Source: Candidatus Zixiibacteriota bacterium
Lineage (GTDB): Bacteria; Zixibacteria; MSB-5A5; GN15; FEB-12
Length of the DNA stretch: 35,841 bases
Assembly: GCA_021163775.1 (NCBI GenBank)
Contig: JAGGTI010000057.1
Location: 1 to 35,841, forward strand
Direction of reading: 5' to 3'
Part shown: one piece after another, positions 1-35,841 of the stretch
How the letters are laid out: every line of letters begins with the position of its first letter
How positions within the stretch are numbered: the first letter of the stretch is position 1
Position numbers and translations under genes: made by a program
Notes under the pieces: model-generated
Database searches by the model: none
Seen by the model: only the letters and a program-made list of their open reading frames with translations
Told to the model about the DNA's origin: nothing

Positions 1-358
1 CCTGTGCTGGATTTGTGCTGTAATTGTGGCTGTTATCCCTATTTAACTTGAGGCATAAATGGAAGTGAGCTATCAGGTTGCCGGGATGTTGCTGTACCAG
101 CTGAACTCCATGACGGGTAGCCTATTACGCACCTGAGAGTCCACCGTCGCTGTTATTATTCAATCACAGACTCAACTTACTCCAATTGTACATTGTCAGA
201 CAATCCGGATATCTGGGTTTGAAATTTAAGCCACAGTAGGGCGGAACCCCTTGGTGGTTCCGCCAATAATGGCAAAACCGCTAAGGGGTTTTGCCCTACG
301 CTAGCTTCATGGTCGGTTTGTTCTTTCCAATCGCCTCTCATGTAGCTATCCTTGTCCC
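1..358. other. Left-edge non-coding stretch
   Basis: I see no convincing gene here. Open frames are short and none has a recognisable product. The only clear structure is the paired hairpin element near its right end, described separately. The promoter for the downstream transporter gene presumably lies here, but I could not pick a credible -35/-10 pair. Confidence 0.5.
236..299. repeat. Paired-hairpin intergenic element, class A
   Basis: An outer 7-bp inverted repeat (GTAGGGC at 236-242, GCCCTAC at 293-299) encloses two perfect hairpins. Hairpin 1 is GGCGGAACC, loop CCTTGGT, GGTTCCGCC (240-264). Hairpin 2 is GGCAAAACC, loop GCTAAGG, GGTTTTGCC (271-295). The second loop read on the other strand is CCTTAGC, so hairpin 2 looks like an inverted relative of hairpin 1. 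There is no T-tract, so it is not a standard intrinsic terminator. Confidence 0.85.
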
Positions 359-1264
359 ATGAACACCGACACCCGGCCAACCCTGTTCAATCCCCTGATA
401 TTGCTCATCCTCGGAGCGGTTTGTATTAGTTTCGCGCCGGTGTTTGTCAAACTGGTTGGTGAAAGTCGACTGGGACCGACCGCGATCGGGTTTTGGCGAA
501 CCTTATTTGGTGCCCTGGTGCTGTTTGCTGTTTCGTTTTTACGTGGTTCACGTTTGTCGTTGTCGCCACGGTTATTGAAGTTCGCGGTGTTAGCGGGGTT
601 CATATTTTTCGTTGATCTTTTTGTCTGGCACCGATCGGTTATCTACAGTGGGGCGGGGATGTCAACCATTCTTGCCAACACCCAGGTTTTCGTAACAGCG
701 ATACTCAGTTTTTTTATATTCAAAGAAAAACTTAGTCTCCGTTTCTGGGTAGCGGCAGTCAGTGCTATCGGTGGGATTGCTTTGCTGGTTGGGTTGGCCA
801 CAGATGAAGTGGTTTTCGATACTAGATATCTTCAGGGTATTGCCTTTGGACTAATAACCGGGGTTGTCTATGGTCACTACCTGGTAACGATGCGTTGGGT
901 CAGTCACCGCGAAGTTATCCCCGACGTCATGCTTTTCATAGCTTGGGCCTCGGCTTTCTCCACGCTTTTTCTTGGTGTGAGCGCAGTGTTGGAATCGGTT
1001 CCGATGATACCACCAGATACCGCCAGTTGGATATATTTGATATCGCTCGGTTTGGTGGCTCAGGCGTTAGGTTGGTGGGCGATCACATCGTCGCTGGCAA
1101 AAATTGTAGCTTCGCGGGCCGGGTTGATTTTGTTACTTCAGCCAACTCTGGCGATGGTCTGGGGAGTGCTGATGTTCTCCGAGCAGTTTACGCCCACCCA
1201 GGCGCTCGGTGCGACGATAACCTTGACAGCGATATACTTCGGGGGGGTACGGAAACACGATTAG
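359..1264 (+). CDS. EamA/DMT-family membrane transporter
   Basis: A 301-residue, very hydrophobic protein with the length and layout of the drug/metabolite transporter superfamily: about ten membrane helices in two EamA repeats, roughly residues 12-145 and 160-295. The first repeat contains the family-typical aromatic/basic stretch WRTLFGALVL and the second a GWWAITSSLAKI segment. Such proteins move small metabolites or drugs across the inner membrane, but the substrate cannot be told from sequence. The ATG at 359 gives a short N-terminus directly before helix 1. No strong ribosome-binding site is visible. It converges with the large minus-strand gene that ends 56 bases downstream, so it is likely monocistronic. 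Confidence 0.85.
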   Translation: MNTDTRPTLFNPLILLILGAVCISFAPVFVKLVGESRLGPTAIGFWRTLFGALVLFAVSFLRGSRLSLSPRLLKFAVLAGFIFFVDLFVWHRSVIYSGAGMSTILANTQVFVTAILSFFIFKEKLSLRFWVAAVSAIGGIALLVGLATDEVVFDTRYLQGIAFGLITGVVYGHYLVTMRWVSHREVIPDVMLFIAWASAFSTLFLGVSAVLESVPMIPPDTASWIYLISLGLVAQALGWWAITSSLAKIVASRAGLILLLQPTLAMVWGVLMFSEQFTPTQALGATITLTAIYFGGVRKHD

Positions 1265-1319
1265 GAGCACCCGACACCACGCAAGTGGGCAAAGCTCATT
1301 CTGTTCCGATCAGCCCCGA

Positions 1320-4300
1320 TTATCGACTAAATACCAGAGGCGCATCAAATGCATCCATAATCTGGCGGGCAAACACCTCAAATGCATTATGGGTGCAGAA
1401 ACCATCTTGCACCTTCATTGCGTAAGAGCGGCGAAGTGTTCGCGTGGACTCATTCCAAGCCGAGCTACACTCAAAGGTAAGTAGGGAATCGTGGAACTGA
1501 ACCGGATCTATCATTTGGGGCTGGCCGAATTCCTCCGGTGCTTTAAGCTCGATGGTCTTTTCGTACCGTCCCACGAAACCGCGCAGATCGACCAGATAAT
1601 CACGTTTACCGTCTTTGACAAGGGCCGGCACCAGCCCTTTGGATACAAACGACCAATCGGGCATATTGACAATCGTCATGTTACCGAAGCTCTGCATATT
1701 CAGGTCGAGCTGGCCGTATAGATCCCGAACAAAGACCGAATCAGAAGTCTCTATTTCATCGTGTGTAACTGAATCGATAGATATGGTTACGCCCAGACTG
1801 GCCGAGTAATCAGTTTCGATTTGTTCCCTGAGTTCCGAAGGAGTGACACCTCTCAAATCGTACCGTCGATAACCGGCCTCCAGATTGTAATACTCGCTAC
1901 GGTAGTCCATCTCAAAGTGGCCGTCATCGGATGGGCTCAGACGCATGGTAAAAACCGAGTGATTGCCTGAAGCTTCGGCGTTGTGGAGGTGTGCCAGCGA
2001 CCGAGTGTCATTCGGATTGATCACCAGAAATGGTTGCCCCGCAAAATCGTGTGTAATGGATTGGTTCGGTGGAAACGGAACATCGGTAGCATCTACGTAC
2101 AGGGTGTCGTTGTCTATCACGCAGGCGGCAATCAGGTGATCGAAAGCAAATTGGGGAAGTGGCAGTTGAGTGCCTTCGGAGCGACTCATAGTGAGCACCG
2201 GCCAAGCTTCCAAACCGACCTCGCGCAACATAGCAACAAGCAAGTGTCCCTTGTCTTTGCAGTCCCCCCACCGATTCAACAGCACTTGATCCGGCCCGTG
2301 AGGGATGGAGGCATCGTAAGAGAATTGAAACACCTGATACGGTATCTGCTGAACCACATAATCGTATAAGCATCTCAACTTGTCTTCATCTTTCTCCAGA
2401 CCAGCCGTAATTTCCCGAGCGAGTTTGACGGCTCTCGGGTTATGATCAATGATCGCCTCGCTTATGGCCGAATACCAGTGACGAATAGTATTCCAGTCAG
2501 AGATGGAACTTACATAGATCATCCCCAACAGGTCCAGAGATGGTGGTGCCATAGCGCAATCGACATTCATAGCTGGATAGTTTTCTCCCTGCCATGTCAA
2601 CTGATGATATCCGAAATGCTCGGAAATGTTGGGTTCTCCGGCTGGAGTTACTACCGAATAGTTGATATCGTCGCGCTGGCTCAGAACAGTGAATTCCCAC
2701 TTTCGTTGATAGCGGGAAGAATACACCTGATAAGTGTTCCAGTATTCTTTCCAGAGGTCACCGCTACGGGCATACCATGTGCGATAGTGGATTTCAATAG
2801 CATCCCCCGGTTGCAGATCCCGAAAGACGACATTACTGCCATCGACTTCGCCGCCCAACGGTGGCTGGCCCTGGCGCAGGCGGCGTGCCGTGAGTAGCTT
2901 GTTGAACCACTGGGAATTATCAAAACCGAGATACATCTCCTGAACCTGTTCGACCGCATCCCGATCAAGAAGCACTATTGCCCAGTGCTTATCGGAATGC
3001 ACGACTCCAGACTCAAACACTATTTCTTTATGCGAATCAAGAAGGTACCAAAAACTGCTTGGGCCGCGTTCCTGTTCGCTCGGTTCCCGGTTCCACAATG
3101 CCATGACATCGTGAGAACCAAATATATCATCGTAGGGAACCGAATTGTGCAGTGAGTCAAGCTCAACATAGGGACGCACAGCGGCTGGTTTTACCCGATG
3201 AATCGTTGCTAGAACATCGCGCGCTTTGTCCGATTCGCCACTCCGAGAGTAGACGGCGTGCAACAGGCTGTAGAGTTCGATATTAGAGGGGAAGACTCTA
3301 ATGAGCGAATCCAGGAGGGGAACCACTTTTTTCCCAGTCTGCATGTTTAGATGTGAATTTACCAGCGAATTTACCAGGAAATCGGTGTGAGAAAAAGCCT
3401 TGATAGCTTTCTGCGCACTCTCAATGGCTTTCTTCCACTTGCTGAGTCCCTGTAGATAGCCACTCGATTCCAGCAGTTTCGACTTTAGATCCGAACCTTT
3501 TTCACAAGCTCGCAGGAATTCTTCGTAGGCCGATTCCGGATCACTAAGTAGATTCTGGTAATAGACGCTCTTGATCGTCGCCAGGCTGGTGTTGGTGGGA
3601 TACTTGGCATCAAGTTCGTCTATACTGGCAATGGCTCTGGGAATATCACCCTCTAAAAGCGGCTTAAGGGCTGACATCATCTCGAACGCTATCCGCCCCG
3701 GATAAATTGAGTCTAACACAATGTGAGCATTGATCTGAACAGCATAGCTTTCCGCGGTGGTCACATTCCAATACCAGTCGGTCAGCGGGGTTGACACTGC
3801 CTGGCGGATATGCCCGAGGTACTCCGTCCCCTTGGTACTCTCGTCATTGTAAATCAATGCCCGTGATAAAATCCATGTTTCCAGCAACGACAGATCACCC
3901 TCGGCAAACAGGTCTTCAAACGATTCGATGACCTCATCCGCATAACCATTGTAGGTTTTCAACATAGCCCACCAGTAGCGATCATCCGGCCGGGCAGGTC
4001 GGCTGGTCACCATGGTATCATAGGGGTCAAAAATTGGGTGAACCAGAGTTGCTTCCGATGGCCCGTCTATCGGTACATCGGACAGGCGCAACCAGGCCAG
4101 TCCCTCGATCTGGGCGTACTTGGTATCCAGCAGGTTGATATGGAGAATAGAACCACCCTGGGTCTGGCAAATTACCATCGCCAGTTCGTGAGTTCCCTTG
4201 GACAATTTCACTCTGACACCTTCCCGCTGGACGGCGTTGCGAGACAGTGGGTCGTTGTGGACAGTCTCTCTGTCGATAGCAACTCGACCGCTGAACGAAC

Positions 4301-5042
4301 CACCGAGAAGAATCACTACTTCCATGTCCTCCGGTAACGAGAAGTATGTTCTGAACTGACAGGCTGTCTCCGCCTCGTCTTCGAGAGCCCTGCCAGGCAG
4401 GATTGATCCGAATTGGTCAGCGGGTAACCAAGTCCAGACGCATCGAAATCCGAGTTTGCCAGGAACACAAGATAGAGTGTCCATAGGTTCCCCTTCTATC
4501 GGAAGGGGTCGATAGGCGGCAATGTTAGTCCGGTTGTCAAAAGGTCCTGTGATCCAGCCGCCCGGGCAGGTCCCGAGGGTTTCGAGTCGATCCTTGGGCA
4601 ATTCCAGCTTAGTTTTTTCGAGGAGGGAACCTTCAATGCGATAGCCCATGTAACGCAAAGCCCCATCACTTGTCTCTATCAGTGAGCGGGTCAATTGTTC
4701 GGTGAGTTCGTTGCTCTCGGCCCATTCGTCCATCGTGCTGGCCAGATACTCAAAGATCGCCGGCAGATATGGACTTCCCGGGTCGGCGTCAATATACTCC
4801 CGCACCCTATCGACCTCTGACTTATGATCGAAATCAAAGTAGGCGGACAGTATCAAACCCCGAAGTGCCTCTGGATCTTTGGGCGATTGATCCAGATGTT
4901 GCTCAAAGAGATTGCGAGCCTCGACGATACGAAGATCGTGGAGTGCCTGCCAGGCTTCATCCAGATCGGTCTCGGCTAGTATGCCGACCGGAAGGATCAA
5001 TGATAGGGCAAAACTTAGAGAGAGAAGCCAACGAAACACCAT
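1320..5042 (-). CDS. Secreted TPR / DUF3857 / transglutaminase-like protein
   Basis: A 1240-residue exported protein. Residues 1-23 are a signal peptide ending ILA. The first half (about 25-640) is helical and contains TPR-like segments, for example around DPEALRGLILSAYFDF and the NIELYSLLHAVYSRSGESDKA stretch near residue 590. It is followed by a DUF3857-like beta domain (about 650-880), then a transglutaminase-like core with a plausible triad: Cys928 in GDCKDK, His969 in FDHL and Asp984 in DATD. The remainder resembles the beta-rich C-terminal part seen in DUF3857 proteins. The reaction is unknown; related proteins may be peptidases, cross-linking enzymes or scaffolds in the periplasm or on the surface. 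It stands alone on the minus strand. The ATG is chosen because the signal peptide begins there. Confidence 0.85.
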   Translation of the reverse strand: MVFRWLLSLSFALSLILPVGILAETDLDEAWQALHDLRIVEARNLFEQHLDQSPKDPEALRGLILSAYFDFDHKSEVDRVREYIDADPGSPYLPAIFEYLASTMDEWAESNELTEQLTRSLIETSDGALRYMGYRIEGSLLEKTKLELPKDRLETLGTCPGGWITGPFDNRTNIAAYRPLPIEGEPMDTLSCVPGKLGFRCVWTWLPADQFGSILPGRALEDEAETACQFRTYFSLPEDMEVVILLGGSFSGRVAIDRETVHNDPLSRNAVQREGVRVKLSKGTHELAMVICQTQGGSILHINLLDTKYAQIEGLAWLRLSDVPIDGPSEATLVHPIFDPYDTMVTSRPARPDDRYWWAMLKTYNGYADEVIESFEDLFAEGDLSLLETWILSRALIYNDESTKGTEYLGHIRQAVSTPLTDWYWNVTTAESYAVQINAHIVLDSIYPGRIAFEMMSALKPLLEGDIPRAIASIDELDAKYPTNTSLATIKSVYYQNLLSDPESAYEEFLRACEKGSDLKSKLLESSGYLQGLSKWKKAIESAQKAIKAFSHTDFLVNSLVNSHLNMQTGKKVVPLLDSLIRVFPSNIELYSLLHAVYSRSGESDKARDVLATIHRVKPAAVRPYVELDSLHNSVPYDDIFGSHDVMALWNREPSEQERGPSSFWYLLDSHKEIVFESGVVHSDKHWAIVLLDRDAVEQVQEMYLGFDNSQWFNKLLTARRLRQGQPPLGGEVDGSNVVFRDLQPGDAIEIHYRTWYARSGDLWKEYWNTYQVYSSRYQRKWEFTVLSQRDDINYSVVTPAGEPNISEHFGYHQLTWQGENYPAMNVDCAMAPPSLDLLGMIYVSSISDWNTIRHWYSAISEAIIDHNPRAVKLAREITAGLEKDEDKLRCLYDYVVQQIPYQVFQFSYDASIPHGPDQVLLNRWGDCKDKGHLLVAMLREVGLEAWPVLTMSRSEGTQLPLPQFAFDHLIAACVIDNDTLYVDATDVPFPPNQSITHDFAGQPFLVINPNDTRSLAHLHNAEASGNHSVFTMRLSPSDDGHFEMDYRSEYYNLEAGYRRYDLRGVTPSELREQIETDYSASLGVTISIDSVTHDEIETSDSVFVRDLYGQLDLNMQSFGNMTIVNMPDWSFVSKGLVPALVKDGKRDYLVDLRGFVGRYEKTIELKAPEEFGQPQMIDPVQFHDSLLTFECSSAWNESTRTLRRSYAMKVQDGFCTHNAFEVFARQIMDAFDAPLVFSR

Positions 5043-5375
5043 GGGTCATCCTTTCCATTACAACCACAGGTTGCAGTTTAGCCAAAAGCGTGAGGGAGTA
5101 ACCACACACACGATACACATGCGATCATCCGCTGGTGATATCCTGTGTACCAGCTCCCACAGTTTTTGCAAGGGTAACTATGATAACGTACGTCATATAG
5201 TCATATTATATATTCAGGATAGCCCGAAGTCAACCATGACAGGGGAGACGATCAGAAATAGGGATGTAGCCGCCCCCAATATGAAACGGGGACGGTTGCG
5301 AAAGGTCAGCAAGTTCTTGTAGGGCGAGTCCGTCTTCGAACCCGCCATTGATACAAATCGACTGAGGATATTCTT

Positions 5376-5403
5376 GTAGGTCAAAACCCCTTAGCGGTTC
5401 CGA
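5376..5403. repeat. Degenerate class A hairpin
   Basis: GTAGGTC at 5376-5382 matches the outer arm of the element at 10806. It is followed by AAAACC, loop CCTTAGC, GGTTCCGA (to 5403). The inner four base pairs hold, but two stem positions no longer pair, so this looks like a decayed copy. Confidence 0.5.
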
Positions 5404-5445
5404 CATCCGGCAGACGTGGAGAGGTTGTCCCATAAGTTACATGTT

Positions 5446-5489
5446 CTGCCAGTTTGTGCGTCCGCCTTGGCGGGCGTGTGAGCTGGCAG
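5446..5489. repeat. Nested inverted repeat
   Basis: CTGCCAG (5446-5452) pairs with CTGGCAG (5483-5489). Between them, CCGCC and GGCGG form an inner hairpin with a two-base TT loop (5462-5473). It has the same stem-in-stem design as its neighbours but a different sequence. Confidence 0.6.
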
Positions 5490-5532
5490 TATACGGGATC
5501 GATTGACGACCAACATCATTTTTGCACAATAG

Positions 5533-5577
5533 TCGACAGGTCACAACGTCGACTTCGTCGACGCAAGGACCTGTCGA
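5533..5577. repeat. Nested inverted repeat with double stem
   Basis: The outer arms TCGACAGGTC (5533-5542) and GACCTGTCGA (5568-5577) pair perfectly over 10 bp. Inside, CGTCGAC (5547-5553), loop TTC, GTCGACG (5557-5563) pairs perfectly over 7 bp. ACAA and CAAG form internal loops. There is no T-tract. Confidence 0.75.
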
Positions 5578-5684
5578 AACACTTGGCGCCGATTTTTGGG
5601 ACAGCCTCTGGACATCTGCCGAACACAAAACCTGTCGGGTTTCTCCGGTCGCTGGAGCGCCCATCGGAACGCCGACCTACAAGA

Positions 5685-5753
5685 TTTGTGCGTGGTGTAC
5701 GTCCCCGTGCGCCACGAGCTTTGGGGCAGACGAGGGCGTCTGCCACCCACAAA
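5685..5753. repeat. Paired-hairpin intergenic element, class C
   Basis: The outer arms are TTTGTG (5685-5690) and CACAAA (5748-5753). Hairpin 1 is GTGGTGTACG, loop TCCC, CGTGCGCCAC (5692-5715), ten pairs if G-U wobbles count. Hairpin 2 is GGCAGACG, loop AGGG, CGTCTGCC (5725-5744), eight perfect pairs. The GGCAGACG stem recurs at 23663-23681 with another loop. Confidence 0.7.
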
Positions 5754-5788
5754 CATAGGTATTGTTGTAGAGTTAAAATCGAATCAAG

Positions 5789-5859
5789 CTGGGGGACAGG
5801 GATTCGAACCCCGATACTACGGTCCAGAGCCGCATGTCCTGCCATTGGACGATCCCCCA
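5789..5859 (-). tRNA. tRNA-Gln (anticodon CUG)
   Basis: Read on the minus strand this folds as a 71-nt tRNA. The acceptor is TGGGGGA pairing with TCCCCCA, with discriminator G. The anticodon arm is TGCGG, loop CTCTGGA, CCGTA, giving anticodon CTG for codon CAG. The T arm is CGGGG, loop TTCGAAT, CCCTG with one wobble pair. A U1-A72 start is typical of glutamine tRNAs. CCA is not encoded. It lies downstream of the thiamine pyrophosphokinase gene on the same strand. Confidence 0.95.
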
Positions 5860-5965
5860 GTAATAAACTGGTCTATCGGCACAACGCCGATACTTTTGAC
5901 CTCTGGACGGCCCGGAATATACGAATTACAAATCGTGTGTCAAGCCGAACTCTTCCCCAATGTCA

Positions 5966-6643
5966 CTATCCGGTCAGTCTGATCAGAAAAGATTCCCCAA
6001 CTACCCGTACCGAGGCCCGTCCAGAGATTATCCGGTTCCGGGTTGATCGCGTCTGGCCACGTTTCACGCATGCCTCACGAACATTATATGCGGTTCCGGT
6101 CCAACTCAACTTGATCAAGGTGGATAGCGGTATAACCGAAACTGTACTGCCAGTGGCTCGTTCGAACCGATGGGTGTTGTTCTTCAGATAAAAAGCCTCA
6201 AAATGAGGTCCCACCAGTCGTAGCTGTGTCGGTCGGGAACGGCTAGGACGGGCTTTTCGAGCCAGCAGGAACAGGTTTGCGAGGAAATGATCGGGATCAC
6301 CAATCGCCGGCTGGATGATATCAATATCCCTGGTTCCTGCATCCAGACAGTGGTCCAGCGCCAGTTCGGTGTCGGTTTGGTCCTTCTCGACCGGGTGAAC
6401 CAGAACCTGAGTTCGAGGCGAGAGGTTGCTCGGTATGCCGCCTAAAGAATCGAGATCGCCTATCAGAAGATGAGGGAACGTTCCTGATCGTGCGAAATAT
6501 CGATATCCGCCGTCAACCGCTACACGTACACGCCCACGGGCAAGTTTTCGAAAGAACCGTACTCGCCCACGGGCAAGTTTTCGATAGAACGGGAAATCTC
6601 TCTCGTAGTATCGCCCAGCCAGAAAAAGAGCATAGTTTTTCAT
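5966..6643 (-). CDS. Thiamine pyrophosphokinase
   Basis: A 225-residue protein with the thiamine diphosphokinase signature: VAVDGGYRYFARSG (about residues 41-54), then PHLLIGDLDSLG, then VEKDQTDTELAL, whose acidic residues bind Mg-ATP in the family. The enzyme transfers pyrophosphate from ATP to thiamine, making the cofactor TPP. The C-terminal beta-sandwich (about 140-225) is present. An 11-residue tandem duplication, RKLARGRVR twice, sits just before the first motif and is unusual; see the repeat at 6531. The start codon lies five bases after the glucokinase stop, suggesting co-transcription, though no clear Shine-Dalgarno is seen. Its product is needed by the transketolase in the same cluster. 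Confidence 0.85.
   Translation of the reverse strand: MKNYALFLAGRYYERDFPFYRKLARGRVRFFRKLARGRVRVAVDGGYRYFARSGTFPHLLIGDLDSLGGIPSNLSPRTQVLVHPVEKDQTDTELALDHCLDAGTRDIDIIQPAIGDPDHFLANLFLLARKARPSRSRPTQLRLVGPHFEAFYLKNNTHRFERATGSTVSVIPLSTLIKLSWTGTAYNVREACVKRGQTRSTRNRIISGRASVRVVGESFLIRLTG
6531..6596. repeat. 33-bp tandem duplication inside the TPK gene
   Basis: Two adjacent 33-bp units begin with CGCCCACGGGCAAGTTTTCG at 6531 and 6564. The first 21 bases are identical and the last third has drifted. Because 33 is a multiple of three, the duplication adds 11 residues and keeps the frame. Confidence 0.9.
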
Positions 6644-6648
6644 CGAGT

Positions 6649-7623
6649 TCAGAGCGTCATGCCGATCGCCGCCGCTCCACGAAGGGCAGTCTGCTCATAG
6701 ATTATGACCCTGACCGGCGTGGAAGTTAGGAGCGATTCCATCTTGCCTTTTTTGATAAATCGCTTCATGAACCGGCCACTATCCATTGCTGTCACAATCC
6801 GCGGAGCAATGACCCCACCGACATACAACCCACCGATGGCCATGCTCTTGAGCGTCAGATTAGCGGCTTCGGAAGCAAAACAGTCGATAAAAATATCCAG
6901 AGTACGCGATGCGGTTCGGTCTTTACCGGCCAGGGCTTTTTCGACGATCGCCCCAGGAATATCATCCGCTTTATCGACCCAGGCACCGTGCTTGCCACCC
7001 TGGGTATCAACCAGGAAGTTGAAAATATTCTGAAGGCCACGCCGTGACACGATATCTTCAACCTCCACCTGTCCCAATTCTGAGTAGAGATACTGGTACA
7101 ATTCAACTTCGAGTTGGTTACCAGGGGCAAAATCCCCGTGACCGCCTTCGGACGCAACCGGCGTTAGTTTCCCGCCGTTAGCGTAGATCAACGCTTCGCC
7201 CAGACCGGTTCCAGCCGAGATCAGTCCCAGGTTGCCGTCTGCGGAATCATCACCTTTGTTTAGGGTGAAGAAGTGGCGCGGTTGCAGGCATGATAGTCCA
7301 TGCGCGGTTGCCACCAAATCGTTGACCAATTTAACACTTTGGAAACCGAAATCACTTTTCAGGTCAGCGGCGGTTAACCGCCAGGGCAGGTTAGTGGTTT
7401 CTACGCTCTGGTTAATGACCGGTCCAGCCACACCAAAACAGGCGATCGAAAATTTGGCTCGACTTTTTCGTAAATAAAGGTTAAGGATACTGTCGAAATT
7501 TGAAAAATCGGCACAGGAATAAGTTTGCCGTCCAATAAGTCGAACACCATCACCCTTCTGCTCAACTATCCGAGCGAAGTTGACCGAAGAACCGCTGATA
7601 TAGCCCGCCAATATACTTGCCAT
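6649..7623 (-). CDS. glk: Glucokinase
   Basis: A 324-residue cytoplasmic sugar kinase of the Glk family (ASKHA fold). It phosphorylates glucose to glucose-6-phosphate with ATP. Visible motifs are CFGVAGPV and TTNLPWRL (about residues 62-83), the catalytic-Asp segment LVNDLVATAHGL, the sugar-binding ISAGTGLGEALI and EGGHGDFAPGN, and an adenosine-binding MAIGGLYVGGVIAPR near residue 263. Length and motif order fit Glk rather than ROK kinases, since the ROK Cys-rich zinc motif is absent. AGAGGAC lies about six bases before the ATG. Preceded by the YbjQ-like gene (22-base gap) and followed by TPK (5-base gap), it appears to belong to a minus-strand operon. Confidence 0.88.
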   Translation of the reverse strand: MASILAGYISGSSVNFARIVEQKGDGVRLIGRQTYSCADFSNFDSILNLYLRKSRAKFSIACFGVAGPVINQSVETTNLPWRLTAADLKSDFGFQSVKLVNDLVATAHGLSCLQPRHFFTLNKGDDSADGNLGLISAGTGLGEALIYANGGKLTPVASEGGHGDFAPGNQLEVELYQYLYSELGQVEVEDIVSRRGLQNIFNFLVDTQGGKHGAWVDKADDIPGAIVEKALAGKDRTASRTLDIFIDCFASEAANLTLKSMAIGGLYVGGVIAPRIVTAMDSGRFMKRFIKKGKMESLLTSTPVRVIIYEQTALRGAAAIGMTL

Positions 7624-7645
7624 CTTTGTCCTCTAACCCTAAGGG

Positions 7646-7969
7646 CTATTTGATCGTCACCGCTGTACCACTGGCTGAAACCATCAACATATTGCCACTA
7701 CCCATGCCGATAGTCTCGTAGTCGAGATCGATTCCGACAATGGTATTGGCACCAACCTCAAGGGCTTTTTCTTCCATCTCGCCAATCGCAATATCTTTGG
7801 CCTTCTGTAATTCTTTTTCGTACGCCTGCGATCTTCCACCAACAATATCGCGAATTGAAGCGAAAAAGTCCTTCACAAAATTGGCCCCGAGAATAGCCTC
7901 ACCACTGACCAAACCGTGATATTCGACTATTTGTTTGCCCTCGATATTGGGTGTCGTAGTTTTTAGCAT
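7646..7969 (-). CDS. YbjQ/UPF0145 family protein
   Basis: A 107-residue protein with family hallmarks: [33 protein letters not shown] (two halves, about residues 16-48), then [22 protein letters not shown] and a C-terminal SASGTAVTI. The family forms small oligomeric rings and has been annotated as heavy-metal-binding, but its role is not settled. AGGA lies about eight bases before the ATG. It sits between transketolase and glucokinase on the same strand; nothing in the sequence ties it functionally to sugar metabolism. Confidence 0.88.
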
Positions 7970-8033
7970 AATTGTATTCCTGTATACTCCTGTTACCGAA
8001 GCCAGGTTTCTCCGGCCTCGAAAATATCCATTT

Positions 8034-9965
8034 CTATCCGAGCAGACTCTTGATCTTATTCGCTACGCTCTCGCCGTCCAAACCTGACATCCGGTACAAG
8101 TCAGCCGGTTTGCCGGAAGACGCATATTGCGTAACCCCAAGCTTGGTCAGCCGTACCGGGTGACCAGCTTCCATCAGCGCGGAACCAATAGCCGTACCCA
8201 GACCGGTCTTGACGTTGTGATCTTCCAATATAACTAAATAATCAAAACCACCCAACATAGCCAGGTCATCTTTGTGCAAATCGGACCAGTCGGAAACCGA
8301 AATCAATGCAATCCGATGCCCCTCGGCTGTCAGGCGCTTGTAAGCATCAAGGGCGTTATCAAGCATATTACCAGCCGAGACTAAAGCCAGTTTCTCACCG
8401 GTGCGAACCTTGTCCATGCGACCGTATTGATATTTGTATTTGTCGCCAAAGAACGGTACTCCGTTTTCATCCAGAACGGTTGGGATGACTGAGCGGCCCA
8501 TGATGACCGCGAAGTTTCCCTCTGTGGTCAGCGCATGACGCACCACCCGGTCGGTTTGGTTTGGATCGGCGGGGGTGATTACTTTCCAGCCGAAGGTCGA
8601 ATTGAGCAGTCCAAAATAGTCGATACTCTGGTGAGTCTTGCCATCCTCGCCGACATTGATTCCGGAGTGAGTGCAGAATAGCTTGAGATTGCTGTGGTTG
8701 ATATCGCTCAGTCGGGCCTGATTGTATGTTTCAGCCACACCGAACATCCCGAATGCGGCCCAAACCGACAACGCTTTTTCAACTGAAAGTGATCCAGCCG
8801 TGACTGCGGTTGCATGCTCGGCGATTCCTAACTGGAAGAAGTTGTCGGGGTATTTGTAGCCAAACGCTTTGGTCTTGACAGACCCTGACAGGTCACAGTC
8901 GAACACGGCGACACGGAAATCATCGCGCCCGATATTCGCCTCGGCGACCGACATCAGTGCCCGACCCCAGGCGGAACGGTTATCAGACTTGTCATCAGGG
9001 CCGTACACAATAGGCACTCCGGGTTTTACCTCGACTCCACCAATTGGTGGCGAAGGGAACTTGGCTGGTGGACCGGCGGACCGTTTTTTCAAAAGTGTCT
9101 TGATGTCGTTTTCGATGCCACCCAACTCCTTGAGTGCTTCCCCGATCCGGTCGGCTTTCACTACCGCGCCGTGGAAGCTCTCGTTGTTCTCCATGAACGA
9201 CACTCCCTTGCCCATCACGGAATGAGCGAGGATCATATGCGGCCGAGCGTCGTGGTGAGTTGTATGTTGCAATGCTGTGTAAACCTGGTCGAGGTCATGG
9301 GCGTTGATTTCCATCACGCCCCAGCCGTCAGCTTCCCACTCGGCTTTGATATTCTGCGGCATAACCTTTTCGACTGCCCCGGAAATCTGGCGGTGGTTGT
9401 AGTCGATCACAACGGTTATATCATTCAGCCCGTATTTGATCGCATGGCGGCGCGACTCACCAATCTGGCCTTTCTGCTGTTCGCCGTCCCCCATAACCAC
9501 ATAGGTGTGGAACTTCTGTCCTGATAGTCGGGAGTAGATTGCTTTGCCGACCCCAACTGCCAGACCCTGACCTAAATTGCCGGTATCCCACTCGACCCCC
9601 GGCACGGTTCGTTCGACATGCCCCTCAAACGGCGACCCGGCCACCCTGAACCCATAGAGAGCATCGTTGACATCGAAAAATCCGGTGTAACCGAGAGCCA
9701 CGTAGACACCGGGGGAGGTGTGACCATTCGAGATGATGATACGGTCACGATCATCGGCGTACGGCTCATTCGGATTGATGCGCGCAAAATTGTAAAGCAT
9801 CAGGTATGTTTCGAGCGATGACATTGAACCGCCCGGATGGCCCGATCCGGCTACTGTGGTCATCTTGAGAATATCTCCGCGACCGCGCCGGGTCATGTCG
9901 GTCAGTTTTTTGGTCCATTCAGGGGTGAGTTTGGCTTCGGTGAAGCCACGCCAGGGATCGTACAT
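8034..9965 (-). CDS. tkt: Transketolase
   Basis: A 643-residue, single-chain transketolase. It moves two-carbon ketol units between sugar phosphates in the non-oxidative pentose phosphate pathway, using TPP and a divalent metal. The N-terminal TPP domain has [11 protein letters not shown] (about residues 41-51) and the metal/TPP motif [12 protein letters not shown] with the following Asn-containing segment DYNHRQ. The pyrimidine domain has the catalytic-Glu motif GIAEHAT, and a C-terminal transketolase domain follows. It is slightly shorter than the E. coli enzyme and similar to archaeal/bacterial N+C fusions, with a Pro-rich linker near residues 298-318. AAAGGAT lies about ten bases before the ATG. 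It follows rpe by 58 bases. Confidence 0.93.
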
Positions 9966-10023
9966 TGCTTACTTTATCCTTTCGTATAAACAGATATCAA
10001 ATCTGTTCCTTGCCGTCAAAATA

Positions 10024-10674
10024 TCAGGAATAGGCGGCCACCTGTTTCACCAGGGCGGCGCGGTCATCAGTTCCGAAAAAAGCCGAACCCATAACTAAGA
10101 TTTCCGCACCAGCCGCGACAACTTCCTGTGCGTTCGATGCGTCCACACCACCATCGATCATCACGACAGTTTTCAGGCCGTGTGATTCGATATACTCGCT
10201 CGCCGTTTTGACACTGGTCAGTGATTCGCGGATAAACTTCTGTCCACCGAACCCGGGGTAAACCGACATGATTAACAGGTAGTCGAAATCCTTTAGAAAC
10301 GGCAGAACTCTCTCGACCGGCATATCCGGGTTGATCGAGATTCCGGCTTGAACGCCGAGCGCCTTGATTTGCCGTGCGTAAGCACTTGGGTTGGGATGGA
10401 CTTCGAGATGAAACGTGATCGCGTCGGCGCCGGACTTGACAAAAGCCTCGAAATACTTCTCCGGTTCACTGAGCATCAGGTGCACATCGAGAAAACTGTC
10501 GCTGAGTTTGTCGATCGTTTTGACAATCGCGGGGCCATACGAGATATTTGGCACGAAATGACCGTCCATAATATCAAGGTGGAGCGTATCGACGCCTGCT
10601 TTGTCGGCACTGGTGATTTCTTCGCCGAGTCGGGCGAAATCCGCGCCTAAAACTGATGGTGCTATCTTAGCCAT
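10024..10674 (-). CDS. rpe: Ribulose-phosphate 3-epimerase
   Basis: A 216-residue TIM-barrel enzyme interconverting ribulose-5-phosphate and xylulose-5-phosphate in the pentose phosphate pathway. Full-length family motifs are visible: SVLGADFARLGEE at the N-terminus, LHLDIMDGHFVPNISYG (metal His and catalytic Asp), DVHLMLSEP (second metal His), MSVYPGFGGQKF, and VMIDGGVDASNAQEVVAAGAEILVMGSAFF (second catalytic Asp plus phosphate site). Its product feeds the transketolase encoded immediately downstream. It is the first gene of the minus-strand cluster, and the promoter should lie in the repeat-rich spacer to its right. Confidence 0.95.
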   Translation of the reverse strand: MAKIAPSVLGADFARLGEEITSADKAGVDTLHLDIMDGHFVPNISYGPAIVKTIDKLSDSFLDVHLMLSEPEKYFEAFVKSGADAITFHLEVHPNPSAYARQIKALGVQAGISINPDMPVERVLPFLKDFDYLLIMSVYPGFGGQKFIRESLTSVKTASEYIESHGLKTVVMIDGGVDASNAQEVVAAGAEILVMGSAFFGTDDRAALVKQVAAYS

Positions 10675-10724
10675 ACGGCAAGGATACGCATTTTGGCGGA
10701 AGAATCAACCCTATAGATCGTAGA

Positions 10725-10783
10725 TCGGAACCCCTTGTGGTTCCGACAAGTTCCTGTAGCGCAGAACCCCTTGTGGTTCTGCG
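10725..10783. repeat. Two direct class A hairpins with identical loops
   Basis: TCGGAACC, loop CCTTGT, GGTTCCGA (10725-10746) is followed by CGCAGAACC, loop CCTTGT, GGTTCTGCG (10760-10783). The loops are the same. The stems differ at several positions, yet each change is matched in its partner arm. Unlike the other pairs, these two have the same orientation. Confidence 0.85.
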
Positions 10784-10805
10784 GCCAACGAATGGAAGGA
10801 GCCAA

Positions 10806-10868
10806 GTAGGTCGGGCCCACTTGAGGCCCGACGCTTCCTGTGTCAGGCCCCGAGTTGGCCTGACCTAC
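10806..10868. repeat. Paired-hairpin intergenic element, class A
   Basis: The outer arms GTAGGTC (10806-10812) and GACCTAC (10862-10868) enclose two perfect 8-bp hairpins. These are GTCGGGCC, loop CACTTGA, GGCCCGAC (10810-10832) and GTCAGGCC, loop CCGAGTT, GGCCTGAC (10842-10864). The layout and outer-arm sequence match the element at 236-299. Confidence 0.88.
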
Positions 10869-10978
10869 GATGCTATGGTTTGATTAGTTCTTGTGGGCAG
10901 GATCCCTGTGCTCCTGCCATCTTTAGCTACATTTCGAGTTGCGCTATAAACTCACCATGAATAGTGCGCCACCCGACC

Positions 10979-11578
10979 TCATTTTCGCTTCTCCTTAAAA
11001 TATGATCCATTCGATTCAGGAATCACTACGGGCACGCTATCATAAAATATCCGTTTGACCCTATCTCTATCAGATCGTATCCTGACTGTCTCCCCGCTTC
11101 CGGGTTTCAGTTCTCGAAATCCCGGTGGCTCGTACTGCTCGTGAGCGGCGGTCGTCGAGACATCACCGACCATACGAAGGGTTCCGTCGCTATTGAAAAA
11201 TGCTGAACACAGCAACCCGGTCGTGCTACTCGCACGCCCTTCATCGTCTAGCCTCATCAGATTGAAAACAATCTGATTCACTTCTCTGGCTGCAATCGGC
11301 ACGACCTTGATTTCCCTGACAACTACGGAGCCCGTCAAGAAAGGTGGAGATATTTTCTGCGGAACTGTGAGCAGTTCCATGTTATCCAGATGCATTTCGA
11401 TCTGTATCGGTTGGACTATATCTTCAAGGGCCGTAAGCGTATAGCGCATAATCGAAGTATCGCCGATTCTAAAGGGAGGCTTGATGACTACCTGCCAATC
11501 TACCAACTCCTGCGTGTTCAAGACCAATACGTGTTGCTTCAACACAACCGAATCTTGGTCAAAAAAAGCCCACGGCAA
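10979..11578 (-). CDS. Hypothetical protein, 3' part of a frameshifted gene
   Basis: About 199 residues in the -1 neighbour frame of the gene part at 11539-12096. The first codon here would be TTG inside a run-on reading frame, with no ribosome-binding site, so this is almost certainly the C-terminal part of one longer protein. Adding one G to the G7 run at 11592-11598 would join both parts through KGGAPCAYLPWAFFDQD. The content is beta-rich, soluble and ends in a basic SYFKEKRK. No family is recognised. It may be a natural pseudogene, a phase-variable gene or a homopolymer sequencing error. Confidence 0.6.
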   Translation of the reverse strand: MPWAFFDQDSVVLKQHVLVLNTQELVDWQVVIKPPFRIGDTSIMRYTLTALEDIVQPIQIEMHLDNMELLTVPQKISPPFLTGSVVVREIKVVPIAAREVNQIVFNLMRLDDEGRASSTTGLLCSAFFNSDGTLRMVGDVSTTAAHEQYEPPGFRELKPGSGETVRIRSDRDRVKRIFYDSVPVVIPESNGSYFKEKRK

Positions 11579-12096
11579 GTAGGCGCACGGCGCCCCCCCT
11601 TGATTCTATGCTTGTCAAGAAACTCAAGATTTCCGTCAGGATCAAAACACCAATCCACATTCAATGCCACATACTCCCCTCCATCGATTATCGCATTAGT
11701 CATCAGATAGACTTTGAACCCATGCAGTCCCGCTGTTAGCGGCGCTACATTGAATGACCCTGAAAACTTGCTCCCTTTGGGATGCGGCTCGGGCCACGTA
11801 AACAGGCTGTCACCAGTCAGACGCACATATTTCGGATCGAACGAGACGCGAATATCCCAATCCCCCTCCAAGTGCCGCCTCTCAAGAACAGCTTCCAGCG
11901 TGAAGTTCACCGTTACCGGTTGCAGCGGCTCGGGCAATCTTTCGAACTCAAACCGACCCACAAGTGGGCGCCACTCCGAGAGACCCGAGGGACCGACTAT
12001 AAGCGGGAAGTCGTCGATCACCTGGTTGATCTGGCCCACAACTGGTAGGGACCCTATTACTACTATGAATGCTATTACCGCAAGTGAACGCATCAT
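11539..12096 (-). CDS. Secreted hypothetical protein, 5' part of a frameshifted gene
   Basis: A 185-residue frame whose residues 1-21 are a signal peptide (MMRSLAVIAFIVVIGSLPVVG), so the product is exported. The body resembles a beta-sandwich with segments such as VTVNFTLEAVLERRHLEGDW and a hydrophobic FKVYLMTNA. No family is recognised. The last ~14 residues, after the G7 tract (11592-11598), are an out-of-frame tail (RRAPTCRGLFLTKIRLC). The true continuation is the frame at 10979-11578, for a total of about 370 residues. It stands alone, with queG further downstream on the left strand being a separate unit. Confidence 0.65.
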   Translation of the reverse strand: MMRSLAVIAFIVVIGSLPVVGQINQVIDDFPLIVGPSGLSEWRPLVGRFEFERLPEPLQPVTVNFTLEAVLERRHLEGDWDIRVSFDPKYVRLTGDSLFTWPEPHPKGSKFSGSFNVAPLTAGLHGFKVYLMTNAIIDGGEYVALNVDWCFDPDGNLEFLDKHRIKGGRRAPTCRGLFLTKIRLC

Positions 12097-12178
12097 GACC
12101 TCCTCGTCACTTTAGAAGAACCATTTTCTTGGACCGGTGGCCCTTAGTCCTCATCTCACTATCTCTTCGGTTGTGTGG

Positions 12179-12196
12179 CCCACCTTTCAAGGTGGG
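12179..12196. repeat. Small hairpin CCCACC/GGTGGG
   Basis: CCCACC, loop TTTCAA, GGTGGG, six perfect pairs, in the short spacer between queG and the secreted hypothetical gene. It is similar in style to the other intergenic hairpins but not clearly one of the classes. Confidence 0.55.
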
Positions 12197-12216
12197 TTTC
12201 TCAGCGTCAACCATGT

Positions 12217-13185
12217 TTACGTCTTCCGATTCTCTTTCACTATCCGTGCGGTGTGTTGCAAGCCTTCCAGCTTGGGGCGAGTGAGGGCGGTACCCGCCGT
12301 CATTTCCAAAAACTCTTCGCGGGTGGTCATCGACAAAATCTTTTCAAACGACAAGAACTCCCCAACACCATGATCCGGCATCAACTCATCATGCGCGGTC
12401 AGTATCGAACGATGCTTATTATTATGCGGGCAGACTTCCTGACAAATATCACAACCCAACAGGCTGTGCCTGTTTTGGGCCGCGACAGACTCTGATGTGT
12501 GCAGAGGGTTCTCAACCGTCCAGTACGAAAAGCAGAGCGATGAGTCCACAACGCCATCGGATACAATCGCGCCGGTCGGGCAGGCATCGATACATTTTGT
12601 GCACTTAGCACACCGGCCATGATTGACCGCGTTCGGGTCGTCCGGTTCTAATTCAAGCGTGGTCACAATCTCCGCCAGAAACAACCACGAGCCGAATTTG
12701 CGAGAAATCAACATCCCGTTTTTACCCAGAAACCCCAGCCCTGCTTTCGCGGCGTACGCTCGTTCCATGAACGGCCCGTAATCAACCCACCACTTGAATT
12801 TTTCTGGTGTCGTATCAGGGAATCGCGTAGTGATCAGTTTCAGCAGTTTCTTGATTTTGTTCTCGACGACTTTATGGTAATCGCGACCCCGCGCGTACCG
12901 CGAAACCTGTCCGTACCCCACCGGAACGGAATCGCTGTTCGGCTGGTAATAATTAACCGCCAGCATGATAACCGATTTGGCGTCGATTCCTAACCGACTC
13001 GGGTCGGTCCGCCGCTCAAGGTTTTGTTCTTCTGGCGCCATCCAGTTCATCTCGGCCTGGTAGCCTTTATCCAGCCAGGCCATGAATTGGGCTTGTGCTT
13101 CCGGTATTGGTTCGGCCGAGCAGATACCGCAAAGGTCAAACCCGGCGCGGGCGGCCAGTTGTTTGATATCATCAGACGTTATCAT
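12217..13185 (-). CDS. queG: Epoxyqueuosine reductase
   Basis: A 322-residue cytoplasmic enzyme that reduces epoxyqueuosine to queuosine in tRNA wobble positions, using cobalamin and two 4Fe-4S clusters. The cluster motifs are CAKCTKCIDACPTGAI (about residues 190-205) and GCDICQEVCPHN (about 243-254), as in QueG. Upstream are AARAGFDLCGI near the N-terminus, VNYY and the conserved RYARGRDYHKV. The end KLEGLQHTARIVKENRK is the usual QueG tail; the HEAT-like extension of longer family members is absent. The frame stays open upstream to 13356, but those codons cross hairpin repeats and are unlike the family, so the ATG at 13185 is preferred. Confidence 0.9.
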   Translation of the reverse strand: MITSDDIKQLAARAGFDLCGICSAEPIPEAQAQFMAWLDKGYQAEMNWMAPEEQNLERRTDPSRLGIDAKSVIMLAVNYYQPNSDSVPVGYGQVSRYARGRDYHKVVENKIKKLLKLITTRFPDTTPEKFKWWVDYGPFMERAYAAKAGLGFLGKNGMLISRKFGSWLFLAEIVTTLELEPDDPNAVNHGRCAKCTKCIDACPTGAIVSDGVVDSSLCFSYWTVENPLHTSESVAAQNRHSLLGCDICQEVCPHNNKHRSILTAHDELMPDHGVGEFLSFEKILSMTTREEFLEMTAGTALTRPKLEGLQHTARIVKENRKT

Positions 13186-13210
13186 TATCTGGGAATATAC
13201 AGGTAGGCCC

Positions 13211-13224
13211 GGTTGCTTGCAACC
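13211..13224. repeat. Hairpin with TT loop
   Basis: GGTTGC, loop TT, GCAACC. The core TTGCTTGCAA is shared with the hairpin at 23690-23701, whose outer pair differs (A-T instead of G-C). This is again loop conservation with a compensated stem. Confidence 0.6.
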
Positions 13225-13276
13225 TGACAGAATGTCGAAACCACCAAGGCAACCACAGGTTGGTTGGTTTTTCTGT

Positions 13277-13339
13277 GCCGTCAGGTGACCCTGCCTGACG
13301 GCTCGGAGTGGTGGTTGTCGGGCAGAGTCGCCCGACAAC
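13277..13339. repeat. Paired-hairpin intergenic element, class B
   Basis: Hairpin 1 is GCCGTCAGG, loop TGACCCTG, CCTGACGGC (13277-13302), nine perfect pairs. Hairpin 2 is GTTGTCGGGC, loop AGAGTC, GCCCGACAAC (13314-13339), ten perfect pairs. The outer ends GTGCCGTCAGG and CCCGACAACAC also pair with few mismatches. The same two loops occur in the same order at 21003-21078 and 23520-23595. Confidence 0.88.
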
Positions 13340-13400
13340 ACCCAAACCGGCAACATTGCCAGCGGGTAAAAAATATCTGGTTAGCGCATGAATCCAGGGG

Positions 13401-13428
13401 TTGACGCCCAATTTTAAAGTGTTATTCT
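13401..13428 (+). promoter_or_regulatory. Possible sigma-70-type promoter for the aminotransferase gene
   Basis: TTGACG (13401-13406) and TATTCT (13423-13428) are 16 bases apart and about 50 bases before the ATG at 13477. The match to consensus is fair and there is no experimental support. Confidence 0.35.
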
Positions 13429-13476
13429 GTCTCGCTATAGGAATTGATACAAAACGTTTTTTACGAGGATAGAGAT

Positions 13477-14454
13477 ATGACCACTAACACTAAAAACAAA
13501 CCTGCTGTCGGCTATTCTCAGCTTTCTGACAAAGAAATTCTGGATATGGAACACGCGGCAGGAGCACAGCACTACGGCCGGATTGAACTGATCGTCCGCA
13601 AGACCGAAGGATGCTGGCTCTACGATGACAAAGGTAATAAATATTTTGACTGCTTAGCCGCCTACTCGGCCGCCAACCAGGGCCACCACCATCCCAAGAT
13701 GGTTCAGGCGGTCAAGGATGCTGTCGATGGTCAGTACGGTTCGGTAATCTCCAACGTGGTCTATACCGACTCGCTGGCGATGTTTCTGGATAAAGTCTCC
13801 AACCTTGTGCCGCAACTCGGAACCCGATTTGGGGCCAATGGTAACAAGACCCTGCCGAAAAACGGCGGCGTGGAATCAGTCGAGACCGCAATCAAGCTGG
13901 CGCGTGGCTACGGCTACAAGGCCAAGAATATCCCTGATGGCAAACAGGAGATCATAGTTGCGGGTAACAATTTCCACGGTCGGACAATCACGGTCGTTTC
14001 TTTCTCCAGTGCTGAGAAATACCGCGAAGGTTTCGGGCCGCTAACGCCAGGTTTTATTAACGTGTCTTACGGCGATACCGATGCGGTCAAAAACGCAATA
14101 ACCGAAAATACGTGCGCGATTATGATTGAGCCGATGCAGGGTGAAGGCGGAATGTATATCCCGAAGGAAGGTTTCCTGGGTGAATGCCGCAAACTGGCTG
14201 ACGATAACGAACTATTGTTGATATTTGATGAAATCCAGGTCGGTCTCGGGCGTACCGGCAAGATGTTCTGTTTTGAGCATGAGAATGTTGTGCCGGATGC
14301 TTTGATTCTTGGCAAGGCGATCTCTGGTGGTCTGGTACCGCTTTCGGTTATGGTCACCAATTCCAAGCTGATGGACTGGCGGGATGCACGGCACTTGATA
14401 TTTTGGTTGATGAAGACCTTCCCGGTCGGGCGGCTAAAATGGGCGCGATTCTGA
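13477..14454 (+). CDS. rocD: Ornithine aminotransferase, N-terminal part (gene broken)
   Basis: Class III PLP aminotransferase, closest in motif pattern to ornithine-oxo-acid transaminase, which converts ornithine plus 2-oxoglutarate to glutamate semialdehyde. Seen are DCLAAYSAANQGHHHPKM, NGGVESVETAIKLAR, FHGRTITVVSFSS, IEPMQGEGGMYIP, LLIFDEIQVGLGRTGK and the PLP-lysine motif LGKAISGGLVPLS. After MVTNSKLMDW the sequence leaves the family: the expected HGSTFGGNP stretch is missing and the frame shifts, so the last ~20 residues (RDARHLIFWLMKTFP and on) are out of frame. The rest continues at 14403-14699. The start is the ATG at 13477 with GAGGAT eight bases upstream; an upstream TTG is less likely. 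Confidence 0.82.
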   Translation: MTTNTKNKPAVGYSQLSDKEILDMEHAAGAQHYGRIELIVRKTEGCWLYDDKGNKYFDCLAAYSAANQGHHHPKMVQAVKDAVDGQYGSVISNVVYTDSLAMFLDKVSNLVPQLGTRFGANGNKTLPKNGGVESVETAIKLARGYGYKAKNIPDGKQEIIVAGNNFHGRTITVVSFSSAEKYREGFGPLTPGFINVSYGDTDAVKNAITENTCAIMIEPMQGEGGMYIPKEGFLGECRKLADDNELLLIFDEIQVGLGRTGKMFCFEHENVVPDALILGKAISGGLVPLSVMVTNSKLMDWRDARHLIFWLMKTFPVGRLKWARF

Positions 14455-14699
14455 AGAAGAAGATCGAAGAGGTTTGCGCCAAGTCCGATGCTGTCAAAGA
14501 AGTGCGCGGCAAAGGGCTGTTTATCGGGATCGAAGTCAAAAATGGCGATGCAATGCAGTACTGTCGCGAACTGTTAAAGCATGGTGTGCTGGCTAATGAC
14601 AGTCACGGCCATACGATCCGAATCTCGCCGCCGTTGGTTATCAACGAGGAAGAGATTGATTACTTAGTCGAACGGTTGGAAAAGGTGCTGGTCGGGTAA
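14403..14699 (+). CDS. rocD: Ornithine aminotransferase, C-terminal part (frameshifted)
   Basis: About 98 residues that continue the aminotransferase in another frame: VDEDLPGRAAKMGAILKKKIEEV, VKEVRGKGLFIGIEV, LLKHGVLAND and a final TIRISPPLVINEEEIDYLVERLEKVL, the normal end of this family. In-frame sequence can be read back to about 14385 as TALDIL. There is no start codon context, so it is not an independent gene. Compared with family members about 25-30 residues between MD and ALDIL are absent, so a deletion of roughly 75-90 bp, not a multiple of three, split the gene. Assembly error remains possible. Confidence 0.75.
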   Translation: MVDEDLPGRAAKMGAILKKKIEEVCAKSDAVKEVRGKGLFIGIEVKNGDAMQYCRELLKHGVLANDSHGHTIRISPPLVINEEEIDYLVERLEKVLVG

Positions 14700-15168
14700 A
14701 AAGCCAAACCAGGAAATATCGGGAAACCGATCAATAAGTCAGCAAACGTGCCCGGCAGATGTAGATATTTACCGGGCACGAAAATATTGCCTAATGACGG
14801 AATTACCAAGGGGTTACATCCTATAAAGCTGATCTGTCGTAGCCATTTTGCGTGGTGTCGGGTGCCCGATACCCAGTGAACAGGCAAGAACAAAAAAGTC
14901 GTTTCTTCTTGACATAATTGAACTTAGGCTTATTTTGATAAATAGAAGTGCATCGCCGAACCAGACACCATTCCTCACTTGAATTGGGTCGGATTGAGAG
15001 CACACTTTTAGTACCCATCACCGCTTTACTACATTGGTTAGCAGATGATAACCGGCTACTGGCAAGACTCTACGTATTTTGATGTTTCTGCTTGTGACAT
15101 GCTCTTGTTTGCGTGTTAACTGCAGTAAGCGGCCTGCTTTCGTAGCTCCGTCCAAAGAAAGGTTCCTC
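14700..15168. other. Gene-free spacer before the first C10 peptidase
   Basis: No supported gene. It contains a long-loop hairpin (CGTGCCCGG at 14747-14755 with CCGGGCACG at 14772-14780, 16-base loop) just after the aminotransferase stop. A fragment GCGTGGTGTCGGGTGC at 14850-14865 matches the left arm of the class B elements and recurs inverted at 1267-1282. Confidence 0.55.
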
Positions 15169-17982
15169 ATGCCCGACAAATCAGCGATAGTACATACCAA
15201 AGTTTGTCATCCAAGGTCTCAGCCGCTATCAGTTTTCAGCCCGTCTTGGTTGATCTCCGCATTGCTGATTCTGGTTCTCAGTTTCCTGTCGATCCCGGTC
15301 GTTCGGGCTGAGTTAGCGTCCGATCTGGAAATGTCAAATGTCGCCGAAAACTGGGTGACCGAGATGACTGCCAAGCGCAGTCAGTGGGCGGGAGACAGTA
15401 ATCCAACTTTGGGGGCTATCCACGATTTGTATTATGAAGACGTATTAGTGGGGCGGTACTATGATGTTTCACCGCGCGGCTATGTTCTGGTGCCCACGCT
15501 CAAAGAGCTAAGCCCGGTAAAATTATATTCGGATGAATCGGACATGGGGCCATCGCAAGAGGGCGGTATGCTCTTGATGATCAAGGAAAGCCTCTACGAA
15601 CGGATGCAACTCCACGCGCAATTGTATGGTTCATACGCCGCCCCTCAACAAATTGGCGGACCACAGCTTTTTGACGCCTCCAATAAAACCAAGTGGGATC
15701 GCCTGGCAGTGTCAGCCAGGGATTACCGACCCACTACGGCGTTGAGTACCATGTCCGAAGGGGTTCCGTTGCTGACAATTAGCTGGCACCAGAGAGCGCC
15801 GTATTACAATGACTGTCCGATGGGCGATGGTGGTCGAACGGTGGTCGGTTGTGTGGCTACCGCGACGGCTCAGATTATGAAATTTTGGGAATGGCCGGAG
15901 ACCGGTATAGGATTTTTGGGATACGTGTGGGGAGGCGATCATTCTTGCGGTGGCTCAACTCCCTCTCAGTCATTGACCGCAGATCTCAGCGACCCGTATG
16001 ACTGGGCCAATATCCCGGATGACTGTAACGGTGGTTGTTCCAGTGCTCAGAACGACGCTCTGGCCGAACTGAATTATGAAGTTGGTGTTGCTCACCAGAT
16101 GGATTACGGTGCCTGTGGTTCAGGTGCCTGGACCGGTCGCGCCGCATATATTCTGCCTACTTACTTTAAGTACAAGAACACAACTGAAATAGTGAATCGG
16201 AATCAGTATACCCAGCAGGAATGGTTTAACTTGGTGGTACAGGAAGTCGAAGCAGGACGGCCGATTCAGTACCGCATTAATATGCATTCCATTGTCTGTG
16301 ACGGCTGGCGCGATCAGGGTGGCGGACAGCTTGAGTTTCACATGAACTACGGTTGGAACGAAGGCCACACTACCTGGTACCTGTTGGACAATCTGTACTG
16401 TAGTTGGATTGAGGGCGATATCTGTCCCTACGACGAAGAATATATGATAATTGGGATCGAGCCGCAGAGCGAACCGGCCCTTGAATATGTGAATACAGGC
16501 GTCTCTGATCCGACCGGCAACGGGAATGGTCATGGCGAACCGGGTGAAACGCTGGAAGTGTTGACAACAATTAAGAACACGGGTAATAACGCCACCAGCA
16601 TTACCGGAACTCTATCCAGCACTGACCCATATCTCACGGTTGTCTCGGGTGGTTCCACGTATGATCCATCAATTGCCTGGGGTGAACAGGCGACCAACCA
16701 GACAGCTTACACCGTGTCTATCGACCCCGCTTGTCCCGATCCCTACATTGGCAGTTTGAGTATCGCTGTTACGGCCGATGGTGGTGCACCGATAGATGGG
16801 ACTTTTCAGGTTTTTGTTGGTACCAGTAGAGGCCTTGAAGACGATTTTGAGGCGGGCGAAGGTGACTGGACTCATTTAGCCCCGATTTCTTCGTATAATG
16901 ACCAGTGGCACATGGAAAATTACCGCTACCATAGCGGTTCTTATAGTTGGAAGGTGGGGGGGGACGGTCCGGCTGAGTATTTCAATAGTGTTGATGCCGC
17001 CCTGTTGACGCCACCCCTGTTGTTGGCTGTCGATAGCAAGCTCCACTTCTGGCATTGGATGGACGCTGAAACGGACGGTCCGGCTGCCGCTTGGGATGGC
17101 GGAGCGGTCTATATCAGTGAAAACGGTGGCGCATGGACTCAGGTAATACCTGAAGGTGACTATCCGTATGTTGTAACTGGGGGGAGTTCTATCGGAATTG
17201 GACCGGGCAACCCTTGTTACTCTGGAAGTTTTGGCTGGACCGAAGCGGTTTTCGATCTATCCGAGTACTCCGGGGTGGTGCAGATTATGTTCCGTTTTTG
17301 TTCTGATGGTGGCGTAACCGAGGAAGGTTGGTATGTTGATGATGTTTGGATCGGTAACACTCCGGCTGGTTCCGGGGTGACGGTGACCGACACAAACGGT
17401 GCGTCCGTTGCCTACGATATCGTTCTTGTTCGCGGCAATACCTCGTTTACTATTTCCGAAGATTCTCCCGCACCGCTGGCCGGTTTCGCTCCTGTGCCGG
17501 AGGCCACACCAGAGTACTATGAAATTGCAACGGATGCGACTTTTACCGGTAATGCTCATATCTGTCTGCCCTACAATGAAACCGGCGTGGTTGGCGACGA
17601 AAATGAATTATTGATGATGTGCTACGCTGGTGATGAATGGGTTAACGTGACGGAGTCACTCGATATAGAAGCGAACAATATCTGCGGTCAAACCAGTGCG
17701 TTGTCGACTTTTGTCGTGACGGAATTGACCTCATGTTGTTCCAATCGTGTGGGTGATGCCAATATGTTGGGTGGTGATGAACCTACCATTGGCGATATAA
17801 GTGCCTTGGTTGAGATGCTGTTCCTGACCGGAACCGAGGTGGCCTGCCTGCCCGAGGCGGATGTCAACCAATCGGGAGGATTCAACCCGGCCCAGAATGA
17901 TGTTACCATCAGTGATATTTCTATCCTTGTGGACTATCTTTTCATTACGGGATCGAGTTTGGGATTGGCTGATTGCATGTGA
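15169..17982 (+). CDS. Secreted C10 (streptopain-like) cysteine peptidase with dockerin-like tail
   Basis: A 937-residue exported protease. There is a long signal peptide (1-47, ending VVRA), a propeptide (about 48-185) and a peptidase C10 domain with Cys228 in VVGCVATATAQIM and His373 in MHSIVCDGW, the motif pair of SpeB/streptopain. FHMNYGWN, common after the His, is present. Then come a CARDB-like beta domain (about 433-550), a MAM/immune-inhibitor-A-like jelly roll (about 553-730, ending WYVDDVWIGNT) and two dockerin-like repeats (about 855-937: VGDAN, EPTIGDIS, EADVNQSGG, TISDISILVDYLF). It probably cleaves external protein and is held at the surface or in a complex. The start is the ATG with AAAGAAAGG upstream; an earlier in-frame ATG would spoil the signal peptide. 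Confidence 0.87.
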   Translation: MPDKSAIVHTKVCHPRSQPLSVFSPSWLISALLILVLSFLSIPVVRAELASDLEMSNVAENWVTEMTAKRSQWAGDSNPTLGAIHDLYYEDVLVGRYYDVSPRGYVLVPTLKELSPVKLYSDESDMGPSQEGGMLLMIKESLYERMQLHAQLYGSYAAPQQIGGPQLFDASNKTKWDRLAVSARDYRPTTALSTMSEGVPLLTISWHQRAPYYNDCPMGDGGRTVVGCVATATAQIMKFWEWPETGIGFLGYVWGGDHSCGGSTPSQSLTADLSDPYDWANIPDDCNGGCSSAQNDALAELNYEVGVAHQMDYGACGSGAWTGRAAYILPTYFKYKNTTEIVNRNQYTQQEWFNLVVQEVEAGRPIQYRINMHSIVCDGWRDQGGGQLEFHMNYGWNEGHTTWYLLDNLYCSWIEGDICPYDEEYMIIGIEPQSEPALEYVNTGVSDPTGNGNGHGEPGETLEVLTTIKNTGNNATSITGTLSSTDPYLTVVSGGSTYDPSIAWGEQATNQTAYTVSIDPACPDPYIGSLSIAVTADGGAPIDGTFQVFVGTSRGLEDDFEAGEGDWTHLAPISSYNDQWHMENYRYHSGSYSWKVGGDGPAEYFNSVDAALLTPPLLLAVDSKLHFWHWMDAETDGPAAAWDGGAVYISENGGAWTQVIPEGDYPYVVTGGSSIGIGPGNPCYSGSFGWTEAVFDLSEYSGVVQIMFRFCSDGGVTEEGWYVDDVWIGNTPAGSGVTVTDTNGASVAYDIVLVRGNTSFTISEDSPAPLAGFAPVPEATPEYYEIATDATFTGNAHICLPYNETGVVGDENELLMMCYAGDEWVNVTESLDIEANNICGQTSALSTFVVTELTSCCSNRVGDANMLGGDEPTIGDISALVEMLFLTGTEVACLPEADVNQSGGFNPAQNDVTISDISILVDYLFITGSSLGLADCM

Positions 17983-18102
17983 TGGATGATTAACGAAAAA
18001 TATGCGAGACGATTTGTTAGCTTTAATTGAATATTTGACTGACCTGATAGTCGGTGATTACGATTGTAAGGTTGTGATGGTTGGATCGAGGAAGGGTTTG
18101 AA

Positions 18103-20919
18103 ATGTCAACTAAACGTGAGATGAAACATGTGCGTACATTGGTGAATTGCGGGATGATTCGCGGGTGTATTGGAGTGCTTCTGGTTGCCGTTATTCTGGT
18201 CGCCGGTGTGAGCAACTCGGTACTGGCGGAACTTGCAACGAACGTTGAAATGGAAAATGTCGCCCAAAACTGGGTGGTCGAGATGACTGCCAAGCGCAGT
18301 CAGTGGGCAGGAGCAAGCAACCCTGCTATTACCGAAGGCCATGAGCTTCGCCAGGATGGACGCTTATTGGCTCGTTATTACGATGTGTCGCCCCAGGGTT
18401 TTGTGGTCGTCCCAGTTCTCAAAGAGATGAATCCGGTGGTTATGTATTCGGATGAATCGATACTTGACGCATCACAGGAAGGCGGCATGCTCCAGCTTTT
18501 GAGGGATATGATTTCATCAAGGCTTGATATGTATGAGAGCGCTTTCGGCACCCTGAACGCAACCCAACCGACTGGTGGTGAGACTTTATTCGATTCACAT
18601 CAGAAAGCGAACTGGACGCGTCTGGCTGTCGATAGTCGGGCTTTCCGAACCGACCAATCATTGAGTGTGAGTGCCATTGAAGAGGTTGGGCCACTGCTTA
18701 CTTCAAGCTGGCATCAGAGTGCGCCGTATAACAATTCCTGCCCAGCCGGCGATGGGGGAACTTGTGTGGTCGGTTGCACCGCTACCTCGCTTTCACAGAT
18801 ACTCGATTATTGGGAGTGGCCGGAAAACGGTGTCGGTAGCCATTCGTACTACTGGGGTGGCGATGATTGCAACGGGGGATATGTTCCGGGTCAAACTCTG
18901 ACTGCCGATTTCTCCGATAGCTACGACTGGGCCAACATGCCGGACAGTTGTGACGGCGTAACGCCCTGCACTCAGGCTCAGGAAGATGCTTTGGCTGAAT
19001 TGTGTCATGAGGCCGGAGTGGCGGTGAACATGAACTACAGCAACTGTGGCTCGGGCGCCAGCATGAACATGGATGTGTTCCCGACCTATTTTAAGTACAG
19101 CCCCAATATTGCTCGGGAGTACCGGATCAACCACACTGTTCAGAGTTGGTTCGAAGTTATTCAGGACGAGGTGAATGCCGGGCGGGTTATGTGGTACGGA
19201 ATACATTCCCACGCCATTGTCTGCGATGGCTGGCGTGACCAGGGTGGCGGGCAGTTGGAAATGCACCTGAACTATGGCTGGGGCCAGGGAAACAACGCCT
19301 GGTATGTGCTTGATAATTTGTACTGTGGCTGGGTTGAGGGTGACATCTGTCCCTACGAGGTAGAACATGTAACGACGCACATGGAGCCGCAGTATGTTCC
19401 GGCGATGGTCTTTGTAGGTAAGGGTGTGAATGAGACCATCGGCGATGGCGATGGACTGATTGAAGCCGGGGAGACGGTTCAAGTTGATGTAACGGTTAAG
19501 AATCTCGGCAACTATGCGGTCAACGCCACTGGTACGCTGAGTTCATCGGATGCTAACGCCAACATTACGGTTGCTTCGACAACATTTGCGGCCTCTTTTG
19601 GATGGGGCGAAGAAAGCAGTTCTCAGAGTTCGTTTACAGTGGAGATCGACCCGGCCTGTCCCGATCCACATGTTATTGTATTCGATCTACAGATTACAGC
19701 CGATGGCGGTTATCTCACGACTGAGACGTTTCTCTTGTTCGTTGGAGAGACACCCGGTTGGTCGGATGACCTTGAGGGTGATGTCAGTCTCTGGGCACAC
19801 GATGCGATCCGACTGGCTTATGTCGATGAGTGGCATATGGAGACATACCGGGCGCACAGCGGTAGCAGTTCCTGGAAAGCCGGTGGTGCAGGAGACACAA
19901 ACCATTCTGATGCGTCCGATGGCGGCCTTGTAACCCAGCCCTTCCTACTGCCGGTCGATGCCAAATTAACTTTCTGGCACTGGATGGAGGCGGAAGACGA
20001 CGTTGGCATGACCGCCTGGGATGGATCCATTCTGATGATCTCAACCGGTGATGGTAACTGGACCCAGATCGATCCTGTCGGTGGCTATCCCTATACGATA
20101 ATAGACAATGACGCCAGCCCGTTCGCTCCGGGGACACCATGTTACTCGGGAAGCTTTGGCTGGACCGAGGCGACATTTGATCTTTCCGAGTATTCCGGAG
20201 TAGTCCAGATCATGTTCCGATTTGGCTCTGACGGAGCCGTCAATTTCGAGGGCTGGTATGTCGATGACATTTGGATCGGCAATACACTGGTTGGGTCCAA
20301 TGTTGAGGTCAATCCAGCTCCAGACGTGACGCTCACGTTTACTGAGGTGACAGAACCAGGCATTACAACTGTCACTAGTGGCCCCACTGGTCCGGGAGTC
20401 CCCGTAGGTATGATTGCGGTCCCGGCCGACCCGGTTACTTATCACGATATTGTCACTGACGCCGTGTTCTCTGGCGTGATCGATATTTGTTTTGACTACG
20501 ATGAAGGCGATGTTACTGGCGACGAGAACGACATGACCCTGCAACATTACGACGGCAGTCAGTGGACCGATATCGCCTATCTGTTAGACACTGACGCCAA
20601 TTCGATATGCGGCTTGACTACATCGCTGTCGCCATTTCTCCTCGCAGTCGAGAGTGCCGGTTGTTGTCTGGATCGAGTTGGTGACGCCAACGGTATAGGG
20701 GGTGACGAACCGACGATTGGTGATGTCAGCGTGATGATCGATGCCAAGTTCATTACCGGTACCTGTGAAGGTATCCTGGCGTGCATGGCCGAAGCCGATG
20801 TCAACCAGTCCGGCGGTAGTGATCCGATTTGCGGTGATATTACAATTGGAGATATTTCAGTACTGATCGACTATTTGTTCATCACCGGAGTTACGCTCGG
20901 TTTGCCGAGCTGTTTGTAG
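18103..20919 (+). CDS. Second secreted C10 cysteine peptidase with dockerin-like tail
   Basis: A 938-residue paralogue of the preceding gene, with the same order of parts: signal peptide (about 1-42, ending SVLA), propeptide starting ELATNVEMENVAQNWV, and C10 domain with Cys225 in VVGCTATSLSQI and His370 in SHAIVCDGW followed by MHLNYGWG. CARDB-like (about 430-545) and MAM-like jelly-roll (about 550-730) domains follow, then two dockerin-like repeats (about 853-938). The propeptide and jelly roll are nearly word-for-word copies (MTAKRSQWAG; LSEYSGVVQIMFRF), showing tandem duplication and divergence. Its last ~35 codons lie within a 286-bp block almost identical to the end of the next gene. 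A gap of 120 bases separates it from its paralogue. Confidence 0.87.
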   Translation: MSTKREMKHVRTLVNCGMIRGCIGVLLVAVILVAGVSNSVLAELATNVEMENVAQNWVVEMTAKRSQWAGASNPAITEGHELRQDGRLLARYYDVSPQGFVVVPVLKEMNPVVMYSDESILDASQEGGMLQLLRDMISSRLDMYESAFGTLNATQPTGGETLFDSHQKANWTRLAVDSRAFRTDQSLSVSAIEEVGPLLTSSWHQSAPYNNSCPAGDGGTCVVGCTATSLSQILDYWEWPENGVGSHSYYWGGDDCNGGYVPGQTLTADFSDSYDWANMPDSCDGVTPCTQAQEDALAELCHEAGVAVNMNYSNCGSGASMNMDVFPTYFKYSPNIAREYRINHTVQSWFEVIQDEVNAGRVMWYGIHSHAIVCDGWRDQGGGQLEMHLNYGWGQGNNAWYVLDNLYCGWVEGDICPYEVEHVTTHMEPQYVPAMVFVGKGVNETIGDGDGLIEAGETVQVDVTVKNLGNYAVNATGTLSSSDANANITVASTTFAASFGWGEESSSQSSFTVEIDPACPDPHVIVFDLQITADGGYLTTETFLLFVGETPGWSDDLEGDVSLWAHDAIRLAYVDEWHMETYRAHSGSSSWKAGGAGDTNHSDASDGGLVTQPFLLPVDAKLTFWHWMEAEDDVGMTAWDGSILMISTGDGNWTQIDPVGGYPYTIIDNDASPFAPGTPCYSGSFGWTEATFDLSEYSGVVQIMFRFGSDGAVNFEGWYVDDIWIGNTLVGSNVEVNPAPDVTLTFTEVTEPGITTVTSGPTGPGVPVGMIAVPADPVTYHDIVTDAVFSGVIDICFDYDEGDVTGDENDMTLQHYDGSQWTDIAYLLDTDANSICGLTTSLSPFLLAVESAGCCLDRVGDANGIGGDEPTIGDVSVMIDAKFITGTCEGILACMAEADVNQSGGSDPICGDITIGDISVLIDYLFITGVTLGLPSCL

Positions 20920-20923
20920 ATTT

Positions 20924-20978
20924 GTTGGATCCACTTGAGGCCCGACGTTTTTGGTGTCACGCCCCGAGTAGGCGTGAC
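20924..20978. repeat. Class A paired hairpins downstream of the second C10 gene
   Basis: Hairpin 1 is GTTGGATC, loop CACTTGA, GGCCCGAC (one mismatch, two wobbles). Hairpin 2 is GTCACGCC, loop CCGAGTA, GGCGTGAC (perfect). The loops match those at 10818 and 10850, while the second stem has a compensated change (AC/GT instead of AG/CT). It begins five bases after the stop codon. The same sequence recurs at 23441-23495. Confidence 0.85.
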
Positions 20979-21002
20979 CTGCTGACTCATTTGTTTTACG
21001 TG

Positions 21003-21078
21003 GTGTCGGGTGACCCTGCCCGACACCCGGTGAACAGACACGAACAGACAAAAACTGTTAGGCAGAGTCGCCTGACAG
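21003..21078. repeat. Class B paired hairpins
   Basis: Hairpin 1 is GTGTCGGG, loop TGACCCTG, CCCGACAC (21003-21026). Hairpin 2 is CTGTTAGGC, loop AGAGTC, GCCTGACAG (21055-21078) with one G-U pair. The loops are identical to those at 13286 and 13324, but the stems are different. Flanking GTGGTGTCGGG and CCTGACAGCAC pair over most of their length. Confidence 0.88.
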
Positions 21079-21138
21079 CACAAATGTGGTTCCGACGTTG
21101 CTCTGGTTCTGCCTGAGTGTTTGTAGTTGAGGATAGTC

Positions 21139-23436
21139 ATGTCGGTATTGATTAAACTGTTTGCTATCGGTTGCTTCCTTATTGGTGGAACGGCGCAGAG
21201 TGCCGACGTACCCCTGGGTACGATGCCGTTCTGGTCGACATCGGAGCAGAATATCTACTCCACCGGTATGATCTGGCGTGACTGCAATCGTGATGGCGTC
21301 ATTGATGTTTTCTACTCGAATGGCAACGATATCGTGCAGGCCGCGAACAATATCTACCTGTTTGGGGGTGACCAATTCCCGGTTTCGGCCGCCTGGTACT
21401 CTTCGAATCAGGAATACTCCGGTCACTGTGCCGTGGGCGATATCAATGACGATGGTTATCCCGACCTGATGGTATCAGACTACCTCGGTTCCGGTTTTAG
21501 TGATCCCAATCAATCAGAATTCTATCTCAACGATGGTGGTTTGCCCAACGCCATCCCGGTTTGGAGCACGCCCGATCTCATTTTTTCATTTTCGTGTGCC
21601 TTCGGTGATGTCGACGGCGACGGCGATCTTGATGTTGCTTTTGCCACTGGTGAAGGTTACCAAAATGACTACCAGCAGGATATTATCTATCTCAATGTCG
21701 ATGGTAATTTCTCCAACAGTATCTACTGGAATTCGGATGCTGTCGGCGCGTCAATGGATGTCGCTTGGGGTGATGTTGACAACGACGGCGATCTGGATCT
21801 GGCCTTCACTTATGACGCCACTGCCACCTCGGTCTACTACAATGACAACGGGGTCATGGAAACCACACCGTCCTGGCAGGCCGGTACGACCGAGTCGGGG
21901 AATACTTTGGTGTTTGGTGATGTTAACGGCGATGGCTGGCTTGATCTGATGGTAGCCTACAACAATCAGCTCGGTGGCGGTGGTCGGTTTCGGGTTTATT
22001 TCAACGACGGAGCCGGCAATCTCGACCCTAACTATGGCTGGCAATCGAGTACCGGCGGTTACGGTTCGGCGTTGGCGCTGGGCGATTACGACAACGATGG
22101 CGACTACGACCTGGCCACCGGACGCTGGTGGAGCACATTATGGGTGTACGAAAACCTCGGTACCACTTTCACGACAGCCCCTGTCTGGACTTCCGGGCTG
22201 GAGTGTGTGGCCGAAGAATTGGCCTGGGTTGATATTGACGGTGCGAGTGTAGTATCGCTGATCGATACGCTACCTATGGATGGTAGCAGGAAGCTGTTTT
22301 ACACCGAGTATCAGCCACTGTATGAAGTCGATTCGGTCTATGCCGATGGTAGCAAACTCGGCTACGCTGACTACTGTTACGATCTGGTCTCCGGCTGGGT
22401 GTCACTGGCTGAAGCGCCGACTACCGAGGCGGTCTGTTTTTATCGCTACTCGTTCCACAACGACCTGGCCGTTAGCAACTGGGATACTGTGAATTTTGTC
22501 TTTGCCAACACCAACCCGCCGTTAGTGGATATAACTGTCGCCAATGCCTTTGGCCCGGTACCGCTGACGGTTCAGTTTGATGATAACTCAGTTGGCGCCT
22601 ATGAATGGTCGTGGGATTTCGGCGATGGCGAGACATCGGCCGATCAGAACCCGTTGTACGAATATACCCAACCGGGTCGCTATGACGTTACGCTGGAGAT
22701 CACAACTCCCGAAAGAAATTACACACGGGTTTTTGATGACCTGGTCTCGGTCTATGCCGACACTCTCTGGATGGAGAAAGTGGCATTTGTAGATAACAAG
22801 GCACGAGTTGACGTGTACGCTTATAACTATATGCCTCTGTCGGAGATTATCATTCCGTTTTCGTGGGACGGCCCTCTGGATGTGCGGTTTGATTCGATTT
22901 CAGTCAACGGGTTACGGACCGAATACTTTGATACGCATGGAGTCATTGATTTGGTGACAGTTCTGGACGCCGCTACCGTGCGATTGGCGGTCGGTACGCA
23001 GGCACCGCTTGAGCCTGGCACCGGATCGATAGTTTCATTGTACTTCACCTACTTGGGGAGTGAAACCTCCGGTTCATCCCCGATCAGATTCTGGAATTAT
23101 GACACGCGCGAACTGAGTCTGTTATGTCCGGCTGGTTACTATGTGTCGGAAACTATCGATGGAGCGGTGGTTCTTGACTGCTGTTTGAGTCGAGTTGGTG
23201 ACGTTAACGGTGAGGGTGGCGACGAACCAACAATCGGTGATGTTAGTTGCCTTATCGATGCTGTATTCATCACCGGCAATTGTGAGGGTGTCATTGACTG
23301 TTTGGCCGAGGCTGACATAAACCAATCCGGTGGTAGTGATCCGATCTGCGATGATATTACAATTGGAGATATTTCAGTACTGATCGACTATTTGTTCATC
23401 ACAGGAGTTACGCTCGGTTTGCCGAGCTGTTTGTAG
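21139..23436 (+). CDS. Secreted VCBS/FG-GAP and PKD protein with cohesin-like and dockerin-like modules
   Basis: A 765-residue exported protein, probably non-enzymatic. Parts in order: signal peptide (1-22), then VCBS/FG-GAP-type repeats (about 90-330) with calcium-binding Asp motifs DVDGDGDLDV, DVDNDGDLDL, DVNGDGWLDL and DYDNDGDYDL, likely a beta-propeller. Next come a PKD domain (about 463-540, WDFGDGETS), a cohesin-like beta domain (about 541-675, IIPFSWDGPLDVRFDS and GTGSIVSLYFTY) and two dockerin-like repeats (about 680-765). It may be an adhesin or scaffold. The start is the ATG with GAGGAT seven bases upstream; an in-frame TTG four codons earlier is less likely. The gene is bracketed by 286-bp direct repeats, the first ending 39 bases before its ATG. 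Confidence 0.85.
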   Translation: MSVLIKLFAIGCFLIGGTAQSADVPLGTMPFWSTSEQNIYSTGMIWRDCNRDGVIDVFYSNGNDIVQAANNIYLFGGDQFPVSAAWYSSNQEYSGHCAVGDINDDGYPDLMVSDYLGSGFSDPNQSEFYLNDGGLPNAIPVWSTPDLIFSFSCAFGDVDGDGDLDVAFATGEGYQNDYQQDIIYLNVDGNFSNSIYWNSDAVGASMDVAWGDVDNDGDLDLAFTYDATATSVYYNDNGVMETTPSWQAGTTESGNTLVFGDVNGDGWLDLMVAYNNQLGGGGRFRVYFNDGAGNLDPNYGWQSSTGGYGSALALGDYDNDGDYDLATGRWWSTLWVYENLGTTFTTAPVWTSGLECVAEELAWVDIDGASVVSLIDTLPMDGSRKLFYTEYQPLYEVDSVYADGSKLGYADYCYDLVSGWVSLAEAPTTEAVCFYRYSFHNDLAVSNWDTVNFVFANTNPPLVDITVANAFGPVPLTVQFDDNSVGAYEWSWDFGDGETSADQNPLYEYTQPGRYDVTLEITTPERNYTRVFDDLVSVYADTLWMEKVAFVDNKARVDVYAYNYMPLSEIIIPFSWDGPLDVRFDSISVNGLRTEYFDTHGVIDLVTVLDAATVRLAVGTQAPLEPGTGSIVSLYFTYLGSETSGSSPIRFWNYDTRELSLLCPAGYYVSETIDGAVVLDCCLSRVGDVNGEGGDEPTIGDVSCLIDAVFITGNCEGVIDCLAEADINQSGGSDPICDDITIGDISVLIDYLFITGVTLGLPSCL

Positions 23437-23617
23437 ATTTGTTGGATCCACTTGAGGCCCGACGTTTTTGGTGTCACGCCCCGAGTAGGCGTGACCTGCT
23501 GACTCATTTGTTTTACGTGGTGTCGGGTGACCCTGCCCGACACCCGGTGAACAGACACGAACAGACAAAAACTGTTAGGCAGAGTCGCCTGACAGCACAA
23601 ATGTGGTTCCGACGTTG
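23332..23617. repeat. 286-bp direct repeat, copy 2
   Basis: Second copy of the block at 20815-21100, 283 of 286 bases the same. The last 214 bases (after 23403) are fully identical, including non-coding hairpins at 23441-23495 (class A) and 23520-23595 (class B). Such identity in non-coding DNA, beside dockerin codons that diverge sharply just upstream, points to recent duplication or gene conversion. Confidence 0.95.
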
Positions 23618-23662
23618 TTATTGATAATGTTAGCCGTTTATTATAGGTCCGGTTTAGTGGGC

Positions 23663-23701
23663 GGCAGACGTCTCGTCTGCCTCAAAGTGATTGCTTGCAA
23701 T
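23663..23701. repeat. Two small hairpins (class C and TT-loop)
   Basis: GGCAGACG, loop TCT, CGTCTGCC (23663-23681) shares its stem with the hairpin at 5725-5744. ATTGC, loop TT, GCAAT (23690-23701) shares its core with 13211-13224. Confidence 0.6.
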
Positions 23702-23736
23702 TTGACAGATATTCATTTTGGATGTTCTTTTATAAG

Positions 23737-23772
23737 TTGACACAGAATGAAAACAACTTATATTTATATAAT
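23737..23772 (+). promoter_or_regulatory. Possible promoter of the papain-like peptidase gene
   Basis: A perfect TTGACA (23737-23742) is followed, after 18 bases, by TATTTA (23761-23766) and directly by TATAAT (23767-23772) in a strongly AT-rich stretch. It lies 30-70 bases before the GTG start. Spacing to TATTTA is acceptable; spacing to TATAAT (24) is too long. Confidence 0.4.
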
Positions 23773-23804
23773 AGCTAAGTTGTATTAACACAAGAGGTTA
23801 CCCT

Positions 23805-25628
23805 GTGAATTATCGTTCCGTTATTGCCCTGCTGTTTGTCTTAATTATAGTTGTTTCATCGCCGGTTTTGGCCCAATTGGATCGGGAGGCGATAGATGTG
23901 ATGGAGCAACAGGGAGTCGATGAAGGCTGGACATTTACCGTGTCCGAAAACCCTGCAACGCAATATCCTCTCGATCAATTGTGTGGTCTGAAAGAACCTG
24001 ATGACTGGCAGTCCAAGGCGCGCTTTGATCCGATGACAGCCACTTCCAAGTTAACAATACCGTCAGCGTTTGACTGGCGTGACCACAATGGCTGTACTCC
24101 GATTCGGAGCCAGGGCGGATGTGGTAGTTGCTGGGCCTTTGCCACCGTTGGAGCTTTGGAGTGTGCCATCATGATACGCGAGGGAGTCTCGGTCAATCTC
24201 TCTGAACAATGGTTGGTCAGTTGTAACCAGAGTGGCTGGGGTTGCGATGGCGGTTGGTATGCTCATTCATATCATGGCTGGTGGACTGATCATTGCGGTG
24301 GCACCGGGGCTGTGCTCGAATCAGATTTCCCATATAACGCCACCGATGGCCCCTGTAATTGTCCCTATCCGCACCACTACACAATTGACAACTGGGCCTA
24401 TATTGGCAACAGCGGTTCAGTGCCAGGTATCGAGGAGATGAAACGTGCCATCCTCGAGTACGGTCCAATCTCGGTTTCGCTGTATGCCGGTGGTCCTTTC
24501 CAGGGGTATGACGACGGTATTTACAACTACTGCGTCCCGGGTGAGATCAACCATTCGGTAGTGTTGGTTGGTTGGGATGACAGCCAGGGGCAGAGCGGGG
24601 TTTGGATTCTGCGCAACTCATGGGGATCCTGGTGGGGCGAGGGTGGCTATATGCGGATCCAATACGGTTGTGCTCAGGTTGGCTATGCCGCCTGTTTTGT
24701 TGACTATCGACCGATTATTGTGTCGTGCGATACCGAATTTGGGGCGGCTCCGTTGGCAGTTAATTTCCAGTATGAAGCATCGGGGACAACAGTTACCGGG
24801 CATAACTGGAATTTCGGCGATGGCGATTATTCTACCGATCCGAACCCGTTACATACCTATAATGATCCAGGGTGCTACACCGTCACGTTGACTTTGAGTA
24901 CACCCGATGGTGATTTGACGAAAACCTGTCACAGTTTGATTTCTGCCTACGCTGATACACTGCGGGGAGATATTATCGAGATTGATTCCGGTGGGGTGCT
25001 GGGTATGGATATCATAGCTCGCAACAATCTGGAACTTGATAAAATTACTATTCCGTTTACCTGGGATGGCCCGTTTGGGTTGACTTACGACTCATTTACG
25101 GTGGCCGGAACCCGAACCGAATATTTTGGTTCGGCAGTCGCAATCAGCTATGACCCCAACAACGATCGCGCTACAATCTCTCTGCAACCGGGTTTGGAAC
25201 CGCCATTGCCGCCTGGTGAAGGTCCCGTGGCCACTCTCTGGTTTAGCGCTCCATTCAACGTTTCCGGTGCCAACTCAATAGCTTTGGTAGCCTATGGCAG
25301 TTACTCACCTCACTTTATGGCTGGTGAAAACATTTATGAGCCGGTACTGATCGATGGCCTATTCCATACCGGGACCTCGATGGGTTGCTGTCAGGGACAT
25401 GTGGGCGATGTCAATATGAGTGGCGACGATGTACCGACAATTGGCGACATCTCGGTTCTGATCGATCATCTCTTCATTTCGGGGCTGGACCTGGAGTGTA
25501 TTGAGGAGGCCGATGTCAACCAATCGGGCGGAGCCTACCCAACCGATGATGATCTGACTATTGGAGACGTATCGGTCTTGATTGATCATCTCTTTATCAG
25601 CGGTCAGCCTCTGGGCGAATGCTTGTAG
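23805..25628 (+). CDS. Secreted papain-family (C1A) cysteine peptidase with PKD, cohesin-like and dockerin-like modules
   Basis: A 607-residue exported protease. Signal peptide 1-23 ends PVLAQ. A short pro-region without a recognisable I29 domain precedes a C1A domain (about 83-300). All catalytic residues are present: Gln in RSQGGCGSCWAF, Cys109 in GSCWAF, His250 in INHSVVLVGW and Asn271 in LRNSWGSWWGEGGY. A PKD domain (about 302-385, WNFGDGDYS), a cohesin-like domain (about 385-520, ITIPFTWDGPFGLTYDS) and two dockerin-like repeats (about 525-607) follow. The tail halves match the architecture of the VCBS protein upstream. The GTG start is chosen because it opens the signal peptide and has AAGAGGT upstream. 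Confidence 0.88.
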   Translation: MNYRSVIALLFVLIIVVSSPVLAQLDREAIDVMEQQGVDEGWTFTVSENPATQYPLDQLCGLKEPDDWQSKARFDPMTATSKLTIPSAFDWRDHNGCTPIRSQGGCGSCWAFATVGALECAIMIREGVSVNLSEQWLVSCNQSGWGCDGGWYAHSYHGWWTDHCGGTGAVLESDFPYNATDGPCNCPYPHHYTIDNWAYIGNSGSVPGIEEMKRAILEYGPISVSLYAGGPFQGYDDGIYNYCVPGEINHSVVLVGWDDSQGQSGVWILRNSWGSWWGEGGYMRIQYGCAQVGYAACFVDYRPIIVSCDTEFGAAPLAVNFQYEASGTTVTGHNWNFGDGDYSTDPNPLHTYNDPGCYTVTLTLSTPDGDLTKTCHSLISAYADTLRGDIIEIDSGGVLGMDIIARNNLELDKITIPFTWDGPFGLTYDSFTVAGTRTEYFGSAVAISYDPNNDRATISLQPGLEPPLPPGEGPVATLWFSAPFNVSGANSIALVAYGSYSPHFMAGENIYEPVLIDGLFHTGTSMGCCQGHVGDVNMSGDDVPTIGDISVLIDHLFISGLDLECIEEADVNQSGGAYPTDDDLTIGDVSVLIDHLFISGQPLGECL

Positions 25629-25686
25629 ACTGATGTTAAGGGGTTTATTGGAAAACCCTATACAAGTGGGACTTTATCAACCAACC

Positions 25687-26820
25687 CTAAGGGTCCATGC
25701 TGTCGAGGATTTTACCCCAAGTTTGACTCTGGCGGTGATGATTAAATTTATCGGCACTTTCGTCAAGTGCCGTCCTGCTCAATCTTTCTCTCAGACTCTT
25801 GTCTTCGATTAAATTGATCAGGTTGGAGGCTAAGTCCTCAACATCGAAAGGTTTCACTCTAAGCCCGTTACGCCCGTGATCAATAAGGCTGATTGTGCCC
25901 CCGTCATCGGTCCCGATAACCGGCAGGCCACAAACCAATGCTTCGATTGTCACCATACCGTAGCATTCAGATCTAGAGGCCAGCACAAAGATATCTAGGG
26001 CGGCATAAACCTGCTCAATCTTATCCTGATGCGGGAAGAAGTGGACATACTCGCTTAGCTTCAAATCTTTCACTAATTGGTGTACTCGCTCGGTGTACCG
26101 GTCGCCTTCGCCGAAACTCTGATCGCCGACAATCAACATGTGAGCCATATGACCAGCCGCGTGAACTTGGGCGAGAGCTTGTATGGCAATATCCTGGCCT
26201 TTTTGGGGGTCGAGCCTTCCGATCAGGCCAATTACAATGGCATCTGCAGACAGGTCGAATCTCTGGCGAGCTTCAGACTTATTGGGCTTATGTAAAGTGA
26301 AACGGTTGACCTCGATTCCTCGCGTAACCACATGCAGTTTTGTTGCTGGTACCGATGTTTTCTCAAGAACCCGGTCAGCCAGCCACTGAACTGGTGTGAC
26401 CATAGCGTCGATTTGACGGTAAAGCCAGGCATGGTATAGATCGTGCTTGTCACGGCCGATGTGCATGTGTTGACTGTAGATTAACCGACACCTCTTTCCA
26501 GTAAATAAACACGCCATAACACCCATGAAAATATCCCGACTCTGGTGTACAACCAAACGCCGCACATTGTCGCGATGGATTATTCGAGCCAGACGCCAGG
26601 CGTTGACCAGATCCCCCGCTTTCATATTAGAACTTATTGTAGCCGTACCGAATCCAAGCTGTTTGACCTTGGAATGCAGGCGAGTGTCTTCCGGACCGTA
26701 AAATCGGATTGACCAATCATATTCACTCATCCAGCGCAGAAAACGCAGTACGTTCATTTCGAGACCGCCCCAGGCAGTTGATGAGCAGTAGGAGGCTATT
26801 TTGTAGTCGCGGGAAGGCAT
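25687..26820 (-). CDS. GT4-family glycosyltransferase
   Basis: A 377-residue GT-B fold glycosyltransferase of family GT4. The N-terminal domain starts with the glycine-rich acceptor loop STAWGGLEMNVLRF (about residues 13-26). The C-terminal nucleotide-sugar domain has IGLIGRLDPQKGQDIAIQAL and the EX7E motif within SECYGMVTIEALVCGLPVIGTDDGG. It probably adds a sugar to a lipid or polysaccharide intermediate on the cytoplasmic side; donor and acceptor cannot be assigned. No other polysaccharide genes are near, so it is an isolated gene. It is convergent with the papain-like gene (58-base gap) and divergent from the STAS-like gene, with 157 bases for both promoters. Confidence 0.88.
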   Translation of the reverse strand: MPSRDYKIASYCSSTAWGGLEMNVLRFLRWMSEYDWSIRFYGPEDTRLHSKVKQLGFGTATISSNMKAGDLVNAWRLARIIHRDNVRRLVVHQSRDIFMGVMACLFTGKRCRLIYSQHMHIGRDKHDLYHAWLYRQIDAMVTPVQWLADRVLEKTSVPATKLHVVTRGIEVNRFTLHKPNKSEARQRFDLSADAIVIGLIGRLDPQKGQDIAIQALAQVHAAGHMAHMLIVGDQSFGEGDRYTERVHQLVKDLKLSEYVHFFPHQDKIEQVYAALDIFVLASRSECYGMVTIEALVCGLPVIGTDDGGTISLIDHGRNGLRVKPFDVEDLASNLINLIEDKSLRERLSRTALDESADKFNHHRQSQTWGKILDSMDP

Positions 26821-26977
26821 TCAATGAAAAATATAGGTAATGGTCCTTTGAGTAGCCAGCACTTTTGTATGATCATTTGTGACCTTTTGGTTCAAGTGTT
26901 GTCAAATTTTGACGATATAAATATAATGTAATCTTTTATTAGTAAGCCGTAGCAATCGAGTGATGTGTAGATAAGAT

Positions 26978-27394
26978 ATGTATGAAATTGAAGAACAAAG
27001 CTGGGGGTATCGCATTACCTTCGGTAGGATAACAACCTCGAATGAATTACTGCGTTGGATTCGGGAATCCGAAAAGATCCTCGATAACAAGCAGGGCGAG
27101 TTCTTCGTTTTTGTAGATATGAGGACACTGGTTCCGCTCGACAAAAAAGCCCAGGAAGCAATGCGAGAGGGCCAGAGTTTCTATCGTCGGAAAGGTATGC
27201 TCCGATCGGTCGTTATTTTGTCCAGTCCCGTGATTGCCGCCCAATTCCGTCGTATTGGCGGTGAGACAGGTATTGGTCGATGGGAGAGATACATTGATGC
27301 TTCAACCGTGGCTGACTGGGAAAAAGTTGGCATGAATTGGTTGCTTAATGCTGTAGAACCTGACGAAGTGAATCAACCGATCCACTCCAAATAA
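26978..27394 (+). CDS. Small STAS/SpoIIAA-like protein (tentative)
   Basis: A 138-residue soluble protein without signal peptide or membrane segment. It alternates strand and helix as in the STAS/SpoIIAA-like fold: YEIEEQSWGYRITFGRI, helix NELLRWIRESEKIL, strand EFFVFVDMRTLVPLD, helix KKAQEAMREGQSFYRRKG, strand RSVVILSSPVIAAQ. The FVDMR stretch sits where such proteins usually have an Asp-centred turn. The fold call is by pattern only and the function is unknown. It is transcribed divergently from the glycosyltransferase and convergently with the lipoprotein gene. Confidence 0.65.
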   Translation: MYEIEEQSWGYRITFGRITTSNELLRWIRESEKILDNKQGEFFVFVDMRTLVPLDKKAQEAMREGQSFYRRKGMLRSVVILSSPVIAAQFRRIGGETGIGRWERYIDASTVADWEKVGMNWLLNAVEPDEVNQPIHSK

Positions 27395-27413
27395 TTCCGA
27401 TGTGGCGCATTGT

Positions 27414-27812
27414 TCAGCGTCTCTGCACTCTAAAATCTATCATACCGCTAAAACTTACCAGTCTTACCGTGATTTTCCAGGTACCTGATGAACTTGATCC
27501 AGAACGGAAATCTCCGTTCTGGATGAAATCGGTCTGGTAGGTTTCTGTTGAGTCCGGGCCGACTATCCTGAGTAAGGCCTGTCCTCCCTGAATGGAGGAT
27601 AATTGGTTTATGTTGGCGCTGGTTCCGCCAGTGCGCCAGTAATAGGTCAGCGAGGTGTCGTGATCGCTCACGTCATCGATTCGAAAGTGAAAATTATCCA
27701 AAGCGTTGACCACTTCCGGCTCATAAGGTGACGTTGGATTCTTTTCGCAGGCTACAATTATCACAATGGTCAGCATGACCGCTATTATCAGGAAAGTAAA
27801 TCGGGCTTTCAT
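27414..27812 (-). CDS. Small lipoprotein
   Basis: A 132-residue protein with a lipoprotein signal: basic MKAR, hydrophobic run FTFLIIAVMLTIVIIVA, then Cys22 in IVAC, likely lipidated. The mature part begins EKNPTSPYEPEVV, typical of exported lipoproteins in this kind of organism, and is then beta-rich (NFHFRIDDVSD; SSSGTWKITVRLV). No family is recognised. The open frame extends to 27968, but the ATG at 27812 directly starts the signal peptide and has an AGAGAG tract upstream, so it is preferred. Confidence 0.72.
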   Translation of the reverse strand: MKARFTFLIIAVMLTIVIIVACEKNPTSPYEPEVVNALDNFHFRIDDVSDHDTSLTYYWRTGGTSANINQLSSIQGGQALLRIVGPDSTETYQTDFIQNGDFRSGSSSSGTWKITVRLVSFSGMIDFRVQRR

Positions 27813-28161
27813 ATCAAATCTCTCTATACAGGTTGTTTGAACGCGGGTTTTTCCGTGTCCGTTCACCTGTCTATTACACTTTATATCGGGGATTAACCTA
27901 GTCGTTTCAAGTTGTTTACTTGTTTGGGGCTTGTTGGTTACCGTTCGACCTACGTAAATGCTTGTCAAATAGGCGGTTACTGTTCGGGGTGAACTGACGG
28001 ATGGCCATTCTTGGAATTGTCTATTATGCCTATTGGGTCGGTAACCTTGCTCAATTGTGAGATGTTTGGTTGCGAGTTGGTTGTTAGCTTATTATTCTAT
28101 AAAGTTATTGTACGAAGTTAGAAGTGGTTGGCCGTTGGAACGAAACTCGACTGAGGTTTAG
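27813..28161. other. Spacer between the lipoprotein and the ECF sigma gene
   Basis: No gene seen. It should hold the divergent promoters. An AT-rich patch (28083-28110, with TATAAAG) is a possible -10 region for the sigma operon. A GGAAC at about 28137 resembles an ECF -35 box, but it has no fitting -10 before the start, so self-regulation cannot be claimed. Confidence 0.4.
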
Positions 28162-28725
28162 TTGCAGAACGAAGAATCAGCTATTATCGCTGAGGCGTTA
28201 GCCGGTGATCAGAAAGCCTATACTGCATTGGTGGAGAAACACCGAGCTTCAGTCTTTCATGTTATCAATCGGATAGTCCATAACGAAGAAATCGCCCTGG
28301 ATCTGGTCCAGGAGACTTTTATGAAGGCTTTTGCTTCACTGGCTTCTTATCGATCCGAATTTCGCTTTTCGACCTGGTTGTACAAGATCGCCGCCAATTC
28401 TTCGATTGACCATCTGCGCAAGAAGAGGATTCAAGCACTTTCGCTGGATAGGCCTATTGATACTGGTGATGGCGCTATGGTAATTGAGGTTCCGGACAAC
28501 TCTTTCAACCCGGAAATGGCCCTGGTACGGAAACAGCAACGGTTTTCCATTGAAGAGGCGATTGATTCCCTGCCACCAAAATATCACGAAGTTATTGTTT
28601 ACCGGCATAAGGATGATAAATCCTACGAGGAAATAGCCGATTTATTGTGTATACCGGTCGGGACTGTGAAAGCTCGGATATTCCGAGCTCGTGAGCTTCT
28701 AAAACGGAAGCTCCGAAACATTTAA
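28162..28725 (+). CDS. ECF-family RNA polymerase sigma factor
   Basis: A 187-residue sigma-70-type extracytoplasmic-function factor. Region 2 (about residues 20-90) has the core-binding and -10 segments DLVQETFMKAFASLASYRSEFRFSTWLYKIAANSSID. Region 4 (about 130-182) has the -35 helix-turn-helix YRHKDDKSYEEIADLLCIPVGTVKARIFRARE. The length and RpoE-like spacing are usual. The start is TTG, supported by GAGG six bases upstream and because the next in-frame ATG (28321) would delete region 2. It is first in an operon with three exported proteins. No zinc-finger or RseA-like anti-sigma gene is adjacent, which is unusual for ECF loci. Confidence 0.92.
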   Translation: MQNEESAIIAEALAGDQKAYTALVEKHRASVFHVINRIVHNEEIALDLVQETFMKAFASLASYRSEFRFSTWLYKIAANSSIDHLRKKRIQALSLDRPIDTGDGAMVIEVPDNSFNPEMALVRKQQRFSIEEAIDSLPPKYHEVIVYRHKDDKSYEEIADLLCIPVGTVKARIFRARELLKRKLRNI

Positions 28726-28757
28726 GTTTTCGGTAGCCGACCCAGACATGTAAATAG

Positions 28758-29780
28758 ATGCGCAAATCGTTACTGATCACAGCTTTAATCGGGATCATTC
28801 TGGTCCAACTACCATGTCGTCTGATTGCCGATGATTTTCGGTTTGAATATCAGAGGGTAATTAAGACTGGCCCGGAAGCGGTCTTGAATCTCGAATTCGT
28901 TCATGGGGATGTCACTATCCTCAGTAGCGAACAGGAAAAAATCATCATTGATGCCACCAAACAGCTAAGTGCTGTTAATGGTGATGAGGCTCAAATGGTG
29001 GCCGACCATATCGAGATTAAGGTGGAACATGACGGCAACCGAGTAGATGTGACCACAAATTATCTGCGGATGCACAATCGCTCGCAATCTTTCTGGTCAA
29101 AGCTACTGGGACGGGGCGGGGAAGATTCTTTCGGCGATGTTAATTGGACTATCCAGGTGCCGCACGGTTGCAAAATAAGTATCGTGAATTCGAGCGGGGC
29201 TATTAACGTCGATAATATTATCGGTAGTGTCGCTATTCGTGGTTCAGCCATCGATGTGAAATTGACAAACATCGAGGGTGATGTTGCAGTCGAGTGTTCC
29301 AAGGGCAAATTGGAATTGACCGGCATTGAAGGTTCTGTAAACGTGGAGAACTCTTCAGGAACTACTGTTGGCGAACTACTTTTTGGTGATGTCACGGTGC
29401 GCCAGGCCCAGGGCAAGGTTGATCTCAAGTTTATCGAGGGTGATATCAAAGTCAAGTCGACCAGCGCCTCAATTAGCATTCGGCAGGATCGGGGTTCTCT
29501 CGACCTGAGCACATCTACCGGTCGGGTTGATATCTATACTGGTCTGGACAGCCCGCGTGATTATTATGTCAGTACGGAGAGTGGTGATATCAAGTTATCT
29601 ATTCCGGAAACATCTTCGGGTAATTTACGAATAGAATCACAGACGGGAGACATCAAAACCGAGATGCCGATCGCCATAAAATCAATGACCCGTAAGCAGG
29701 TTGAAGGCAGTTTCGGTTCTGGTGGTGTAAAGATAAACTTGACTTCGATCTCCGGTGATGTGACCGTAGCACAGTTCTAA
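28758..29780 (+). CDS. Exported DUF4097-family beta-repeat protein
   Basis: A 340-residue protein with a signal peptide (about 1-24, ending RLIAD). The mature part is a long ladder of short beta-strands with a turn every ~20 residues: VEHDGNRVDVTTNYL, SSGAINVDNIIGSVAIRGS, VECSKGKLELTGIEGSVNV, STSTGRVDIYTG and SGDIKLSIPETSSG. This is the DUF4097 (beta-helix/adhesin-like) pattern. Members are often encoded next to ECF sigma or envelope-stress genes, but their job is unknown. The start lies 32 bases after the sigma stop, consistent with one transcript; the ribosome site is weak. No membrane segment beyond the signal peptide. Confidence 0.82.
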   Translation: MRKSLLITALIGIILVQLPCRLIADDFRFEYQRVIKTGPEAVLNLEFVHGDVTILSSEQEKIIIDATKQLSAVNGDEAQMVADHIEIKVEHDGNRVDVTTNYLRMHNRSQSFWSKLLGRGGEDSFGDVNWTIQVPHGCKISIVNSSGAINVDNIIGSVAIRGSAIDVKLTNIEGDVAVECSKGKLELTGIEGSVNVENSSGTTVGELLFGDVTVRQAQGKVDLKFIEGDIKVKSTSASISIRQDRGSLDLSTSTGRVDIYTGLDSPRDYYVSTESGDIKLSIPETSSGNLRIESQTGDIKTEMPIAIKSMTRKQVEGSFGSGGVKINLTSISGDVTVAQF

Positions 29781-29810
29781 TAGCCGTTTACACATAGGAT
29801 TCGTGTCGGC

Positions 29811-31076
29811 ATGAAGCGTACCGCGCAATATATCTATTTGGCGATGTTCATTTTTGGCCTGTTTATGATACTCATTCCGATGAGTGCTCAGGCACAGGCG
29901 AATGAAGAACCCAACTCAGACCAGCCATCCGAGTCGGTGGTCGGCAATACCTTTACTGATATAGAACTATCTCCTGAGGGCGTTATAGCGTTCGATAGTG
30001 CTGACAACAAGTGGATATATGATTTTGAGCTGGAGCAGTTCGTTGAGGACGATCGGGATCAAGACGAAACCGGTGGACAACGTGAGACTGGTTCCCGTGA
30101 AGAGAGAGTTGACCCGGTAGAGGTTCGCTGTGTTGAGGAAAAGATAGTAGATCTTCCTGCCTTGAGAGCGGTATATGTCGGTCGCGATGAGTATGTCGAT
30201 GGCGATGTCTTGGCATCCGGTCGAGTAACTATCAAAGGCTGGGTCAAAGGCCGAGTGCAGTCTTTCAACAAGACGGTGCTGGTGACCGCGACCGGCCAGG
30301 TTGACGGCGATATCAAAGCTCCTGAGGTTGTGATCAAACCGGGTGGCGTGGTTTTGGGTGAGGTCGTTGAAAGTCCCCGTCTGGACATTCCGATAGACCG
30401 ATTTGATGATCAGTTGGCCACCGAAGGTATTTGGGTGGTCTTTGCTTTCACTTTGACGCTGACTCTCATAGTATTCCTGACATCCTCTCTAGTGCCGAGA
30501 AAGATGACCAACCTGACCGATTGTGTATGTCAGTATCCGGTTCGATCGTTTCTGCTTGGTTTTCTGTTTCTTATACTGATGCCGGCTATTGTGTTATTAG
30601 TAGCCGTGACAATTGTTGGTATTCTGGTTGTTTGGTTGGTTCCGATTGCCTATTTGGTCGCTTTGGCTCTGGGGATGGGTATCAGTGGTTTCCAGATAAC
30701 AGGGCCGCTGATGCGACGCCATTTTGGTATGAATTTAGGATCGGTGGCGATATCGTTATCCGGTGTGTTGATGTATATGGTGGCTTGGGCGGTAGTCGCT
30801 TTGCTCCTTGGATCCGACCGCGATGGATCTTCGGGCTACCACGGCCTGGGTGTATTTATGTTGGTCATATCTATTCTGGGCACAATCTACCCGTTTATGA
30901 CCGGAATCGGTGCCGCGGTTTTGACCAGATTCGGTTTTCGGCCGTATGTTGGCAGTGCGGAGGCTCAGGCACAAACTACCGAGGCGGCTCCGGTACCAGC
31001 ACCACCGCCAATCCCAGAAGGCCCGGCACCGGTTCGAAGACCTTTGCCCCCGCCCGAACCTCCGAAAGAAGACTGA
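29811..31076 (+). CDS. Exported bactofilin-like polytopic membrane protein
   Basis: A 421-residue protein. Residues 1-30 look like a signal peptide (ending SAQAQA). An acidic linker follows, then a bactofilin-like beta-helix (about 112-190: YVDGDVLASGRVTIKGWVKG, TGQVDGDIKAPEVVIKPGG). Then come four or five membrane helices (about 205-380), for example VVFAFTLTLTLIVFL and FLLGFLFLILMPAIVLLVAV, and a Pro-rich tail (PVPAPPPIPEGPAPVRR). Canonical bactofilins are cytoplasmic polymers; an N-terminal export signal would put this beta-helix in the periplasm. It sits 30 bases after the DUF4097 gene with AGGA upstream of its ATG. A role as envelope sensor or stabiliser is inference. Confidence 0.78.
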   Translation: MKRTAQYIYLAMFIFGLFMILIPMSAQAQANEEPNSDQPSESVVGNTFTDIELSPEGVIAFDSADNKWIYDFELEQFVEDDRDQDETGGQRETGSREERVDPVEVRCVEEKIVDLPALRAVYVGRDEYVDGDVLASGRVTIKGWVKGRVQSFNKTVLVTATGQVDGDIKAPEVVIKPGGVVLGEVVESPRLDIPIDRFDDQLATEGIWVVFAFTLTLTLIVFLTSSLVPRKMTNLTDCVCQYPVRSFLLGFLFLILMPAIVLLVAVTIVGILVVWLVPIAYLVALALGMGISGFQITGPLMRRHFGMNLGSVAISLSGVLMYMVAWAVVALLLGSDRDGSSGYHGLGVFMLVISILGTIYPFMTGIGAAVLTRFGFRPYVGSAEAQAQTTEAAPVPAPPPIPEGPAPVRRPLPPPEPPKED

Positions 31077-31170
31077 CATAATCCAACTATGGAATGAAAC
31101 ATTTTGCCTTCATCTCCAGTATCCTTTAGTAAAGAGTCCTAATGCGGTATTAAGTGAAAGAGGTTAGTCT

Positions 31171-32031
31171 ATGAATTCACTTAGAATTTGTATTTTTATA
31201 ATAGCGGGTTTGGTTCTGTTGGTGTCTCCGACGGTGGCCGAACGGGTTGAGCATGTCGAGGAAATCCTCAGCGAAGACGGAATTGAGGAATTAGAAATCC
31301 AGATCGATTTTGGGGCTGGCGTTATTGAAATCACAACCGAGGAGATGGAAGAAGCGGCCAAGCTCGACATCTTCTATTCACCTCGATATGTTGATTACGA
31401 GACCAATCTCAATGTAAGGGATGGTCGTGGACGCATGTTCCTGGAAAGTGAAATCAGTAAACATCACTGGGATGACAACGATTTCGAGAATGAATGGAAT
31501 CTGACCCTGTCCAAGAAGTATCCGACCAGTCTGGATTTGGATATCGGTGCTTGCAAGGCCCGTTTTGATTTAAGCGGAATACCTCTGGTTGATCTCCAGA
31601 TCGATGTCGGTGCGGCCGATCTGGAAATTGAATTCAACGAACCGAACCCTGGCCGCCTGCGCGAACTCAATATCGATTGTGGGGCGTCATCGCTGGAAAT
31701 CATCGGGTTGGCCAATGCTCGGGCGGAGATGATGGATTTTGATATTGGTGCCGGTTCTTGTGAAATCGATCTGAGGGGCGAGATTGAGGGCGAGGTCGAG
31801 GTTGATATTGATGTTGGTGTCGGTTCGATGGACGTGATTATCTCCCGTGATATCGCCGTGATGATTCGGGGTGATGATGACTGGTTCTCGTCATTAGATT
31901 TTCACGGTATGCGTCTTGACGAGGTTCGTGATGGTGTCTGGATGTCCGAGGATTTTGACGAGGCTGAGGATCGAATTGTTTTTACCGTTGATGTCTCGAT
32001 GGGGTCAGTTGATATTTACGCCCGACGCTGA
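31171..32031 (+). CDS. Exported toast-rack / LiaF-like acidic beta-repeat protein
   Basis: A 286-residue exported protein with a signal peptide (about 1-24, ending TVAE). It is very rich in Asp and Glu. Five evenly spaced repeats carry the same core: DFGAGVIEI, DIGACKARF, DVGAADLEI, DCGASSLEI, DIGAGSCEI and DVGVGSMDV. This matches the toast-rack/LiaF-type beta-repeat family. The start is the ATG with AGAGG about eight bases upstream. It is the last gene before the intrinsic terminator at 32051, so it closes the sigma operon. The role is unknown, but relatives are tied to cell-envelope stress. Confidence 0.78.
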   Translation: MNSLRICIFIIAGLVLLVSPTVAERVEHVEEILSEDGIEELEIQIDFGAGVIEITTEEMEEAAKLDIFYSPRYVDYETNLNVRDGRGRMFLESEISKHHWDDNDFENEWNLTLSKKYPTSLDLDIGACKARFDLSGIPLVDLQIDVGAADLEIEFNEPNPGRLRELNIDCGASSLEIIGLANARAEMMDFDIGAGSCEIDLRGEIEGEVEVDIDVGVGSMDVIISRDIAVMIRGDDDWFSSLDFHGMRLDEVRDGVWMSEDFDEAEDRIVFTVDVSMGSVDIYARR

Positions 32032-32050
32032 AGTCCCAAATTGCCAGCCA

Positions 32051-32077
32051 AGCCGCCTTTTCGAGGCGGCTTTTTTT
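32051..32077 (+). terminator. Intrinsic transcription terminator
   Basis: AGCCGCCT (32051-32058), loop TTTCG, AGGCGGCT (32064-32071): an 8-bp GC-rich perfect stem running straight into TTTTTTT (to 32077). It lies 20 bases after the toast-rack stop codon and ends the sigma operon. It is the only textbook terminator I found in the window. Confidence 0.93.
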
Positions 32078-32222
32078 GTCACTGTTGATGCCGATAAGTA
32101 TTAGAATGGGATCGACCCGATTATCTGTTGTTGACGGGCGAGTTGTCGTCGGATATGCTTGCTTTTGTTGCTTCGGCTTTGCAACGGCGACGTGAAACTT
32201 GATGCGGTTGATTGAGGAATAA

Positions 32223-33593
32223 ATGAGATATTGGATTACAATTCTATTACTGCTAATAGCAACCACAACCACTGTGGGGGCACCTGTATCCTCCTATCAG
32301 GAGCATGTCTATCTGGCTCGGGATCGAGTTTTACCGGCACTGGTTCATATTCAGCCAGTGGTTGAGGATTACCAGACGGGCGAACTAAAAAAACAGGCGG
32401 TTGTTGGCTCCGGCGTGATTTTCCATCCCGATGGCTACATTGTTACCAATTACCACGTGGCCGGTAAGGCTCTGCGTATTATCTGTACGCTGAATGATCG
32501 GGAGGAGTTGTTGGCTGACTATGTTGGTGGAGACCCATCGACTGACATTGCCGTACTAAAATTGCGTTTGCAGGATTACACTGGTGAAATCGCGGTAGCC
32601 AAGTTGGGTGATTCGGATTCGATTCAAGTTGGTCAGCAAGTGCTCGCGATGGGGTCACCATTGTCACTGGCGCGTTCGGTGTCGGCTGGGGTGATCTCGA
32701 CCAAAGACCGTTATTTCTCAAGTGATTACCGCTTGCCGTCAGGTGAGAAAACGGGCCGCTACAATCTCTGGATTCAGACCGATGCCGCTATCAACTTTGG
32801 TAATTCAGGGGGGCCGTTGGTGGATTTATCCGGGCGAGTCATTGGGATCAATTCTCGCGCTACTTTTATGGCTAATAACCTTGGGTTCGCTATCCCGATC
32901 AATGTCGTCAAGGAAGTTACCAGGGCAATTCTGGAGGGGGGAGAGGTTCCTCGAAGCTGGATTGGCGTTCACGCTCAGGCCATGCAGGAACTGGAGAATT
33001 ACTTCGGTACCGATCGCAATACGGGAGTGTTGATTGCTTCTATCGATCCCGGTTCACCGGCGGAAGAGGCCTTTCTGAAAGCGGGGGATATTGTTCTTCA
33101 GATCAATGACCAATCGGTCTCGGCTCGCTTTGTAGAAGAACTGCCCGCTTTCTACAACTGGATTGCCCGGGTCACTCCTGGAAGCAAACTGAAACTCACA
33201 ATCTTGCGAGGTGAGGAAACATACAGTTTTGAGGTAACCACCCGACCGCTGGGACAGTTGCAGGGTGAAGACTACGAGTGTTCTGACTGGGGCTTTACCG
33301 TACGGAATATAACGCACCAGATGCAACTCTCCAACCAACTGCGGGATAGCGTCGGTGTGCTTGTTACTGGTGTTCGGCGTATTGGTCCGGCCGATTTGGG
33401 TGGTCTCAATCGAGGGGATGTGCTTAAATCTGTCATTCGCGTGCCGATTACCGGCCTTCCTGATTTGATCGAACAGTACAACCGATTGACCGATGAGAAT
33501 CCAAACAAGTTGCTTCTTACCGTAAACCGGAATGGTGCGATTCGTCTGATTGTGTTGGATCTTGAGAAAGGGGTAAGTCAGGGTGATAAGTAG
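32223..33593 (+). CDS. HtrA/Deg-type serine protease with two PDZ domains
   Basis: A 456-residue periplasmic quality-control protease. Signal peptide about 1-20 (TTTTVGA). The trypsin-like domain carries the full triad: His78 in VTNYHVAG, Asp108 in STDIAVLKL and Ser195 in FGNSGGPL. PDZ1 (about 245-330) has GVLIASIDPGSPAEEAFLKAGDIVLQIND; PDZ2 (about 345-440) has GPADLGGLNRGDVLKSV. Such enzymes degrade or refold damaged envelope proteins and are often regulated by envelope stress. The start ATG has GAGGAAT close upstream. It lies just after the terminator of the sigma operon, so it needs its own promoter. It overlaps the next gene by 11 bases. Confidence 0.9.
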   Translation: MRYWITILLLLIATTTTVGAPVSSYQEHVYLARDRVLPALVHIQPVVEDYQTGELKKQAVVGSGVIFHPDGYIVTNYHVAGKALRIICTLNDREELLADYVGGDPSTDIAVLKLRLQDYTGEIAVAKLGDSDSIQVGQQVLAMGSPLSLARSVSAGVISTKDRYFSSDYRLPSGEKTGRYNLWIQTDAAINFGNSGGPLVDLSGRVIGINSRATFMANNLGFAIPINVVKEVTRAILEGGEVPRSWIGVHAQAMQELENYFGTDRNTGVLIASIDPGSPAEEAFLKAGDIVLQINDQSVSARFVEELPAFYNWIARVTPGSKLKLTILRGEETYSFEVTTRPLGQLQGEDYECSDWGFTVRNITHQMQLSNQLRDSVGVLVTGVRRIGPADLGGLNRGDVLKSVIRVPITGLPDLIEQYNRLTDENPNKLLLTVNRNGAIRLIVLDLEKGVSQGDK

Positions 33594-35037
33594 TCTATAC
33601 CGTAAACGGTCTTGTCTAACCAGTGTTACTATGGCAGTGGTTGTTCTATTGTCTGTTCTCTCTCGTGGGGTGGTGGCTCAGAGCTTTGAATTTGATCAGC
33701 TATACAACCAGATATGTGACTACACTGTCACAGTCAAAATTCAAGTGGAATTATCGTTTGGTACCCAGACCAGCGAACACGAAGAACGACTTATGGGGAC
33801 TATTGTCTCCCCTGAAGGTTTGATCGTATTTGATGGCAGTTTTCTAATCGAAGAAAGCCCGTTTGTTCCATCAGCCGGTTTTTCATTTAGGACGACACCC
33901 GGGAGAATCGAGGTCATTACCTTAGCTGGCGATAAATACGATGCGGAATTTGTTGGTGTTGATCGCTATACCGGTTTTGGTTTTGCCAAGATTTATGGTG
34001 CCAATATAGAATTCAAACCGGTTGAGTTTATTCCGGTCAAGAAGTTTGAGGTCGGCGATTGGTTCGCCACCTACGCTTTGTTACCCGAGTTTGTGGACCC
34101 GCCACTGGCGGCCGATATTGGAATGGTCTCCAACCTGATTACCGCACCGGAGGATTTTCCACTTACGGTCGGGTTTAATGCGCTTGAGTTCGCATCGGTT
34201 TTGTATAACGAAGAGCTAAAAGCAGTCGGTTTGTTAGGTGAATTGACCGACCCCGGGCGTTCTGGTGGGAATGGTTCCGGGATGATGGAATCATTTGGCC
34301 AAATGGAAATGCCGCTCCTGGGTGTGATTACTGCCGAACGCCTGGAGGTCCTGATCGCCAATCCGCCACGTCGGGGAAAAGTCGATCGTTCCTGGCTGGG
34401 TATTACAATGCAGTCACTTACGGTCGATATAGCCGAATTTCTCGGTCTGGACGATCCGGGGGGGATCATTGTCAATGAAGTAATGCCCGGTTCGCCGGCG
34501 GCTAATGCTGGTCTGCAGATCGGGGATATTATCCATGCGGTGGATGGTGTCCGAGTTGAGGTGGATCGTGATGATCAGCTGGCGGTATTTCAACGGAGAG
34601 TCTCAGCTATGGGAATTGGTACTACAGCTGAACTGACAGTGATACGGCCGGTCGGTGAGCAGTTGGACACTTTGCGGTTGTTGACCCTTCTCAAGGCGGC
34701 ACCAATGGCCGCTTCGGACGCAGACCGGTTCGAATATGAACCGTTTGAAATGACAGCCCGGAATCTGGTTTTCTCGGATTTTCTTAACTACAACGTGGAA
34801 CAGAACTCACTGGAAGGCGTAGTGGTTTCGGAACTGAAACCGGGTGGGTTGGCTAATATCTCCGGTTTTCGATTGGGGGATGTCATCCAGCGTATAAACG
34901 ATCAGATGGTTATCGGGGTCGATGACTTCTCGAGTTCCCTGACTGCGATTGAGTCGGAGCGTCCGTCAGAAGTTGTCTTCTTTGTCTGGCGGTTTGGTAA
35001 GACTTTGTTCATCAATGTGCGTACTGACTGGCCCTAA
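33583..35037 (+). CDS. HtrA-like pseudoprotease with two PDZ domains
   Basis: A 484-residue exported protein with a signal peptide (about 1-33, ending VVAQ). Its first part follows the HtrA trypsin-like fold (GTIVSPEGLIVFDGS; DRYTGFGFAKIYG; DPGRSGGNGSG) but lacks the His and Asp of the triad, so catalysis is unlikely. Two PDZ domains follow: MPGSPAANAGLQIGDIIHAVDG (about residue 305) and LKPGGLANISGFRLGDVIQRIND (about 425). It starts with GTG 11 bases inside the preceding protease gene (GTGATAAGTAG holds both signals), implying translational coupling and a paired role, perhaps as regulatory or substrate-binding partner. That pairing is inference. Confidence 0.82.
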   Translation: MISSLYRKRSCLTSVTMAVVVLLSVLSRGVVAQSFEFDQLYNQICDYTVTVKIQVELSFGTQTSEHEERLMGTIVSPEGLIVFDGSFLIEESPFVPSAGFSFRTTPGRIEVITLAGDKYDAEFVGVDRYTGFGFAKIYGANIEFKPVEFIPVKKFEVGDWFATYALLPEFVDPPLAADIGMVSNLITAPEDFPLTVGFNALEFASVLYNEELKAVGLLGELTDPGRSGGNGSGMMESFGQMEMPLLGVITAERLEVLIANPPRRGKVDRSWLGITMQSLTVDIAEFLGLDDPGGIIVNEVMPGSPAANAGLQIGDIIHAVDGVRVEVDRDDQLAVFQRRVSAMGIGTTAELTVIRPVGEQLDTLRLLTLLKAAPMAASDADRFEYEPFEMTARNLVFSDFLNYNVEQNSLEGVVVSELKPGGLANISGFRLGDVIQRINDQMVIGVDDFSSSLTAIESERPSEVVFFVWRFGKTLFINVRTDWP

Positions 35038-35047
35038 TCGGCCAGTC
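35026..35047. repeat. Hairpin across the stop codon of the pseudoprotease gene
   Basis: GACTGGCC, loop CTAATC, GGCCAGTC: 8 perfect pairs with the TAA stop in the loop. No T-run follows, so it is a possible RNA-stabilising or weak terminator structure rather than a clear one. Confidence 0.5.
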
Positions 35048-35313
35048 TCAGCGAGTAAGAAAACTCCTGCCTATTTTTACCCCTTCAGCAGTATTGCGGA
35101 GAATGCTGTTCATCTTTTGAACAAACATATAATCCCCCGTCTAACCTGTACTGTCAGTGGTCGTTAGACTGTTGTTAGTTTGGCTCTTGTTTACTGTATT
35201 GAGTTTATCACCGGTTGTACGGTGATGGCACACCTTTTGCAGAAAAGTCGATTGGCCTGAGATTTATCCGGCTACTCGATCAGTTAATGCTGTGTCGCGA
35301 AAGGAATAGACTT

Positions 35314-35841
35314 ATGAAGAATACGCTAATGTTTGTTATTGTTCTGGCCTTGGTACTCAGTGCGGCTACGATATCGGTCGCTCAGGTTCCTTATGTTGGG
35401 GTAGTGACTATCGATTCGGCCAAAGCTCATCCGGCTGAGATGGTTTCGGTCAAAGTTTGGCTGAGGAATAACACTATTGATATCTCGGCTATGACACTGC
35501 CACTCAAGTTTTCCCACCAAGATAACAATTCTCCCAAGCGATATGGTATATCCTCTGCCGTCGGTATCGTTTGTGGATGGTGTTGTGGCTGAACTCTTTT
35601 TCTCGGTGGCCTCTGGTGTATCCCCGCATCGGGTGACTATCGACTCGATTTATACTGATTCTTCACTGGGCGGTGATGTCCACGTGTTCACTCGAATTGA
35701 TATTTCGGATAACAGTGGTATCGGTGTTTATTTGCCCGATTTTGTTGCCGGTGATATCGAAGTATTGGTGCCGACCGGGGTTGAAGACGATCAGTTTGAG
35801 CTTTCGCTTCCGGCTGAATATGAATTGGCCCAGAATTACCC
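35314..35841 (+). CDS. Secreted cohesin-like protein, frameshifted and cut by the window end
   Basis: It starts at an ATG with AAAGGA upstream and a clear signal peptide (MKNTLMFVIVLALVLSAATISVAQ). Residues from about 26 resemble a cohesin-like domain: VVTIDSAKAHPAEMVSVKVWLRN and then ISAMTLPLKFS. The frame ends early at 35592. In the +1 frame, from about 35533, the text continues sensibly (SDMVYPLPSVSFVDGVVAELFFSV to VPTGVEDDQFELSLPAEYELAQNYP) up to the edge. Removing one C near 35531-35533 joins both parts. The ending AQNYP is how many type IX sorting or FlgD-like tails begin (NYPNPFNP), so the real protein probably ends in such a tail outside the window. Confidence 0.65.

Follow-up and report, generated by a model that had tools for sequence, protein, structure and literature searches.

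Two GTAG-tagged REP families as the probable source of covarying intergenic hairpins in a Candidatus Zixiibacteriota genome

The stretch of DNA considered here, referred to as the window, comprises 35,841 nucleotides of a Candidatus Zixiibacteriota bacterium and carries intergenic hairpins whose loops remain constant while their stems differ from copy to copy. This pattern raises the question of what kind of element is being conserved. A first-pass annotation of the window favored a folded RNA or a cruciform, and took the absence of a RAYT gene from the window as a hint against REPs. The analysis described here leads to a different answer: the hairpins are, with high probability, two GTAG-tagged REP families in a BIME/REPIN layout, i.e., non-autonomous mobile DNA hairpins recognized as single-stranded DNA by RAYTs. 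REPs of this kind are already known in many bacteria; the two families themselves, designated A and B, are probably new.

The hairpins of the window follow a common plan, in which the tetranucleotide GTAG lies directly 5' of an 8-9 bp stem that is closed by a 6-7 nt loop. The family A consensus is GTAG GTCRNGCC NACTYGR GGCNYGAC, and that of family B is GTAG GKCRRAACC CCTTRGY GGTTYYGMC, with window stems such as GGCGGAACC or GTCGGAACC and a CCTTRGY or CCTTGT loop. The 5' tag adjoins the stem in window units of both families, and reads GCAG in two duplicated copies. All of the sites at which repeated hairpins had been annotated carry this motif, and the original coordinates mostly omitted the GTAG head. 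An outer 7-bp stem that had been proposed to enclose some hairpins proved to be a misreading, in which the invariant GTAG head was taken as part of a stem, although this head corresponds to the 5' tag already described for GTAG REPs (Di Nocera et al., 2013; PMC3733652).

Family B forms a head-to-head dimer at 236..299, consisting of a plus-strand half, GTAG GGCGGAACC CCTTGGT GGTTCCGCC, and a minus-strand half, GTAG GGCAAAACC CCTTAGC GGTTTTGCC; the covariance model matches it at 236-264 (+) and 271-299 (-), and its single-stranded DNA fold has a z of -7.8. A lone, decayed family B copy with two mismatches in its stem is located at 5376..5404 on the plus strand (covariance model E 9e-8), and its fold does not surpass that of shuffled sequences (z = -0.2). 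Two plus-strand copies with 6-nt loops follow at 10720..10747 (GTAG ATCGGAACC CCTTGT GGTTCCGAC; covariance model E 1e-5; DNA fold z = -4.8) and 10756..10783 (GTAG CGCAGAACC CCTTGT GGTTCTGCG; DNA fold z = -6.7). Adjacent to these, the family A dimer at 10806-10868 joins a TTGA-loop half, GTAG GTCGGGCC CACTTGA GGCCCGAC (10806..10832, plus strand; covariance model E 4.6e-7), to a TCGG-loop half, GTAG GTCAGGCC AACTCGG GGCCTGAC (10842..10868, minus strand; covariance model E 2.3e-7). The former 27-mer is present in six identical copies in the genome, the window copy included, and the latter belongs to one of 13 head-to-head family A heterodimers. Clean inverted pairs, as described in the first-pass annotation, are confined to 236-299 and 10806-10868; the two family B copies of 10720-10783 have the same orientation.

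Family A dimers with decayed left halves are found at 20920..20982, where the right half (20956-20982, minus strand) is intact with a GCAG head (covariance model E 9.5e-6), and at 23437..23499, a duplicate that arose by segmental duplication. The two share 214 nt of ungapped identity within a likeness spanning ~300 nt. Because one duplication accounts for both, these dimers count once and not as the separate copies that had been listed near 20.9 and 23.4 kb. The duplication itself (20662-21100 / 23179-23617) affects the C-terminal coding part of two neighboring genes, which is ~84% identical rising to 100%, and takes in ~180 nt of intergenic DNA including the REP dimer. A 42-nt motif akin to it is also found near 17838 and 25490, which together with the duplication points to a C-terminal module common to four neighboring genes. 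A cluster encoding large, probably secreted proteins extends from 15079 to 25628 and includes two C10 peptidases with InhA-like MAM domains, an FG-GAP/PKD protein, and a papain-family peptidase with PKD. Additional short palindromes or repeats that belong to neither family (10896-10918, 12179-12196, 14846-14867, 20994-21015, and 23511-23532), e.g., GGCAGGA...TCCTGCC and GTGTCGGGTG..., possibly represent other REP or terminal-repeat families. Elsewhere in the window, a tRNA gene (5789-5859, minus strand) lies within an open 245-aa ORF of the opposite strand.

The compensating nature of the stem changes was evident from the alignment of genome copies. The covariation score of family A (31 distinct rows) was 0.338, as compared with 0.168 ± 0.018 for shuffled alignments, and that of family B (22 rows) was 0.377, as compared with 0.200 ± 0.020; in neither family did any of 500 shuffles reach the observed score, and the signal was lost when the pairing partner was slid. 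Changes on both sides were found in five of the eight family A stem pairs among the 31 distinct rows, and 95.2% of stem cells were paired in the distinct sequences of this family, against 85.5% after shuffling. A ten-genome alignment from the phylum provides a further view of stem position 5, which the search pattern left unconstrained in both arms and at which G-C, A-U, C-G, and U-A all occur and pairing is retained in 17 of 17 distinct sequences around a constant NACTYGR loop; the rows of this alignment were pattern-selected, which partly imposes pairing elsewhere in the stem, and position 5 alone serves as evidence. Stems of a mobile family share descent, and covariation counts are not equivalent to independent events.

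The annotated sites are a small sample of families that are spread over the genome. In the host assembly (2,373,877 bases in 130 contigs, 77% complete, with the window on contig 20), patterns with fixed head and loop found 67 matches to GTAG-N9-ACTYGR, as compared with 18 for the reversed control pattern, and 40 matches to GTAG-N9-CCTTRGY, as compared with four; GTAG was built into these patterns, but its excess relative to the reversed control is clear. Arms with two or fewer mismatches per 8 bp were present in 46 of the 58 distinct family A matches read through, and arms with two or fewer mismatches in 27 of the 32 such family B matches, the rest being mostly near random, and arm complementarity is bimodal in both families. 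Covariance models derived from these match sets identified at least 63 family A and at least 117 family B units in the draft genome at an E of 0.05. Units of the two families lie outside ORFs of ≥150 aa in 74 of 79 cases, against 26% of random positions at the same loci. The units thus display the features that characterize GTAG REPs, namely the GTAG tag, a stem-loop palindrome, many mostly intergenic copies, and dimers of opposite orientation. The rpe-queG gap, which contains the 10.7-10.9 kb array, is 1542 bp long in this genome. In the congener G001 it measures 726 bp, none of which matches, and in G013 it is 55 bp. This comparison is supportive of unit insertion; its use as empty-site proof was rejected, as the gaps also differ in sequence other than the repeats.

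Dimer formation in family A follows a strict rule. Of the 53 units whose head and loop are clean, 26 are joined in 13 head-to-head pairs with their GTAG ends outermost, while the remaining units are single or have a decayed partner. Twelve of the 13 dimers are 61-65 bp long and one is 78 bp. All 13 are heterotypic, combining a TTGA-loop unit with a TCGG-, TTGG-, or TCGA-loop unit, whereas free pairing at near-equal numbers of the loop types would give about half homotypic dimers. Descent from one master dimer would explain this rule. Heterodimers are preferred in many GTAG families and have been suggested to escape the removal of long palindromes (Di Nocera et al., 2013; PMC3733652). The distribution of family A is patchy: covariance models count at least 63 units in the host, four among the matches listed for G001, none among those listed for G013, at least 15 in G039, and at least 27 in G120, and, of 132 genomes from the phylum, 10 have exact-pattern matches.

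The first-pass annotation had recommended looking for a co-occurring transposase, and RAYT genes were indeed found in the host genome outside the window. Their number, at least six, deprives the absence of a RAYT from the window of its weight against REPs. Six Y1 transposase domains of five distinct types are present, all outside the window; the five distinct full-length proteins all exceed the cut-off of the RAYT NCBIfam model NF047646, with more than 80 bits, and host RAYTs exhibit HxH and YxHxNP-type motifs. In the flanks read, each full-length type is bracketed by a hairpin of its own sort: GTAGCCCACAG-CTTG-CTGTGGG for the RAYT on contig 86, the GGCAGACG type on contig 22, GGCAGATGTGGACATCTGCC on contig 61, the CCCATCCGCTTGCGG type on contig 29, and the CAGGTC...GACCTG type on contig 17. 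Family A and family B bracket none of the intact RAYTs that the host genome yielded. Two equal-scoring RAYT genes on contig 86 (G000:C86:4184-6474; L036) are 1838 bp apart, each near GTAGCCCACAGCTTGCTGTGGG hairpins, and reflect either tandem duplication or an assembly effect. A seventh, 5'-truncated RAYT remains on contig 52 (L147; G000:C52:10262-10549), in which repeat-rich DNA stands in place of the N-terminal half. An inverted family B unit is located ~20 nt past the stop codon of this remnant, and a decayed family A dimer ~400 bp upstream of it.

Family B does bracket a transposase gene in a relative. In G068, which belongs to a different genus within the same family, units of B lie on both sides of an intact RAYT (L154), the upstream one with stem GGCAGAACC and the downstream one with stem GGCGGAACC, with loops CTTTAGC and CTTTAGT. 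The congener G001 contains at least about 110 family B model matches as well as a RAYT bracketed by a hairpin related to family B, GTCGAAACC-CCTGC-GGTTTCGAC. A tree of 40 RAYTs from the host and its relatives resolved a 17-member clade (support 100/99), to which both the contig 52 remnant and the B-bracketed L154 belong. A mechanical scan of loci L055-L085 and L141-L170 found a GTAG hairpin adjoining 14 of the 17 clade members, as compared with one of the 23 RAYTs outside the clade. Several of the latter bear palindromes without GTAG. The profile of this clade has a match at 8e-35 to 4er8, a structure of the REP transposase of E. coli, and most RAYTs of the clade end in Gly-Glu. In another genome, two RAYT copies (G027:C91:4743-6905; L155 and L162) lie 1662 bp apart with GTAGGTCAGGAGC hairpins flanking them; their identical in-frame stops imply that an already broken RAYT was duplicated.

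These findings suggest a mechanism based on that of characterized RAYTs. The unit, in which a 5' GTAG tag precedes an 8-9 bp stem closed by a family-specific loop of 6-7 nt, and which often forms half of a head-to-head, two-subtype dimer of ~61-65 bp, would fold into a DNA hairpin when its strand is exposed, e.g., during replication. A RAYT, which is an HUH tyrosine transposase, would then bind the GTAG and stem-loop and cut beside the unit, which would be copied or moved to new intergenic sites. We propose that the stem arms are free to change jointly because pairing is the requirement there, and that presumed contacts with the RAYT protein hold the GTAG and loop constant. A constant tag and loop accompanied by a jointly changing stem would be the expected trace of such recognition. 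The substrate that characterized RAYTs process is the GTAG strand of the REP, folded as a single-stranded hairpin, and not its complement, and certain loop bases are essential for single-stranded REP processing in two of three tested transposases, while the loop matters little in E. coli (Corneloup et al., 2021; PMC8266576). By analogy, the earlier proposal that the loop is part of the recognized feature is likely sound.

Comparison with known systems places families A and B among the GTAG REPs of Di Nocera et al. (2013; PMC3733652), which likewise have a 5' GTAG, are intergenic, occur as several families per genome, form head-to-head heterodimers, and share their genomes with RAYT genes. Alternative complementary residues in stems and head-to-head heterodimers are features of published REPs, and the stems described here resemble those 6-9 bp stems in having such alternative residues. 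Their loops differ, being 6-7 nt in length as compared with the 2-4 nt common there. The comparison with the 24 published families was made by description and not by stem or loop sequence, and the text of that study does not mention uncultured or metagenome-derived lineages. As in REPINs (Bertels and Rainey, 2011; PMC3116915) and the BIMEs of E. coli, the repeating unit consists of two inverted REPs and is non-autonomous, with a RAYT in the genome; the points of difference are that family A strictly combines two subtypes of loop and that the stems lack the bulge of E. coli REPs. RAYTs beside GTAG hairpins resemble the group 2 RAYTs, which include E. coli TnpAREP (4er8), in matching it along most of their own length and in mostly ending in Gly-Glu, a likely counterpart of the E. 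coli residues G160 and E161 on which Corneloup et al. (2021; PMC8266576) report. Unlike the bulged stems of group 2 in that study, the REPs paired with these RAYTs have unbroken stems, as in group 3.

The enzyme that serves family A is a separate matter. No RAYT with family A on both sides was found among those with flanks read, which included several of the closed genome G039. Assignment of family A to two G039 RAYTs (2.288 Mb), which have A units 150-190 bp outside, was rejected because their own, different hairpin pairs lie closer. Family A could be orphaned, or another enzyme could move it. One variant of the REP explanation, which we consider conceivable but somewhat doubtful, holds that its own RAYT is extinct, that the copies are decaying, and that the pattern records past transposition. 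The lack of an A-bracketed RAYT in any inspected flank, those of the closed genome included, and the decayed heads or arms of several copies are in keeping with such a relic, whereas the six identical 27-mers in this genome, set against the four copies listed in the congener G001, suggest fairly recent spread in the host lineage, and a family A RAYT may lie in the ~23% of the genome that is missing. A more speculative and rather improbable proposal is that family A, as a REP lineage lacking a transposase of its own, is mobilized in trans by the RAYTs of other REP families. These RAYTs would read the GTAG and loop and check only the pairing of the stem, and the 7-nt loop of family A would have been retained throughout an entire bacterial class as its stem changed.

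It is very unlikely that the hairpins act mainly as RNA, i.e., as transcribed stem-loops at gene ends that stabilize mRNA or bind a protein through the loop, with RNA selection driving covariation. Constant loops and covarying stems are compatible with this idea, and in the duplicated region a stop codon, at 20919 and again at 23436, is followed within a few bases by a REP dimer. The GTAG strand also has G-T pairs in excess of A-C mismatches, 30 to 15, but the two arise at nearly equal numbers of stem positions and the ratio may represent few inherited changes; this wobble was rejected as a sign of selection on one strand, given the few independent events. Nor does positive support come from other quarters: the hairpins have no Rfam match, a gathering-score scan of the window yielding the tRNA only, and a terminator scan found no terminator-like site at the array. 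The gene-end enrichment that the first-pass annotation had suggested looking for was not seen in a crude ORF-based test, in which convergent genes flanked 12 of 42 unit-holding gaps, as compared with 20 of 96. Furthermore, an RNA role leaves the GTAG tag, the heterodimers, and the RAYT bracketing unexplained, and these features favor REP DNA over the folded RNA or cruciform first envisaged. Chance palindromes or assembly artefacts, for which the 130-contig draft and the single duplication behind two listed copies might speak, can be set aside in view of the excess over control patterns (67 against 18 and 40 against 4), the bimodal arm complementarity, and the presence of copies in other genomes.

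On the reading of the hairpins as GTAG REPs, mobile DNA accounts for their covariation and no new RNA need be invoked, a distinction of importance to genome scans in which covariation is taken as a mark of structured RNA. The analysis adds two REP families, together with RAYT-repeat pairs, from a lineage known here from genome assemblies alone. Among these pairs, RAYTs with a Gly-Glu terminus accompany GTAG hairpins, an association that could be tested with the E. coli co-structure as a reference, and family A is a candidate for a REP family that has outlived, or never had, a transposase of its own.

Follow-up and report, generated by a model that had tools for sequence, protein, structure and literature searches.

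The paired hairpins termed class B here, found in a 35,841-nucleotide stretch of DNA from Candidatus Zixiibacteriota (the window), are very probably REPIN/BIME-type elements, that is, non-autonomous units that a dedicated RAYT copies (RAYTs are single-strand DNA transposases of the HUH/Y1 type); a small bacterial enzyme probably copies this repeat around the genome. Our data establish a repeat family and its structure, the covariation of its stems, its mostly extragenic location, the movement of the pair as one and, in related genomes, the linkage of its arms to one RAYT clade. Because it lacks a GT[AG]G head, though it is REPIN-like in its working, we file class B as a variant. The kind of element is ordinary; what stands out is its fixed two-ended build and the combination of a conserved stem with a variable loop. 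Both the link to a RAYT transposase and the conservation of stems rather than loops across genera are absent from the initial annotation of this DNA.

A class B arm is 28 nt long (GTG, stem, loop, stem and 1 nt, with a stem of 8 to 9 bp reading NYGTCRGG), and a doublet is made of two inverted arms with their GTG tags outward and a short spacer between them, 59 to 82 nt in total. The three hairpin pairs of the initial annotation were all located at their places in the window, with the loops described, and its view of the unit as an inverted duplication of one hairpin is borne out by the second hairpin, which resembles the first once reverse-complemented. The class B features of the window are these:

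13275..13341, minus strand by stem type: doublet copy 1, 67 nt, sub-type with swapped loops
13275..13302, plus strand: CAGG-stem arm of copy 1, GTGC foot, loop TGACCCTG; covariance model 45.0 bits
13314..13341, minus strand: CGGG-stem arm of copy 1, GTGT foot, CGACTC-type loop; 46 bits
21000..21081, plus strand: doublet copy 2, 82 nt
21000..21027, plus strand: CGGG-stem arm of copy 2, GTGG foot; 45.2 bits
21054..21081, minus strand: CAGG-stem arm of copy 2, GTGC foot, one mismatched pair; 43.6 bits
23517..23598, plus strand: doublet copy 3, 82 nt, arms 23517-23544 (plus) and 23571-23598 (minus); the same insertion as copy 2
14852..14873, plus strand: lone arm, loop deleted, decay product; covariance model 20.3 bits, E 0.001
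1267..1282, minus strand: truncated arm fragment, 16 nt; exact match, no covariance-model match at E≤5

The six arms of the three doublets score 43.6 to 46 bits (E 4e-11 to 2e-10 for the window), a match that holds by construction since the covariance model was built from arms including these types; the six real arms compare with 0 to 1 in each of 20 shuffled windows. Loop order is the same in all three copies, as first described, but their relative orientation is not: the 13.3-kb copy is reversed by stem (CGGG versus CAGG), with the loops swapped between the stems. Position 4 of its CGGG arm (13314..13341) is a T-A pair, and the mismatched pair of the second hairpin is found at both 21.0 and 23.5 kb. 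Copy 1 lies in the gap from which a QueG-like gene (minus strand, start near 13185) and a class-III aminotransferase gene (plus strand) diverge, and copy 2 stands between genes for a C10 peptidase (18103-20919) and for an FG-GAP/PKD protein (21127-23436). When single-stranded DNA is folded, the 13.3-kb unit is predicted to form two hairpins on either strand (z of -5.5 and -6.0), and the 21.0-kb unit one long hairpin on the plus strand and separate hairpins on the minus strand. Elsewhere in the window, adjacent C10-peptidase paralogues occupy 15079-17982 and 18103-20919, the secreted-type genes downstream of this pair (FG-GAP/PKD and papain-family/PKD) share a common repeat in their C-terminal ends, and a 33-nt unit occurs twice in tandem, 94% identical, within an ORF at 6525-6590.

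The three copies had been taken as independent, which does not hold for the last two. Copies 2 and 3 agree in 239 of 240 bases over 20840-21079 and its duplicate 2,517 nt downstream; this identity reaches into the end of the upstream gene, and the coding sequence just before the block is only ~70 to 80% identical, so that copies 2 and 3 are a single insertion, multiplied by local duplication or gene conversion. A class A pair does precede the class B pair directly, as reported, but as one duplicated event seen twice. If such local duplication were all there is and the family itself immobile, a reading to which this block lends itself, copies would not be expected on dozens of contigs, in at least 13 of 61 genomes and amid unrelated flanks; these already refute it, and we give it a negligible probability. 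Of the solitary pieces, the supposed half-arm at 14850-14865 is really a whole arm with a shrunken loop (14852-14873). The idea of decay products is upheld by this loop-deleted arm and by the truncated fragment at 1267-1282, and that of a separate half-arm insertion form finds no support, the pieces being loop-deleted or truncated arms. Solitary, loop-deleted and truncated arms are decayed copies.

The family extends well beyond the window. The genome of origin (G000; 2.37 Mb in 130 contigs, 77% complete) holds 74 exact copies of the 12-base core GGYGACYCTGCC, compared to 1 for the pattern read backwards; the genome-wide search suggested at the outset thus yields many further copies, and a lack of additional copies, the outcome that had been named as telling against the proposal, is not what we find. 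Among 146 genomes (G000 and 145 others), only G001, of the same genus, comes close to G000, its cores outnumbering the control 44 to 1; the next highest, G063, has 10 to 0. The exact full-pair pattern has 17 matches in G000, none in 60 relatives and none in a wider genome-contig collection, from which G000 itself may be missing; used alone, this search is misleading on the spread of the family, since the single-arm search reveals the copies of the relatives. At the loci fetched around core matches, all 33 adjacent arm pairs are inverted head-out and 30 of them join a CGGG-stem to a CAGG-stem arm; a second scanner with other cut-offs returned 32 pairs, 30 of them head-out, of which 28 have both stem types. 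Two sub-types can be told apart: (i) units of ~72 nt whose CGGG arm carries the loop TGACCC and whose CAGG arm carries CGACTC, and (ii) units of 59 to 67 nt with the loops swapped between the stems, to which the 13.3-kb copy belongs; mixed forms occur too. The covariance model matches G000 101 times, a count that includes opposite-strand matches of one hairpin and is confined to first-pass places (123 scored). Solitary arms are numerous, as they are in G001. Some copies are not independent because they are embedded in longer repeats of ~130 to 215 nt, 84 to 95% identical and several of them at contig ends (L013, L028, L071, L073, L074 and L080); this composite repeat may break the assembly.

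In 21 arms selected from four genomes, 98.4% of the stem cells are paired and five of the nine pairs have changed on both sides, with 24 double-changed cells, where shuffles give 7.4 and slid structures no more than 2. In G000, 62 of 71 arms start with GTG, and position 4 (G in 37, C in 28, T in 6) is paired with position 27 in 65 of the 71. The bases upstream of 50 arms (T at -4 in 38; T in 35 or C in 11 at -3; T or C at -1 in 45) give a foot reading TYNY-GTG. With this foot and loops of 6 to 8 nt, class B does not conform to CGTC-tagged REPs, which have an unpaired CGTC tag, stems of 8 to 9 bp and loops of 4 to 5, nor does it to canonical ones, since GT(A/G)G is not an unpaired foot and GT[AG]G is missing in half of the arms. 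It does share with REP doublets the inverted pair, the extragenic location and a copy number of tens to hundreds: arms fall within ORFs of at least 150 aa in 4 of 31 cases in G000 and 5 of 33 in G001, compared to 75% and 77% of random positions (simple ORF calls on a subset of loci, 18 of the G000 sources).

Stable hairpins in intergenic gaps, with covarying stems, would suit RNA as well, and the pairs could then be terminators or mRNA-stabilising hairpins at gene ends, repeated by selection and not by movement. However, the 13.3-kb unit lies between divergent gene starts rather than gene ends, its arms (13275-13341) have no terminator-like match, no Rfam family covers the pairs, the spacers are identical amid unrelated flanks, and linkage to one RAYT clade would be unexpected; this makes RNA elements very unlikely. 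The two candidates behind these searches were rejected, the intrinsic terminator (a GC-rich hairpin with a run of T after it) on a scan of 13100-13500, which covered the 13.3-kb unit only, and an Rfam family because the sole match in the window is a tRNA.

The unit moves as a whole, as identical units amid unrelated flanks show. Two copies on contig C69 match in all 70 of 70 nt, including the spacer, and their flanks part within ~4 bases of GTG and CAC; likewise, the units of C56 and C23 agree in 72 of 72 nt and those of C50 and C58 in 71 of 72, with largely unrelated flanks. Identical spacers between unrelated flanks point to copying. The comparison of empty and filled sites, also proposed earlier, yields presence/absence differences in both directions between G000 and G001: the gap that holds the 13.3-kb unit measures 215 nt in the window and 149 nt, without arms, in G001, and a G001 arm at C1:61230 sits in a 139-nt gap whose counterpart in the window is 56 nt. 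These differences are at the level of gaps only, because the DNA of the two genomes (~70% identical) is too diverged for a base-exact site. No base-exact empty site, excision product or target duplication was seen, which counts against the reading as a RAYT-copied REPIN. Not all copies are recent, since the site at 45.0 kb of G000 contig C2 is matched by a degenerate arm at the orthologous position of G001.

The enzyme is indicated by the relatives. On contig C77 of G001, exact inverted class B arms bracket a Y1_Tnp gene, and the closest relatives of this RAYT in 61 genomes, those of G013 (59%) and G018 (55%), have on both sides hairpins that share the GTG foot and the two stems and differ in their loops. 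A RAYT gene between two inverted REPs is the layout of a REPtron, described for REPs and RAYTs (PMC2817692, PMC6006769). We scanned 47 distinct RAYT loci (57 sources minus 9 repeats of a place and 1 without a RAYT); strong arm matches occur at five, which are the five closest relatives of the G001 protein (Fisher p 6.5e-7), and at none of the other 42. Counting weak arm-like matches near the RAYTs L120 and L136 (E 8e-4 and 9e-4), p becomes 1.4e-5. Arms stand on both sides at L112, L116, L117 and L199 and on one side only at L201. Two of the five linked RAYTs are frameshifted, one of them, in G030, being the one with arms on one side; these two clade genes, L199 (G018:C18) and L201 (G030:C1), each lie in two frames, broken yet arm-flanked. 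The three intact ones form one clade (support 100/99, tree of 41 intact RAYTs). Their membership of the RAYT family follows from matches of L112, L116 and L117 to NF047646, REP-associated tyrosine transposase (93 to 102 bits, cut-off 80), and of the clade protein to the solved TnpAREP 4er8 (E 2.7e-10). H61/H63 and Y119, which we take to be the HUH and catalytic residues of the clade, are invariant in all three. Two further loci were recorded: L218, a 46-residue RAYT piece with 54% identity and no arms, and L200 (G029:C10:84000-86000), where ~520 nt separate two inverted arms, as they would in a RAYT unit; tblastn detected no RAYT between them, and the pair is perhaps the remnant of such a unit.

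Short units with two inverted, sharp ends also recall a MITE or another terminal-inverted-repeat element, moved by a non-RAYT transposase with the dimorphic arms as its TIRs, and RAYT-like genes with TIRs unrelated to GTAG repeats have been described (PMC3733652). Here, though, every arm forms a hairpin of its own with a foot on one side, many arms are solitary, as in G001, and a RAYT stands between such arms in four genomes (G001, G013 and G018, with G030 one-sided), so we regard a MITE as extremely unlikely. The spread of the family was measured with a covariance model of the arm at E≤0.01. At least 10 arm matches occur in 13 of 61 genomes, of which 12 are among the 37 of the same family and 1 is among the 24 from the rest of the order; all four genomes with a clade RAYT belong to these 13. 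Nine of the 57 genomes without a clade RAYT have at least 10 arm matches as well, some of these genomes being nearly complete (G020, G029 and G036). This counts against a dedicated RAYT and suggests that arms can outlast the gene or that another enzyme serves them. Stems are constant across genera and loops vary, and a definition of the family by its loop pair was dropped for this reason. G000 has six Y1_Tnp genes, which have other hairpins nearby and no class B arms; a RAYT of the class B clade was not found in this 77% complete genome (best match 41%, with other flanking hairpins), which likewise counts against the main reading, and the G001 RAYT neighborhood is unmatched in it, although an empty answer of such a search is not proof of absence. 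Its own RAYT would either lie in the unassembled part or have been lost. A search of the genome-contig collection with the RAYT returned no close relative, the best match (35%) being in a Zixibacteria bin.

The two arms of a doublet differ systematically. Among the best-scoring model places, we took 60 further stretches from ten genomes, which yield two head-to-tail pairs and, in six genomes, 13 head-out ones. Each of these 13 combines a GTGG end with a GTGC end, and the rule holds in G021, G024 and G001 even though the other stem difference is absent there; in G000, 26 of 30 pairs follow it. Part of the asymmetry may go back to a single ancestral pair from which all descend, but loops and other stem bases have since changed. 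A second reading, which we hold to be possible but doubtful, is that the doublet is a polar two-ended mobile unit whose ends, if the foot guides cutting, would select different cut sites, by analogy with the left and right ends of IS200/IS605. For TnpAREP, the foot tetranucleotide can set the cut dinucleotide, and such a guide role of the foot is reported for some REPs and for IS200/IS605 (PMC8266576). Where the E. coli enzyme has the guide contacts Q95, H101 and R104, the clade has M99, a V/V/V-type 105 and F/Y/T108, changes in step with two differently read ends; the fourth base, however, forms a stem pair, and this argues against a role for it as an unpaired guide. Should the unit prove polar, this would supply a functional reason for REP heterodimers, a preference that one survey describes as lacking an obvious explanation (PMC3733652).

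In the mechanism that we envisage for a RAYT-copied doublet, each arm would fold when its own strand becomes single-stranded in replication, the RAYT would recognise the GTG foot and the stem, cut near the foot (T-Y-N-Y precedes both arms) and re-insert the doublet elsewhere. Class B represents a REP family outside the usual tags that spans many genera of one family and belongs with one RAYT clade. Its stem and foot stay fixed while the loops turn over, which offers a natural experiment on the features that a RAYT recognises, and with the conserved GTGG/GTGC asymmetry the heterodimer question can be tested directly.

Other hairpin families occur as well. The window contains class A pairs at 10806-10868, 20924-20980 and 23441-23497 (GTAG-GTCGGGCC(CACTTGA)GGCCCGAC); at 10.8 kb the inverted partner, GTAG-GTCAGGCC(AACTCGG)GGCCTGAC, makes the pair a REP doublet with the canonical GTAG head. 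Class D hairpins (GGCAGACG..CGTCTGCC) lie at 5725-5744 and 23663-23681, and the same hairpin flanks a RAYT of G000 on C22 (L031). Hairpins of the form GTAG..GGAACCCCTTG..GGTTCC at 236-295 and 10720-10783 probably form another REP family. Near RAYTs, we saw a hairpin with loop CCACTTGGA in G039 (L120), GGCAGATG hairpins flanking those of G030, G055 and G056, and, on G000:C86 (L032, L033), a RAYT gene and its neighbor in tandem duplicate with CCCACAG hairpins on their flanks. In our literature search, no paper joined REPs with Zixibacteria, and no other paper dealt with REP heterodimers together with guide sequences.

Four known systems bear comparison with class B. The REPINs of Pseudomonas fluorescens SBW25 (Bertels and Rainey 2011, PMC3116915) are likewise inverted doublets of ~70 nt, extragenic and in many copies, with outer ends most conserved, single arms as decay products and ties to specific RAYTs; class B differs from them in its GTG foot with a paired fourth position and in arms that are systematically unlike, and its short spacer and mostly separately folding arms contrast with the single long hairpin drawn for the SBW25 consensus. 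The gammaproteobacterial REP-RAYT units (Nunvar et al. 2010, PMC2817692) share the RAYT between two inverted REPs, RAYT and REP changing together, and dimorphic REPs are listed there, as seen here. Those REPs are all headed by GT(A/G)G, however, whereas the CAGG arms of class B carry GTGC, and the stem of class B is kept over many genera while its loops change. The GTAG and CGTC superfamilies with their HH heterodimers (Di Nocera et al. 2013, PMC3733652) resemble class B in their head-out, non-identical arms, in spacers of ~20 nt and in the presence of several REP families per genome; the class B tag is neither of the two, and its rule, one GTGG and one GTGC end, holds in several genera. Finally, the atypical REP-like hairpins that Quentin et al. 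(2018, PMC6006769) describe for TnpAY1 subclass 2.6 and class 3 are alike in flanking RAYT-like genes, in lacking a GT[AG]G foot and in having genomic copies; the class 3 foot, CnGA, and structures described as weaker set them apart from class B.
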